Shown piece by piece: positions 1-41,551 of a stretch of DNA of 41,551 nt. Each line of letters begins with the position of its first letter. The first letter of the stretch is position 1. The notes below the pieces were generated by a model, which saw only the letters and a list, made by a program, of their open reading frames with translations, searched no databases and was not told the DNA's origin. The stretch covers positions 1 through 41,551 of the IMG/VR virus record IMGVR_UViG_3300019762_000014. One strand, written 5' to 3'. The stretch is from a virus. A program made the position numbers and the translations under genes.

Positions 1-259
1 CTTTCACGTTTAATCGCTTACCTGTTTTTAATTCATGACGCATTATCGCTTTTGTCCATGCGTTTTTTAATCTACCTAAATCGTCAGGCTCAGGGCAAGA
101 TTGTCGCCATGCTGGAAAATGTGGGAGTAAGCTTTTAAACAAGCGGTTTGTAAATTCCTTTGCCTCTGGCGTTACTTCAACGTGATCTGGTTGTTTAAAT
201 CGTGTGTCTGTTTGCGCCGTCCTTTGAATCCTTGCAACTTGGTTTTGTATTTCGCTCAC
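1..259 (-). CDS. λ P-like replication protein, partial (runs off left edge)
   Basis: Read from a GTG at 259 that overlaps the TAG of the upstream O-like gene (TAGTG), giving 86 codons before the window ends. The translation contains VTPEAKEF, then FPAWRQSCPE and LKNAWTKAIM, which resembles the phage replication protein P family that loads the host replicative helicase at the origin. The position directly after an O-like gene is the classical O-P order. If the window is circular, joining base 41551 to base 1 extends the frame by about 13 residues to a TGA at 41511-41513 (99 aa). The family call rests on these motifs and gene order only. Confidence 0.6.
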   Translation of the reverse strand, partial: MSEIQNQVARIQRTAQTDTRFKQPDHVEVTPEAKEFTNRLFKSLLPHFPAWRQSCPEPDDLGRLKNAWTKAIMRHELKTGKRLNVK

Positions 260-1053
260 TAGAATGTCTCCTTATCAAATCTTTCCCAGTTGTCTGAGTC
301 GTCGTTAACAACCTTGCCTTTGCCTTGTGGTTGGTTCATCTTAACAACAAGCTTGTCGTATTGCTTTCGCAGTGATGCAGCGCTAAGTATGTTTGAACTC
401 CAAAAGCTATCTTGGTTAGCCCATGTAAATACCTTACCAACTTCAACAGGGTCACGCTTATCAGCTTCAAGCATCAATCTCAAGGTGTTGGCCCATGACT
501 CAAGATTGGGCTTTTTAAAGTTAGGGTTTAATATTAGCAACTGTGAATACATCCATTTTGCAAACTCCATCTGATAATTATCGAATTTATATTTCTTCGG
601 TTTAACCTCTGGTTGAACTAAAGGTTTTATCTCTTCTCTAGTCTGATCTAATCTAATCTTATCTTGCATGGGTTTTGCTGATTCAGTCATGATTGCGTCA
701 TGACCCTTTAATTTACCAATGATTTCACGCATTTGCGGGTTACTAGTCATTGACTTGTCTAGTCTGCGAGCCAATTTAAAGCACGTAATAACGCCATCAA
801 TTGACTCAAAAAGACGTTCTTTTACGAAATAACGCATCATTTCTTCAACTTTTTGAGGTGTTGAACCTGTGTTTCTGGCTATAATTCGCGCATCATGCTC
901 AAGTTCAAATGTAATATTATCGTTATTAATCTTACTTGCTATAAGCTCTATGCAGTACCAGTACAGGCCGTAACCCTCAAGGCCATAATCTAGTAGTACG
1001 TTTTGTAGTTTCGCGTCTTGATTCGCGTCTGTGTCATGCTTAACCCACCGCAT
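259..1053 (-). CDS. O-like replication initiator with DUF4373-type N-terminus
   Basis: 264 aa. The N-terminus (MRWVKHDTDANQDAKLQNVL, then GLEGYGLYWYCIELIA) matches the DUF4373/Lin1244-type domain found at the front of phage replisome organisers. A polar linker at about 115-155 is followed by a C-terminal domain (about 160-240, with LESWANTLRLML and FWSSNILSAASLRKQYDKL) like the C-terminus of O/DnaD-like initiators. Its likely role is to bind the phage origin and recruit the P-like protein encoded next. The stop overlaps the GTG of the P gene and the start abuts the Rha gene, so the three are probably translationally coupled. The DUF4373 call is firm and the initiator role is inferred from order. 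Confidence 0.75.
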   Translation of the reverse strand: MRWVKHDTDANQDAKLQNVLLDYGLEGYGLYWYCIELIASKINNDNITFELEHDARIIARNTGSTPQKVEEMMRYFVKERLFESIDGVITCFKLARRLDKSMTSNPQMREIIGKLKGHDAIMTESAKPMQDKIRLDQTREEIKPLVQPEVKPKKYKFDNYQMEFAKWMYSQLLILNPNFKKPNLESWANTLRLMLEADKRDPVEVGKVFTWANQDSFWSSNILSAASLRKQYDKLVVKMNQPQGKGKVVNDDSDNWERFDKETF

Positions 1054-1721
1054 TAAATAACCCCTTCGCTAATTAGCTTCTCGTTAATCCACTGCTCGCC
1101 TTTTGCTGTAAATAGCGCCTGTGAGTGACCTAGCTCCGTTTGCTTCATTTCGCCTAACCCATTGTCGACAAACGGCTGTAAAAACGCTCTGCCACGCTTA
1201 ACAGCCTTACTATAAACACCGCCTAATTCATCTAGAAATTTATTCAATTTAATTGCTGACAACTTATGCTTTTGTGCAACTTGCGTTGCTGTCATCAATG
1301 CGCCACGTTCAACGCAGTTATCAACGAATGCAACTTTAGGCGCTGCAAGTTCAAGTTGTTTCGCTTGGTCTGCTGCAAGCTGCAATGCCTCGCCTAGTGT
1401 TTGTGGGATTTGAAATTGTTGATTTGACTCCAGTGTTTTAATCCATGCTAGGACTTTTTTTCTAACAACCTTTGACTCTCGCATTCCAACAAGAAGCATT
1501 TGATCTTTATTTAGCATATAATATCTTACTGGCTGGTTGTTTTGCGGGTGTGGGAAAAAATCTGACACCCCTAGATTGTCAATCTCATCCTCAACCTTAG
1601 CTAAAAAGTCGCCATGCTGGATATTTTTACCTCTTAGTTCATTTAGCTTTTTCCATAAATTGAACGTACTAAGCTTATACTCGCCAATACCATTATTTTG
1701 CTGTAAAATTAAATCGGTCAT
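1053..1721 (-). CDS. Rha-family regulator with C-terminal antirepressor (ANT/KilA-C) domain
   Basis: 222 aa. Residues 1-100 look like the Rha/Bro-type N-terminal domain (VRYYMLNKDQMLLVGMRESK). Residues about 105-215 match the phage antirepressor C-terminal domain (ALMTATQVAQKHKLSAIKLN and the QTELGHSQALFTAKGEQWI tract). Proteins of this architecture modulate lysis-lysogeny or early gene control. The start at 1721 has an AAGGAG Shine-Dalgarno in good register. It lies in the early leftward operon just before the O-like gene, whose start overlaps its stop. Confidence 0.85.
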   Translation of the reverse strand: MTDLILQQNNGIGEYKLSTFNLWKKLNELRGKNIQHGDFLAKVEDEIDNLGVSDFFPHPQNNQPVRYYMLNKDQMLLVGMRESKVVRKKVLAWIKTLESNQQFQIPQTLGEALQLAADQAKQLELAAPKVAFVDNCVERGALMTATQVAQKHKLSAIKLNKFLDELGGVYSKAVKRGRAFLQPFVDNGLGEMKQTELGHSQALFTAKGEQWINEKLISEGVI

Positions 1722-1745
1722 TTGAACTCCTTATTAAATGTAATT

Positions 1746-1769
1746 GCCTCGCGTCAACGGGGCTTTTTT
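1746..1769 (+). terminator. Rho-independent terminator reading rightward
   Basis: GCCTCG (1746-1751), loop CGTCAA, CGGGGC (1758-1763), then six T. One pair is G-U in plus-strand RNA but would be a C-A mismatch in minus-strand RNA, so it is oriented for a plus transcript. No plus-strand gene lies to its left, which suggests an antisense RNA ending here. Confidence 0.55.
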
Positions 1770-1950
1770 ATAGTCTCTCGTTTTTATCGCCTACAACCCA
1801 TTCACCCAACGCATTCAAACCTATGCGCATTGCATCCCTTGCTATTTCAGATGCTGTAAATCCGCTTTGGCTGCTTTTTGATATCTCTTTGCACTTCTCC
1901 ATGACAGATGGGTCAAATCTAACTGGCAATGGTAGTTTTTTATCTTTCAT
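1768..1950 (-). CDS. Small ribbon-helix-helix-like DNA-binding protein
   Basis: 60 aa from the ATG at 1950, chosen because an AAAGGAG Shine-Dalgarno lies just upstream; a longer in-frame reading upstream would run through the promoter/operator palindrome. The sequence LPLPVRFDPSVMEKCKEI, then FTASEIARDAMRIGL, fits an Arc/CopG-type ribbon-helix-helix fold: a basic β-strand followed by two helices. It probably represses its own promoter, since an imperfect palindrome sits directly upstream (1969-2004). The RHH call is from pattern only. Confidence 0.7.
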   Translation of the reverse strand: MKDKKLPLPVRFDPSVMEKCKEISKSSQSGFTASEIARDAMRIGLNALGEWVVGDKNERL

Positions 1951-1968
1951 ACTAACTCCTTTGTTATT

Positions 1969-2004
1969 GTGTATGTACATTGTACAGCACAATTGTATAT
2001 ACAC
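1969..2004. promoter_or_regulatory. Imperfect palindromic operator upstream of the RHH gene
   Basis: Arms GTGTATGTACATTGT and its near complement ACAATTGTATATACAC face each other across GTACAGC-like central bases. On the minus strand the segment contains TACAAT, a plausible -10, with TTGCGT about 18 bases upstream. A protein bound here would occlude the promoter of the 60-aa RHH gene; autoregulation is inferred. Confidence 0.5.
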
Positions 2005-2033
2005 GCAACCATTATTTAAACTTTCTTTCGCGC

Positions 2034-2060
2034 ATAAAAAATCCGCAATTAAGCGGATTT
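2034..2060 (-). terminator. Rho-independent terminator
   Basis: Stem AAATCCGC (2039-2046) with GCGGATTT (2053-2060) and loop AATTAA. On the minus strand it ends in a run of T at 2034-2040. It lies after the 75-aa gene ending at 2066 and separates it from the downstream RHH transcription unit. Confidence 0.8.
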
Positions 2061-2065
2061 GGTGG

Positions 2066-2293
2066 TTATTTTGTTGCTTCGTTAAATTGATCCCTGTCAA
2101 ACCAAACTATAATGCCAACTTTACCACTTCGCCTTACAGCATCATTTGTATTCACTTGATTTGTTGCAATTGTAAGCTCAGTGTCTTTTGTGCGCTTTTT
2201 ATCTACTGACTTTACAAGTGATCCGTCAATGCTTTGTAGCATTAAATTATCTTCTCCTATAGTGCTTATTAGCTTTGATAATTCCATTTTCAT
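2066..2293 (-). CDS. Hypothetical 75-aa early protein
   Basis: 75 aa. The ATG at 2293 overlaps the stop of the XRE gene (2290), implying translational coupling. The N-terminal half is polar (LSKLISTIGEDNLML). The C-terminus GKVGIIVWFDRDQF may form a β-strand-rich tip. I do not recognise the family. It is the last gene before a strong terminator, so it belongs to the Cro-like gene's operon. Confidence 0.65.
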   Translation of the reverse strand: MKMELSKLISTIGEDNLMLQSIDGSLVKSVDKKRTKDTELTIATNQVNTNDAVRRSGKVGIIVWFDRDQFNEATK

Positions 2294-2562
2294 TTCTCCA
2301 GTTGTTTTTGATAATCAGCTTCACGCTGAACTAGTTCTTCTGCAATGATTTCTATTGCTGAATAATTAACATTAAGCGCCCTAGCTATTCTTTGCATTGT
2401 GTATCTGGTTGGGCTGCATTTACCGTATTTTATGCGACTTAAAGTTGATTCTGTTATACCTGTTAGCATTGATAGTCGATAAGTGCTAACAGCTCCGTTT
2501 TCGCAGTTTACTTGGCATTGCTCGATAGCTTTGCCAAGTGCGCAGAATTCTTTTTTAATCAT
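2290..2562 (-). CDS. XRE/Cro-type helix-turn-helix regulator
   Basis: 90 aa. Residues about 26-66 form a clear XRE helix-turn-helix (VSTYRLSMLTGITESTLSRI, then TMQRIARALNV), followed by a short charged tail. Its place near the start of an early leftward operon suits a Cro-like repressor. Candidate operators are the ACTTGC-N7-GCAAGT palindrome at 2856-2874 upstream of the operon and the palindrome at 4160-4175. No larger CI-type repressor with a LexA-like peptidase domain is visible in the window. Confidence 0.85.
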   Translation of the reverse strand: MIKKEFCALGKAIEQCQVNCENGAVSTYRLSMLTGITESTLSRIKYGKCSPTRYTMQRIARALNVNYSAIEIIAEELVQREADYQKQLEK

Positions 2563-2564
2563 AT

Positions 2565-2807
2565 TTATTTAGCCTTATAGTGCACAAATTTCTCAGCTCT
2601 TATTACTGCCATTTCCGTAAGCATATCGCAAGCCTTGCCTGTGATGCCGTTATTTGAAAGGTGAGCTTTAACGGTTTTAATTAAAGTTCCAGCAATAATC
2701 ATTGTAGATAATTTTTCAATTAAAGGGTTTAACATTAGCATTAGAGACGCTTTGTCGTCATTCTTAACTGCTAGATCAAACCTTGCTTTCAATTGTAATT
2801 TAGTCAT
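2565..2807 (-). CDS. Hypothetical 80-aa early protein
   Basis: 80 aa, preceded by an AAAGGAAAG Shine-Dalgarno. It is largely helical in composition (LKARFDLAVKNDDKASLML, then IIAGTLIKTVKAHL) with basic residues. It is the first gene of the XRE operon and follows the operator at 2856-2874, a position where λ-like phages often carry small regulators. I cannot assign a family. Confidence 0.65.
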   Translation of the reverse strand: MTKLQLKARFDLAVKNDDKASLMLMLNPLIEKLSTMIIAGTLIKTVKAHLSNNGITGKACDMLTEMAVIRAEKFVHYKAK

Positions 2808-2855
2808 AATGCTTTCCTTTAGGTTGTTTTGTTTCGATATAAAGATAATAGCATT

Positions 2856-2874
2856 ACTTGCGCAAAGGGCAAGT
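2856..2874. promoter_or_regulatory. ACTTGC-N7-GCAAGT operator over a -35 box
   Basis: Perfect half-sites ACTTGC and GCAAGT flank GCAAAGG. On the minus strand the segment overlaps TTGCGC, a possible -35, with TATATC about 18 bases further on. It is the best candidate operator for the XRE protein encoded just downstream. Confidence 0.55.
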
Positions 2875-2909
2875 AAAATTGTGTGGTTTAATTAAATTAG
2901 AATGTAAAG

Positions 2910-2925
2910 TGTGACAATGCTCACA
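2910..2925 (-). promoter_or_regulatory. CRP-like palindrome TGTGA-N6-TCACA
   Basis: Exact match to the CRP consensus halves with spacer CAATGC. The minus-strand -10 that should follow is weak (TAAACC-like). It sits between the terminator at 2924-2950 and the XRE operon. Confidence 0.5.
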
Positions 2926-2950
2926 AAAAAAGCCACTGTGATAGTGGCTT
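2924..2950 (-). terminator. Rho-independent terminator
   Basis: Stem AGCCACT (2931-2937) with AGTGGCT (2943-2949), followed on the minus strand by TTTTTT (2925-2930). It ends the operon that starts near 4090 and terminates at the 70-aa gene. Confidence 0.85.
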
Positions 2951-2954
2951 GTGC

Positions 2955-3167
2955 TTACTTCTGGTTTGATTCAAGATGCTTTATAGCATAACTGTATAGC
3001 TTAACTTTATCGTATAGCTTTATAGTCGCTAGCTCTGCCGCATCCTTTTCTTTGCGAACCTTGCTAAGCCTTTCGGCCATAACTTGCAGCTCAAACTCTA
3101 CCGCCTTTAGCTTTTTACGCTCAGTTACAAGTTGCTCTCTCAGTTCTGGCTTGCTTGCGCATTTCAT
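2955..3167 (-). CDS. Small coiled-coil protein
   Basis: 70 aa from ATG 3167, which overlaps the upstream stop (TGATG); a GTG at 3170 is an alternative start three bases earlier. An AAAGGAG Shine-Dalgarno precedes both. Nearly the whole protein is a charged heptad-like helix (LVTERKKLKAVEFELQVMAE, then LSKVRKEKDAAEL), so a coiled coil is likely. Function unknown. It is coupled to the preceding small helical gene and followed by a terminator. Confidence 0.65.
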   Translation of the reverse strand: MKCASKPELREQLVTERKKLKAVEFELQVMAERLSKVRKEKDAAELATIKLYDKVKLYSYAIKHLESNQK

Positions 3168-3373
3168 CACTCACACTCCTTTGCTTTATTTTCAAAGTGT
3201 AGCGCCTCTAATTCATGAATGCGCGCGTCGTCTTGATGGTGCTTAACAAGCTTCTTGGCTGAGTCGATAATCCCTTGCGCTTCTAAGACTCGCTCATGTG
3301 CTGCTGTAGCATGCAGTGTCGCTTCCATTGCTTTTTGTTGCCAATGTTGTTTGCTTGATAATGTAGTTGTCAT
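3167..3373 (-). CDS. Small helical hypothetical protein
   Basis: 68 aa with an AAGGAGCAATAAAATG start context. The composition is rich in Ala, His and Glu and predicts long helices (MEATLHATAAHERVLEAQ). It follows the Dam-type methylase and overlaps the next coiled-coil gene. I do not recognise it. Confidence 0.65.
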   Translation of the reverse strand: MTTTLSSKQHWQQKAMEATLHATAAHERVLEAQGIIDSAKKLVKHHQDDARIHELEALHFENKAKECE

Positions 3374-3384
3374 TTTATTGCTCC

Positions 3385-3894
3385 TTAGTAGTTTTCGTGG
3401 TAAATATGATTGATTGGTACATATTCAGTTTGCACTGACTCGGACAAAAACGGCGCAAGGTAAAACATAAACTGCGGCTTACTATTACCTTTAATAGTAA
3501 CACCATCACCGTTTAAAAATGATACTCTACCCCCTGTAATTGGCATAATTAGCGCGTTTGCATTTATTAACTCTGCGAACCATTTTGTTGAAGTGTCGAA
3601 ATTTAATATGCCGGTTACAGCATAGCCATGTTTCGCCCATTTAACACACTGTTTAACGAATGGCAGCGGCTTAGAATATGGAGGGTTGCAGAAAGCTAAA
3701 TCACCAGCGACAAAGTTAAACTCTTCTGGTGCATAGGCGATCCACGAGTCATCTAGAAAATCACACTCTTCATCAAGATTGTTTTCGCATACCTTGTTTT
3801 TATCGCTAGAGCATAGGTCTAGATTGATACTACCAAATCTCTCAGTTAAAAAGCCAATTACTTCCGGTGGCGTTCTCCATAGATCGTTGCTCAT
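3385..3894 (-). CDS. Phage N6-adenine DNA methyltransferase (Dam/PF05869-like)
   Basis: 169 aa. Motif NPPY at residues 70-73 is the catalytic motif IV of adenine methyltransferases. The surrounding pattern (SNDLWRTPPEVI at the N-terminus and INLDLCSS before motif IV) matches the small phage Dam-like family. It transfers a methyl group from AdoMet to adenine in DNA and probably protects phage DNA from host restriction. It is coupled to the 48-aa RHH gene (ATGA overlap at 3891-3894). It is one of two methyltransferases in the window; the other is at 23264-23995. Confidence 0.9.
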   Translation of the reverse strand: MSNDLWRTPPEVIGFLTERFGSINLDLCSSDKNKVCENNLDEECDFLDDSWIAYAPEEFNFVAGDLAFCNPPYSKPLPFVKQCVKWAKHGYAVTGILNFDTSTKWFAELINANALIMPITGGRVSFLNGDGVTIKGNSKPQFMFYLAPFLSESVQTEYVPINHIYHENY

Positions 3895-4037
3895 TGCTTA
3901 GACTCCTTCTTTGTATACGCCTTTGCTTTCTCTAAAAGCTTAGCGGCCATTGTCACGTCATTATCTTTGCAAACTTTTTTAAATGCTTCATGGTCTTTCT
4001 GTTTAAAGTAAACTGTTACGCCTATTTTTTTTGTCAT
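3891..4037 (-). CDS. 48-aa RHH-like protein, first gene of the early leftward operon
   Basis: Read from ATG 4037 behind CGGAGATAGAAA, ending in TGA at 3891 that overlaps the Dam start. The sequence GVTVYFKQKDHEAFKKVC followed by DVTMAAKLLEKAKAY has the strand-helix-helix pattern of ribbon-helix-helix proteins. As the promoter-proximal gene beside the divergent promoters, it could control them. It is short but its frame, start and coupling are clean. Confidence 0.65.
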   Translation of the reverse strand: MTKKIGVTVYFKQKDHEAFKKVCKDNDVTMAAKLLEKAKAYTKKESKQ

Positions 4038-4067
4038 TTTCTATCTCCGTGTTAAAAGTTACCTAAG

Positions 4068-4094
4068 CTTATATCCGCGCTTAAATATTGTCAA
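4068..4094 (-). promoter_or_regulatory. Early leftward σ70-type promoter
   Basis: On the minus strand TTGACA (4094-4089) is followed by TATAAG (4073-4068) or TAAGCT, with 15 or 17 bases between. It would drive the operon from 4037 to the terminator at 2924. It is divergent from the plus promoter at 4142. Confidence 0.65.
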
Positions 4095-4141
4095 GTATTA
4101 ATTAGGCATTAAAATTAAATTAAAAAAGAATTAAATAATAT

Positions 4142-4175
4142 TTGACAGTCTGTAAATAAGGGTATAAATTTACCC
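4142..4175 (+). promoter_or_regulatory. Early rightward σ70-type promoter with palindrome over the -10
   Basis: TTGACA at 4142-4147 and TATAAA at 4163-4168 give a 15-base spacing (16 if ATAAAT). The -10 lies inside a perfect inverted repeat GGGTA-TAAATT-TACCC (4160-4175), which could be an operator. It drives the plus-strand recombination operon from 4202. Confidence 0.7.
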
Positions 4176-4201
4176 ACATCGAAACAACAGCGGGAGTTAT
4201 T

Positions 4202-4381
4202 ATGAAAGCATTTACACACACAATTAACCAAGACTACAAAACATGCATCGGCCAGCTAACTAAATGCGCTTTAGTTTCTGTTATTAGCGAAAGCGGTGGC
4301 CGTTCAAAGATTCGCACAGGGAGTTTAGAGGTATTTGTTCCAAGTGAAATTTTATCGCCAATTAACGGCGTGGAAATGTAA
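4202..4381 (+). CDS. 59-aa hypothetical protein, first gene of the rightward operon
   Basis: Starts at ATG 4202 with GCGGGAG upstream and ends with TAA at 4379-4381. The protein looks like a small β-rich domain (CALVSVISESGGRSKIRTG, then LEVFVPSEILSPI). Family unknown. It is the promoter-proximal gene of the ERF/SSB operon. Confidence 0.6.
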   Translation: MKAFTHTINQDYKTCIGQLTKCALVSVISESGGRSKIRTGSLEVFVPSEILSPINGVEM

Positions 4382-4399
4382 CAATAAATGGGAGTTGTT

Positions 4400-4621
4400 A
4401 TGAAAACTAAATTTAAAAAGTTATTCAAGAAAGTTTTAGAAAAAGTATCAGCAAAGATTCCTGCTACATGGAAAGAGAAATGCGAACAGCTAAAGCACGA
4501 TTTAAATTTTGAGCTTAAAAATAAGGGTTGGCTCACACTTTTAGCAGAGGCGCTTATACTTCCGATATTTCTGGTGCTAGTATGGGTTTTATTAATTTTA
4601 CTTAACGGGATGGCAGTATGA
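4400..4621 (+). CDS. Basic single-span membrane protein
   Basis: 73 aa from ATG 4400, preferred over ATG 4388 because GGGAG sits at 4390-4394. A strongly basic amphipathic N-terminus (KTKFKKLFKKVLEKV) is followed by a hydrophobic C-terminal segment (ILPIFLVLVWVLLILLN, about 52-68). It probably anchors in the inner membrane with the basic part in the cytoplasm. Its stop overlaps the next start (ATGA). Function unknown. Confidence 0.65.
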   Translation: MKTKFKKLFKKVLEKVSAKIPATWKEKCEQLKHDLNFELKNKGWLTLLAEALILPIFLVLVWVLLILLNGMAV

Positions 4622-4818
4622 GCAACGCAGCATTAATAGCAGATATTTTAGCAGGCAATCGAGTGATTGACCGCAAGAAGCGAATGGAAGAAACAGTCGA
4701 TGTTATGTGCAACAACATGCAGCGCAAGATTGATTTGCAAGCAAATAGCGGTCGAGAGTATGATGCGGCCGCAGCGCGTGGCTACGGGCTTGGAAATGGG
4801 CGCAAACAAGGGGATTAG
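4618..4818 (+). CDS. 66-aa hypothetical protein
   Basis: ATG 4618 overlaps the preceding stop, implying coupling. N-terminal helix (NAALIADILAGNRVIDRKKR), central Cys/Met-containing segment and a Gly-rich tail (GYGLGNGRKQGD). No family recognised; conserved position upstream of ERF suggests an accessory early protein. Confidence 0.6.
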   Translation: MSNAALIADILAGNRVIDRKKRMEETVDVMCNNMQRKIDLQANSGREYDAAAARGYGLGNGRKQGD

Positions 4819-4820
4819 TT

Positions 4821-5009
4821 ATGAAAAAGATAGATGTAGATGGATATTTGTCTGACAAAGGCAAGCGAGTTAGAAAGCAGATTGACTCGCTAAGTAGTGA
4901 GCAGCTAGCATTGTGGGCTGATAAACTTTATTCAGATGGCTTTGAGACTCCTGGTGAGCATATTGAGAGATGTGCGCAGGAATTTAAAGATGATGTTTCA
5001 CCGTTTTAG
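4821..5009 (+). CDS. 62-aa hypothetical protein
   Basis: Follows the previous gene by two bases. Helical, acidic protein (KQIDSLSSEQLALWADKLYS). Starts MKKIDVDGYL and ends DDVSPF. Function unknown; same operon as ERF and SSB. Confidence 0.6.
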   Translation: MKKIDVDGYLSDKGKRVRKQIDSLSSEQLALWADKLYSDGFETPGEHIERCAQEFKDDVSPF

Positions 5010-5018
5010 GAGGCGGTT

Positions 5019-5600
5019 ATGATTGGCGACAACAATAGGCCGGAGCTTTTTCTGGCGCTATCAAAAATGCAAAGTGAGCTAACAGGGGCGTTCAAAGCAA
5101 CGAGTGGGCATGGCTACTATTACGCGGACTTGTCTAAGTGCATACAGACAGCTCAAGAGCCATTAGCAAATAATGGGCTTGCAGTTATTCAGTTGCTAAA
5201 TGAAACTGAAAAAGGCACTGAAATTGAAACAATTTTAACTCATGAGTCAGGTGGGTTTATATCATCTTCTTTCTTAATGGCTCAAGCTGTTTTGATGGGT
5301 GGTGGCGGTAAAAATCCAGCACAAGCAATGGGGGCGTCAATAACGTATATGCGCCGTTATGCTTACTCAGCTATCATAGGCTTGGCTCAAACAGACGATG
5401 ATGCTTGCAATGTAACAGCGAAGCCAAAAGTAACAACTATTGATGCAAATCAAATTGCAGCATTAAGAGCATTGTTCCACGATTGCATGACAGAGCAGCT
5501 ATTCTTGCAGCAATGGAATATAGCAAAAATGGAAGATATCCTAACCGCTAGTTATGACAGTGTGTCTAACTGGTTAATTCAATCAAAACAACAAGGGTAA
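5019..5600 (+). CDS. ERF-family single-strand annealing recombinase
   Basis: 193 aa. The core pattern [19 protein letters not shown] followed by [11 protein letters not shown] (105-115) and [11 protein letters not shown] matches the ERF superfamily (P22 Erf-like annealing proteins). These bind single-stranded DNA and anneal complementary strands during phage recombination and genome circularisation or concatemer formation. The start follows GGAGGCGGTT. It is directly followed by SSB, its expected partner. A C-terminal helical region (140-193) completes the protein. Confidence 0.9.
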
Positions 5601-5604
5601 TAAA

Positions 5605-6114
5605 ATGAGCATTAATAAGGTAACTTTAATCGGAAACTTAGGCAAAGATCCAGAAGTGCGATACATGCCTAATGGTGATGCGGTGGCAAACTTTAGCTTG
5701 GCAACTAGCGAAACATGGAAAGATAAGCAAACAGGCGAGCGAAAAGAGAAAACGGAATGGCACAAGGTCGTTGTGTTTGGAAAGCTTGCAGAGATTGCTG
5801 GTGAGTTCGTGCGCAAAGGCTCAAAGCTTTACATTGAAGGAAAGCTTCAGACTCGCAAGTGGCAAGGGCAAGATGGGCAGGACAAATATACAACAGAAGT
5901 TGTGCTTCAAGGCTTTGGCTGTGTACTTGAAATGCTAAATAAAGTTGAGGCTCAACATCAAGGCGCAATAGCTCAACAGCAACAACCACCAATGCAGCAA
6001 CAACCACAACAGCAAGCGGCTCCGCAGTATCAGCAGCCACAACAAAGCGCACTACAGCAACAAGCGCCGCAATACCAACAAGCGCCGCAACCGCAACAAT
6101 ATAACGGTGGCTAA
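5605..6114 (+). CDS. ssb: Single-stranded DNA-binding protein with Gln/Pro-rich tail
   Basis: 169 aa. Residues 1-110 form a typical SSB OB-fold ([20 protein letters not shown], then [38 protein letters not shown]). From about 120 the chain is a low-complexity Gln/Pro tail ending QYNGG. The acidic DDDIPF-type tip used by bacterial SSBs to recruit repair proteins is missing. It pairs functionally with ERF encoded five bases upstream. Confidence 0.95.
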
Positions 6115-6121
6115 CCTAACC

Positions 6122-6143
6122 GCCTGTCATTAACGTGACAGGC
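6122..6143 (+). terminator. Hairpin after ssb (weak or Rho-dependent terminator)
   Basis: GCCTGTCA and TGACAGGC form an 8-bp stem around TTAACG. No T-run follows, so termination would be partial. Confidence 0.4.
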
Positions 6144-6174
6144 ATCACTGACTTGTTGTGCAGTTAGTGTATAG

Positions 6175-6230
6175 TTAACCCTTACATTAAGCGGCAAAGC
6201 GTAGCGTGTCAGACTTAAATGTGTTGTTAG
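6175..6230 (+). other. attC-like folded site A
   Basis: TTAAC (6175-6179), 5-base spacer, CATTAAG (6185-6191), a GC-rich loop, CTTAAATG (6214-6221), 4-base spacer, GTTAG (6226-6230). Inner and outer boxes pair, with one unpaired base in the inner stem. This is the two-box architecture of integron attC sites. It precedes the 56-aa ORF. Confidence 0.35.
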
Positions 6231-6261
6231 TAATTGAATTGCGATAAATATAGAGGTAATT

Positions 6262-6432
6262 ATGAATATAAGTAAAAAGCAATTAAAATTTATTGAGTTG
6301 GTTGAAAAGTGCGGTTACTTGCTTAAAGATGAAATTGATAAACAGCAATACCCTGACTCAATGGTAAGCGCGCTCATTGAAAAGAAATTGATATTTGAGC
6401 ATGAAGGAATGCTTGCAATCACAACAGGATAG
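6262..6432 (+). CDS. 56-aa winged-helix-like protein in a cassette-like unit
   Basis: ATG 6262 follows GAGGTAATT and the frame ends at TAG 6430-6432. The sequence (KQLKFIELVEKCGYLLKDEI, then SMVSALIEKKLIFEHEGMLA) looks like a compact winged helix, with a possible recognition helix at 31-43. The gene sits alone between two attC-like folds (6175-6230 and 6440-6499), so ORF plus downstream fold would form a 270-bp cassette. Family unknown. Confidence 0.55.
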   Translation: MNISKKQLKFIELVEKCGYLLKDEIDKQQYPDSMVSALIEKKLIFEHEGMLAITTG

Positions 6433-6439
6433 CAATTCT

Positions 6440-6499
6440 TACTAACATCAAGATAAACATCAGAGCGCAGCGATTGCATGAGTTATCGCAGTGTTATGT
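6440..6499 (+). other. attC-like folded site B
   Basis: TAACA (6443-6447), 4-base spacer, GATAA (6452-6456), CAT...ATG inner pairs, TTATC (6483-6487), 4-base spacer, TGTTA (6492-6496) extending to GTTATGT (6493-6499). Symmetric spacers and one extra base inside the inner stem are attC hallmarks. It begins eight bases after the 56-aa ORF. Confidence 0.4.
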
Positions 6500-6538
6500 A
6501 ACGGGCATCACAGTTTTAATTTTAATCTTTACTACACT
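6497..6538 (+). promoter_or_regulatory. CRP-like box with class II spacing to -10
   Basis: TGTAA-N6-TCACA at 6497-6512, one G, exactly 19 bases, then TACACT at 6533-6538. It precedes the gene at 6558 and overlaps the end of attC-like site B. Confidence 0.5.
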
Positions 6539-6557
6539 ATAAGAAAAGGAGGTTGAT

Positions 6558-6737
6558 ATGTGCATTAAAAGCGGTAGTTTAGTGAAGATTATTAGAGCTA
6601 GTAACAATTTAGTTGTTAACCAAGTTGTTGAAGTAGAGGAAGTGACGAGCAAAACCATGATTAAAGTTAAAAATGGTTTTGCTCGAATTCCTGTTCAAGT
6701 TAGAGATGTTGAAAAGATTAATGTTAATCTGTGCTAA
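6558..6737 (+). CDS. 59-aa β-rich hypothetical protein
   Basis: ATG 6558 follows a strong AAAGGAGG. The sequence alternates hydrophobic and polar residues (SLVKIIRASNNLVVNQVVEV, then GFARIPVQVRDVEKI), suggesting a small SH3-like β-barrel. It has its own CRP-like promoter. Its last codons overlap the end of the convergent minus-strand gene by four bases, with no obvious terminator between the two. Confidence 0.6.
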   Translation: MCIKSGSLVKIIRASNNLVVNQVVEVEEVTSKTMIKVKNGFARIPVQVRDVEKINVNLC

Positions 6738-7222
6738 CTCCAAGTTATAGCGTTAATCTCATCGTTAGTTGTGGCTGCATTAATCGCTGCAATAATTGGC
6801 TTGAGCTTGTCAAACCTCTGCACTCTAATGTGTTCTAGCATGTCAGATAAAAGAGTGGCTGACTGCTCGTGAGTGTGGCCAACCTCGTTGAACCATTGCC
6901 CATCATGTACGTAAATAGAACCGCCATTTCCAGCTATCACGATACTCTGCAGATTAAGCTGATCTATCTCTCTGCAATCATAGCTATAAGTTTTGTCAGT
7001 GCCGAGGGCGTCAGACTGAAATAACGTTGCGATCGCATCATCGCATTCTTTGCGCATTTCTGCTAGTTTTGCGCATCTGCAATTTTCTAGTGTTGGTGCA
7101 GGATTGCAAATTGCATCAGCCTCTTCTTGAGTGATGGCTGTCAAATCACTGTCAATTCCATTTGCGACTTGCAAATCAGTGAATGAGTAAACTTTGTTTT
7201 TTGAGTCTTTGTAAAAATCCAT
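6734..7222 (-). CDS. Tail-fibre assembly-like protein (DUF4376-like C-terminus)
   Basis: 162 aa, the last gene of the late operon, directly after the fibre gene. The N-terminal part (MDFYKDSKNKVYSFTDLQVA) and the helical, Cys-containing middle (CAKLAEMRKECDDAIATLF, then TYSYDCREIDQLNLQSIVIA) resemble fibre-chaperone or DUF4376-type proteins found downstream of tail fibres. Its likely role is folding or attaching the fibre tip. Assignment depends on position and a loose family pattern. Confidence 0.55.
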   Translation of the reverse strand: MDFYKDSKNKVYSFTDLQVANGIDSDLTAITQEEADAICNPAPTLENCRCAKLAEMRKECDDAIATLFQSDALGTDKTYSYDCREIDQLNLQSIVIAGNGGSIYVHDGQWFNEVGHTHEQSATLLSDMLEHIRVQRFDKLKPIIAAINAATTNDEINAITWS

Positions 7223-7232
7223 ATTGATCTCC

Positions 7233-8564
7233 TTATCTCAGTTCAGACCAGCTGACAATTGTTACGGATCCTGCGCTAATCTCATAGCTAGAGCCTGCTG
7301 TGACCACTTCTGATATTGTAGAATATCCGCTAAGATCGCTGCCCTCCTCTATTGCTAAACTGGCCCCGTCTATTAAGAGGGTTCTTGAAATGGTATCGCT
7401 TCCAGAGATTATTGCAGCAGCTTTTATTGCTCTATTTGTTGAATTTAAGGCTGCAACATTTAAAGCTCTTGATGATGTAACATCTGCCCAACCCTGACCA
7501 AGGCCTAGCGGTGCATTATACCATTTGCATAGCAGATTAACTGTAACGCCCGCTGTTGCAACTTCATCAATAAGAGATTTAGTTGTCGTCTTACCTCTGT
7601 GTTCGTAGTTGACAATTACATTATTTGCGTCAGTAATTGATTCGATAGTGAATTCTTTGTTATTAGATAGAGAATTAGTGATTTGAATAACATCTCCAAT
7701 TTCCAAGTTATCTAAAGCGCCGATGCCAGTCAAATTAATAACCTGCGTTGCGTTTGTGAATGTTGCTGTACCTGTTACCTCTGGCGTCCCAGCTTGTGTT
7801 GAGCTGTCTTTATCATTTATATCCTGCCACACACCAGCCTGCTCGCTTAACCCTGCGAATTTATGTGATGGAGCGACTGACATATCGATAGTTAATCTAG
7901 TGTTACCGCTCTCTAGCGAGATTGTAACGCCAGTTTGCACAACGGAATTATCAGCGAGTTTAATGCCGTAAAAGTCGCCTGTAAAATCGCCTTCATACTC
8001 AACATAATAACTGCCGCTGTCTGCGTTTATTAAACCTGCGCTATATGTTGCGTTAACTAAATCGGCATTAACGACAAACCGACCATTTGCAAACTCTTGT
8101 CCTACTGTGAAAGTTTGAGGGGTCGCGCTTATTTGGCCGTCTGCACCAGCGACATTAAAGTTCTGATTTGCTTTAAGCCTATTTTCAACTTGAACGGTTG
8201 ACCATGAATTAGTCACATTCGGCTCATCTCCAACTGTCCATGAATCTTTTCTAAACCACGGCAACCCATTATAAACAGACATAGCTCCAGCGGTTGGATA
8301 TTCCTGCTCAGCATTCCACTCTGCAACGCCCATTTGATGAAGGTATGATATAAACTGCGTTGCTGTGAATGATGCAGCAGAGAAATCCTGCAATGACGGG
8401 CTTTCGCTCGCTCCAACAATTCCCCACCCCTGCAAAAACTTGGTTGTGATTTGATCTGTTAGCTCGTCAGACTGTGTTGTTCCGCCGAACACAGTCCTCT
8501 CCGTTCCAGGCGCAGAGGATGCAAACGCTTTCACATCTCCGTTATATCTAGTTATTTTGGACAT
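7233..8564 (-). CDS. Tail fibre / receptor-binding protein
   Basis: 443 aa, rich in Ser, Thr, Asn and Ala with β-strand periodicity. An N-terminal baseplate-attachment-like region (SKITRYNGDVKAFASSA) is followed by a helical segment (about 35-90) and a long β-rich distal part. It comes after the DUF2612 baseplate gene and before a fibre-assembly-like gene, the usual place for the adsorption protein. The distal sequence gives no specific family. Confidence 0.7.
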   Translation of the reverse strand: MSKITRYNGDVKAFASSAPGTERTVFGGTTQSDELTDQITTKFLQGWGIVGASESPSLQDFSAASFTATQFISYLHQMGVAEWNAEQEYPTAGAMSVYNGLPWFRKDSWTVGDEPNVTNSWSTVQVENRLKANQNFNVAGADGQISATPQTFTVGQEFANGRFVVNADLVNATYSAGLINADSGSYYVEYEGDFTGDFYGIKLADNSVVQTGVTISLESGNTRLTIDMSVAPSHKFAGLSEQAGVWQDINDKDSSTQAGTPEVTGTATFTNATQVINLTGIGALDNLEIGDVIQITNSLSNNKEFTIESITDANNVIVNYEHRGKTTTKSLIDEVATAGVTVNLLCKWYNAPLGLGQGWADVTSSRALNVAALNSTNRAIKAAAIISGSDTISRTLLIDGASLAIEEGSDLSGYSTISEVVTAGSSYEISAGSVTIVSWSELR

Positions 8565-9286
8565 TATATTAATTTCCTCGCAAAAATGCCGCCAGCTCTT
8601 GACGGGTCAAACTTATCAGAAAAACCTAGCGAACTCGGGTTATTTGAAAACCCAAATGTCACGCCAGGCTCGGCTTGTATTATTACTCTATAACTAAATG
8701 TTATCGGCCTCGGCAGTATATCAAGTTTTAAAACTAATTTTAATTCATCCAAGCTTACGCTAGGTGAAACATAAAGGGTTAGCGTTTGATCTTTATTGTC
8801 TACAACATAAGCTCTACCTTCTGACGCATCAAATATAACCTGCTGCAAGCTCGGTTTATCGTCAGAAACAAGGTATGGAGAGCAATTGTTTTTAGCTATC
8901 TTTATTTTTAGTAGCTTTCTGTATTCTGGATCTTGCAATTGGTAAGGCGTGTAAACAGGTCCGAACTTATCAAAGAATGGAGCGCTCTCTCTAAGTGCGT
9001 TAAATTTGTCTGAAAATCCTTTTGAATCAGGGTTTATTGAGAAGCCAAAAAAAACGATAGGAGTTATGTTGTCAACTTGTCTAGATAGTCCGACAATGCG
9101 TCCGATGAGATCTAAAACCTTACCACTTGCATTATCAATATCAAAGTTACTTCCAAACTCTTTTATAAAGTTGGCTTGATTTTGCCAGTCTACAAGTAAG
9201 TTTCTTATCTCAGCATTTGCCTTGGGCTTCTCGTAATACTGCTTTATTAGATAGAGAATATACTGCTCTGTTAATTCGCTGCTCAT
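8564..9286 (-). CDS. DUF2612 baseplate protein (gpI-like position)
   Basis: 240 aa. The N-terminal half contains LLVDWQNQANFI and ASGKVLDLIGRIVGLSRQ, typical of DUF2612 proteins. A repeated motif FGFSINPDSKGFSDKF and FGFSNNPSSLGFSDKF occurs near residues 80-95 and 210-225. Proteins of this family follow the J-like wedge protein and link the baseplate to the fibre. Start and stop are coupled to both neighbours by one-base overlaps. Confidence 0.8.
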   Translation of the reverse strand: MSSELTEQYILYLIKQYYEKPKANAEIRNLLVDWQNQANFIKEFGSNFDIDNASGKVLDLIGRIVGLSRQVDNITPIVFFGFSINPDSKGFSDKFNALRESAPFFDKFGPVYTPYQLQDPEYRKLLKIKIAKNNCSPYLVSDDKPSLQQVIFDASEGRAYVVDNKDQTLTLYVSPSVSLDELKLVLKLDILPRPITFSYRVIIQAEPGVTFGFSNNPSSLGFSDKFDPSRAGGIFARKLI

Positions 9287-10461
9287 TATGCTGAAACCTC
9301 TGTCACAGTTATATTTGCAGTATCAATCACAAACTTACCGCCAAAATCTGGAGATAACTCCTTGCCTGTCCAAGCAAGTCCGTCAAGGCTTATTTCTAAA
9401 TCACTAACAATGTAATTGTAATTTGTAATGTAAGCGCTAGGTGTTAGCTCGCCAGCTTGAACGCTTAACCCTATTTCAACAGGGAATTTAGAAAGGCTTT
9501 CTTTTATTGCATCTTCATCTATATCTGAACCAGTAACTTTTTGTGTCGCTGTTAATCTAATATATAAATCTTTGTATTCTGGTCTATCGATATTGTGCTC
9601 GTTAATTATAAAAAATGGATCGCCGTTTGGCTTTGTAAGCTCATCTGTGTACGTGACTTCTATATCGCCTTTTGTGGCGCCAAGTCGCTGCTTTGCCATT
9701 ACCTCTCCGATATCGTCTAGAGAGCCACCCTCTATAATAACCCACATGGTATGGGCGTTTAAATCTTTCTCAGGGTCGTAAGTGCTTTCTGAGTTGTCCA
9801 GCACTTGCAAATCAGTAACGCCAGGCAATTGTGCAAGTTTTGCGTAAATAGCGCCGACAGTGCTTTGGGATGGATTTTCAAGTGATTTCTTGCGTCTGAC
9901 TCTAAATGCCTCCTCTGTTTCTTCCTCTCTTCCTTGTGTAGCGTCTGTAATGGCTGTTATAGATATTACGCCAAGCTCGGGCGTTGCTTGAGTAAATGAG
10001 CTTCCCGCAGCCACGCCAGATATGCCACCCCACAAGCTGGATAGGAAGGTGATATTGTTGTCGCCTACATTAATATTCACATCTGAATCGAGGAACCAGT
10101 TTTGATTGCTGTTGTCTGTTATTGTGTAGCCCGATGGTAGTGTTTTCACTCTATCCGAATTAAGAACCAAATCCCACTGCGAGCGAGATGATGGAAGCAG
10201 GTAAACGCCAGCAAGCTTTGCTATGACTTGTTGCATATCTCCGTTGTTTAAGTCAGGGTCAATTTGAGAATAAAGCCAAGATATTAAACTTTCAATATCA
10301 AATCTTAATAGCGCCTCGATTCCAATACGCTGCCCGTCTGGAGATTCTTGATCTACATCAATATCAGCCCCATAAATTGACCTATAACCTTCTGTAAGGC
10401 GTTCAATTAGTTCGGCTAGCGTGTTTGTTTGCACGCCGTTTTCGTTAAACTCAAGCGTCAT
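9286..10461 (-). CDS. Baseplate J-like wedge protein
   Basis: 391 aa. TLAELIERLTEGYRSIYG at the N-terminus, ESPDGQRIGIEALLRFDIES, and the central GREEETEEAFRVRRKK tract are characteristic of the baseplate J-like family (P2 gpJ/T4 gp6-like). It builds the wedges round the hub. It overlaps its gp25-like partner gene by four bases, as is usual. Confidence 0.93.
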   Translation of the reverse strand: MTLEFNENGVQTNTLAELIERLTEGYRSIYGADIDVDQESPDGQRIGIEALLRFDIESLISWLYSQIDPDLNNGDMQQVIAKLAGVYLLPSSRSQWDLVLNSDRVKTLPSGYTITDNSNQNWFLDSDVNINVGDNNITFLSSLWGGISGVAAGSSFTQATPELGVISITAITDATQGREEETEEAFRVRRKKSLENPSQSTVGAIYAKLAQLPGVTDLQVLDNSESTYDPEKDLNAHTMWVIIEGGSLDDIGEVMAKQRLGATKGDIEVTYTDELTKPNGDPFFIINEHNIDRPEYKDLYIRLTATQKVTGSDIDEDAIKESLSKFPVEIGLSVQAGELTPSAYITNYNYIVSDLEISLDGLAWTGKELSPDFGGKFVIDTANITVTEVSA

Positions 10462-10811
10462 AAATCTGATATCTCCAGCGTTTCTTCTTCGTCGTATATT
10501 GTAACATAACTTAGCGATAATGATTGCATTCTATCAACTGTGCGCAATATCTCTAATTTAGTTACTTTTGTTACGCCGCTAGTTTGCATTACAACGCGAT
10601 CAATCTCTTTTAAGATTGTGTCCTCGGTTCCTTTTCTGCCGAGTAAATCAATCCAATCAATATTGTCATCCATGTTTAGCGGGTTGTCATTTTTAAATGA
10701 TTTTAGTCTAGTTGCGACCTTTTGATTAAGCGCATCTTTCTCGCTTATGTAATTAGCGAGTCCAGCCCCAAACGTGAAGTCACCATTACTATCTAATGCT
10801 CTAACTCTCAT
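10458..10811 (-). CDS. gp25/gpW-like baseplate wedge protein
   Basis: 117 aa, placed directly before the J-like gene. N-terminal MRVRALDSNGDFTFGAG and the C-terminal block (VTKVTKLEILRTVDRMQ, then LSYVTIYDEEETLEI) fit small wedge proteins of the gp25-like group, which initiate sheath polymerisation. Size and position agree; sequence similarity is moderate by eye. Confidence 0.7.
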   Translation of the reverse strand: MRVRALDSNGDFTFGAGLANYISEKDALNQKVATRLKSFKNDNPLNMDDNIDWIDLLGRKGTEDTILKEIDRVVMQTSGVTKVTKLEILRTVDRMQSLSLSYVTIYDEEETLEISDL

Positions 10812-11473
10812 ACAATGCCCGTTATAATTCCGTTGGTTACTGTTATAGTTTTGCTGTCTGCGCTTGTAAACGTGCCGCTAACACCAGCTTGGTCGCTTGT
10901 CTGTATACTTGTGAATGAAGCTTGCCCCAATACAGAAATGGCTGCTTGCATTTGATTGGTGATTGTTACATCTCCTGTATGCGTCCTTGTTCCTGTTACT
11001 TCTTCATCGCCAGTGCGCGTCAAATTGCCTTTATGCTCCAAATTGCCTTGCGCAAACATATCGCCAATTTGAGTTATTACATCAGGGATTTCTATTGCGC
11101 CTGCATTGTTTTTTATTCCAACTAAAGCAAATCCATCTGAGTAATCGTGCATTCTCATTTCTACTGGTGAAACAAAATCATCACCATAATACCACGCGTC
11201 ATAGCAGCGTTCTGATATAAATAATAAACAGTAATCACCAATTGCGATTGGATGCGCTGTATATGATGATCCGCCGCTTATGAATATAGGAGGAACTTCT
11301 GTGAACATTGCTAGCTTTTCGCTTTCGCCATTCACTACTCTATTAACAACTGGTGAGCATGATATTGTTTTTTCTCCAACCTCTTCAACTTTACAGATAA
11401 CTGTCGTATGAAGGTTAGACAGGGCAAACGCTAAAGCCTCGTTAATTGTTTCGTATAGCTCTTCGCTTCTCAT
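10808..11473 (-). CDS. Baseplate spike protein (Gp138-like N-terminal OB domain)
   Basis: 221 aa. An OB-like N-terminus (TVICKVEEVGEKTISCSPVV and AIGDYCLLFISERCYDAW) matches the Gp138/gpV-type spike family. The C-terminal part is a repetitive Thr/Gly-rich β-helix (LEHKGNLTRTGDEEVTGTRT, then TSIQTSDQAGVSGTFTSADS), the membrane-puncturing needle. It sits between hub and wedge genes, with four-base overlaps on both sides. Confidence 0.85.
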   Translation of the reverse strand: MRSEELYETINEALAFALSNLHTTVICKVEEVGEKTISCSPVVNRVVNGESEKLAMFTEVPPIFISGGSSYTAHPIAIGDYCLLFISERCYDAWYYGDDFVSPVEMRMHDYSDGFALVGIKNNAGAIEIPDVITQIGDMFAQGNLEHKGNLTRTGDEEVTGTRTHTGDVTITNQMQAAISVLGQASFTSIQTSDQAGVSGTFTSADSKTITVTNGIITGIV

Positions 11474-12300
11474 CGCACAACCTTAAATTCATTTGCAGGC
11501 CTGCACGTCACAACCTGCTCCCACGCGCCTTTATATGCACCTGTTGTTGTTATTTGGTGGATTTTGTATGTGCCGTTCACGTCTGGATTTGTCACGCTCT
11601 CAAGCTCGCATAGCCCGCCTATTTTTAAAGTAGGATTTAATACGGTAGTAAATACTGTGTCAATATGATCTTGTTGCGGCGTTCCTTTCAGCCCTGTTTT
11701 GGCTGTTACTAGAGGTGCAATTGATGAAACAACCTCATCGTCATTAGTAATAAATATTTTTTCGTCTTTAATGTAAAACTCTTTCCCTTGCGCTATTTTT
11801 GATAACAATTCAGAGCTAGGCCCTACCAAGACTTTAGGCCTAAGTGTGTCCGATAGAGTTGTTACAACTCCTTTTTCAGTGTTCGGCATATCTTCTAGTA
11901 TTGCGTCGATAGCAAGAGAGCGACCGCTTACAACCTTGTTAGTAAACGCCTGCGTAAAGTCGGGATGGCCATCGTAGCATTCAAGCGTGTTTACAAAGGT
12001 TGCGCCCTGCCTGCTTAACTCGCCTGTCCTCACTGAACCTTTAAATGCTCGATACAGCCTGTTTTGATATCCTATTTCTAATTGAATTGGAAAATACTTT
12101 TGCTTGTCTAGCTCATATTTAATAAGCTTCTCGCGCGTAGCTTGTTTTAGCCCTGGGATAGTTACGTTAAGTTTATTTAAAGACTTATTAAATATATTCT
12201 CTGTAGATGAAAAAGAGATGTTAAAAGGAGGTCTAATCTCAACCTGATTAGCCCCAAGCCCTATAGTTAACCTATAATCACGAGTAAATCTATCTGACAT
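11470..12300 (-). CDS. Baseplate hub protein (gpD/gp27-like)
   Basis: 276 aa. β-rich protein with FNKSLNKLNVTIPGLKQATR and GSVRTGELSRQGATF, in the position of the hub that links tube and spike. Its C-terminus (NGTYKIHQITTTGAYKGAWE, then VTCRPANEF) resembles the last strand block of hub proteins in simple contractile tails. It overlaps both the spike gene and the plug gene. Confidence 0.75.
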   Translation of the reverse strand: MSDRFTRDYRLTIGLGANQVEIRPPFNISFSSTENIFNKSLNKLNVTIPGLKQATREKLIKYELDKQKYFPIQLEIGYQNRLYRAFKGSVRTGELSRQGATFVNTLECYDGHPDFTQAFTNKVVSGRSLAIDAILEDMPNTEKGVVTTLSDTLRPKVLVGPSSELLSKIAQGKEFYIKDEKIFITNDDEVVSSIAPLVTAKTGLKGTPQQDHIDTVFTTVLNPTLKIGGLCELESVTNPDVNGTYKIHQITTTGAYKGAWEQVVTCRPANEFKVVR

Positions 12301-12646
12301 CTACACCCCTAATTTCTATCATCTCGCTTGGTGTAATAAAATAAAGCTCGCATCTGCCGCGCTCGAAATCATCTTCTCTAAATGGGTCAACACCACTTCC
12401 TGTAGTATCAACAACAGCAAAATCAAACGGCCAATTTCTATGTTTAAAATGCGTAGTCGATAGCGCAAGCTTAACTCCGTAAATCGGAGGTTGCGGCTCT
12501 GTGTTATCTTTTCGCGTGTACGTCACGTTCATTTTCCACATTTGCACAGACTTTTCATAAACAAGCGTTAAGTTTACCAGTCCTCGACTAAATTCCAAAG
12601 TGTGATTTTGTATATACTCGCTAGTGATGTTCTCTACAATGTTCAT
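12290..12646 (-). CDS. Small baseplate plug-like protein
   Basis: 118 aa, entirely β-rich (LEFSRGLVNLTLVYEKSVQM, then GVKLALSTTHFKHRNWPFDF, GRCELYFITPSEM). Small proteins at this point between Dit-like and hub genes act as the baseplate plug in Pam3-like simple myophages. The assignment is by size, composition and order. Confidence 0.6.
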   Translation of the reverse strand: MNIVENITSEYIQNHTLEFSRGLVNLTLVYEKSVQMWKMNVTYTRKDNTEPQPPIYGVKLALSTTHFKHRNWPFDFAVVDTTGSGVDPFREDDFERGRCELYFITPSEMIEIRGVDVR

Positions 12647-13405
12647 TTAAGCACCTAATAGCGCGCCAAGTAGCGACGTTTCTTTGTTTGTTTCTGGATT
12701 CTGACCGCCTTTATTTGCCGCACTTGCAGTTTTACCGGCGACTGAGTTTGACGGTGACGCATAGCTATTTGACACTTCAACGTAAACAAGCTGAGAGTAA
12801 TTAATCTGCGTAAATGTAGATGTAAATTTTAGCTCTCCTGTTGTGTTATCACTGCTGATAACCAAGTTTGTTAGGGCCATATTTTTAAAATCACGATTTT
12901 CAGTTGATAGCGATATAGGCTGTCTAGAAAAATAAATCGTTTCCATATACTCAACAAACTTTTCTTTTTGACTTTTTGCTGTAGATGCGGAGTTGTTAAA
13001 AAACTCATAAGCGCTATCGGCTAGTCGCCTCGCTCTATTTGCAAGCAGTGTCGCCTCTCTTAGCGAGCTATCTATCTGTGATATTCTTTGTATTTGCTGC
13101 TGGCTCTTAGCTGGTAGCAAGGCTGTAATCTCACCAACTGCTGAAAAATCCTTGCTAATCAATTCAGGGTACTGCGGAGCCTCAACTATTAAATCGCCTA
13201 TAACTCCATTTATGCTAACTGTTATAGGGTTGTTTAATATGTCGTCTGTTGAATTTGAGCCATCTTCCAGCACATCAACAGGAACCACATTAGAGTAGTT
13301 GGTTGATTCGTCCACTTTTGCAAATAAACGAAACCCGCCTATTCCAATCTCGGTTTCCTGTTTGGTATTGTTTAGCGCAGAGCTTATGCCATCGAAAAAA
13401 CTCAC
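12647..13405 (-). CDS. Dit-like distal tail protein
   Basis: 252 aa. The N-terminal domain (GIGGFRLFAKVDESTNYSN, then VPVDVLEDGSNSTDD and PITVSINGVIGDL) matches the Dit-like phage tail family. A helical middle region and a low-complexity tail (SNSVAGKTASAANKGG) follow. It forms the ring between the tail tube and hub. Its start overlaps the tape-measure stop. Confidence 0.75.
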   Translation of the reverse strand: MSFFDGISSALNNTKQETEIGIGGFRLFAKVDESTNYSNVVPVDVLEDGSNSTDDILNNPITVSINGVIGDLIVEAPQYPELISKDFSAVGEITALLPAKSQQQIQRISQIDSSLREATLLANRARRLADSAYEFFNNSASTAKSQKEKFVEYMETIYFSRQPISLSTENRDFKNMALTNLVISSDNTTGELKFTSTFTQINYSQLVYVEVSNSYASPSNSVAGKTASAANKGGQNPETNKETSLLGALLGA

Positions 13406-14790
13406 ATGCCACCTCTATTGAAATATTGACGCGCTTCTCTTAATTGTTGAGATTGCTGATTAGCTACGGCTTGCCCTGCTGCTGCCGGGTCATTTGAATA
13501 AACATTTATATTATTGTTTTGATTTACATTTGCAGTAGATGATGAGTTGTTTGTCACTCCTCTATCAACAGCTCCGTCATTCCCACCAGAGAACCCGAGG
13601 AAATCACCAACACTAGCGGCGGCGTCTCCCACTGCTTTAAATGCACCTGTAATCGTTTCTGATATGCTTCCAAACAACTCAGATACAAACACCTTTAGCT
13701 CATCGAACAATCCTATAGCTTGCTTGATAAATACCTTGATTGCCTTAACTCCATTTTGAAGCGCTGGGGCTATATCAAAGCCCGTCCAATCCATAATAAA
13801 GTTACGGATTGCAGAGTTTCCACCTTTAAACGCCACTATTAAATCATCTATTGCAAGTGCTGCCGCTGCTATTCCAGCTGTAATTAATACAACAGGTGAA
13901 AACACAGTTGCCAGCGTAGCACCTAGCCCGATAGTTGCAACCTTCCACACACCAAAGGCAGCAGCTGCCGCTAGTGCAATAGGGGTCATTCTACTAACAA
14001 ATCCAGACGCAGAAATTAAAACTTTTCCTAGCGCCTTAATTCCGTTTTGTATCAGGTCTTTGTTTGCCACTAGAAAATCGGTAAAACCCTCTGTTAGCTC
14101 TTTAATTGTTGGGGCGATTCCAACTGCAATTTGATTTTTAAGCCCTTGCATCCCAAATTTAAGGACTGTATTAGCATCATTCAAAGCTGCTGCTGCATCC
14201 GCTTGCTCTTCTGTAACAGTGCCGAGAGCGCGAGCCTTTGCGCGTAGTGCGTCTATTTCTTTCGATGACTTATTTAGGAGCTGAATCATCGAGCGGTCAA
14301 TACCTAGCTTATCTAGAATATCGGCTTGCTCTGCCTTGTTAAAGCTTTGCAATGAACCGCGCATATCCATCATTATTTTATCTGCGCTTTTCATTTTGCC
14401 GTTTGCATCACGGACTTTTATTCCAAGCTGTAAAAACGCCTCTGCTGCCGGCCCTCCGCCAGTGCGCGCAAATTCACCCGCTCGCTTTGTCAGTTCCTTA
14501 ATGGATGACATTGTAGCATTTAAATCTGAACCGTTTTGAGACGCTGCAAATCCTAGCTCTTGCATTGAGCCGACCGCTACATCTGTTTCTCGACTTAGTT
14601 GTACCATTGGATCAATTGCTTTAGTTACATTTAAAGTCCATGCAACAAAAAGACTTGTAGCGCCTTGGATGGCAACTGCAAGCCCTGCTGTTAATCCTAT
14701 AGATGTTTTTAGGTTTTTATTAAACCCCTCTTGGGGCTTTAAGGAGCCGACAAAACTAAATTTAGTAATTAGCTCGTTTATTTCAGCCAT
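13402..14790 (-). CDS. Tail tape measure protein
   Basis: 462 aa. N-terminal segment with TKFSFVGSLKPQEGFNKNL, long helical stretches (TMSSIKELTKRAGEFARTG), and hydrophobic helices around 275-320 (AAAAFGVWKVATIGLGATL, then VVLITAGIAAAALAIDDL), as in tape measure proteins that line the tube and help DNA cross the membrane. It follows the frameshifted chaperone gene. At 462 residues it is small for a myophage, suggesting a short tail. Confidence 0.9.
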   Translation of the reverse strand: MAEINELITKFSFVGSLKPQEGFNKNLKTSIGLTAGLAVAIQGATSLFVAWTLNVTKAIDPMVQLSRETDVAVGSMQELGFAASQNGSDLNATMSSIKELTKRAGEFARTGGGPAAEAFLQLGIKVRDANGKMKSADKIMMDMRGSLQSFNKAEQADILDKLGIDRSMIQLLNKSSKEIDALRAKARALGTVTEEQADAAAALNDANTVLKFGMQGLKNQIAVGIAPTIKELTEGFTDFLVANKDLIQNGIKALGKVLISASGFVSRMTPIALAAAAAFGVWKVATIGLGATLATVFSPVVLITAGIAAAALAIDDLIVAFKGGNSAIRNFIMDWTGFDIAPALQNGVKAIKVFIKQAIGLFDELKVFVSELFGSISETITGAFKAVGDAAASVGDFLGFSGGNDGAVDRGVTNNSSSTANVNQNNNINVYSNDPAAAGQAVANQQSQQLREARQYFNRGGM

Positions 14791-15342
14791 TTTGCGCTTG
14801 CTCCATCTTGTAGTGCTCTATATCAGCGCTAATCTCTTCAAACTCAATCATGTTTAAAACTTCCTCTGTGCTGAGTTCGTTCACCGCCGCCCAATCTCCA
14901 TACCCTGCTTTAACTAATGAAAGCAGGGTAAAGTCGTCATTGCCTACATTGGTTTCTTCAATGTAGTTGCTTGGCTTTCTTCTGCTTTGGAAGCTAAGGC
15001 GGTATTTGCTTCTGGCAAAAAAGGCGCGGAGAACCCCTGTAATGACATCATAACAAACTGAGTGTAGTCACTCATATGCTCGTTAAAATGCTCAGGAGTT
15101 GTATCAAGCTTAAACCCATCGACAAGGACATATTGCATTAGCAACGGCTCGATATCATTATCGAACTTGTCAGAGTCAATAAATCCTAGATTTCCACTTT
15201 CTAGCTCTCCGGCAACCGTTGTCATATAAGCAAAGATTTTTTTGGCTTTCTTAAACGGCATTTTTGCAAATGTATAGCGTCTATCCCCAATATCAAAACC
15301 GCCTTTTTTGTAGATATCTTTGATTGCTGATAGCTGATCCAT
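14783..15342 (-). CDS. Tail assembly chaperone fusion made by -1 frameshift (G-T-like)
   Basis: Predicted product of a -1 slip at the T-TTT-TTG heptamer (15022-15016). After the slip the frame stays open to TGA at 14785-14783, adding about 78 residues, including LLSLVKAGYGDWAAVNELST and EISADIEHYKMEQAQNG. Known tail chaperones of long-tailed phages use the same device: the short form binds tail components and the long form also binds the tape measure. The stop overlaps the tape-measure start. Confidence 0.7.
14944..15342 (-). CDS. Tail assembly chaperone, short (unshifted) form
   Basis: 132 aa, between the tube and tape-measure genes. Helical acidic protein (RYTFAKMPFKKAKKIFAYM, then PLLMQYVLVDGFKLDTTPEH) ending SQATTLKKPM. 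Position and the downstream -1 open frame identify it as the chaperone. It guides tape measure and tube assembly and is not normally part of the virion. Confidence 0.8.
   Translation of the reverse strand: MDQLSAIKDIYKKGGFDIGDRRYTFAKMPFKKAKKIFAYMTTVAGELESGNLGFIDSDKFDNDIEPLLMQYVLVDGFKLDTTPEHFNEHMSDYTQFVMMSLQGFSAPFLPEANTALASKAEESQATTLKKPM
15016..15022 (-). promoter_or_regulatory. Slippery heptamer for -1 frameshifting
   Basis: The minus strand reads T-TTT-TTG in the chaperone frame (codons CCT TTT TTG), a canonical X-XXY-YYZ heptamer. Slipping back one base enters the open frame that runs to 14783. Confidence 0.65.
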
Positions 15343-15351
15343 TATTTACCC

Positions 15352-15783
15352 CTAGAAGGTTTCGATTGCTGAACGGAATTGGATAACGTAAGTTTTCGTG
15401 TTATCCGCATCTTGGTTATTATCTACGTTACCTGGCTGTGTTGTAATGGAGCCTGTAGTTAATTGAGTCGTCGCTTTTTTAGATGTGCCGCCCTCAAAAT
15501 ATGCGCGCTTCATTGAGCCGTCAAATACAGTTGGAGATGCTGAGTTTTTAGCATCATTCAAAAACTTATCGTCAGGCGAATGCTTTTGAACCATGATGGT
15601 TAAGTCATGCACATCACCATCAACTCTATTTGAAACTGACACACTTCCGTTAATGCCGTTTGTCCGTGCTGTTTTCTCATTTGCAGGGGCGAGGTTTAAA
15701 GCCTCGCCCTCCATAAGATGCTGGAACACATAGCCGTTAAGCGTTAGTGTTGATTGCGCATTGGGATAGGAGATTACGCTCAT
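15352..15783 (-). CDS. Tail tube protein (DUF3277-like)
   Basis: 143 aa. MSVISYPNAQSTLTLNGYVF, GDVHDLTIMVQKHSPDDKF and the β-rich C-terminus (TKTYVIQFRSAIETF) match the DUF3277 family, the tube protein of simple contractile tails. It normally lies immediately downstream of the sheath; here a plus-strand homing-endonuclease-like gene separates the two. Confidence 0.85.
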   Translation of the reverse strand: MSVISYPNAQSTLTLNGYVFQHLMEGEALNLAPANEKTARTNGINGSVSVSNRVDGDVHDLTIMVQKHSPDDKFLNDAKNSASPTVFDGSMKRAYFEGGTSKKATTQLTTGSITTQPGNVDNNQDADNTKTYVIQFRSAIETF

Positions 15784-15870
15784 TTGACAGTCCTTGGTTG
15801 TTAGGGTATATTGAGTTCATTAATTATACACTATATTTAGGTAAAGTTAAATTCAACATAGCGAGGGCGT

Positions 15871-16524
15871 ATGGGTATTTGCGATTTGTTTATTGGAAAG
15901 AGAATAGAAACCAAAACATCTGGTGTGGCGGTTATAACGGAGATAAAAAATTCAAGAAGTGTTTCCGTGCTCTTCCCAGATACAGGGTTCTACAGAGTTA
16001 CAAATGCTAGATCTGTCAGGAATAGAGAGATAAAAGATCCAACAAGGCCGGCAGTGTTCGGTGTTGGGTTTATTGGCGTTGGCGTTTATAAGTCGAGAGT
16101 AAAAGGGGTAAAAACAAAGGCATATATAAAATGGATTTCAATGTTACAAAGGTGTTATGACGAAAAATTCAAGGAAAGAAACCAGCATTATAAAGATGCA
16201 ACAACTTGCAAAGAGTGGCATAACTTCCAGAGCTTTGCTGAGTGGCATGAGTATAATTATAAAGAAGGGTGCGAGCTAGATAAAGATATAAAAATAGAAG
16301 GAAATAAAATATATTCACCAGAAGCTTGCTCTTATGTTAGCCACAATAAAAACATAATTAAAGCTAGGGCAAGGTCGTATTTGTTCACAAGCCCAGACGG
16401 AATAAAGACAGAGGTATACAATCTTTCTGGGTTTTGTCGTGAAAATGGCCTGGTATTAAGCGGAATGACAAGGGTTAGGTCAGGGGAAAGGAGAACACAC
16501 AAGGGGTGGACAAAAGGGGAGTGA
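15871..16524 (+). CDS. HNH/NUMOD-like free-standing homing endonuclease
   Basis: 217 aa on the strand opposite to the tail genes, with GAGGGCGT before ATG 15871. The N-terminal part (GVAVITEIKNSRSVSVLF, GVGFIGVGVYKS) is followed by WISMLQRCYDEK, TTCKEWHNFQSFAEWHEY, ELDKDIKIEGNKIYSPEACS and YVSHNKN. This is the pattern of widespread phage HNH-type proteins. A C-terminal NUMOD-like DNA-binding segment follows (SPDGIKTEVYNLSGFCRENG, then THKGW). It likely cuts tube/sheath junctions lacking it. It has no phage structural role that I can see. Confidence 0.75.
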   Translation: MGICDLFIGKRIETKTSGVAVITEIKNSRSVSVLFPDTGFYRVTNARSVRNREIKDPTRPAVFGVGFIGVGVYKSRVKGVKTKAYIKWISMLQRCYDEKFKERNQHYKDATTCKEWHNFQSFAEWHEYNYKEGCELDKDIKIEGNKIYSPEACSYVSHNKNIIKARARSYLFTSPDGIKTEVYNLSGFCRENGLVLSGMTRVRSGERRTHKGWTKGE

Positions 16525-16535
16525 ATCCCCTTTAA
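16511..16535. terminator. Hairpin shared by the homing gene and sheath gene ends
   Basis: AAAGGGG (16513-16519) pairs with CCCCTTT (16527-16533). On the minus strand it is followed by TTTTG, just after the sheath stop region. On the plus strand it spans the stop of the homing gene. Confidence 0.55.
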
Positions 16536-16548
16536 AATAAATCGGTTA

Positions 16549-18045
16549 TCATTTGTTAAATGTGATAATGATATCTTCGGAATGAACTGCGCCGGAATTC
16601 TTCACAGCAATTTGAATCACTGGAGATTTGCGCGCTTGTCTATCCGCTGTTGATTGGTCTGCTAAATCGCCTGCTAACACGTAGTAACCTCGAGTAGCAA
16701 TCGAATCTAGGAATTGCGTTCTATCGCCAAAGAAATCAGCAAGCGTCCATGTGCCAGGAGCAAATACACCAGCTCGCACAAATTGATCACAAGTTTTTTC
16801 TGCATCATCTTCGATTAAGTCAACGCCAGCATCAGTCTGCGGTACTTTTGTAGGCGTGACTTTTAGCAGGTTGTAAGAGTTAGTTTGCACGTTGTCAACA
16901 AATGCCATTAAGTTGTAAACATTATCTACAAAGTCATTAGCACCGCTTGTTAATGTGGTCGGTACGTCCTTGATTGCCGTGTAAACATCAAGGCCAACTG
17001 TCTTAGCGTTTGCAAGCTCCGTCTCTGTGTAATCCTCAGCGGCAACGGCGAGAGTTTTCAGGTTCATTGTAATTGCTGTGTTTTGACCTGCAAAGTTAAC
17101 CGTATGAGTTCGAGCCATGTAAGACACTGCAAATTTACGGTTGCCAGCTTTGCTGTATAAGCATCGGAAGTTTGATTGACCTGCGAGCTTAACAGCCCAA
17201 ACGGGATTTGATACATCTTTAGCTAAATACGTACTGCCGCTAAATGTTTCGTACAAGATAACCGAATTTGCACCCGCCCAAGTTGCAAGCCCTGGCACTT
17301 CTGCATCTAAAATCTTATCGATGAACATAGCACCTTTGATATTTACAGCCGCTTTAATAGCTGTAATACCTTCTAGCTTAGTTTCTGCTGTTAATACAGA
17401 AGAATCAGCACCCTGAGTTAACACCGCGCCAGTTTCAGCCGATAAGCCTAGAGTTGTGCTAATATCAGTTCCGCTTGCCGCAACGCCTAGATAGGTTAAT
17501 TCAGACGATGCGCCCGTTGTGTCGCTAATTACTGTAATGTATCCGTTTGATTCGGTAACAGTTGCGCCGGTAATTGCAGGATTGAGGATTGCAATAACAC
17601 CATCAAAGTCACTAACAGTTGTAAAATTAAGCGATGTAATTTCCTGCTCTACACCACCATCTACCGTAACAGTAAATGACCCATCCGTAATTCCGTTTAG
17701 GATTGGAATTAGTGCCGCCTCTGATAGCTGCTCGCTGACTAAACTTGCTGCTGATGCTGCTACCGTTTCGTCGCTAGCTCGCCAGTACCCCATAACAAGC
17801 GCACCGCTTGCCGATACTGGATTAGGGCTTGTATCAAAGAAAGTGTTAGCAAATGCTGCCTCTGGAGATGATGCGCCCCAATCAGACGAAACCGCCGATG
17901 CTGTTTTGTATACTCTGTAACGCTCTGCTGTTGAAAGCACGCCCTGATTACCTGTAATAATAGAAGTTACATTCATATTATCTGCGGCAACCGCTTGACC
18001 TTCTTCTAGCAGCGTTACATTAATGACATTGTTTATACTGGCCAT
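16549..18045 (-). CDS. Contractile tail sheath protein (DUF3383-like)
   Basis: 498 aa. The N-terminus (INNVINVTLLEEGQAVAADN), the middle domain and the C-terminal block (FVRAGVFAPGTWTLADFFG, then DQSTADRQARKSPVIQIAVK) fit the DUF3383 sheath family of simple myophages. Sheath subunits polymerise round the tube and contract to drive it through the envelope. It lies after the neck genes and just before the tube gene. Confidence 0.88.
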   Translation of the reverse strand: MASINNVINVTLLEEGQAVAADNMNVTSIITGNQGVLSTAERYRVYKTASAVSSDWGASSPEAAFANTFFDTSPNPVSASGALVMGYWRASDETVAASAASLVSEQLSEAALIPILNGITDGSFTVTVDGGVEQEITSLNFTTVSDFDGVIAILNPAITGATVTESNGYITVISDTTGASSELTYLGVAASGTDISTTLGLSAETGAVLTQGADSSVLTAETKLEGITAIKAAVNIKGAMFIDKILDAEVPGLATWAGANSVILYETFSGSTYLAKDVSNPVWAVKLAGQSNFRCLYSKAGNRKFAVSYMARTHTVNFAGQNTAITMNLKTLAVAAEDYTETELANAKTVGLDVYTAIKDVPTTLTSGANDFVDNVYNLMAFVDNVQTNSYNLLKVTPTKVPQTDAGVDLIEDDAEKTCDQFVRAGVFAPGTWTLADFFGDRTQFLDSIATRGYYVLAGDLADQSTADRQARKSPVIQIAVKNSGAVHSEDIIITFNK

Positions 18046-18047
18046 TG

Positions 18048-18533
18048 TTAGTCCTCTGTTATTTCATATTCTGCTGAATCAATCCTCAGCGTGTCAACAT
18101 CAAGTGATGCGTTATAAGTTATGTTGATTTCTACATGGACTCTATTTCCGTGTGAGTCGCCTAGTATCTGCTTTACATCTGTCGCGCTAGATTTGTGCGA
18201 TACACTTAGTCCTAGCTGTCTTTTTAAATCCGCTGCCGCTTGGCTTTCGTTTAATATAGAGAATCTGCTAGAGTTCGTATAAGCATCGTCGCCATAAAAT
18301 TCTATTATAACAGATTGGGACATGGTTTCGCTATAGCGCATAATCTCGCCTTCGCCGTCATAATCCCTGCCGCTAAATTGTTTATTAGAAATCCCTGAGC
18401 CATTAACAACAATGTAACTTGTGTTAAAGTCTTGCTCTGGCATGTCCTGCCTATCAAATTTTATTAGCTGCTCATTATATGCAAGCAAATCCCTGATAAA
18501 CTTAGCTATCGCTATTAAATGAGGTTGTCTCAC
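18048..18533 (-). CDS. Neck / tail terminator-like protein
   Basis: 161 aa, directly before the sheath gene. It contains LIKFDRQDMPEQDFNTSYIV and a C-terminal β-hairpin (NRVHVEINITYNASLDVDTL), the pattern of phage neck terminator proteins (gp12-like) that cap the tail tube at its head-proximal end. It overlaps the preceding gene by four bases. Confidence 0.65.
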   Translation of the reverse strand: MRQPHLIAIAKFIRDLLAYNEQLIKFDRQDMPEQDFNTSYIVVNGSGISNKQFSGRDYDGEGEIMRYSETMSQSVIIEFYGDDAYTNSSRFSILNESQAAADLKRQLGLSVSHKSSATDVKQILGDSHGNRVHVEINITYNASLDVDTLRIDSAEYEITED

Positions 18534-18871
18534 GATGCCACCAATAGCGCTTTTTTAGTCTCTTCGCCAACTGCCGCAAAGTACCCATACTCGCTGTAAT
18601 CTTCTAAGCCAACTATTTTATAATCTTTTCCGTTTGCTTCGATATATTGATCTATATCAATTGGAAATTTAGAGTGAATTAGTCGATATGATTTAGACCA
18701 GTTAAGCGAGTCGATATTTAATTTTTCTTTATCTGCAACTTGCAATACAGCGCGCTTGTTTTCGACTGTAACTATTTGAGTTTCGATAAAGTCTATTGTT
18801 GTAACGGATACGGTTTTCAGCTTTACGGGCTGCTCCCATTCTGTTAAAACCTCTCTCATATCAGGCAGCAC
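18530..18871 (-). CDS. Head-tail stopper-like protein
   Basis: 113 aa, β-rich (LKTVSVTTIDFIETQIVTVE, then DYKIVGLEDYSEYGYFAAVG). In this gene order (adaptor, stopper, gp10-like, terminator), a protein of this size is usually the stopper that closes the portal channel. There is no strong motif and the call is by position. Confidence 0.5.
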   Translation of the reverse strand: MLPDMREVLTEWEQPVKLKTVSVTTIDFIETQIVTVENKRAVLQVADKEKLNIDSLNWSKSYRLIHSKFPIDIDQYIEANGKDYKIVGLEDYSEYGYFAAVGEETKKALLVAS

Positions 18872-19329
18872 TATCTAACCTCCCATGAAATTGAATTTTT
18901 AAGCGTCCCTGTATCGATAAGCGGAGCGCTAGAGCCTTTTCTGTTTATTGTGCTTTGCTCTATTTCTGGCCACTTACCAAAACCGCCTGTTTTAAATGCG
19001 TCTTGAGATATATTTGTTGCATAAGTTCCGATTAAACCAAGCCCTTTGTTTACGTTCATTCCATCGAACACTTTCATTAATTGCTTGTTTGTAAATTTGT
19101 CGATTTCTTTTTTCTTTAGCTGTTGCGGCATTCTTAAAAAAGAACGCTCTGGATTTTTACCAGCGCCAAACTCGTGAATTGCTGCAATCTCTAATACGCT
19201 TGTTCCGTTTTTGTAAATTCGCCCTGTTGCCTCGCTTTCTAATATCCCAACAGCGACATATTTGCTTTTCATTTCTTTCATGGACTTAAACTGGTGCGTA
19301 GTCCTTTTTAAGAAATCTTTTGGGTTCAT
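18871..19329 (-). CDS. HK97 gp10/virion-morphogenesis-like neck protein
   Basis: 152 aa. Basic N-terminus, then VAVGILESEA, IHEFGAGKNPERSFLR and C-terminal APLIDTGTLKNSISWEVR. The IHEFG...PERSFLR and LIDTGTLKNSI motifs are characteristic of the phage virion morphogenesis/gp10-like family that completes head-tail joining. It overlaps its neighbours by one and four bases. Confidence 0.85.
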   Translation of the reverse strand: MNPKDFLKRTTHQFKSMKEMKSKYVAVGILESEATGRIYKNGTSVLEIAAIHEFGAGKNPERSFLRMPQQLKKKEIDKFTNKQLMKVFDGMNVNKGLGLIGTYATNISQDAFKTGGFGKWPEIEQSTINRKGSSAPLIDTGTLKNSISWEVR

Positions 19330-19688
19330 GCGAATTGCGGACCATAGTTACTAGACGCAATGACAAGAAATAACTGCCCGTATCTTGTGCTATTTAGCCA
19401 TACAGTTAAATCACTACCGCTTGCGCCTGCATCATACGATACAGAAACAGAGCCTACCGCCTTGCTTGATACTGAACGAGATGGCGCAGAGCTACCAGAG
19501 CCAGCATAAGACGGGTCAGTTGTTACTAGGTGCGCAATGATTAGCAAGATAGCTTCTTTTTCACATACAACATCATAATTACCGTTGTAGTAACAGTGGT
19601 AAACCGACTCGTAAATCGGAACCAGAGAGTCGGCTAGAGCTGAATCTATTTCAGGAAATCTAGCCTTAAAATCATCTAGCAGCGCCAT
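19326..19688 (-). CDS. DUF4054-like head-tail adaptor
   Basis: 120 aa. The N-terminus (DFKARFPEIDSALADSLVPI) followed by EKEAILLIIAHLVTTDP and a Ser/Gly-rich tail ending RYGQLFLVIASS fits DUF4054-type connector proteins. It docks beneath the portal. Its ATG overlaps the TAA of the 56-aa gene (TAATG). Confidence 0.75.
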   Translation of the reverse strand: MALLDDFKARFPEIDSALADSLVPIYESVYHCYYNGNYDVVCEKEAILLIIAHLVTTDPSYAGSGSSAPSRSVSSKAVGSVSVSYDAGASGSDLTVWLNSTRYGQLFLVIASSNYGPQFA

Positions 19689-19858
19689 TATGCTTTAACC
19701 AGCAAGCCAATTTTAATAGCGTGCTTTGCTTGCGCTTTCTCTAGTAGCTCCGCGCTTACTTCTCGTGCAACTCCTGGAGTAAACTCTTCACTGTCAACAA
19801 CTAAAATTCCGTTGTGCATTGATTTGTATAGTTCAGGTTTTTGTTTTGATTTAGACAT
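19688..19858 (-). CDS. 56-aa hypothetical protein between capsid and adaptor genes
   Basis: Starts at ATG 19858 shortly after the capsid terminator, with GGGTAATGTA upstream. It contains LYKSMHNGILVVDSEEFTPG followed by a basic helix (SAELLEKAQAKHAIKI). Small proteins of this type occur between capsid and adaptor in many phages; the role is unknown. It is coupled to the DUF4054 gene. Confidence 0.6.
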   Translation of the reverse strand: MSKSKQKPELYKSMHNGILVVDSEEFTPGVAREVSAELLEKAQAKHAIKIGLLVKA

Positions 19859-19870
19859 TACATTACCCTT

Positions 19871-19894
19871 TAAAAAAAGGAGGGCGAACCCTCC
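19871..19894 (-). terminator. Strong terminator after the major capsid gene
   Basis: On the minus strand GGAGGG-TTCG-CCCTCC with a UUCG tetraloop is followed by seven T (19878-19872). It would partly uncouple capsid dosage from the neck and tail genes that follow. Confidence 0.85.
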
Positions 19895-19903
19895 ATATTA
19901 AGC

Positions 19904-20878
19904 TTATAGGCCTGTTAAGATTCGGCCTGCTGTATCTTCGATGATATCTAGACCAGCTACACCAAAGTAAGATTCAACGTAGTATTTGAAGCCACGCTGG
20001 TCAACACTTGATACATTTAGCGGTACAGGGATGCGCATTTGCATGGCTCGACGGTTTGAGCTAAATGCTACAGTCTTAGATAGGCCGCCAACATCACGCG
20101 CTTTAACTGTTAAGCCGAATGTCACAGTAGGGAAGTTAGATTGTAACGCTTTTAGCACTGTCATTTCAGAGCCAGCAGAGTTCATAATCTTTTTAGCGGC
20201 AATATTGTAAACTGTATCAGGCATTACAACACGGTCAGCCATGTAAGTGTCTACATTTAACACGCCAGCCCATTGATCTGTAATCAAGTCTGCAATCGCT
20301 TGGTATAACTGATCGCCTGTTAATGTAGCGGCAGTTCCAGCCGCCGCATCAGCAGTAAAGCCGTAGTTAAGCAAACCAAGAGTTTTTTGACTACCATCTG
20401 TGCGAGTTTGGCCAAGGTATCCTAGCTCATCAATCTTGCGATTATAAAGCTCTGAGTGACCTTCAAAGTAGCGACTAGCTAAGTTGATGTTTTGTAGTTC
20501 AGCTTGTTTAAGCTCAACTTCTGACCAATCAGATTCAGCCTCCATGCTAAAAGTGGGGATTGAATCATCTTCACCTGTAAGCGTGATTTTACCGCCAGTG
20601 TTGGTATTCGTGCCAGACTCGCGGAATCCGCCTGAAACTTGCATTTTAAGCTTCTTAATTGAGGTAGAGTACCCGCCCTCGTTGTTTACAATCACACCTT
20701 GATTAAGGAATGTTAAACCTGCAAACTCTTGAGTAAAGATTTCAGGGCTAATATGCTCAAGATTGCGAGCAAGAATAATACCGCCAGCATCTTTAAAATT
20801 AGCCTTTGCAAAAGCCGCTTTATCTTCAAACGATTGTAAGTTAAAAAGGCTCTTAACTTTATTCATCTTATCTGTCAT
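19904..20878 (-). CDS. Major capsid protein (DUF2184-like, HK97 fold)
   Basis: 324 aa. HK97-fold capsid of the DUF2184 type: ISPEIFTQEFAGLTFLNQG near the N-terminus, a central NLASRYFEGHSELYNRKIDE block, ADRVVMPDTVYNIAAKKI, and a C-terminal β-rich end (YYVESYFGVAGLDIIEDTAG). It forms the icosahedral shell. It follows the protease/scaffold and decoration genes, and a strong terminator lies just beyond its stop. Confidence 0.88.
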   Translation of the reverse strand: MTDKMNKVKSLFNLQSFEDKAAFAKANFKDAGGIILARNLEHISPEIFTQEFAGLTFLNQGVIVNNEGGYSTSIKKLKMQVSGGFRESGTNTNTGGKITLTGEDDSIPTFSMEAESDWSEVELKQAELQNINLASRYFEGHSELYNRKIDELGYLGQTRTDGSQKTLGLLNYGFTADAAAGTAATLTGDQLYQAIADLITDQWAGVLNVDTYMADRVVMPDTVYNIAAKKIMNSAGSEMTVLKALQSNFPTVTFGLTVKARDVGGLSKTVAFSSNRRAMQMRIPVPLNVSSVDQRGFKYYVESYFGVAGLDIIEDTAGRILTGL

Positions 20879-20890
20879 TGTCAGTGTTCC

Positions 20891-21373
20891 TTATAGGTAT
20901 TTGTTAATGCGAACTAGCCATACACCAGGTGCTTTTTGCTCCCAGAATACAACATCTTCAACAAGCAGCGCGCCAGTAGCGCCAGAATCTTGAGTCGCTT
21001 TGCCAGTTTCCGCCGTTGCTGCATTAATTGTGTAAACAGGCAGGTATTTAACTGGAACCGCTGCATCTGTTACTGTAACAGTGGCGAAACCAAAGTTAAT
21101 AACCTCAGCTACTTGGTCAATCTCTTGGCCTGCCGCGCTGTAAACGCCTGCGCCAATTTCACCCGTTACTTTACGCTTAGCAATACCAGCAATCGTTGGA
21201 GTTGCAGAGGCGTCTAGCTTATCGATTGAAGCTGTGTCGTACTTAACAAAGCGACCTTCAATTAAACCGTCTTCAAACTGTTCAAACGCGCTAACGTTGT
21301 ATGGGCTAGCCGCGATGACTTCGCCCGTAGGTAGATCTAAATTATCTTGCAATACTGCATTATTAAAAGCCAT
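20891..21373 (-). CDS. Head decoration / structural cement protein (DUF2190-like)
   Basis: 160 aa between the scaffold and capsid genes. It contains PTGEVIAASPYNVSAFEQFE, FVKYDTASI and TIAGIAKRKVTGEIGAGVYS, and is β-rich throughout, ending WEQKAPGVWLVRINKYL. This suits a cement protein that stabilises the expanded capsid. Position and composition support the call more than any motif. Confidence 0.65.
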   Translation of the reverse strand: MAFNNAVLQDNLDLPTGEVIAASPYNVSAFEQFEDGLIEGRFVKYDTASIDKLDASATPTIAGIAKRKVTGEIGAGVYSAAGQEIDQVAEVINFGFATVTVTDAAVPVKYLPVYTINAATAETGKATQDSGATGALLVEDVVFWEQKAPGVWLVRINKYL

Positions 21374-21376
21374 TGA

Positions 21377-22018
21377 TTAGCCCTCCAAATCTTGTTTAAT
21401 TCGCGCCTCTAGTGCGCTTACGTTTTTTGTATCGCCAAAATTAAGCAAAGATGAACCGCTACGCTTTAACAATTTAAACGCTGTAGAGATTTCCGAATCT
21501 TCAAATTTTGTATCGCCGTGCTCAACAGCTAGCGCATCTCGCATGATTTCATCTGTTGATTTGTCAGCAAATGAATATTGCTCGTCAACAAACTGAGTCG
21601 CTTTTTCAATCACCGCCGAATGAGTTTTAACTGCCTCACCAACTGCTCTCGAAACCGCATCCTTGAAAGTGTCACTATCAGCAAACGCCTTTTTCTGCGC
21701 TGCGATAATGGATTTGAACAGCTTGGAATCTTCAAACTTTTCTTTTTCCTCGCCTTCCATATCTTCATAATCAGAATCCATTAGCTCTACTTCTTCGCCG
21801 CCTTCTGATTCTTCATCAGTCGGAACTTCTGTAGCAGCTTCATCGCCTGACTTGCCAATAGTCACAATTTCTTGCAGCATTGGGATAACTTCTTGCAGCT
21901 TATCAACCGGAATCTTTTTCAATGCCTCGGGTAACTCTTGCGCAATCTCAACAATTTGCTGTAGATTAGGGTTTCCCTCTGCATCAAGAAAGACTTTTGA
22001 GAGCTTCTTATCGCTCAT
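21377..22018 (-). CDS. Internal-start scaffold protein (same frame as the protease)
   Basis: ATG 22018 (residue 283 of the fusion, MSDKKLSKVF) is preceded by AAGGAAAACAAT, a good Shine-Dalgarno, giving a separate 213-aa scaffold. The product has an acidic centre (EESEGGEEVELMDSDYEDME) and long helices. A nested in-frame scaffold is a known strategy, as in λ C/Nu3. That both forms are made is inferred. Confidence 0.55.
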   Translation of the reverse strand: MSDKKLSKVFLDAEGNPNLQQIVEIAQELPEALKKIPVDKLQEVIPMLQEIVTIGKSGDEAATEVPTDEESEGGEEVELMDSDYEDMEGEEKEKFEDSKLFKSIIAAQKKAFADSDTFKDAVSRAVGEAVKTHSAVIEKATQFVDEQYSFADKSTDEIMRDALAVEHGDTKFEDSEISTAFKLLKRSGSSLLNFGDTKNVSALEARIKQDLEG

Positions 22019-22864
22019 ATTGTTTTCCTTCTTATCAACGAATGTTAAGACGCTACCACCACGGGCAGAATCTACTAACGCAAGATGTGTCGGTTCAAAG
22101 TCGTATTGCTCAAAGTCGTACACATCATGCGGCTTTAGTCGGCCGTTATAACCTAAACTAAATTCTTTTTTACCAGCGCCTTTTAATGAAATTCCTTTAT
22201 CATCTAAAGCAATTGGATTTTCTAAACACAGACTACTGCTTGTGTCTGCATCGTCTAATTCAATAATTTCTGTTGATGTAATAGTACCGATAATATCTTT
22301 AATAGATACATCGCTAACGCTATCAGCGTCTACGTGGTCATTAGTAATCGGCAGTCCATCCAAACGGCTCGCAACTTCTGCAATCGTTTCCGGTGAGCGA
22401 TACACAGTAAAAATCTTATTGTGCGGCTCCATTCCCAATTCGATACCGTAATACTCTTGCACACCATCACGCACAGAGCGAATAGTTTTAGTTGCCATAT
22501 CAAAGAAAGGCTTGTGCTTAAATGAGTGTTTTTTAGTGCCTGATAGGTATTTATTCCAATATGCAGGTGTGGCGGTATCACTTGAATCTACAGTAGCAGG
22601 CTCGCCGTTAAATCTAACAGATACAACATCGCCGTGCGCATTGGTTGAATACACTTGATACTTTGATTTGCTATCTGGAGTTTCAGAGATAGAGTTAAGA
22701 AGCACCTCTTTATCTTTATAAGTAGATAAAGATTGGCCTGCATGTTTAAATTTCTCGATTTCAGCAAGCCTATTTTCAGCGTCTTTTTTAGACGAGTAAG
22801 CGCGAGAAAGCTTTTTACCCTCTTCGCTATAAACAGTAAACTTGCCGTTTTCTTCTTTAATCAA
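21377..22864 (-). CDS. DUF2213 prohead protease fused to scaffold
   Basis: 495 aa. After a short N-terminal domain, residues about 120-270 match the DUF2213 prohead protease family (YRSPETIAEVASRLDGLPI, TNDHV, then KKEFSLGYNGRLKP and FEPTHLALVDSARGGS). The C-terminal 210 residues are acidic and helical, as in scaffolds. An in-frame start at 22018 would give the scaffold alone. The protease trims scaffold and capsid during maturation. The gene is preceded by divergent CRP-like boxes. Confidence 0.85.
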   Translation of the reverse strand: MIKEENGKFTVYSEEGKKLSRAYSSKKDAENRLAEIEKFKHAGQSLSTYKDKEVLLNSISETPDSKSKYQVYSTNAHGDVVSVRFNGEPATVDSSDTATPAYWNKYLSGTKKHSFKHKPFFDMATKTIRSVRDGVQEYYGIELGMEPHNKIFTVYRSPETIAEVASRLDGLPITNDHVDADSVSDVSIKDIIGTITSTEIIELDDADTSSSLCLENPIALDDKGISLKGAGKKEFSLGYNGRLKPHDVYDFEQYDFEPTHLALVDSARGGSVLTFVDKKENNMSDKKLSKVFLDAEGNPNLQQIVEIAQELPEALKKIPVDKLQEVIPMLQEIVTIGKSGDEAATEVPTDEESEGGEEVELMDSDYEDMEGEEKEKFEDSKLFKSIIAAQKKAFADSDTFKDAVSRAVGEAVKTHSAVIEKATQFVDEQYSFADKSTDEIMRDALAVEHGDTKFEDSEISTAFKLLKRSGSSLLNFGDTKNVSALEARIKQDLEG

Positions 22865-22885
22865 CTAACTGCCCTCTGTTAATAT

Positions 22886-22901
22886 TGTGAAGTATATCAC
22901 A
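22886..22901 (-). promoter_or_regulatory. CRP-like palindrome over the scaffold-gene -10
   Basis: TGTGA-AGTATA-TCACA is exact. On the minus strand it contains TATACT, a -10 placed 16 bases after TTGAAT, just upstream of the protease/scaffold gene. A protein bound here would repress rather than activate. Confidence 0.5.
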
Positions 22902-22921
22902 CTAATTCTTTTATTCAAAAG

Positions 22922-22964
22922 TGTGATGTTTGTCACTTATTTGTGCGAGGATACCTGATAACAT
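22922..22964 (+). promoter_or_regulatory. CRP-like box and -10 for the DUF1737-like gene
   Basis: TGTGA-TGTTTG-TCACT at 22922-22937 precedes TGATAACAT, an extended -10 with TAACAT at 22959-22964. Spacing is within a base or two of the other class II-like sites. Confidence 0.5.
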
Positions 22965-22993
22965 ATATATAAATAAAACAACCTGGAGTTAGT

Positions 22994-23200
22994 ATGTTTT
23001 TTAGAAGAGGCAAAAGCAAGGCGCAATACATTGTGGTAGAAAGTGAATCAAGATCTGGCTTAGAGGAAAAGGTGTCGATTAAGCTAATGAGCGGGTTTAT
23101 ATGCGTCGGAGGGGTGTCACATAGCGTAACAAAACTGCATGGAAATGAGCATAGTTTTTCAACATTAAAAAGCTGGTCTCAAGCGGTTGTCAAAATGTGA
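22994..23200 (+). CDS. DUF1737-like small protein, plus-strand moron
   Basis: 68 aa, with GGAG six bases before ATG 22994. YIVVESESRSGLEEKVSIKL followed by MSGFICVGGVSHS and WSQAVVKM fits the DUF1737 pattern of short phage and bacterial proteins. Function unknown. It is transcribed against the surrounding late genes from its own promoter. The CRP-like box for the methyltransferase begins within its last codons. Confidence 0.65.
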   Translation: MFFRRGKSKAQYIVVESESRSGLEEKVSIKLMSGFICVGGVSHSVTKLHGNEHSFSTLKSWSQAVVKM

Positions 23201-23237
23201 TGCTTGTCGCGGTAAATTTGTGGTGATTGGTTATAGT
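23196..23237 (+). promoter_or_regulatory. CRP-like box with class II spacing for the methyltransferase
   Basis: TGTGA-TGCTTG-TCGCG (23196-23211), G, 19 bases, TATAGT (23232-23237). The right half is degenerate, but the spacing equals that of the other sites. Confidence 0.5.
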
Positions 23238-23263
23238 TTTGTTTTAATAAAATAGGAAGTAAA

Positions 23264-23995
23264 ATGATTAACTTAATGATGGGCGATTGCCTTGAAAGAA
23301 TGAAAGAAATAGAAAGTGGTTCAGTTGATATGATATTGGCCGATCCCCCATACGGCACAACAGCGTGCAAGTGGGATTCAATTATTCCACTTGAACCAAT
23401 GTGGGAGCAGTTGAAGCGCATTATTAAGCCTAACGGGGCTATTGTGTTGTTTGGTGCTGAGCCGTTTTCTAGTTTACTTCGATGTAGCAACTTGAAGCAA
23501 TTTAAATATGATTGGGTATGGCAAAAAGACAAAGCAACAAATCATCTTAATGCTAAAAGAATGCCTATGCGAAGAAATGAGATTGTAAGTGTGTTTTACA
23601 AAAAACAATGCTTATATAAACCGCAACTACAGAAGAAAGATCCTAAAAATATAAGGCCACCAACAACAAAAAGGAAACAAGCTGATAACTACGGTTCGAT
23701 GACTGCAGTGTCAGTAAGAGAGATACCAGTTGATATGAGCTACCCAAACGAAACACTGAAGTTTCGTGGGTGCTTTGGTGATAAAGGAAAGTCATTGCAC
23801 CCAACCCAAAAGCCAGTCGCTTTAATGGAGTACCTAATTAAAACTTACACCAATGAAGGTGAAACGGTTTTAGATTTCACAATGGGAAGTGGTACAACTG
23901 GCGTAGCAGCAAAAAACCTAAACCGTAAATTCATCGGTATTGAAATGGATGAAGCATATTTTAATATTGCAAAAGAGCGCATTGAAAATAGTTAA
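23264..23995 (+). CDS. DNA (N4-cytosine or N6-adenine) methyltransferase, β-class order
   Basis: 243 aa. Catalytic motif DPPY at 27-30 comes before the AdoMet-binding motif DFTMGSGTTG (204-213), giving the β-class order. KSLHPTQKPVALMEYLI between them is typical of this family. It methylates DNA and likely protects the phage from restriction, or is half of a solitary modification moron. It is on the plus strand between head genes, with its own CRP-like promoter and a terminator after it. Confidence 0.92.
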   Translation: MINLMMGDCLERMKEIESGSVDMILADPPYGTTACKWDSIIPLEPMWEQLKRIIKPNGAIVLFGAEPFSSLLRCSNLKQFKYDWVWQKDKATNHLNAKRMPMRRNEIVSVFYKKQCLYKPQLQKKDPKNIRPPTTKRKQADNYGSMTAVSVREIPVDMSYPNETLKFRGCFGDKGKSLHPTQKPVALMEYLIKTYTNEGETVLDFTMGSGTTGVAAKNLNRKFIGIEMDEAYFNIAKERIENS

Positions 23996-24000
23996 AACAA

Positions 24001-24024
24001 AAAGCCCCAATCAAGGGGCTTTTT
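24001..24024. terminator. Bidirectional Rho-independent terminator
   Basis: AAAGCCCC (24001-24008), AATCAA, GGGGCTTT (24015-24022). T-runs follow on the plus strand and, as complement, on the minus strand. It ends the plus-strand methyltransferase and the converging minus-strand gene (stop at 24026). Confidence 0.85.
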
Positions 24025-24025
24025 G

Positions 24026-24607
24026 TTATGGCTCTAATAGCTCCCAAAAGAAACTTAAGCCTGCCACTGTATTCCCACCATTAACAAGCTCACTTGGTGG
24101 GGCTAACGTCAGAGTGCTTGATTCACTATTAAAGAACGCCCACCTGATAGATTGACCTGGCGCGAAAGAGTCTATTGCTGATGCTTTTGTTTGGCTCGAT
24201 GCGGATGTGTTTGCAATCGTGCTTGTTCTTAGTGAAACTGCCGCCTCTGTAAATGTAAGCCCGTCATCTTCTGAAATTTCAGTCCAAAGCTTTATATTTG
24301 CAGCGCCACCAGTTCCATTGTCAAGTTGATATGAAACAGATCCGGCCATGTTCACTGTTTTGGTTGAGTTATTTTTTACCCACTGAGCACCATCAACAGC
24401 ATTGTAAAATTCAAACTCGGGGCTTGATGTTGCGACCTTTGTTAGCTCAATTGCACCTCCAAATCTGGTGGGGTTATTTCTATCATTGCTAACGGGTATT
24501 GTATCAGCGCAAAACGCCCCAAAATGCAACTTAGGAAGTGCTGCTAGCTTTTCTTGATCTGCCGCTGATATCGCTCCGCAACATGAATCACCTTCGTAAA
24601 TTGGCAT
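24026..24607 (-). CDS. Putative virion surface (jelly-roll-like) protein
   Basis: 193 aa. After a Cys-containing N-terminus (MPIYEGDSCCGAISAADQEK) the rest is β-rich and Thr/Ser-rich (VNMAGSVSYQLDNGTGGAAN, then KLWTEISEDDGLTFTEAAVS). This looks like a surface decoration or head-fibre domain. It lies between the gpF-like gene and the protease/scaffold. Family not recognised. Confidence 0.6.
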   Translation of the reverse strand: MPIYEGDSCCGAISAADQEKLAALPKLHFGAFCADTIPVSNDRNNPTRFGGAIELTKVATSSPEFEFYNAVDGAQWVKNNSTKTVNMAGSVSYQLDNGTGGAANIKLWTEISEDDGLTFTEAAVSLRTSTIANTSASSQTKASAIDSFAPGQSIRWAFFNSESSTLTLAPPSELVNGGNTVAGLSFFWELLEP

Positions 24608-24882
24608 TATAAAACCCCTCCGACTGGCGTAACATCTAGCTCTGAATCATCTACGCCATACGCATAAATAAAGTCGGTAGCCTCAATATTACAATATCGT
24701 TTACTATCACCATTATTAACCATACTAGCAGCCCACGGCAACTCAGAAGGCTCTAGCGTTGGCAATGTCGCCTGCTCGGTTAACACTACGCCACCAGAAC
24801 GCAAGACAATAGCACCATCTTTGCTTGTCGTTGTTATTTGTGTCCACTCACCCTTTGGACACGCTACAGCTTGTGTACTCAT
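24607..24882 (-). CDS. Hypothetical 91-aa head-region protein
   Basis: 91 aa, start overlapping the gpF-like stop by four bases (ATGA-type). β-rich: MSTQAVACPKGEWTQITTTS, then GAIVLRSGGVVLTEQATLPT. Probably a small virion surface or capsid accessory protein, together with the 193-aa gene it overlaps. No motif assigned. Confidence 0.6.
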   Translation of the reverse strand: MSTQAVACPKGEWTQITTTSKDGAIVLRSGGVVLTEQATLPTLEPSELPWAASMVNNGDSKRYCNIEATDFIYAYGVDDSELDVTPVGGVL

Positions 24883-26654
24883 TCGTTATTCTCCTCATCA
24901 TCTACAATCATTCGATACCCGCACCGACAGTTTGACACTGCGGATGTATTTACTGTATAGTCGTTAGAAATTGTCTCGAGGTTATAAACATGCCCAGAAA
25001 AATCCCTAACGAAATTATTATTAACGCGGCACAACCTGTATTGGATGGTATTATCACCTCCAAAGCTGCCGCCGCCACAATCCCCATGCACCCATCCTCT
25101 TTTAGCAAACGAGCCAAGGAGCTTGGTATTACCTTCCCCAAAACCAAGCCTTCCAGACTTGAGAGAGTCAATCTTCCTGTTGATAATATCACAACCATGT
25201 ACCAAAACGGACAAAGCGAAAACAGTATCGCTAAACACTTCGGAGTTGGTAGAGCTGCTATAAGAAATAGACTCCTTAACTCCGGGATCAAACCAAGAAC
25301 CCAAAGTGAAGCAGAAAAGCTCAAGTGGAGTCAAATGAGCGATGAATCTAGAGTGAAACAGGTCAAGGCAGCTCACAAGGCGTCCAAAGGAAAACCCAAA
25401 AGCGTTGAATCCAGAAAGGCCATCGCCTCTGCACGTGAAAAAATCAAGTATGACTGCCTGTTCGGAGTTGGAGAGGTTGAGTTTAAAGAACTTCTCTCCG
25501 ACAGAGGAATTAACTTCATCGCTCAAAAGGCTATCCATACTTACAATGTTGATTTCGCCATCGGAAATGTCGCCGTGGAACTCACCAGCGACAGAGGGCG
25601 ATACAGCATGTTCAACCCCAAGGAGATCAAGAGAGCAAAAGATCTGTTTAAATGTGGGTACCGGGTCATAGCCGTACAGTTCGACGAGATCGAAAGTTTG
25701 ATCAATAGTTTTGATGATATAGTCATTGCTATCAATGAGGCTAGCAGCCTTGAACCCGTTAGTGGTGAGTATTGGGTGATTAGCTGTAGACGTAAGGACT
25801 GCGCCGTCATCCGTGACGATATCGGACAATTCACCAGTGTACCTTCTACTGTAGAATTTACGAATAAAAGAAGTGTGATTCACTTTTGAGTCTTCTGTAA
25901 AGCACTGATAGTCAGTACCGGGCAATAAAGTCTTACCGTCCAAGCTAGAGTATAACCCCTCGCTCAAATCAAACACTTTGCCATCTCTTTGCGCGTGAGA
26001 TGGCCTTGTTCTTTCGTCGCTTGATGATATCCAGATAGCCTTGGTTACCCCTAGTTTTTGCGCTCGCGTCTTGTTCATTATCGAGTTGAAGTTGGCGACC
26101 TGATTTCTAGCTGTGAATTTAGCGTGGTCGCGGCGCTTCTCTTTCATTCTGTCAAACTGAGTTAATATGCTCTCTATCGTATCGCCTTGAGTCATTGAGC
26201 GCAGAGTGTTAGCGGTATACATCTCCAAAGTTTCGTCGCGTAGCTTTTGCGCCCATTGAGTTGTCTCTAGCACTAAAGCGTTAAAGTCGTACTTTGTGCC
26301 GTCTTTCTTTAGCAGTGAAGTTGGGTCAATTCCAATGTCTTTAGCCACACGCTCATAGAATATCTTTTTAGCTCGATTATCGTTGCGCGTGAACACTTGT
26401 GTTACCAAGTCTTTTATGCGCTTATTGCTAAATCTAGCTACCAGAGACTTACTAGCGGCCTTTGCAAGCTTGGTTAGTATTGCGGCATAGTTACCTACCT
26501 GCGCGTCTGTAAACTTATCTATAGTGCCTTTGTTTAGCTCTAGGATAACCTGATTCTTATACATGCGCGACATTAAATCAACCATGCTTAACATAGCTGA
26601 TTCTAGCTGCTTCTCTTCGCTCTTTAGCGGCTCTGGTGCTTTAAACTCAGACAT
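24879..26654 (-). CDS. Mu gpF/SPP1 gp7-like head morphogenesis protein interrupted by an intein
   Basis: 591 codons. Residues 1-250 and 576-591 are extein, together 266 aa. The N-extein matches the Mu F/SPP1 gp7 minor head family (AKFTARNQVANFNSIMNKTR, then WISSSDERTRPSHAQRDGKV). That family ends in a conserved CRC motif. Here the motif is split: LPGTDYQ stops at residue 250 and CRCGYRMIV resumes at 576. The 325-residue insert has intein splicing blocks. After splicing, GTDYQ joins CRCGYR, restoring the motif. The gene follows the portal gene with an eight-base overlap. Confidence 0.95.
   Translation of the reverse strand: MSEFKAPEPLKSEEKQLESAMLSMVDLMSRMYKNQVILELNKGTIDKFTDAQVGNYAAILTKLAKAASKSLVARFSNKRIKDLVTQVFTRNDNRAKKIFYERVAKDIGIDPTSLLKKDGTKYDFNALVLETTQWAQKLRDETLEMYTANTLRSMTQGDTIESILTQFDRMKEKRRDHAKFTARNQVANFNSIMNKTRAQKLGVTKAIWISSSDERTRPSHAQRDGKVFDLSEGLYSSLDGKTLLPGTDYQCFTEDSKVNHTSFIRKFYSRRYTGELSDIVTDDGAVLTSTANHPILTTNGFKAASLIDSNDYIIKTIDQTFDLVELYGYDPVPTFKQIFCSLDLLGVEHAVSPSVAGEFHGDISDGEINIVSMDSLLSDEVNSSVGEKFFKLNLSNSEQAVILDFFTCRGDGLSGFNAFGFSFGRLVSCLDLFHSRFIAHLTPLELFCFTLGSWFDPGVKESISYSSSTNSEVFSDTVFALSVLVHGCDIINRKIDSLKSGRLGFGEGNTKLLGSFAKRGWVHGDCGGGSFGGDNTIQYRLCRVNNNFVRDFSGHVYNLETISNDYTVNTSAVSNCRCGYRMIVDDEENNE
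24930..25904 (-). other. Intein in the gpF-like protein (residues 251-575)
   Basis: Block A begins with Cys1 (CFTEDSKV). Block B contains the TxxH motif (LTSTANHPIL, T290/H293). Block F is HVYNLETISNDYTVN, and block G is AVSN followed by Cys576, the C-extein nucleophile. The penultimate residue is Ser574 instead of the usual His; Asn575 is present. The 225 or so residues between the blocks show no LAGLIDADG or HNH motif on the sense strand, because that DNA encodes an antisense endonuclease. Splicing competence is inferred from the conserved blocks. Confidence 0.9.
24990..25889 (+). CDS. Putative homing endonuclease encoded antisense to the intein
   Basis: 299 aa. GAGGT at 24978-24982 lies seven bases before ATG 24990. 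Two helix-turn-helix regions are seen (about 22-46, ITSKAAAATIPMHPSSF; and 75-97, ENSIAKHFGVGRAAIRN), then a basic NUMOD-like linker (KPRTQSEAEKLKWSQ). The nuclease core spans about 150-235: GEVEF (E162/E164), TYNVDFAIGNVAVEL (D188, E197) and AKDLFKCGYRVIAV. This is the Vsr/DUF559 (EDxHD) endonuclease pattern. It likely cuts intein-less gpF genes at the insertion site. The whole ORF lies inside the intein. Confidence 0.88.
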   Translation: MPRKIPNEIIINAAQPVLDGIITSKAAAATIPMHPSSFSKRAKELGITFPKTKPSRLERVNLPVDNITTMYQNGQSENSIAKHFGVGRAAIRNRLLNSGIKPRTQSEAEKLKWSQMSDESRVKQVKAAHKASKGKPKSVESRKAIASAREKIKYDCLFGVGEVEFKELLSDRGINFIAQKAIHTYNVDFAIGNVAVELTSDRGRYSMFNPKEIKRAKDLFKCGYRVIAVQFDEIESLINSFDDIVIAINEASSLEPVSGEYWVISCRRKDCAVIRDDIGQFTSVPSTVEFTNKRSVIHF

Positions 26655-27894
26655 CTTCTTTCTCTAGTGGCGCGACTTCTTCTGATAAGAACTGGCTTAA
26701 TACATCTCCGTTTGTCTCTCGCTTATCAGCTTCACCCCAAAAGCTTGACCAGTCGTCTTGCTCGATAATATCCTTTCCTTTCAGATATGTAGCGTAGTCC
26801 TCGCCGATTTCCCACATGATTTTAGCCACTTCAACAGCTTTTTTCTCATAGTCAACTCGGTCGGTAGGTGTTTGCCCTTGGTTATCTTTAAATGTAATTT
26901 GCCCTAACCCAAACAGTGTAGCCAGATAGTTGATAGGCTCTTCAAGGTAGTCCGATTGCATATTCTCTATAGTATCTTGGAATCCTTGCCTTTCAGAGTC
27001 TCCGCTTGCATTTAAACCACTCGCTTGCTCGCCTATTAACGCTGTCATACCTAGCCCAGTAACCATTGCAAGGCGTCTCAGTGTGATGTTGTCCACTTTG
27101 TCTAAATCAGTTAGCGATTGACTTAACACCTCAACCATGTCATCAGCGTCAGTGATTAATCCGCCATAAATAGAGCGCCCATCCTCGCAAGTGGAGACGT
27201 ATTCGACCACGGCTTTCTCTTGCTTCTTGAGCAGCATATCCTTGTAGCCTTTGATTTTATATACAAAGGTTGAAGCTTTATCAATAATTGAGCCTGCCGC
27301 TCTCTGCACTATGCCATCATTCACAAATTGGTCATAGATAAGTTCTGACTCAGATAGTCCGCCGAAATTGTATTCTGCTTTGTCTCTCTCTGCTGGCTCG
27401 TAATATGAGAAATCAACAACGCGCGACCAATGCACAGTTTGACCGTTAATCATGTAATATTTTGGCTTGTAGTATCGAGGGCTTGTTAAGTCGTATGTTG
27501 GGCTGTTGGCCGTTACCATGTCACCACTAAACACGCGAGTTTCTAGCGCCTTAGTGCCGCTTGGCTTGAGAGGCGTGCGCAGGTCATCACCTTTGCTAAA
27601 CACGATGATAACGCCACGCCCGAATCCGAGCATGTACTTGGACGCTTTCTTAACCTGCTTTGCCAAGCGTTTATCGTAAAACTCTTTATAATCTGTGCTT
27701 TCAAACTGCATAGTATCATTCAAAGAGTATCCGACTTTTAGCCTTATTATTTTAGACATTAAGCCAGTTTTGTACATTGTGCGCAGCTCTTCTTCACCCA
27801 ACCTGCGATTAGTTACAACATTTCTGCTTGTGCCGTTACGCTTGTTTATTAAGCCTGAAAATACATCTTTCAAGCCGTCTTTAAATGATGCCAT
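26647..27894 (-). CDS. Portal protein (DUF1073 / Acb1-like N-terminal family)
   Basis: 415 aa. N-terminal NVVTNRRLGEEELRTMYKTG and MLGFGRGVIIVFSKGDDLRT, then WSRVVDFSYYEP and ATLFGLGQITFKDNQG, match the DUF1073 portal family. The dodecameric portal occupies one capsid vertex and passes DNA during packaging and ejection. It sits between large terminase and the gpF-like protein, its usual place. Confidence 0.88.
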   Translation of the reverse strand: MASFKDGLKDVFSGLINKRNGTSRNVVTNRRLGEEELRTMYKTGLMSKIIRLKVGYSLNDTMQFESTDYKEFYDKRLAKQVKKASKYMLGFGRGVIIVFSKGDDLRTPLKPSGTKALETRVFSGDMVTANSPTYDLTSPRYYKPKYYMINGQTVHWSRVVDFSYYEPAERDKAEYNFGGLSESELIYDQFVNDGIVQRAAGSIIDKASTFVYKIKGYKDMLLKKQEKAVVEYVSTCEDGRSIYGGLITDADDMVEVLSQSLTDLDKVDNITLRRLAMVTGLGMTALIGEQASGLNASGDSERQGFQDTIENMQSDYLEEPINYLATLFGLGQITFKDNQGQTPTDRVDYEKKAVEVAKIMWEIGEDYATYLKGKDIIEQDDWSSFWGEADKRETNGDVLSQFLSEEVAPLEKEDV

Positions 27895-27930
27895 TTATTA
27901 TCCCTCGATTAATACTTGCATTATATCATA

Positions 27931-29391
27931 CTATAAGATAGAGGCGTAGTCAGTGAACTCTCCGCAACCAGATAAATAAGACAGCCCCCAAACAACAGAG
28001 TCAACTCTATTAGGTGACCGCCCGTTACTCTTGCCCGTTAACGGATCCATATCCATCATCTCATCTTCAACCTCAACTAAACCGACTCCATGTGACACGT
28101 ACCCCATCTCGTAAAGCGCCGCTACTGGCTCAGCCCTTGCAACCTTGCCTTTCGATGCGTGCACCCTAATTATTTTTCCGTCAAAACCAGCGTTCCTGAG
28201 TGTTTCCTCACACATATCACCGCCCTGATTCGTTTCTATTACAATTGCGTCCGCACTGTGCTTTTCATACGCCATTATTGCGCGTTCAGCCCATTGCTTT
28301 GGCGAGCCTTTTATAGAGTAATCTGCGTCAACTGAGTATTGATTATCCCCATGCTTGCTCTCTACAGTTATTCCGTGCTCATCGCTAGTGGTGTTGTTTG
28401 TTGTTGCCGGGTCAATGGAAACAACCGTTTTAATCGGTCTATCTCCATAATCAAGCGCTCTAGAATTGTTTATAGTTGACTCTTTCCATAGCGCGGTCTC
28501 TTCATCTCGTTTGATTGGATCTTGCATATACTGAGCTGCAAACTTTCTTCTGTGTGACCTGAGCGCCTTGTCGTGCTTGTCGTTGTGCTTAAAAGGCCAT
28601 AGCCAACCATCTCTAAGCCCGTGATCTACCGGTATTCCGTGAGTGTATTCTGATGGGTATGGTTTTGAATTATCAATAATTACTGGTAAATTCAGGTGAT
28701 GCCACTTTTCACCACTCCCACCTCTTAGTAAGTACCCTGTTAAATCATTGTGGTGGATTCTTTGCATTATAACTATGATTGGGATTGACTCTATCGCCAC
28801 GCGAGATGATATTGTTTCGTTATATCTGTTATTAACCCCCTCTCGCATAACCTCGGAATACGCATCGTCAGGCTTAACAGGGTCGTCAATAATTAAGCAC
28901 CCGGTGAAACCGTCCTCCATATGCCCAGCTCGAAAGCCAGTAACCTGCCCGCTTGCAGACGTAGCAATAACGCCGCCGCCATCCTCTGTAAGCCAAATCT
29001 CCTTAGAGTCTGCATCGCTTCTAGTGACAATGGGCGATACGTTTTGGAATTCTTTTGATTGAACCATCGACCTAGCTGTTGCCGAATTTAAAAGGGCTAA
29101 CTTATGCGAATAAGACAGGTGCAAGAATCTAGACCTAGGATTTATACACAACCCTCTTGCCATCATTCCTATTGATGCCAGCTCTGTCTTTGTATATCCA
29201 GGCGGCACGTTTATTATAAGCCTCGTTATATCGCCGCTTATGCACTTATCAAGAGCTGACTGTATTGCCCTGTGGTGTTCAGAAACTATTAACTTAGCGC
29301 CCATTCTCTGCTTGAAGAAATACCTATTAAAGTATAACCCGTCAGATATAAACTCTTTCAGCCTTGTTATAGCAAAGCGTTTAGCAGTCAT
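27931..29391 (-). CDS. terL: Terminase large subunit
   Basis: 486 aa. The N-terminal ATPase has a deviant Walker A PPGYTKTE (63-70) and Walker B LIIDDP (166-171). The C-terminal RNase H-like nuclease has VSIDPAT (D327), AIVIET (E386) and VDSVVWGL (D464). It cuts concatemers and drives DNA into the prohead. Its start overlaps the small-terminase stop by 11 bases, so the two are coupled. Confidence 0.97.
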   Translation of the reverse strand: MTAKRFAITRLKEFISDGLYFNRYFFKQRMGAKLIVSEHHRAIQSALDKCISGDITRLIINVPPGYTKTELASIGMMARGLCINPRSRFLHLSYSHKLALLNSATARSMVQSKEFQNVSPIVTRSDADSKEIWLTEDGGGVIATSASGQVTGFRAGHMEDGFTGCLIIDDPVKPDDAYSEVMREGVNNRYNETISSRVAIESIPIIVIMQRIHHNDLTGYLLRGGSGEKWHHLNLPVIIDNSKPYPSEYTHGIPVDHGLRDGWLWPFKHNDKHDKALRSHRRKFAAQYMQDPIKRDEETALWKESTINNSRALDYGDRPIKTVVSIDPATTNNTTSDEHGITVESKHGDNQYSVDADYSIKGSPKQWAERAIMAYEKHSADAIVIETNQGGDMCEETLRNAGFDGKIIRVHASKGKVARAEPVAALYEMGYVSHGVGLVEVEDEMMDMDPLTGKSNGRSPNRVDSVVWGLSYLSGCGEFTDYASIL

Positions 29392-29998
29392 CAGACTTAA
29401 GCATCTCAGCGCGAACCTTTGCAGCCTCTTCCGTTGTCAGTTTTGATGGAGACATACTGCCATCACTTGATGACAAGTCCAGTTTGCTAGCCGAGTCCCA
29501 CCCCTGCATTGTTGCTAATTGCTTAATTGCCCCTTGCTGGTCGTGAAGTTCTATCTTTGGGCCACTCTTTGTCATAGTCACAGACTTAATACACGACATT
29601 ACAGATGGGTCTATTTCGCTGCTATCTTTCATCTTCCAAGTCGTGTTCATTATTGGGTTTCCTTCCTCGTCCTCACCAATAGCCACGTAATAGAATGTAG
29701 CTATATCTGACACCTTAACCCTTGCGTTATTAGAAAGTATCCTCATAGCCTCGTCACGACTCATAACAGCGTCATTTACGGTTACAGCCTTCATTGCATC
29801 TATAAATCTTGTAACCTTACGATTCCCTAAGATTTGGCAGACACTCGCTTCCATCGCTTTTACTGTTGACGCCTTTCCGCTACTAGCCTTGTAGCTATCT
29901 ATATCATTCATGCCAGATATAGAGTTTAATGCTATTTCTTGTTGCAATGTTGTTAGCTCATCAAATAGAGCTTTCTGCTCCTCGTTCATTTTAAACAT
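29381..29998 (-). CDS. terS: Terminase small subunit
   Basis: 205 aa. ALFDELTTLQQEIALNSISG and AMEASVCQILGNRKVTRFID, then MSRDEAMRILSNNARVKV and the C-terminal IELHDQQGAIKQLATMQGWD, fit the Terminase_2 small-subunit family, which recognises the packaging site. It is the first late gene. Upstream, TATACT on the minus strand (30034-30029) is a possible late -10 without a good -35, so an activator may be needed. M1 at 29998 is preferred (GAGG upstream). Confidence 0.9.
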   Translation of the reverse strand: MFKMNEEQKALFDELTTLQQEIALNSISGMNDIDSYKASSGKASTVKAMEASVCQILGNRKVTRFIDAMKAVTVNDAVMSRDEAMRILSNNARVKVSDIATFYYVAIGEDEEGNPIMNTTWKMKDSSEIDPSVMSCIKSVTMTKSGPKIELHDQQGAIKQLATMQGWDSASKLDLSSSDGSMSPSKLTTEEAAKVRAEMLKSDDC

Positions 29999-30053
29999 GC
30001 CGCCCTCGCTAATTATTTACACTGCCCTAGTATATCACTTTACTTTGGATATG

Positions 30054-30076
30054 AAAAAGCCCTCGTTAAAGGGCTT
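30054..30076 (-). terminator. Terminator between accessory genes and terminase genes
   Basis: AAGCCCT (30057-30063) pairs with AGGGCTT (30070-30076); on the minus strand it ends in TTTTTC. It isolates the late block from the accessory operon. Confidence 0.8.
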
Positions 30077-30082
30077 GGTTTG

Positions 30083-30211
30083 TCAATCTTTGCTGGTGTT
30101 ATCTTTCATCTTGTCGTTATATTCTTCGTAAGCGATATACTCTTCTATTGTGTCAAATTGAAGCTCAATAGTTGGCCCGTCTTTGCATGTGCCCTTCTTG
30201 ATTTTAAACAT
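30083..30211 (-). CDS. 42-aa hypothetical protein
   Basis: ATG 30211 follows AAAGGACGAATA and the frame ends at TGA 30083-30085. The small acidic protein contains KKGTCKDGPTIELQFDTIEE, then a helical tail. It is the last gene before the terminator at 30054. No family recognised. Confidence 0.55.
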   Translation of the reverse strand: MFKIKKGTCKDGPTIELQFDTIEEYIAYEEYNDKMKDNTSKD

Positions 30212-30234
30212 TATTCGTCCTTTTGTTGTTCCAC

Positions 30235-30612
30235 TTATTTAATTAAGCTTGCAGCGTACTCAATAAGCCACAGCTTAGGCATTAAAGTGATTTTTATCAA
30301 CTCAAGCGTGCTACATATAAACCAAGTAGAAAACCCAAACGCAAGGCCGGAGCCAAACGCAACACCAATAAACCAGTCATCACATGGGCGCTCTGCGCGA
30401 AGCTTGTTTGCCTTAACCGCAAAAGCAATGCAAGCCAATGCAAGCAACCAAGAATAAATCATTCCTGTAACTGTATCTATAACGCTATATGTCAACAGCT
30501 GCTCTATGACTTCTGGCATGTTTCCAGCGACCAGATCAACTCCATTATCAACAACCATTTTTATAGTTGACAGTAAATCATTAACCTCTTTCGTGCATTC
30601 TAAATTACTCAT
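30235..30612 (-). CDS. Two-span membrane protein
   Basis: 125 aa from ATG 30612, preferred over the upstream in-frame ATG 30645 because AAAGGAGAGG lies just before it. Two hydrophobic segments (MIYSWLLALACIAFAV at about 50-65 and WFIGVAFGSGLAFGFSTWFI at about 80-100) flank a basic stretch (KANKLRAERP). Probably inner-membrane. It could belong to a superinfection or lysis function; nothing decides. Confidence 0.7.
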   Translation of the reverse strand: MSNLECTKEVNDLLSTIKMVVDNGVDLVAGNMPEVIEQLLTYSVIDTVTGMIYSWLLALACIAFAVKANKLRAERPCDDWFIGVAFGSGLAFGFSTWFICSTLELIKITLMPKLWLIEYAASLIK

Positions 30613-30638
30613 TCCTACCTCTCCTTTGTTAAAATCAA

Positions 30639-30824
30639 TTACCAACCTTGTACCAAGTTAGTTACACCTAGCGCAATACTTGAAAATGAACCGATAATCA
30701 CAATTAGCGCACCAAACAATGCATATGTTAGCGCGTAGTAATTCTCTGAACTATCGATATATTTAGCGTATGCAATCAAGCAAAAGCCAATTGCAAATAA
30801 TAAGATGTTAATTGTAAACCACAT
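30639..30824 (-). CDS. 61-aa two-span membrane protein
   Basis: ATG 30824 behind AAAGGAGAAAGAAA. Two hydrophobic helices (FTINILLFAIGFCLIAYAKY and ALFGALIVIIGSFSSIALGV) separated by a short polar loop. Same operon as the 125-aa membrane protein and the pentapeptide-repeat protein. Role unknown. Confidence 0.65.
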   Translation of the reverse strand: MWFTINILLFAIGFCLIAYAKYIDSSENYYALTYALFGALIVIIGSFSSIALGVTNLVQGW

Positions 30825-30860
30825 TTTCTTTCTCCTTTGTTAATTTGTTATTTGCATTAG

Positions 30861-31511
30861 TTATAACTCTTCTGCTTGCTTTAATAGCTCGTCAGCCTTT
30901 TCTATTAACATCTTTTTCTTTTCTTGTATGTCACTATCAATGCGAACATCTATTCCGCTGATAGCAAGGAACTTTTCAGCGTCAAAGTTTGGAATGTTAA
31001 ATATCTTTTCCCGATCTTCTTTTGTCGCTTTGCTGTACGACTCTTTAAACGCTTCTTTGTAGTCTTTTTTCTTTAAATACCCACCAATGTTCCCAAAGGT
31101 TTCGTTTTCGTCTTTTTCTTTTTGTGTCATTTCTGATTCACATACGAACTCGGCTAAAGCGAAATATATAAAATCAGGCTTATCGCAACTATCCCAGTCT
31201 GATTTATTTGCTGGTGAGTCAAAAATATTTATTTGATATGGTGTTTCTTGATTAAAGTAACCAGCGTTCCAGTCGCCAGTGTTCCAGTCGCCAGTGTTGC
31301 CGTTACCAGTGTTGCGGTAACCAGCGTTCCAGTCGCCAGTGTTGCCGTTACCAGTGTTGCGGTAACCAGCGTTCCAGTCGCCAGTGTTCCAGTCGCCAGT
31401 GTTGCCGTTACCAGCGTTCCAGTCGCCAGTGTTGCCGTTACCAGTGTTGCCGTTACCAGCGTTCCAGTCGCCAGTGTTGCCGTTACCAGTGTTGAGGTTT
31501 TTATCGGTCAT
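30861..31511 (-). CDS. Pentapeptide-repeat (NxGxx type) protein
   Basis: 216 aa. Residues 7-86 are sixteen consecutive five-residue units of the types [15 protein letters not shown] and NAGYR. The period predicts a right-handed β-helix. Residues about 87-216 form a separate helical domain ([20 protein letters not shown], then [20 protein letters not shown]), seen with such repeats in other phage proteins. Its target is unknown. A CRP-like promoter lies upstream at 31567-31608. Confidence 0.8.
31254..31493 (-). repeat. 15-bp tandem repeats encoding the pentapeptide array
   Basis: Sixteen in-frame 15-bp units with very similar sequence (complement of GTTCCAGTCGCCAGT-like blocks). Longer 30- to 60-bp blocks recur, so the array could expand or contract by slippage or annealing without breaking the frame. 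Confidence 0.9.
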
Positions 31512-31566
31512 GATCCTATCCTTATTGGCTGTTTACATATAAATACATTCTTAATTACATTATTTA

Positions 31567-31608
31567 ATCTTACTCTACTATAAAAATAATACTGTGAGCT
31601 ATGTCACA
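31567..31608 (-). promoter_or_regulatory. CRP-like box with class II spacing, pentapeptide gene
   Basis: TGTGA-N6-TCACA at 31593-31608 (exact halves), then on the minus strand G, 19 bases and TAAGAT (31572-31567). It precedes the gene starting at 31511. Confidence 0.55.
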
Positions 31609-31679
31609 AAAATAAAGCCCATTTCAAGGATTTTCTGAGCTTCCAGCAAACTCCTGTCATATTCTTTCACAGTGTCTAT
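31599..31679 (-). CDS. Possible 26-aa microprotein with AUA start
   Basis: AGGAGGTGATCC, a full-length match to the anti-16S tail, ends directly before ATA at 31679. That ATA opens a 26-codon frame (DTVKEYDRSLLEAQKILEMG then FIFVT) ending at TAG 31599-31601, inside the CRP-like box. The preceding gene stops within the Shine-Dalgarno region. No ATG or GTG lies at the ideal spacing; GTG four codons in is the alternative. It may be an AUA-initiated peptide or a gene whose ATG mutated. Confidence 0.3.
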   Translation of the reverse strand: MDTVKEYDRSLLEAQKILEMGFIFVT

Positions 31680-31689
31680 GGATCACCTC

Positions 31690-31896
31690 CTATTGTGAAG
31701 CTGTCGAATCTACCTTGCTATTAGCGTCAACGCCAACAATTCCATCCTGCTTTAGCAAATGCTGGATTGTTTTTATTGCGCTTTTAATGTCGTCCGCTCT
31801 ATATGCGAGCTTATCGTCAGACTGGCTCGACTCTGCGTTGTTAATTACATTGTATATTCCAACTAGGAATTTGATTCTTTCTTGCTTCTTACTCAT
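31690..31896 (-). CDS. 68-aa hypothetical protein
   Basis: N-terminal helix (MSKKQERIKFLVGIYNVINN), central KLAYRADDIKSAIKTIQHLL, and a polar tail. Two amphipathic helices suggest a small helical bundle. It is the gene before the AUA-start candidate and the pentapeptide-repeat protein. No family recognised. Confidence 0.6.
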   Translation of the reverse strand: MSKKQERIKFLVGIYNVINNAESSQSDDKLAYRADDIKSAIKTIQHLLKQDGIVGVDANSKVDSTASQ

Positions 31897-31969
31897 GCCA
31901 TCATCCCTTAAGTTAAGTTGATAACCCTTATCGCCGCAGTGGGTTAGCCTGCTATGTGGAGTTTAAACC

Positions 31970-32170
31970 ATGGCTACATCAATTAATCACTATCAATTTC
32001 AGCAAGCAAATCGGAATAGTATCTGCCCTGTGGTTAAACGCGCCTTGACTGTAGCTTCCATCCCTTTAGAGTCTCGCGTTGATGCCAACGCTTTTTGTTA
32101 TAGTGGATATTCAATGCCTGCATCTACTAGCAAGCTGAATACTTCATCTGGTGTAAAATCATCTTTATGA
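31970..32170 (+). CDS. Possible plus-strand small gene or structured RNA
   Basis: 66 codons from ATG 31970 with GTGGAG nine bases upstream. The region starts with an inverted repeat TAACCC...GGGTTA (about 31921-31947). A plus-oriented terminator (32076-32096) lies inside the frame, so transcripts would end before the stop. The last third overlaps the minus-strand gene 32098-32331. The peptide (PVVKRALTVASIPLESRVDA) faintly recalls small prophage proteins of the Ash type. A short non-coding RNA is equally possible. Confidence 0.3.
   Translation: MATSINHYQFQQANRNSICPVVKRALTVASIPLESRVDANAFCYSGYSMPASTSKLNTSSGVKSSL
32076..32096 (+). terminator. Rho-independent terminator reading rightward
   Basis: GCGTTG (32076-32081), ATGC, CAACGC (32086-32091), then TTTTT. 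Only the plus strand has the T-run. It would end a short plus transcript arising near 31920. Confidence 0.7.
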
Positions 32171-32331
32171 ACACCACTAAAAAACTCACTCTTCCATGCG
32201 TCAATTTTAACTTGACGATCTTTAGCTTCCTTTTGCTCATCCGTTAGTGGCTTTTTCATTCGAGATAGCTTTATAGGGAATGAGTCAAGACCGCCGCTCT
32301 GAATGAACCCATAACTACCACATTTAGACAT
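32098..32331 (-). CDS. 77-aa hypothetical protein
   Basis: Starts at ATG 32331; an internal ATG gives a 53-aa form (MKKPLTDEQKEAKDRQVKI). The C-terminal part (AWKSEFFSGVHKDDFTPDEV, then FSLLVDAGIEYPL) looks like a small helical domain. Shine-Dalgarno weak. It follows the 188-aa gene in the same operon. Unknown function. Confidence 0.5.
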   Translation of the reverse strand: MSKCGSYGFIQSGGLDSFPIKLSRMKKPLTDEQKEAKDRQVKIDAWKSEFFSGVHKDDFTPDEVFSLLVDAGIEYPL

Positions 32332-32349
32332 ACCAATAAACGGAAGCTC

Positions 32350-32916
32350 TCAATAACCAAGCTCGGAGCAATCAACAAGCTCACCATTAACCCACTCTAA
32401 AGGCTCTTGCGTTGCACTTTCTTTAATCTCGGAAGCTACGCGATTTAAAATATTGGCTCTATACCTAAGAAATTCAACCTCTCCAGCGTGAAGACTCATT
32501 TCTTTAACGCATTGGTTGAATTCATCAGCTGTACAAACGACATTCCAGTAACTATTGTCTCTGACTGAGTTGCCTGTGCAAAACTGACCTATCTTGAATT
32601 CATCAAAGTCACGCATTTCAACAATAACCTGCGTTGCCTCGTCGCCTTCCACATCTGGCAGGTTGACGCCCAGTTCGGCAACCGCATCAACAATCTTTTT
32701 CTGCTTATCTTCTTGCTCTTTGCGTTTTCGTAGGTCTGAAAGCTCTGTTGCGTCCCAAACGTCTGTAAATATAAGCTCAAGCGATCCAACTTCCTTAAGT
32801 TTACCGTTATCTTTAATAGCATATTCAGAACCACAGCCCTCAAGCTCCATATAATGAGTAGCTCCCCTTGGTGCGTTTTCTAATATTTCCAATTCTTCTT
32901 TTGTTAGTCTTTTCAT
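32350..32916 (-). CDS. 188-aa hypothetical phage protein
   Basis: Start ATG 32916 after AGGATAAATAAAA. The N-terminal part (PRGATHYMELEGCGSEYAI) carries an 'APRGATHY' type motif seen in small phage proteins of unknown role. Then comes a charged helix (SDLRKRKEQEDKQKKIVDA) and a C-terminal helical region ending EPLEWVNGELVDCSELGY. Coupled closely to the preceding small membrane protein. Confidence 0.65.
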   Translation of the reverse strand: MKRLTKEELEILENAPRGATHYMELEGCGSEYAIKDNGKLKEVGSLELIFTDVWDATELSDLRKRKEQEDKQKKIVDAVAELGVNLPDVEGDEATQVIVEMRDFDEFKIGQFCTGNSVRDNSYWNVVCTADEFNQCVKEMSLHAGEVEFLRYRANILNRVASEIKESATQEPLEWVNGELVDCSELGY

Positions 32917-32918
32917 TT

Positions 32919-33065
32919 TTATTTATCCTCTATTGTTTGACATATAACTTGAGCCGCTAAAAGCACTGCTAATGAAACAAGCACGTATCCATCAACCTTA
33001 CCTAGTGCTATTGAACCAAAAGAAACACCCGCCGTTAGGGGCGTTAGCCAAGTTGAACCTTTCAT
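32919..33065 (-). CDS. 48-aa membrane-type peptide
   Basis: ATG 33065 overlaps the stop of the 62-aa gene (33062). The sequence is hydrophobic (LTAGVSFGSIALGKVDGYVL, then SLAVLLAAQVICQ), consistent with one or two short membrane spans. It ends at TAA 32919-32921, inside the Shine-Dalgarno of the next gene. No family assigned. Confidence 0.55.
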   Translation of the reverse strand: MKGSTWLTPLTAGVSFGSIALGKVDGYVLVSLAVLLAAQVICQTIEDK

Positions 33066-33250
33066 TTTAAAACCCCATTGTTAATATAATTTAATTCTCG
33101 CGTTACATTCTTTAAGCTACTGAACGGGCAATCTTGAAACTTAACGCCCTTACATTCAATATCTAAATCACAGCCGCAACAGTTAACAATATCTTGCTTT
33201 TCGCGCAGCTCTTTTACATTGATTAGTATTTGTCTAATTGCAGTTTTCAT
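33062..33250 (-). CDS. 62-aa Cys-rich hypothetical protein
   Basis: ATG 33250 behind AGGAGGTTGTT. Cysteines occur as NCCGCDLDIECK and QDCPFSS, so it may bind a metal. First gene of a small operon driven by the CRP-like promoter at 33277-33318. Function unknown. Confidence 0.65.
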   Translation of the reverse strand: MKTAIRQILINVKELREKQDIVNCCGCDLDIECKGVKFQDCPFSSLKNVTRELNYINNGVLK

Positions 33251-33276
33251 AACAACCTCCTGATTAACTTGATATA

Positions 33277-33318
33277 AGTATAGTTAAGCTGATAAATAAA
33301 ACTGTGACTTAGTTCACG
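33277..33318 (-). promoter_or_regulatory. CRP-like box with class II spacing
   Basis: TGTGA-CTTAGT-TCACG at 33303-33318; on the minus strand G, 19 bases, then TATACT (33282-33277). It precedes the Cys-rich gene at 33250 and overlaps the end of the gene at 33309. Confidence 0.55.
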
Positions 33319-33626
33319 AGTCGTCCATATAAACAAAGTTTCTCGATATCTAACATTTTAGTCTCGCACTCTTTTTCTTTGCGCTTCTTTTGCTTGTCTT
33401 TCATTAATGCGTTTCGCTGTGTGCCAGTTAGGTAAAAGTGACCATATTCTTTTGCTCTGCTAGCCATGCCTTTTCTTTGCAGCTGATTAATTCTTGAAGC
33501 GCATGAATTAGCTTTGACTTTGTAACCAAGCGCAGTTAATCGAGTGTATAGCAAGTCTTTATTAAAGCGCTCTCCTGGTTTAATTGCCTCTGTTATTGCC
33601 TTTCCTGTTATTGTGTCGGTTGCCAT
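33309..33626 (-). CDS. 105-aa winged-helix-like hypothetical protein
   Basis: TITGKAITEAIKPGERFNKD, then YTRLTALGYKVKANSCASRI and KGMASRAKEYGHFYLTGT, read as a winged helix: a helix-turn-helix and a β-wing. A basic C-terminal tail (KDKQKKRKEKECETK) would aid DNA or RNA binding. Possibly a regulator of the accessory region. Not assigned to a family. Confidence 0.6.
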   Translation of the reverse strand: MATDTITGKAITEAIKPGERFNKDLLYTRLTALGYKVKANSCASRINQLQRKGMASRAKEYGHFYLTGTQRNALMKDKQKKRKEKECETKMLDIEKLCLYGRLVN

Positions 33627-33685
33627 AATGATTCCTTTGCTTGATTAATTAACAACAGTCTAGCTTATCTGCTTACGTTGTTCTG

Positions 33686-33853
33686 TTATGAGTGTCTCAG
33701 CTTTTTAAAATGCCGACCGCTTAATATTGGCTTTACATTCCCACACTTTGAGCACTTAACCAAGATAGCGGTGTGGCACCCCCTGTCTTTTCTAGTGTAG
33801 CCAAGCTCTATCATGCAAGACTGGCAAATTTGCTTTTCTGGCTTTGAGTTCAT
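33686..33853 (-). CDS. 55-aa zinc-ribbon-like protein
   Basis: ATG 33853 after AAGGAATAAAC. CQSC near residue 10 and CSKC near 34 supply four cysteines spaced like a zinc ribbon, with a basic C-terminus (LSGRHFKKLRHS). It may bind nucleic acid. Stop TAA at 33686-33688. Confidence 0.6.
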   Translation of the reverse strand: MNSKPEKQICQSCMIELGYTRKDRGCHTAILVKCSKCGNVKPILSGRHFKKLRHS

Positions 33854-33855
33854 GT

Positions 33856-34116
33856 TTATTCCTTGGTTAATTTTAAATTACCAACGCTTGCAATGTTAAA
33901 TAGCGCGTCGATATCTGCTGGCCTAAAGTTCATTATATGGCTTTCGCATGCCATTAAAACCTCACCGCCGTCAACACATAGAGCCTCAAACACAGTGCCA
34001 GCAGGAAGCTTATTAATGGCTCTTATATCTCTAACTTGCTGTTCAATACTGTTTTCTAACTTTACATTTGGAAACTCTAAAGCTATCGGGTATTTGCTCA
34101 CATATAGATCCATCAT
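33856..34116 (-). CDS. 86-aa hypothetical protein
   Basis: AAGGATTAA precedes ATG 34116 (a second ATG follows at once). Contains EFPNVKLENSIEQQVRDIRA, then LPAGTVFEALCVDGGEVLMA. Mixed αβ composition. It is the promoter-proximal gene of a run ending with the zinc-ribbon gene. Family unknown. Confidence 0.6.
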   Translation of the reverse strand: MMDLYVSKYPIALEFPNVKLENSIEQQVRDIRAINKLPAGTVFEALCVDGGEVLMACESHIMNFRPADIDALFNIASVGNLKLTKE

Positions 34117-34441
34117 TTAATCCTTTATTTAGTTAATTATTTAAAGTAATAAGGTCAATTAAGACGTTAGGTGGTATAGACCTATCATTACTTGGTTACT
34201 TAAAGTTATTAAGCTTATCAATCACAATATCATTCAACTGAATATTGGATCAGCTCAAACCCGTATAGCCTGCGTAAAATTGGATTGTGAATCCTTGCAT
34301 TTTGGCTTTACCACCATTAACGAATGTTTATTCCCGTCTTAAGGTCGTATTGATAATTTTAGTTTAAATTGTTAGTGATTTAGTTTGTCGTGGTAAACCG
34401 CTTTAATAAAGACACGGCAGTATTGAGGGTGTTTGAAGGGT
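34117..34441. other. Non-coding stretch downstream of the tRNA
   Basis: About 325 AT-rich bases with no convincing ORF on either strand. It holds short direct and inverted AT repeats and one R'-type heptamer (GTTAGGT near 34164) without a partner. It probably contains the promoter for the 86-aa gene, but I cannot place it. Confidence 0.4.
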
Positions 34442-34514
34442 TGGTGCTTGCAGGGGAATCGAACCCTCTTCTGACGCTTATAAGGCATCTGTTCTACCAA
34501 TGAACTACACAAGC
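34442..34514 (-). tRNA. tRNA-Ile (UAU anticodon)
   Basis: Acceptor GCTTGTG pairs with TGCAAGC, followed by A and an encoded CCA. D-arm GTTC/GAAC. Anticodon arm GATGC-CTTATAA-GCGTC puts TAT at 34-36. T-loop TTCGATT is flanked by GGG/CCC, but the T-stem lacks a regular fifth pair and has an A-C opposition. UAU would read AUA codons directly. AUA is common in these AT-rich phage genes, and most bacteria read it with a lysidine-modified CAU tRNA. Function is likely but the T-stem irregularity leaves doubt. Confidence 0.75.
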
Positions 34515-34515
34515 A

Positions 34516-34549
34516 ATAAAAAAGGGCTGTTAGTAAATATGTAACCCTT
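34516..34549 (-). terminator. Weak terminator between YopX gene and tRNA
   Basis: On the minus strand AAGGG and CCCTT enclose inner TTA/TAA pairs and are followed by TTTT. It lies just upstream of the tRNA. Confidence 0.35.
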
Positions 34550-34667
34550 GTTGATGAAGGGGTGAAAATTGATAGACAAAAACCCACCAAGAATCACACA
34601 TTTACTAAAAACCCTTTATCAATTATTCAATCAAACAGTCATCACACTGCAACATCAATTATACGCT

Positions 34668-34988
34668 TTACTTCACACTTTTCAATAGCTCTTTGTTCTC
34701 ATAAGCATTGCCTTTTATTTCGCCTATGTCATCTTCTATTGCGGCCTCGTAAAGCTCAATGAACGGAAACACTGCGACGCAATCACCATAACCAGCAATA
34801 TAAACAATATCACCAGCGTAAATATCAACTCCATTACAGTCTTTTAGTCCTGTGAATTGCATTATCATGTCGTCACTAGGGATGTGTGTTCCACTGTCGA
34901 ACTCTCCACCAAAAATATCATAAAAGTCGAAAAATGCCATAGCTTTCTCGTCTTGCATCCACGCTCTAAATTTAATATCCATCATCAT
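34668..34988 (-). CDS. YopX-family protein
   Basis: 106 aa. IKFRAWMQDEKAM, MIMQFTGLKDCNGVDIYAGD and the C-terminal IGEIKGNAYENKELL match the YopX family, common in phages and of unknown biochemical role. Three consecutive ATGs leave the exact start open. It follows an attC-like fold (35008-35069) and precedes a tRNA. Confidence 0.88.
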   Translation of the reverse strand: MMMDIKFRAWMQDEKAMAFFDFYDIFGGEFDSGTHIPSDDMIMQFTGLKDCNGVDIYAGDIVYIAGYGDCVAVFPFIELYEAAIEDDIGEIKGNAYENKELLKSVK

Positions 34989-35007
34989 TCCCCGTTAGTT
35001 AAGTTAG

Positions 35008-35069
35008 TTAACAAAGCACCGCCGCACATATTTACAAGATATTGTGTTGAAATGGTGATGCTTCGTTAG
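35008..35069 (-). other. attC-like folded site E (weaker)
   Basis: TTAAC (35008-35012) and GTTAG (35065-35069) with inner AAGCA (35014-35018) and TGCTT (35059-35063). Boxes are separated by a single mismatch instead of a 4-5 base spacer, so the resemblance is weaker than at sites A, B and D. Confidence 0.25.
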
Positions 35070-35081
35070 CCTCTTGCACCC

Positions 35082-35104
35082 AAAAAGCCGCAATTATGCG
35101 GCTT
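35082..35104 (-). terminator. Rho-independent terminator
   Basis: AAGCCGCA (35085-35092), ATTA, TGCGGCTT (35097-35104); on the minus strand followed by TTTG after the stem's own T pairs. It ends the 63-aa membrane gene transcript. Confidence 0.75.
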
Positions 35105-35115
35105 AATGTTAAATC

Positions 35116-35307
35116 CTAGTTACTATCCCTAGCATGGGTGACATTATATGTTCGCCATGTGTTAAACAGCTGTGGCAAGAAAATAGAGCTGAATATACTT
35201 GCTTCATATTCACTCACTCGATACAGACTAGGCTCTGTAATTTTTACCAAAACGAAAACGATTGGTAAATTAAAAAACATATATATTACATTAATTGTAT
35301 TTATCAT
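35116..35307 (-). CDS. 63-aa single-span membrane protein
   Basis: ATG 35307 behind ACGGAGGCGATA. N-terminal hydrophobic segment (TINVIYMFFNLPIVFVLVKI) is followed by a polar tail. It has its own CRP-like promoter and terminator, so it is a single-gene unit. Role unknown. Confidence 0.6.
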   Translation of the reverse strand: MINTINVIYMFFNLPIVFVLVKITEPSLYRVSEYEASIFSSIFLPQLFNTWRTYNVTHARDSN

Positions 35308-35332
35308 TATCGCCTCCGTTGTTGATGTAGTA

Positions 35333-35375
35333 ACTATAGCAAACCTATCTAATTAAAACTATGATACTAGTCACA
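35333..35375 (-). promoter_or_regulatory. CRP-like box upstream of the 63-aa membrane gene
   Basis: TATGA-TACTAG-TCACA (35360-35375); on the minus strand, G and 20 bases later TATAGT (35338-35333). One base longer than the common spacing, one mismatch in the half-site. Confidence 0.45.
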
Positions 35376-35447
35376 AAATGTTACTGAATTCTGTATTCTC
35401 GCTAAAAATTTCTCAAGTGTATAATAATACGATACAATACACAGGTT

Positions 35448-35756
35448 ATGGGTTTAATTATGGAAGTACCAATGAGCGAAATCAAAGAGATTAAAAACGA
35501 CTTAAAGAGCCTGCAAATGCATGCAGCTACAACCGATGTAATATTAAAATCAATCGGTGAAACTCAAAAAGATATCGCTGAAATACTAAAAACACAGTCT
35601 GCGCAAGAAGTTAAAAATAAAACTTATGACGACGCAATCAAAAAAGCTGAGTTATTAGCGCAAAAAGTAACTGACAATAGAGTGAAAATTGCATCTGCCG
35701 TAGCTATAACAACCGTTACTGTTGGTGCTGTTATGAAGATTGCATTTACTGGCTAA
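35448..35756 (+). CDS. Coiled-coil plus C-terminal membrane helix protein (XhlA-like topology)
   Basis: 102 aa, or 94 aa if ATG 35472 (behind GGAAG) is used. The N-terminal part is a charged coiled coil (EIKEIKNDLKSLQMHAATTD), followed by KKAELLAQKVTDNRVKIAS and a hydrophobic C-terminal segment (AVAITTVTVGAVMKIAF). Similar topology occurs in haemolysin XhlA-like phage proteins. It is a lone plus-strand gene near the lysis region, with TATAAT at about 35420-35425. It converges on the LuxR-like gene with a four-base overlap. Confidence 0.65.
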   Translation: MGLIMEVPMSEIKEIKNDLKSLQMHAATTDVILKSIGETQKDIAEILKTQSAQEVKNKTYDDAIKKAELLAQKVTDNRVKIASAVAITTVTVGAVMKIAFTG

Positions 35757-36055
35757 ATCATTTTCTCGCTCTTTGGCCTTCTTGCAACCCTGACAACCCT
35801 TGCTGTTCTGCTTCCTCTTCTGCTTATTCTAGCTGTATCATCAAACTGTTGCGCTGAGCTTGTTATTATCAGCAAGCAAATTAACCCTGACTTTGCCGCT
35901 TTATAAATAGCCTCCGCTGTTGTTTTAGCCTTTAGCTTTACTCTGGCTCTTAGTAAATGCTTAACTACACAATCCTGAGTTATCCCCATCATATCCGCAA
36001 CCTGTTTAGCAGATTTGCCATGCGCAGTTAAGCTTAATGCTTTGAGCCACTTCAT
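35753..36055 (-). CDS. LuxR-type HTH protein with hydrophobic segment and Arg-rich tail
   Basis: 100 aa. Residues about 5-55 are a LuxR/GerE helix-turn-helix (LTAHGKSAKQVADMMGITQD, then CVVKHLLRARVKLKAKT). No sensor domain is present. A hydrophobic stretch (GLICLLIITSS) and a basic tail (SRRGSRTARVVRVARRPK) follow. It may be a transcription activator of late or lysis genes, or be membrane-tethered. It abuts the 62-aa gene upstream. Confidence 0.7.
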   Translation of the reverse strand: MKWLKALSLTAHGKSAKQVADMMGITQDCVVKHLLRARVKLKAKTTAEAIYKAAKSGLICLLIITSSAQQFDDTARISRRGSRTARVVRVARRPKSEKMI

Positions 36056-36243
36056 TACAGTCTATTCTCTACATCTAGAGCAAGGTCGCGCACCTTTTTG
36101 GCTTGTTGCCGCATAAATACCGACTCATTGCACAATGCAGGGTCAAGAGTTTTTGCAAGTGTATCTGCATTTAACTCCATTAAGCTTGCCTGATGTGACA
36201 AGCTGTAGATTAACGCTTTCTTTTCATCTTCACTTATTCGCAT
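36055..36243 (-). CDS. 62-aa hypothetical helical protein
   Basis: MRISEDEKKALIYSLSHQAS, then NADTLAKTLDPALCNESVFM and KKVRDLALDVENRL: two or three helices. The start overlaps the end of the 42-aa ORF, and its stop abuts the LuxR-type gene. Unknown role. Confidence 0.6.
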   Translation of the reverse strand: MRISEDEKKALIYSLSHQASLMELNADTLAKTLDPALCNESVFMRQQAKKVRDLALDVENRL

Positions 36244-36362
36244 GAGTATTTGCCTCTTCGTAAACTATTCCAGTTGTCAATCCAAGACTTTAGCGCAAAA
36301 GTTACGTTGCGAGATAAGCAGGCATCTTTTGTAATTGGACTGCCTTTTGTGTGTTTCTTCAT
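36234..36362 (-). CDS. 42-aa basic hypothetical protein
   Basis: ATG 36362 after AAAAGGAGCAATAAAG, ending at TAA 36234-36236 within the next gene. Contains KKHTKGSPITKDACLSRNV and SWIDNWNSLRRGKYS. It is the first gene after the palindrome/CRP-like promoter at 36381-36433. No family. Confidence 0.55.
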   Translation of the reverse strand: MKKHTKGSPITKDACLSRNVTFALKSWIDNWNSLRRGKYSCE

Positions 36363-36380
36363 CTTTATTGCTCCTTTTGA

Positions 36381-36412
36381 TTAATGTAGGTAGTTTAGCC
36401 TACCTACATTAA
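36381..36412. promoter_or_regulatory. Perfect 13-bp inverted repeat enclosing a -10 box
   Basis: TTAATGTAGGTAG (36381-36393) and CTACCTACATTAA (36400-36412) surround TTTAGC. The minus-strand -10 (TAAACT, 36397-36392) lies in the centre. No T-run follows, so it is an operator rather than a terminator. Confidence 0.65.
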
Positions 36413-36433
36413 TTTACCGTGATGCGGCTCACA
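36392..36433 (-). promoter_or_regulatory. CRP-like box with class II spacing
   Basis: CGTGA-TGCGGC-TCACA (36418-36433); on the minus strand G, 19 bases, TAAACT (36397-36392). It drives the operon beginning at the 42-aa ORF. Confidence 0.5.
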
Positions 36434-36435
36434 AA

Positions 36436-36780
36436 TTACCAACGTGCTTTGTATCCACGAGAATCAACATGCACAAACACATCATAAAGGCCAAGCCCAA
36501 TTACATTTTTATAAGGCCGACATTCTAAATATTTATATATTTCATAAGGAGTTACGCCTTTAATGTGAATGTCTGCAGCCTGCCCTGTAAGGTGTAGACT
36601 GCCATCTTTTCCACCAACCTCTGCGTTATGCTTTTTGCATCGTGTTGAGCAATTAACAAATACTGGCTTTTTAAAATGCTCGCGCAAATCTTCCAATATA
36701 ATCAAAATTGCTACGTCCGCTTTGTATTCGCCGCAACATTTACATGCCAATTCTTTGTGATTGAAGTTTTCTGTATTCAT
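36436..36780 (-). CDS. Endolysin, M15-type peptidase
   Basis: 114 aa. CSTRCKKHNAEVGG, SLHLTGQAADI (H63, D70) and FVHVDSR (H104) give the zinc-binding and active-site pattern of M15 D-Ala-D-Ala carboxypeptidase-like enzymes. It cleaves peptidoglycan peptides at lysis. No signal peptide, so it depends on the holin gene just upstream (36956-37378). The size is typical of single-domain M15 endolysins. Confidence 0.9.
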   Translation of the reverse strand: MNTENFNHKELACKCCGEYKADVAILIILEDLREHFKKPVFVNCSTRCKKHNAEVGGKDGSLHLTGQAADIHIKGVTPYEIYKYLECRPYKNVIGLGLYDVFVHVDSRGYKARW

Positions 36781-36959
36781 ACCGCCTCCTCCATTTCTAC
36801 GCGCATATAATCGCTTCTAGGTTCTCTTGTTGCGCCTATGATGTTCCATGCTTTTAGTCCGTATCGCCACGCTGTTTTGTTTTCAATGCAGCACATCATA
36901 GCATTGTGAATTTGACCGCCTACGCGAACCTTTAACGCTCGCTTTTCTTTTTCAATCAT
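36777..36959 (-). CDS. 60-aa hypothetical protein in the lysis cassette
   Basis: ATG 36959 overlaps the holin stop and its stop overlaps the endolysin start. Contains LKVRVGGQIHNAMMCCIENK and WRYGLKAWNIIGA. Position between holin and endolysin suggests a lysis accessory, but no spanin lipobox or antiholin feature is visible. Confidence 0.6.
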   Translation of the reverse strand: MIEKEKRALKVRVGGQIHNAMMCCIENKTAWRYGLKAWNIIGATREPRSDYMRVEMEEAV

Positions 36960-37378
36960 TTTTTACTCGCTTTTGTTTCGTTATGTCTTGATAATCCATA
37001 GCTGCCGAAATGGAAAACAGATATAGCACCAGTAACCCACCCCATAGTGTTGCTAGTTGCCAATTCAAGATATTGAGCTGCAACCTCTTGATTCCATGGT
37101 AACGCGATGCAAAACAGCAAAATAATAGCCAGATGAGCTGTGATCCACTTGTCGGCTATGCTTCTTCGCGCTTTGCTTCGCTCTGTGCTTTCGCTTAGAG
37201 TTGCTTTGACAAAGTCTTGGACATCTGCAACAGTCTTTGCGTTTGCCGCTAACGTTTCTGCATCTGTTAGCTGCTGGTCATTAATCCACCCGCCGACTTT
37301 AACGAGCAACCCATCGTCTTTATCTAAAATATCATCAACCGCTTTTGGTGCAATTGATAGCGCGTCAAAAATTCCCAT
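36956..37378 (-). CDS. Holin (3TM-holin-like)
   Basis: 140 aa. After a polar N-terminal half (DKDDGLLVKVGGWINDQQLT), two hydrophobic segments (WITAHLAIILLFCIALPW and TMGWVTGAISVFHFGSYGL) precede a basic tail. This matches the holin_3TMs-type family. It forms membrane lesions that release the endolysin. It is in the same cassette as the M15 endolysin. Confidence 0.75.
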   Translation of the reverse strand: MGIFDALSIAPKAVDDILDKDDGLLVKVGGWINDQQLTDAETLAANAKTVADVQDFVKATLSESTERSKARRSIADKWITAHLAIILLFCIALPWNQEVAAQYLELATSNTMGWVTGAISVFHFGSYGLSRHNETKASKK

Positions 37379-37511
37379 TTTTACTTAACTCCTCTGCTAA
37401 TTTAAGTACGTCTTTTTGCTCATTAGAAAACAGCAACGCTTTTTGCTTTGCATCTTCTTTTTCAGCCTGACTTTTATCGTCTTTTTCATTTGATTTACCC
37501 TTATAGTTCAT
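37365..37511 (-). CDS. 48-aa highly charged protein
   Basis: ATG 37511 to TGA 37365-37367, overlapping both neighbours. Rich in Lys, Glu and Asp (KGKSNEKDDKSQAEKEDAKQ), then an amphipathic helix (LFSNEQKDVLKLAEEL). Could be a lysis-cassette accessory. Unknown function. Confidence 0.55.
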   Translation of the reverse strand: MNYKGKSNEKDDKSQAEKEDAKQKALLFSNEQKDVLKLAEELSKNGNF

Positions 37512-37761
37512 GGTAACTTTCTATCTCTTTAAGCTCTCGCATGTATTCCATTTCAATGCGTCGTGCTACAAGCTCAGGCGTAGGTTCTGGCGGCTTTTTA
37601 CATGGAGTAGGATCATCTACCTTTCGGACCTTTGCAGCTCGCTTAGCTTTGCGCTCCTCTGCTTGCAGCCTTGCGTGATACTCTCTAATTCGCTTTTTAT
37701 CTCGAGTGTGTTTTAGTGCAAGCTTTGCTTTCTCGCTTAGGTTGCTGTCTTGATTAATCAT
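37501..37761 (-). CDS. 86-aa basic helical protein
   Basis: ATG 37761 follows CGGAGAAATCAGC and overlaps the preceding stop (ATGA); the longer frame from 37857 lacks a Shine-Dalgarno. Long basic helix (KHTRDKKRIREYHARLQAEE, then RKAKRAAKVRKV), a Pro-rich segment (PTPCKKPPEPTPELVARR) and a final helix. Possible Rz-like periplasmic topology is not supported, as no membrane anchor is present. Confidence 0.6.
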   Translation of the reverse strand: MINQDSNLSEKAKLALKHTRDKKRIREYHARLQAEERKAKRAAKVRKVDDPTPCKKPPEPTPELVARRIEMEYMRELKEIESYHEL

Positions 37762-37907
37762 GCTGATTTCTCCGTTTGAATTAACATTAACGAAACAATA
37801 AATAACTCTACAGACGGCGCTATTATACCATGCTCGCCACCGCTGCTTAAAATCCAAATTATTGCGCTAACTAAAAAACCAAATATAACTAATAGTAAAT
37901 TTTTCAT
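37758..37907 (-). CDS. 49-aa membrane protein
   Basis: ATG 37907 is chosen for its GGAGTTACC context. Two hydrophobic stretches (LLLVIFGFLVSAIIWILS and LFIVSLMLI). Part of the lysis operon and could act as an antiholin or second holin, though nothing proves it. Confidence 0.6.
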   Translation of the reverse strand: MKNLLLVIFGFLVSAIIWILSSGGEHGIIAPSVELFIVSLMLIQTEKSA

Positions 37908-37921
37908 GGTAACTCCGTTTG

Positions 37922-38002
37922 CTAAAAAATAAATTGAGCAGATAAAACAACCACCCAAACAAGAACAACAAACGCAATTCCAAAGTGCCTTAATGATGCC
38001 AT
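37922..38002 (-). CDS. 26-aa membrane peptide
   Basis: CGGAGGTTATGAA precedes ATG 38002; TAG at 37922-37924. The peptide is almost one transmembrane helix (FGIAFVVLVWVVVLSAQFIF). First gene after the CRP-like promoter at 38033-38074, at the head of the lysis cassette. Confidence 0.5.
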   Translation of the reverse strand: MASLRHFGIAFVVLVWVVVLSAQFIF

Positions 38003-38032
38003 TTCATAACCTCCGTTGCTTAATTTACGAAA

Positions 38033-38074
38033 ATTATAGTAAATGGCTTATATTTTTCTGTGAGCTAACTCTCT
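38033..38074 (-). promoter_or_regulatory. CRP-like half-site with class II spacing, lysis operon
   Basis: TGTGA-GCTAAC-TCTCT (38059-38074): the promoter-proximal half is exact and the distal half degenerate. On the minus strand G, 19 bases, TATAAT (38038-38033). Confidence 0.5.
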
Positions 38075-38460
38075 AATTCAACTATTACCGCCTCGACTCT
38101 TGGGTTTTCTTTATCAATGCCGCCGTAAGTCTCGGTGTTTTTTATTATCACAGAGCAATTATCGTCATCAATAAGCCCTGACTCAGTTAGTGCGTCTTGG
38201 AAAAACTTTTTAGCGCAACCAATAAAGTTATCTAAATCGCTTCCACTTCTTTTTGCATAGTAAGTGTAATCAACCCTTAGCTTGCCAACAAACGGATCGA
38301 ACTTAATAAGCTGCTCTTGCATTAACTTCTTAAACCGCTTCTTTGCAATATTTGACGATTGGTAGTGAGCGTTTCTGTACCAATTCGTGCTCATTGATAC
38401 ACCTGGTTTTTTTACGCTTACAATGCCGTATATTGGGAGTGTAAATTTATACTTATTCAT
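38065..38460 (-). CDS. rusA: RusA-like Holliday junction resolvase
   Basis: 131 aa. YAKRSGSDLDNFIGCAKKFF (D75, D77, K84) followed by LTESGLIDDDN (D98-100) is the RusA catalytic pattern. It is a dimeric nuclease that resolves Holliday junctions formed in phage recombination or replication. It is coupled to the DUF1364 gene upstream and works alongside NinB, ERF and SSB. Confidence 0.93.
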   Translation of the reverse strand: MNKYKFTLPIYGIVSVKKPGVSMSTNWYRNAHYQSSNIAKKRFKKLMQEQLIKFDPFVGKLRVDYTYYAKRSGSDLDNFIGCAKKFFQDALTESGLIDDDNCSVIIKNTETYGGIDKENPRVEAVIVELES

Positions 38461-38753
38461 ATCTTCAACAACCCCTCTCTAATCCAGTAATCTTGAGTTG
38501 CTTCTAGCGCCCTCAATAGGTCATCTTGTATATTAGGATTGGCAATTGAATCATAGCTCGTGCGTCCGTCAATTGCATCATGGCAAGAGCTGCAAGCAAA
38601 CACTGCCATTGTATCATTACACTTGATTGCAGTCCCTCTGTCGCGCCCTATATGACAAAGAACTGTTGTTTCACTGTTGTGGTTGCAAGTTCCGATCAAT
38701 CTTAACTCACAATCACGACCTCTTGCGCTATCTCTTAGCTTTTTGCTTTTCAT
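38457..38753 (-). CDS. DUF1364 nuclease-associated protein
   Basis: 98 aa. LRDSARGRDCELRLIGTCNH, then HIGRDRGTAIKCNDTMAVFA and CSSCHDAIDGRTS match DUF1364. The Cys/His set suggests a zinc-bound HNH-like fold. It lies between NinB and RusA, its usual company in λ-like recombination clusters. Overlaps both. Confidence 0.85.
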   Translation of the reverse strand: MKSKKLRDSARGRDCELRLIGTCNHNSETTVLCHIGRDRGTAIKCNDTMAVFACSSCHDAIDGRTSYDSIANPNIQDDLLRALEATQDYWIREGLLKI

Positions 38754-39178
38754 ATTATTTGACTCTCCATTAGTTTTGCATACTCCGAGTCAACTGGCAC
38801 TGTTAACTTAATACCGCGCTCAATGCACCATTGCTCTATTTTGTTTAGATAAAATGTGAACTCTCCCACATCAAGCGACTTTGTTGATTGAATCTTAACG
38901 CTCACATTGCCATTTGTTATCTGCTTTACAGGGCAAAAATATTTCTTGAATACCTCATGCCACATCTCCGAGCCGCTTATTTTAGACTCGCACTGCAATG
39001 GCGCTTGCTTGTCTATCTCAGCTAGCCATCGCCAGTAAAGAGAGTTTTGGCTTAAAGAGCGGGTTTCTTTCCATTCCTTAACTGTCACCCTGTAAGCTTT
39101 ATTGCTTGATTGCAATATTTTAGTTAGCTCAGATATGCAATAGCCAAGACTTGATAGTGTTAGTTTAAACTCTTTCAT
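38750..39178 (-). CDS. ninB: NinB-like recombination protein
   Basis: 142 aa. YRVTVKEWKETRSLSQNSLY, WRWLAEIDKQAPL, and STKSLDVGEFTFYLNKIEQW are typical of NinB (Orf), a recombination mediator that binds single-stranded DNA and can replace RecFOR. Start ATG 39178. It follows an attC-like fold and the 72-aa gene. Confidence 0.92.
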   Translation of the reverse strand: MKEFKLTLSSLGYCISELTKILQSSNKAYRVTVKEWKETRSLSQNSLYWRWLAEIDKQAPLQCESKISGSEMWHEVFKKYFCPVKQITNGNVSVKIQSTKSLDVGEFTFYLNKIEQWCIERGIKLTVPVDSEYAKLMESQII

Positions 39179-39196
39179 AACCCCTCGTTTAACTAC

Positions 39197-39252
39197 AACA
39201 TAATACCCGATTAAACCGACTCGCTACGCTTGCGGCTTAATACTTAAATGTT
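39197..39252 (-). other. attC-like folded site C
   Basis: AACAT (39197-39201), spacer, ATTAA (39210-39214) plus CCG, loop CGCTACGCTTG, CGG plus TTAAT (39237-39241), spacer, ATGTT (39248-39252). Both boxes pair; spacers are 8 and 6 bases. It overlaps the stop codon of the 72-aa gene. Confidence 0.35.
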
Positions 39253-39469
39253 ACGTTTCTTTATCTTCAAAGCAATCATAAAGCTCTAAAATATCAATGG
39301 CATTATCACCATAAAATTCTATAACTGATTCTTTTGTAAATTCCTGTGGCTCTTCACAATCACCATCAACAAAGGCAGGGCAGTCAACGTCGCAGTTTCC
39401 AGCCATGCCAACCCTCATACATACACTTGCTGTAACTGGAAGTCGTGGGTCTATTCCAAATAAGTCCAT
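39251..39469 (-). CDS. 72-aa Cys-rich acidic protein between two attC-like folds
   Basis: AGGAG lies ten bases before ATG 39469. Cysteines in SVCMRVGMAGNCDVDCPAF and GDCEEP suggest metal binding, followed by an acidic tail (FYGDNAIDILELYDCFEDKE). The gene with its downstream fold (site C) would be one cassette, and site D precedes it. No known family. Confidence 0.6.
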   Translation of the reverse strand: MDLFGIDPRLPVTASVCMRVGMAGNCDVDCPAFVDGDCEEPQEFTKESVIEFYGDNAIDILELYDCFEDKET

Positions 39470-39502
39470 AATTTTCTACTCCTAATTTTATATAAAACTC
39501 TC

Positions 39503-39564
39503 ACATAACAAGTAATTAAACTGCGAATTCGCTTACAGCTCATCGCGTTAATGAGTGGTTATGT
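39503..39564 (-). other. attC-like folded site D (best example)
   Basis: ACATAAC (39503-39509), AAGTA, ATTAA (39515-39519), a 28-base loop, TTAAT (39548-39552), GAGTG, GTTATGT (39558-39564). The seven-base outer boxes are perfect complements, the five-base spacers are symmetric and unpaired, and the inner boxes pair. It overlaps the stop of the 61-aa gene. Confidence 0.45.
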
Positions 39565-39744
39565 TTCAGTTAATATAGCTAACTCAGCTTCTGCTTTAGC
39601 CAGTGCGGCCACATTATTATGATGCGTGTCTATAAAATATGAATTTGTATCACCAGTAGTAAAGCGCACTGACGACTCTGTCAAGGCTTTGTATTTTGCT
39701 ATTTTAATTTTCAGCTTATTTATTCTTCGTTGTTTAAAAAACAT
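39559..39744 (-). CDS. 61-aa hypothetical protein with attC-like fold at its 3' end
   Basis: AAGGAGTAATTAG before ATG 39744. Basic N-terminus (MFFKQRRINKLKIKIAKYKA) and helical C-terminus (NNVAALAKAEAELAIL). Its TAA lies within the outer box of site D. Driven by the CRP-like promoter at 39797-39838. Confidence 0.6.
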   Translation of the reverse strand: MFFKQRRINKLKIKIAKYKALTESSVRFTTGDTNSYFIDTHHNNVAALAKAEAELAILTET

Positions 39745-39796
39745 CTAATTACTCCTTATTTTGCATTTAATTCAAACATAACAATAAATTAAATCT

Positions 39797-39838
39797 ATTA
39801 TATTAAACTCACAATATTAAACTGTGAGCTATATCACA
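39797..39838 (-). promoter_or_regulatory. CRP-like box with class II spacing
   Basis: TGTGA-GCTATA-TCACA (39823-39838), exact halves. On the minus strand G, 19 bases and a perfect TATAAT (39802-39797). It overlaps the stop of the HTH gene and drives the 61-aa gene. Confidence 0.6.
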
Positions 39839-40286
39839 AAATAGAGCTGTAAATATAAGCTCCGCCTTTTGCTTTCACCCTAGATATGTAGCCTAGGTCA
39901 GATAGCTTTTTTAGCGACCTGCTTACAGCGCCAACGTGAATACCTGTCAAGCCAGAAATGCAAGAAGAGCTAACATTACAAACTCCTAAAACATGGTCAT
40001 AAACTATTATGTCCGCAGGCATAAGCTGCATTTTAGAGACAAGTCTAGGAAATTTCATTATAGCAACTCGCGCCATATCCTCTGTAATTTCTGTAACTCG
40101 ATTATCAAAAACATGGTATTCATCAACTAACACACGATGGAGCAAGCGACTAAAATCAGGCATTGTATAGATATTATCATCACCACGCTTTTGCACCGAG
40201 ATGGCGCTAGCCTTAAGCTTTGCCTTGGCTGCTTGTCGGTTAGCTGGTGCGCGTAGTTTTGCTTTGTAAGTTTCTGCTAGGCTCAT
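39834..40286 (-). CDS. Winged-helix (MarR-like) regulator
   Basis: 150 aa from ATG 40286 (GAGGG eight bases upstream), preferred to ATG 40301. A basic N-terminus (AETYKAKLRAPANRQAAKAK) precedes a C-terminal winged helix (CNVSSSCISGLTGIHVGAVS, then SLKKLSDLGYISRVKAKGGA). A single-gene unit between two CRP-like promoters, so probably a control protein of the accessory region. Confidence 0.7.
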   Translation of the reverse strand: MSLAETYKAKLRAPANRQAAKAKLKASAISVQKRGDDNIYTMPDFSRLLHRVLVDEYHVFDNRVTEITEDMARVAIMKFPRLVSKMQLMPADIIVYDHVLGVCNVSSSCISGLTGIHVGAVSRSLKKLSDLGYISRVKAKGGAYIYSSIL

Positions 40287-40313
40287 TTTATACGCCCTCA
40301 TTAAGTTAAACCA

Positions 40314-40355
40314 ATCTTAGCCTATCCAGCATTTTATTCTGTGATGTTAGTCACG
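40314..40355 (-). promoter_or_regulatory. CRP-like box with class II spacing
   Basis: TGTGA-TGTTAG-TCACG (40340-40355); on the minus strand G, 19 bases, TAAGAT (40319-40314). It drives the winged-helix regulator. Confidence 0.55.
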
Positions 40356-40712
40356 TTATATAAACTTAACGCTAGATAAATAATCATATCCTTTGCGCTT
40401 CTTCTCTGTAAGCTCAGGCTTAATTGATGCCAGCTTGCTATCTTCTGCGCACATACCTCGCTTGGCCACGTTTAGCTTTTCCTGCTCTTGCATCTTTAAT
40501 ATCTGCTCAAAACTTACTTTGTACTCGACGAATCTTCCGACCTTTCTAGTCTCAAGATAATCAGGATTGTTTTTAACTATCACTCGCAATCTTTGAGCTG
40601 CGCATTTATGGATAATTCCGGTCATCTCTGAGAACTGAGCGCTATTAAACCATTTATCAACATGCTTAGTTAAAGCTGTTGCAATCTGTCCTATTGTTAC
40701 TTGCTTGCTCAT
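40356..40712 (-). CDS. 118-aa hypothetical protein, HTH-like N-terminus
   Basis: MSKQVTIGQIATALTKHVDK, then FSEMTGIIHKCAAQRLRVIV and ETRKVGRFVEYKVSFEQILK read as a helix-turn-helix with a wing. The C-terminal third is basic. It overlaps the upstream 106-aa gene by four bases. Possibly a DNA-binding accessory in the replication region. Confidence 0.6.
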   Translation of the reverse strand: MSKQVTIGQIATALTKHVDKWFNSAQFSEMTGIIHKCAAQRLRVIVKNNPDYLETRKVGRFVEYKVSFEQILKMQEQEKLNVAKRGMCAEDSKLASIKPELTEKKRKGYDYLSSVKFI

Positions 40713-41029
40713 GCGTTTAATCTCTCGCTGTAAAGTTGAATATATCTAGCTTTATCTCCTTTAAAGTCGCTTGTGTTTCTATCAAAGCTGCCGTTTATCC
40801 CCATAGCTATAGGGCATTTAGTCTGCTGTCCAGTGAAAAAACGCCAATACTCAGTTGCAGCACTTGTCGTTTTCTCTGCGCCAGTTGGTGCATCCTCGCA
40901 CTTATTGCTAAACTCGCTTTCATACGGCTTGTGTAAGTCTTGGCGGTTAGCGTGTTTATATTCCAGCTCTGGTTGCGGTGGCGCTTCGTGCCCTGTGAAC
41001 GCATCGTAAAATGAGGTATTATTTTCCAT
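40709..41029 (-). CDS. 106-aa hypothetical protein
   Basis: ATG 41029 behind GGAATCCACC. Polar, with few hydrophobic residues in its first 60 positions (DAFTGHEAPPQPELEYKHAN), then TEYWRFFTGQQTKCPIAMGI. Coupled to the downstream gene by an overlap. No recognised family. Confidence 0.55.
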   Translation of the reverse strand: MENNTSFYDAFTGHEAPPQPELEYKHANRQDLHKPYESEFSNKCEDAPTGAEKTTSAATEYWRFFTGQQTKCPIAMGINGSFDRNTSDFKGDKARYIQLYSERLNA

Positions 41030-41171
41030 GGTGGATTCCCAGCTCTAGCTCCAACCTATCGTAAAAATCAACAAGATTTGAACTAACTCTAAACACCTCT
41101 CTAACAGCAAACTCTGGCAGGTCGTAATCAACGCTTGTCTGTAATATAAAGTTCTCGCCACAAATATTCAC
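41019..41171 (-). CDS. 50-aa hypothetical protein with GTG start
   Basis: GTG 41171 overlaps the upstream stop (GTGA). The frame ends at TAA 41019-41021 inside the next gene. Contains NFILQTSVDYDLPEFAVREV and VSSNLVDFYDRLELELGI. Small helical protein. The tight overlaps on both sides support it. Confidence 0.5.
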   Translation of the reverse strand: MNICGENFILQTSVDYDLPEFAVREVFRVSSNLVDFYDRLELELGIHHGK

Positions 41172-41536
41172 AATTTATCCTTAATTAATCTAAGCTGCCT
41201 TTCTCGTTCATCATCTAATTGCTTAGCTGACTTGTAATGAGTTTTAATTCTGCCAGTTTTTACGCCAGCTTTCTGTGATTCAGTCGACACTTTTGGCTCT
41301 GGCTTGCCAAACATACTATGCAAAGCATCTAGGCATTCGTTTTTAGCTGCCTCATTGCGCCTGTTAGCTTCTTTTTGCTGCTCGGTCGATAGTTGCGCTC
41401 CATCGGTTAGCAAATGGCTCTCTAGTGGCTCTATGGCGTTATTCTCTGCATATCGCAGATAGTGAGCTATAAATCCTTTTTCACAGTCAGCCGCTTTTAA
41501 GTTTCGTAAATCAAATGCGTGATTCGCTGTCACCAT
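41168..41536 (-). CDS. 122-aa hypothetical protein at the right edge
   Basis: Read from ATG 41536; the frame is open to the window edge, so an earlier start is possible. HAFDLRNLKAADCEKGFIAH, then a long charged helical region (LSTEQQKEANRRNEAAKNEC) and basic tail (SAKQLDDERERQLRLIKDK). No strong Shine-Dalgarno is visible. If the window is circular, it follows the P-like gene with a 26-base overlap, the position of λ ren-like accessory genes. Confidence 0.55.
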   Translation of the reverse strand: MVTANHAFDLRNLKAADCEKGFIAHYLRYAENNAIEPLESHLLTDGAQLSTEQQKEANRRNEAAKNECLDALHSMFGKPEPKVSTESQKAGVKTGRIKTHYKSAKQLDDERERQLRLIKDKL

Positions 41537-41551
41537 TCGACCAACGGTATC

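Follow-up and report, generated by a model that had tools for sequence, protein, structure and literature searches.

A phage head-protein intein that probably shares its codons with an antisense homing endonuclease gene

A minor head protein gene in the analysed viral DNA, a window of 41,551 nucleotides (IMG/VR record IMGVR_UViG_3300019762_000014), carries an insertion that is very probably a dual-coding intein, with a homing endonuclease encoded on the antisense strand of the same DNA. The first-pass annotation, made from the sequence alone, had proposed that a splicing protein and a homing enzyme share DNA in this manner, and this is supported by homology, by fold and by constraint on both reading frames, the activities of the two proteins being inferred. 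We observed the two genes, selection acting on both of them, expression signals embedded in the splicing blocks, and natural alleles with and without the intein.

The host gene (24879-26654, minus strand) encodes a 591-residue precursor of a gpF/MuF-like minor head protein (Phage_Mu_F/gp7 type), with matches to Pfam Phage_Mu_F (2.9e-12), TIGR01641 (5.4e-11) and PHROG 15127 (1.8e-94). Its N-extein (residues 1-250; 25905-26654, minus) shares 70% amino acid identity with the gpF of an intein-less Vibrio phage. The C-extein (24882-24929, minus) starts at Cys576 with CRCGYR, and the intein-less phage VBM1 reads PGTDYQ/CRCGYRM across the junction (slash). Between the exteins lies an in-frame, protein-coding insertion of 325 residues with Hint blocks (24930-25904, minus), which begins with Cys1 (Cys251 of the precursor), has its TxxH motif at T290/H293 and ends in Ser-Asn (Asn575) before Cys+1 (Cys576), exactly as first mapped. 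Elsewhere in the window, the minus-strand structural block includes a plus-strand N6/N4 DNA methylase gene (23264-23995; Pfam 6e-36) adjoined by a hairpin and T-run at ~24000-24026, and a pentapeptide-repeat protein of unknown role is encoded at 30861-31511 (minus; Pfam 1e-18).

The N-terminal Hint splicing part of the intein (25695-25904, minus) includes block A (25866-25904) and block B (TANHPILT, 25764-25787; T40-A-N-H43 in the window intein), and the C-terminal Hint part (24930-25052, minus) includes block F (GHVYNLET, 24972-24995) and block G (AVSN, 24930-24941). The window gpF protein matches Pfam Intein_splicing at E=6e-4, a family matched by 28 of the 30 intein family members, and a profile built from 30 related inteins matches PI-PkoII (6e-10) as well as the KlbA, RadA and RecA inteins, which bears out the proposed identity of the splicing domain. 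These profile matches are confined to the Hint parts (17-76 and 290-321), with PI-PkoII and KlbA matched in both. Cys1, TxxH (alignment positions T46 and H49), the C-terminal Asn and Cys+1 are invariant in 30 sequences. The penultimate residue is His in other members and Ser324 in the window intein, which leaves the penultimate-His criterion unmet here. Active inteins without a penultimate His exist, however, and for this reason it was not counted as a strict requirement. With that exception the insertion meets, at the level of sequence, the criteria for a class 1 Hint intein, whose splicing can only be inferred.

An AlphaFold2 model of the intein, a check suggested with the annotation, is confident only in the two Hint parts (pLDDT mostly 70-90 in the N-terminal and 75-92 in the C-terminal part), and Foldseek matched it to the RecA and DnaB mini-inteins with probability near 1 but E-values of 0.007 or above. 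The middle of the sense intein (25053-25694, minus; ~210 residues) has pLDDT values mostly below 50 and is predicted to be an unfolded linker, which is a weak negative because the alignments used for modelling were shallow (16 sequences). Family and profile searches placed this middle in no endonuclease family, and the profile search gave no sense-frame homology for it, in agreement with the earlier statement that no in-frame endonuclease lies between the splicing blocks.

The opposite strand encodes a 299-residue protein (24990-25889, plus; coordinates as originally given) over 92% of the intein (900 of 975 bases), which we assign as an EDxHD-type homing endonuclease. As a single sequence it matched DUF559 (E=3e-4) and I-Bth0305I (3r3p, E=0.01), and a profile of 31 antisense proteins matched I-Bth0305I at 4.8e-7, the endonuclease-like protein 3hrl at 4e-4, and several helix-turn-helix (HTH) proteins. 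The recommended HMM search of both translations returned intein splicing families on one strand and nuclease families on the other. The AlphaFold2 model of the whole antisense protein (mean pLDDT 88) comprises two HTH units, a helical linker, a Vsr-like nuclease and a C-terminal hairpin, and in a Foldseek search with this model 3r3p was the sole PDB match at E <= 0.001 (E 7.9e-4, probability 1.0). A missing nuclease fold would have refuted the proposal, and the predicted structure provides one.

Both HTH regions that had been noted in the sequence are present. The first (residues 7-44; 25008-25121, plus) is modelled with helices at 7-18, 24-28 and 35-44 and has a profile match to 2lvs, and for the second (residues 64-97; 25179-25280, plus) most members match HTH_7 as well as further HTH families. 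The linker (residues 105-152; 25302-25445, plus), which contains the most conserved stretch, SEAEKLKWSQM, had been called NUMOD-like; it is helical, but family searches gave no match to a NUMOD family. The Vsr-like core (25461-25724, plus), assigned to 3r3p by profile and fold, contains the conserved acidic residues E162 (25473-25475), D188 (25551-25553) and E197 (25578-25580). Y185, D188 and E197 are invariant in 31 antisense sequences, and E162 is found in at least 90% of them. The description of this core as Vsr/DUF559-like EDxHD stands on these residues and on the DUF559 and 3r3p matches, but is incomplete in that the alignment of 31 sequences shows no evident final motif His in the window clade. 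Some members have a His close to the expected place (HPHTH, THP, HWHW), and the window clade has RGRY.

The C-terminal beta hairpin of the endonuclease (residues 260-298; 25767-25883, plus; pLDDT about 90) lies opposite the Hint-N blocks, and its YWVI is the mirror of sense NHPI. Both ends of the endonuclease gene run under splicing blocks, and its second HTH and nuclease core are encoded opposite the unfolded middle of the intein. We also observed that the strong sense motif FHGDxSDxEI(D/N)IV, at residues 109-121 of the window intein, exactly mirrors the nuclease motif YNxDFAIGNVAVE; elsewhere it may have been mistaken for an intein motif.

A tblastn search with the antisense protein returned 127 phage records, with the match mostly under a MuF, head morphogenesis or minor capsid gene. 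They include phages of Vibrio, Aggregatibacter (Aaphi23, S1249), Klebsiella, Edwardsiella (MSW-3), Salmonella (Jerseyvirus), E. coli (Snoke), Pantoea, Cronobacter, Pseudomonas, Idiomarinaceae and Gordonia, and a Helicobacter prophage, to which further searches added Mycobacterium phage Sejanus and Rhodococcus phage REQ3. Phage records, viral contigs and genome contigs together gave 69 loci forming 58 clusters at 90% DNA identity. The antisense arrangement was present in 57 of these 58 distinct loci, in phages of Proteobacteria, Campylobacterota and Actinobacteria; at the one exception the head gene has no intein and the endonuclease gene stands alone next to it. Most loci share one insertion site, with N or Q before the first C of the intein and S/H-N at its end followed by C-R-C. 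In a first locus set, one register and a single open sense frame were found in 34 of 35 loci, and in a second set all intein-borne loci had this register and an open sense frame; the host gene and the intein are unsplit, forming a continuous sense frame in the intein-borne loci. Every intein-borne homologue that we examined keeps the endonuclease frame open, so the frequent stops that would have spoken against it did not appear, and the remaining antisense frames are interrupted in every cluster except one.

Scanning with one sense protein alone recovered no relatives, its patterns being too specific. An alignment-based scan for the sense intein matched at least 527 viral contigs, and the best 80 of these matches, the top-scoring part, had the antisense endonuclease in every case (80/80). 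In most records examined, the region is labelled only as head protein or hypothetical protein. In the record of Salmonella phage vB_StyS-sam a plus-strand hypothetical protein is annotated in the endonuclease region (locus 1730-2131), and the endonuclease itself went unrecognised.

The expression signals of the endonuclease gene lie within the splicing blocks. Its ATG (24990-24992, plus) is complementary to CAT, the codon for the block-F His, which is used in 27 of 27 loci, compared with 45% in exteins (P 3e-10). Seven bases upstream is the Shine-Dalgarno sequence GAGGT reported in the first reading (24978-24982, plus), antisense to block-F Asn-Leu; across loci it takes the form GGAGGTT or GAGGTT, and the Leu codon is CTC in 22 of 28 loci versus 11% in exteins (P 4e-16). 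In most loci the ATG lies 60 bases from the intein end. A putative promoter for the endonuclease, TTGACA-N18-TATAGT (24932-24961, plus; 11/12 consensus), runs over block G and ends 28 bases before the ATG. Its position and 18-nt spacer are kept in most near-clade loci, and some loci beyond the near clade have TATAAT 45 bases before the ATG. These sites are consensus matches, not mapped promoters, from which promoter activity is inferred.

A natural control is provided by Acinetobacter Obolenskvirus phages. In IME285 and BUCT629, a free-standing endonuclease gene lies in convergent orientation just after a complete, intein-free head gene (reading MCKCRAKL), its product being 36% identical over 95%, and phage P1068 of the same group also has the endonuclease gene. 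The frames opposite this gene, where there is no sense gene to preserve, are full of stops. The possibility that IME285 contains a broken intein was rejected, as the head gene beside the free-standing enzyme gene is intein-free. It is possible that the free-standing gene represents the ancestor of the antisense intein enzyme or an escaped form of it.

Inside the intein the two genes are read codon on codon, each triplet forming one codon in each gene, and because of this exact register neither gene can use codons that would create a stop in the other. From the codon usage of neighbouring genes, the 29 Leu and 35 Ser intein codons of the window overlap would be expected to include 25.8 of the types that create antisense stops (TTA, CTA, TCA), and none was found (P about 1e-15). 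In the reciprocal direction, 15.8 stops were expected and again none was found. With the loci pooled, none of the 1479 Leu/Ser codons in the overlap is of these types, versus 307 of 1252 (25%) in the exteins and 25 of 87 in the final 19 codons of the intein, which the endonuclease gene does not cover.

Selection was analysed using a 58-state triplet model with two omegas on ten disjoint pairs, which were treated as independent (pairs, not a tree). As the frames are in register, the model needs no reading-frame approximation in the overlap. Fourfold-site divergence was 0.16-0.38 in the intein versus 0.68 in the extein, but a younger intein can confound this raw comparison, and for this reason the within-region model was used. 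Over the whole overlap, omega was 0.40 for the sense frame (2dlnL 220 against omega = 1) and 0.25 for the antisense frame (2dlnL 515), which disposes of neutral evolution of the antisense frame, another outcome that would have refuted the annotation. The corresponding sense and antisense values were 0.29 and 0.35 in the Hint-N region, 0.43 and 0.215 in the linker region, and 0.02 and 0.84 in the extein control. Both frames are under purifying selection in every region of the overlap. Of the two frames, the antisense one is the better conserved in the linker, where the sense frame is nevertheless constrained beyond mere openness, for reasons that are unresolved.

Codon-on-codon antisense frames are the commonest spurious long open reading frames, and antisense similarity among homologues can mirror the similarity of their sense frames, which raises the question of whether the endonuclease frame is an untranslated by-product of intein-gene codon usage. 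We find this hardly credible given the absence from the overlap of stop-type codons, which make up a quarter of extein Leu/Ser codons, the low antisense omega, the existence of the Acinetobacter relative without any sense frame, the match to a solved endonuclease, and the conservation of both ribosome-binding site and start. Mirrored homology was rejected as a source of the similarity on the grounds of the stronger antisense conservation in the linker, the same free-standing relative and the homology to the solved enzyme.

The endonuclease could also be genuine while splicing has been lost, leaving the gpF frame only passively open. The penultimate Ser and the low-confidence middle of the intein model are compatible with such a loss, but the invariance of Cys1, TxxH, Asn and Cys+1, the sense omega over Hint-N and the good confidence of the modelled splicing parts all argue against it, as does the heavy load that an unspliced head protein would impose. 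Loss of splicing is in our judgement very unlikely, and an intein under selection together with its antisense gene remains the preferred reading.

Evidence of mobility comes from closely related phages. Vibrio phages VBM1 and PvVp04_M share 92% DNA identity over the region, and a 981-bp intein is present only in PvVp04_M, at the exact Gln/Cys junction that is empty in VBM1. The ~110 bases following the intein site (VBM1 2925-3034) are 80% identical between these phages, compared with 92-96% in the flanks, and may be a footprint of recombination or co-conversion. The exteins of Snoke and fEg-Eco06 are nearly identical, but their inteins are very different and occupy two different gene sites, each with an antisense endonuclease. 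In fEg-Eco06 (locus 2411-3304) and Sejanus the intein occupies a second, upstream MuF site, and the usual N/CRC site is empty. Trees of the endonucleases and of the exteins recover the same close groups, with deeper branches too weakly resolved to prove transfer.

With its two HTH regions, a last catalytic His that is not evident and a promoter-like site directed antisense to a structural gene, the antisense protein might instead be a DNA-binding regulator or domesticated nuclease, or antisense transcription might itself regulate the late head gene. The conserved E162/D188/E197 core with its I-Bth0305I fold, the sporadic presence and absence, the use of two insertion sites, and the seat within an intein, which is classical for homing enzymes, make these options unlikely, and a homing endonuclease is the favoured assignment.

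For such an element, the following course of events is proposed; splicing, cleavage, homing, promoter activity and timing are all inferred. After translation of the sense strand within gpF, the N- and C-terminal Hint parts would meet and the intein would be spliced out, retaining a long and probably unfolded linker that would need mainly to stay open. From the antisense strand, which has a promoter-like site, a ribosome site and a start codon of its own in blocks F/G, a separate HTH-HTH-linker-nuclease protein would be produced. This endonuclease would cut intein-less gpF alleles near the Gln250/Cys251 codons, and repair templated by an intein-bearing copy would transfer the intein and the endonuclease gene as a unit. 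A separate promoter would free the enzyme from late head-gene timing. The window also encodes a recombination pair, an ERF-type recombinase (5019-5600, plus) and an SSB (5605-6114, plus), which could take part in the repair of endonuclease breaks.

In textbook mobile inteins the endonuclease is part of the same polypeptide. Like the element described here, bifunctional LAGLIDADG/HNH inteins have an endonuclease between N- and C-terminal Hint blocks and occur sporadically at one site of a conserved gene. Their enzyme is in frame within the spliced-out polypeptide, whereas here it is a separate opposite-strand gene with its own start signals that also overlaps the splicing blocks. Dassa et al. 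in 2009 reportedly described 'fractured genes', in which a free-standing Vsr-like endonuclease gene lies between the halves of a split intein. These resemble the present case in having an intein-associated, separately translated EDxHD/Vsr-like enzyme, but there the host gene and the intein are split; here they are unsplit in one sense frame, with the enzyme gene antisense. I-Bth0305I (3r3p), which shares the nuclease core by profile and fold and likewise combines DNA-binding modules with a nuclease, originates from a group I intron (it is named 'Mobile intron protein' in the PDB). The protein described here differs from it in its extra predicted C-terminal hairpin and in that the last motif His is not evident.

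Antisense homing endonuclease genes are known from nuclear group I introns of Didymium, Dir.S956-2 and Dsq.L2066 (PMC9548176), in which the endonuclease gene likewise lies opposite both splicing element and host gene. These are RNA introns in rDNA with a His-Cys enzyme in a peripheral ribozyme loop, and there is no dual coding, since the sense strand is not protein-coding (PMC9548176). In the available portions of three reports (PMC6776784, PMC8425127, PMC11162368), an intein is already annotated in the capsid morphogenesis genes of Snoke, LSPA1 and other Guernseyvirinae, and K1ind2 is given as lacking one. These inteins belong to the same family and the same kind of gene as that of the window. 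As far as those portions go, no antisense endonuclease is reported for them; we found one at both the Snoke and the LSPA1 loci. Nor was any report of an antisense endonuclease in an intein found in the open-licence literature, where the components are known and this architecture was not found described.

We consider it likely that these loci represent a large, old and unrecognised class of mobile inteins in tailed phages, dual-coding over almost all of their length, with a splicing element in sense, a self-promoted endonuclease in antisense, and an enzyme made early relative to its late host gene. On the practical side, annotators overlook the antisense gene, and the sense motif FHGD...IDIV is explained as a mirror of the nuclease motif. 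In these elements intein and endonuclease are separated by strand and not by gene splitting, and two proteins are tied to one set of codons across ~300 positions, of which hundreds of natural variants can be studied. They offer a clean system for examining how two unrelated folds share one DNA and how selection divides codon positions between strands, and for asking how a selfish gene uncouples its expression from that of an essential host gene.
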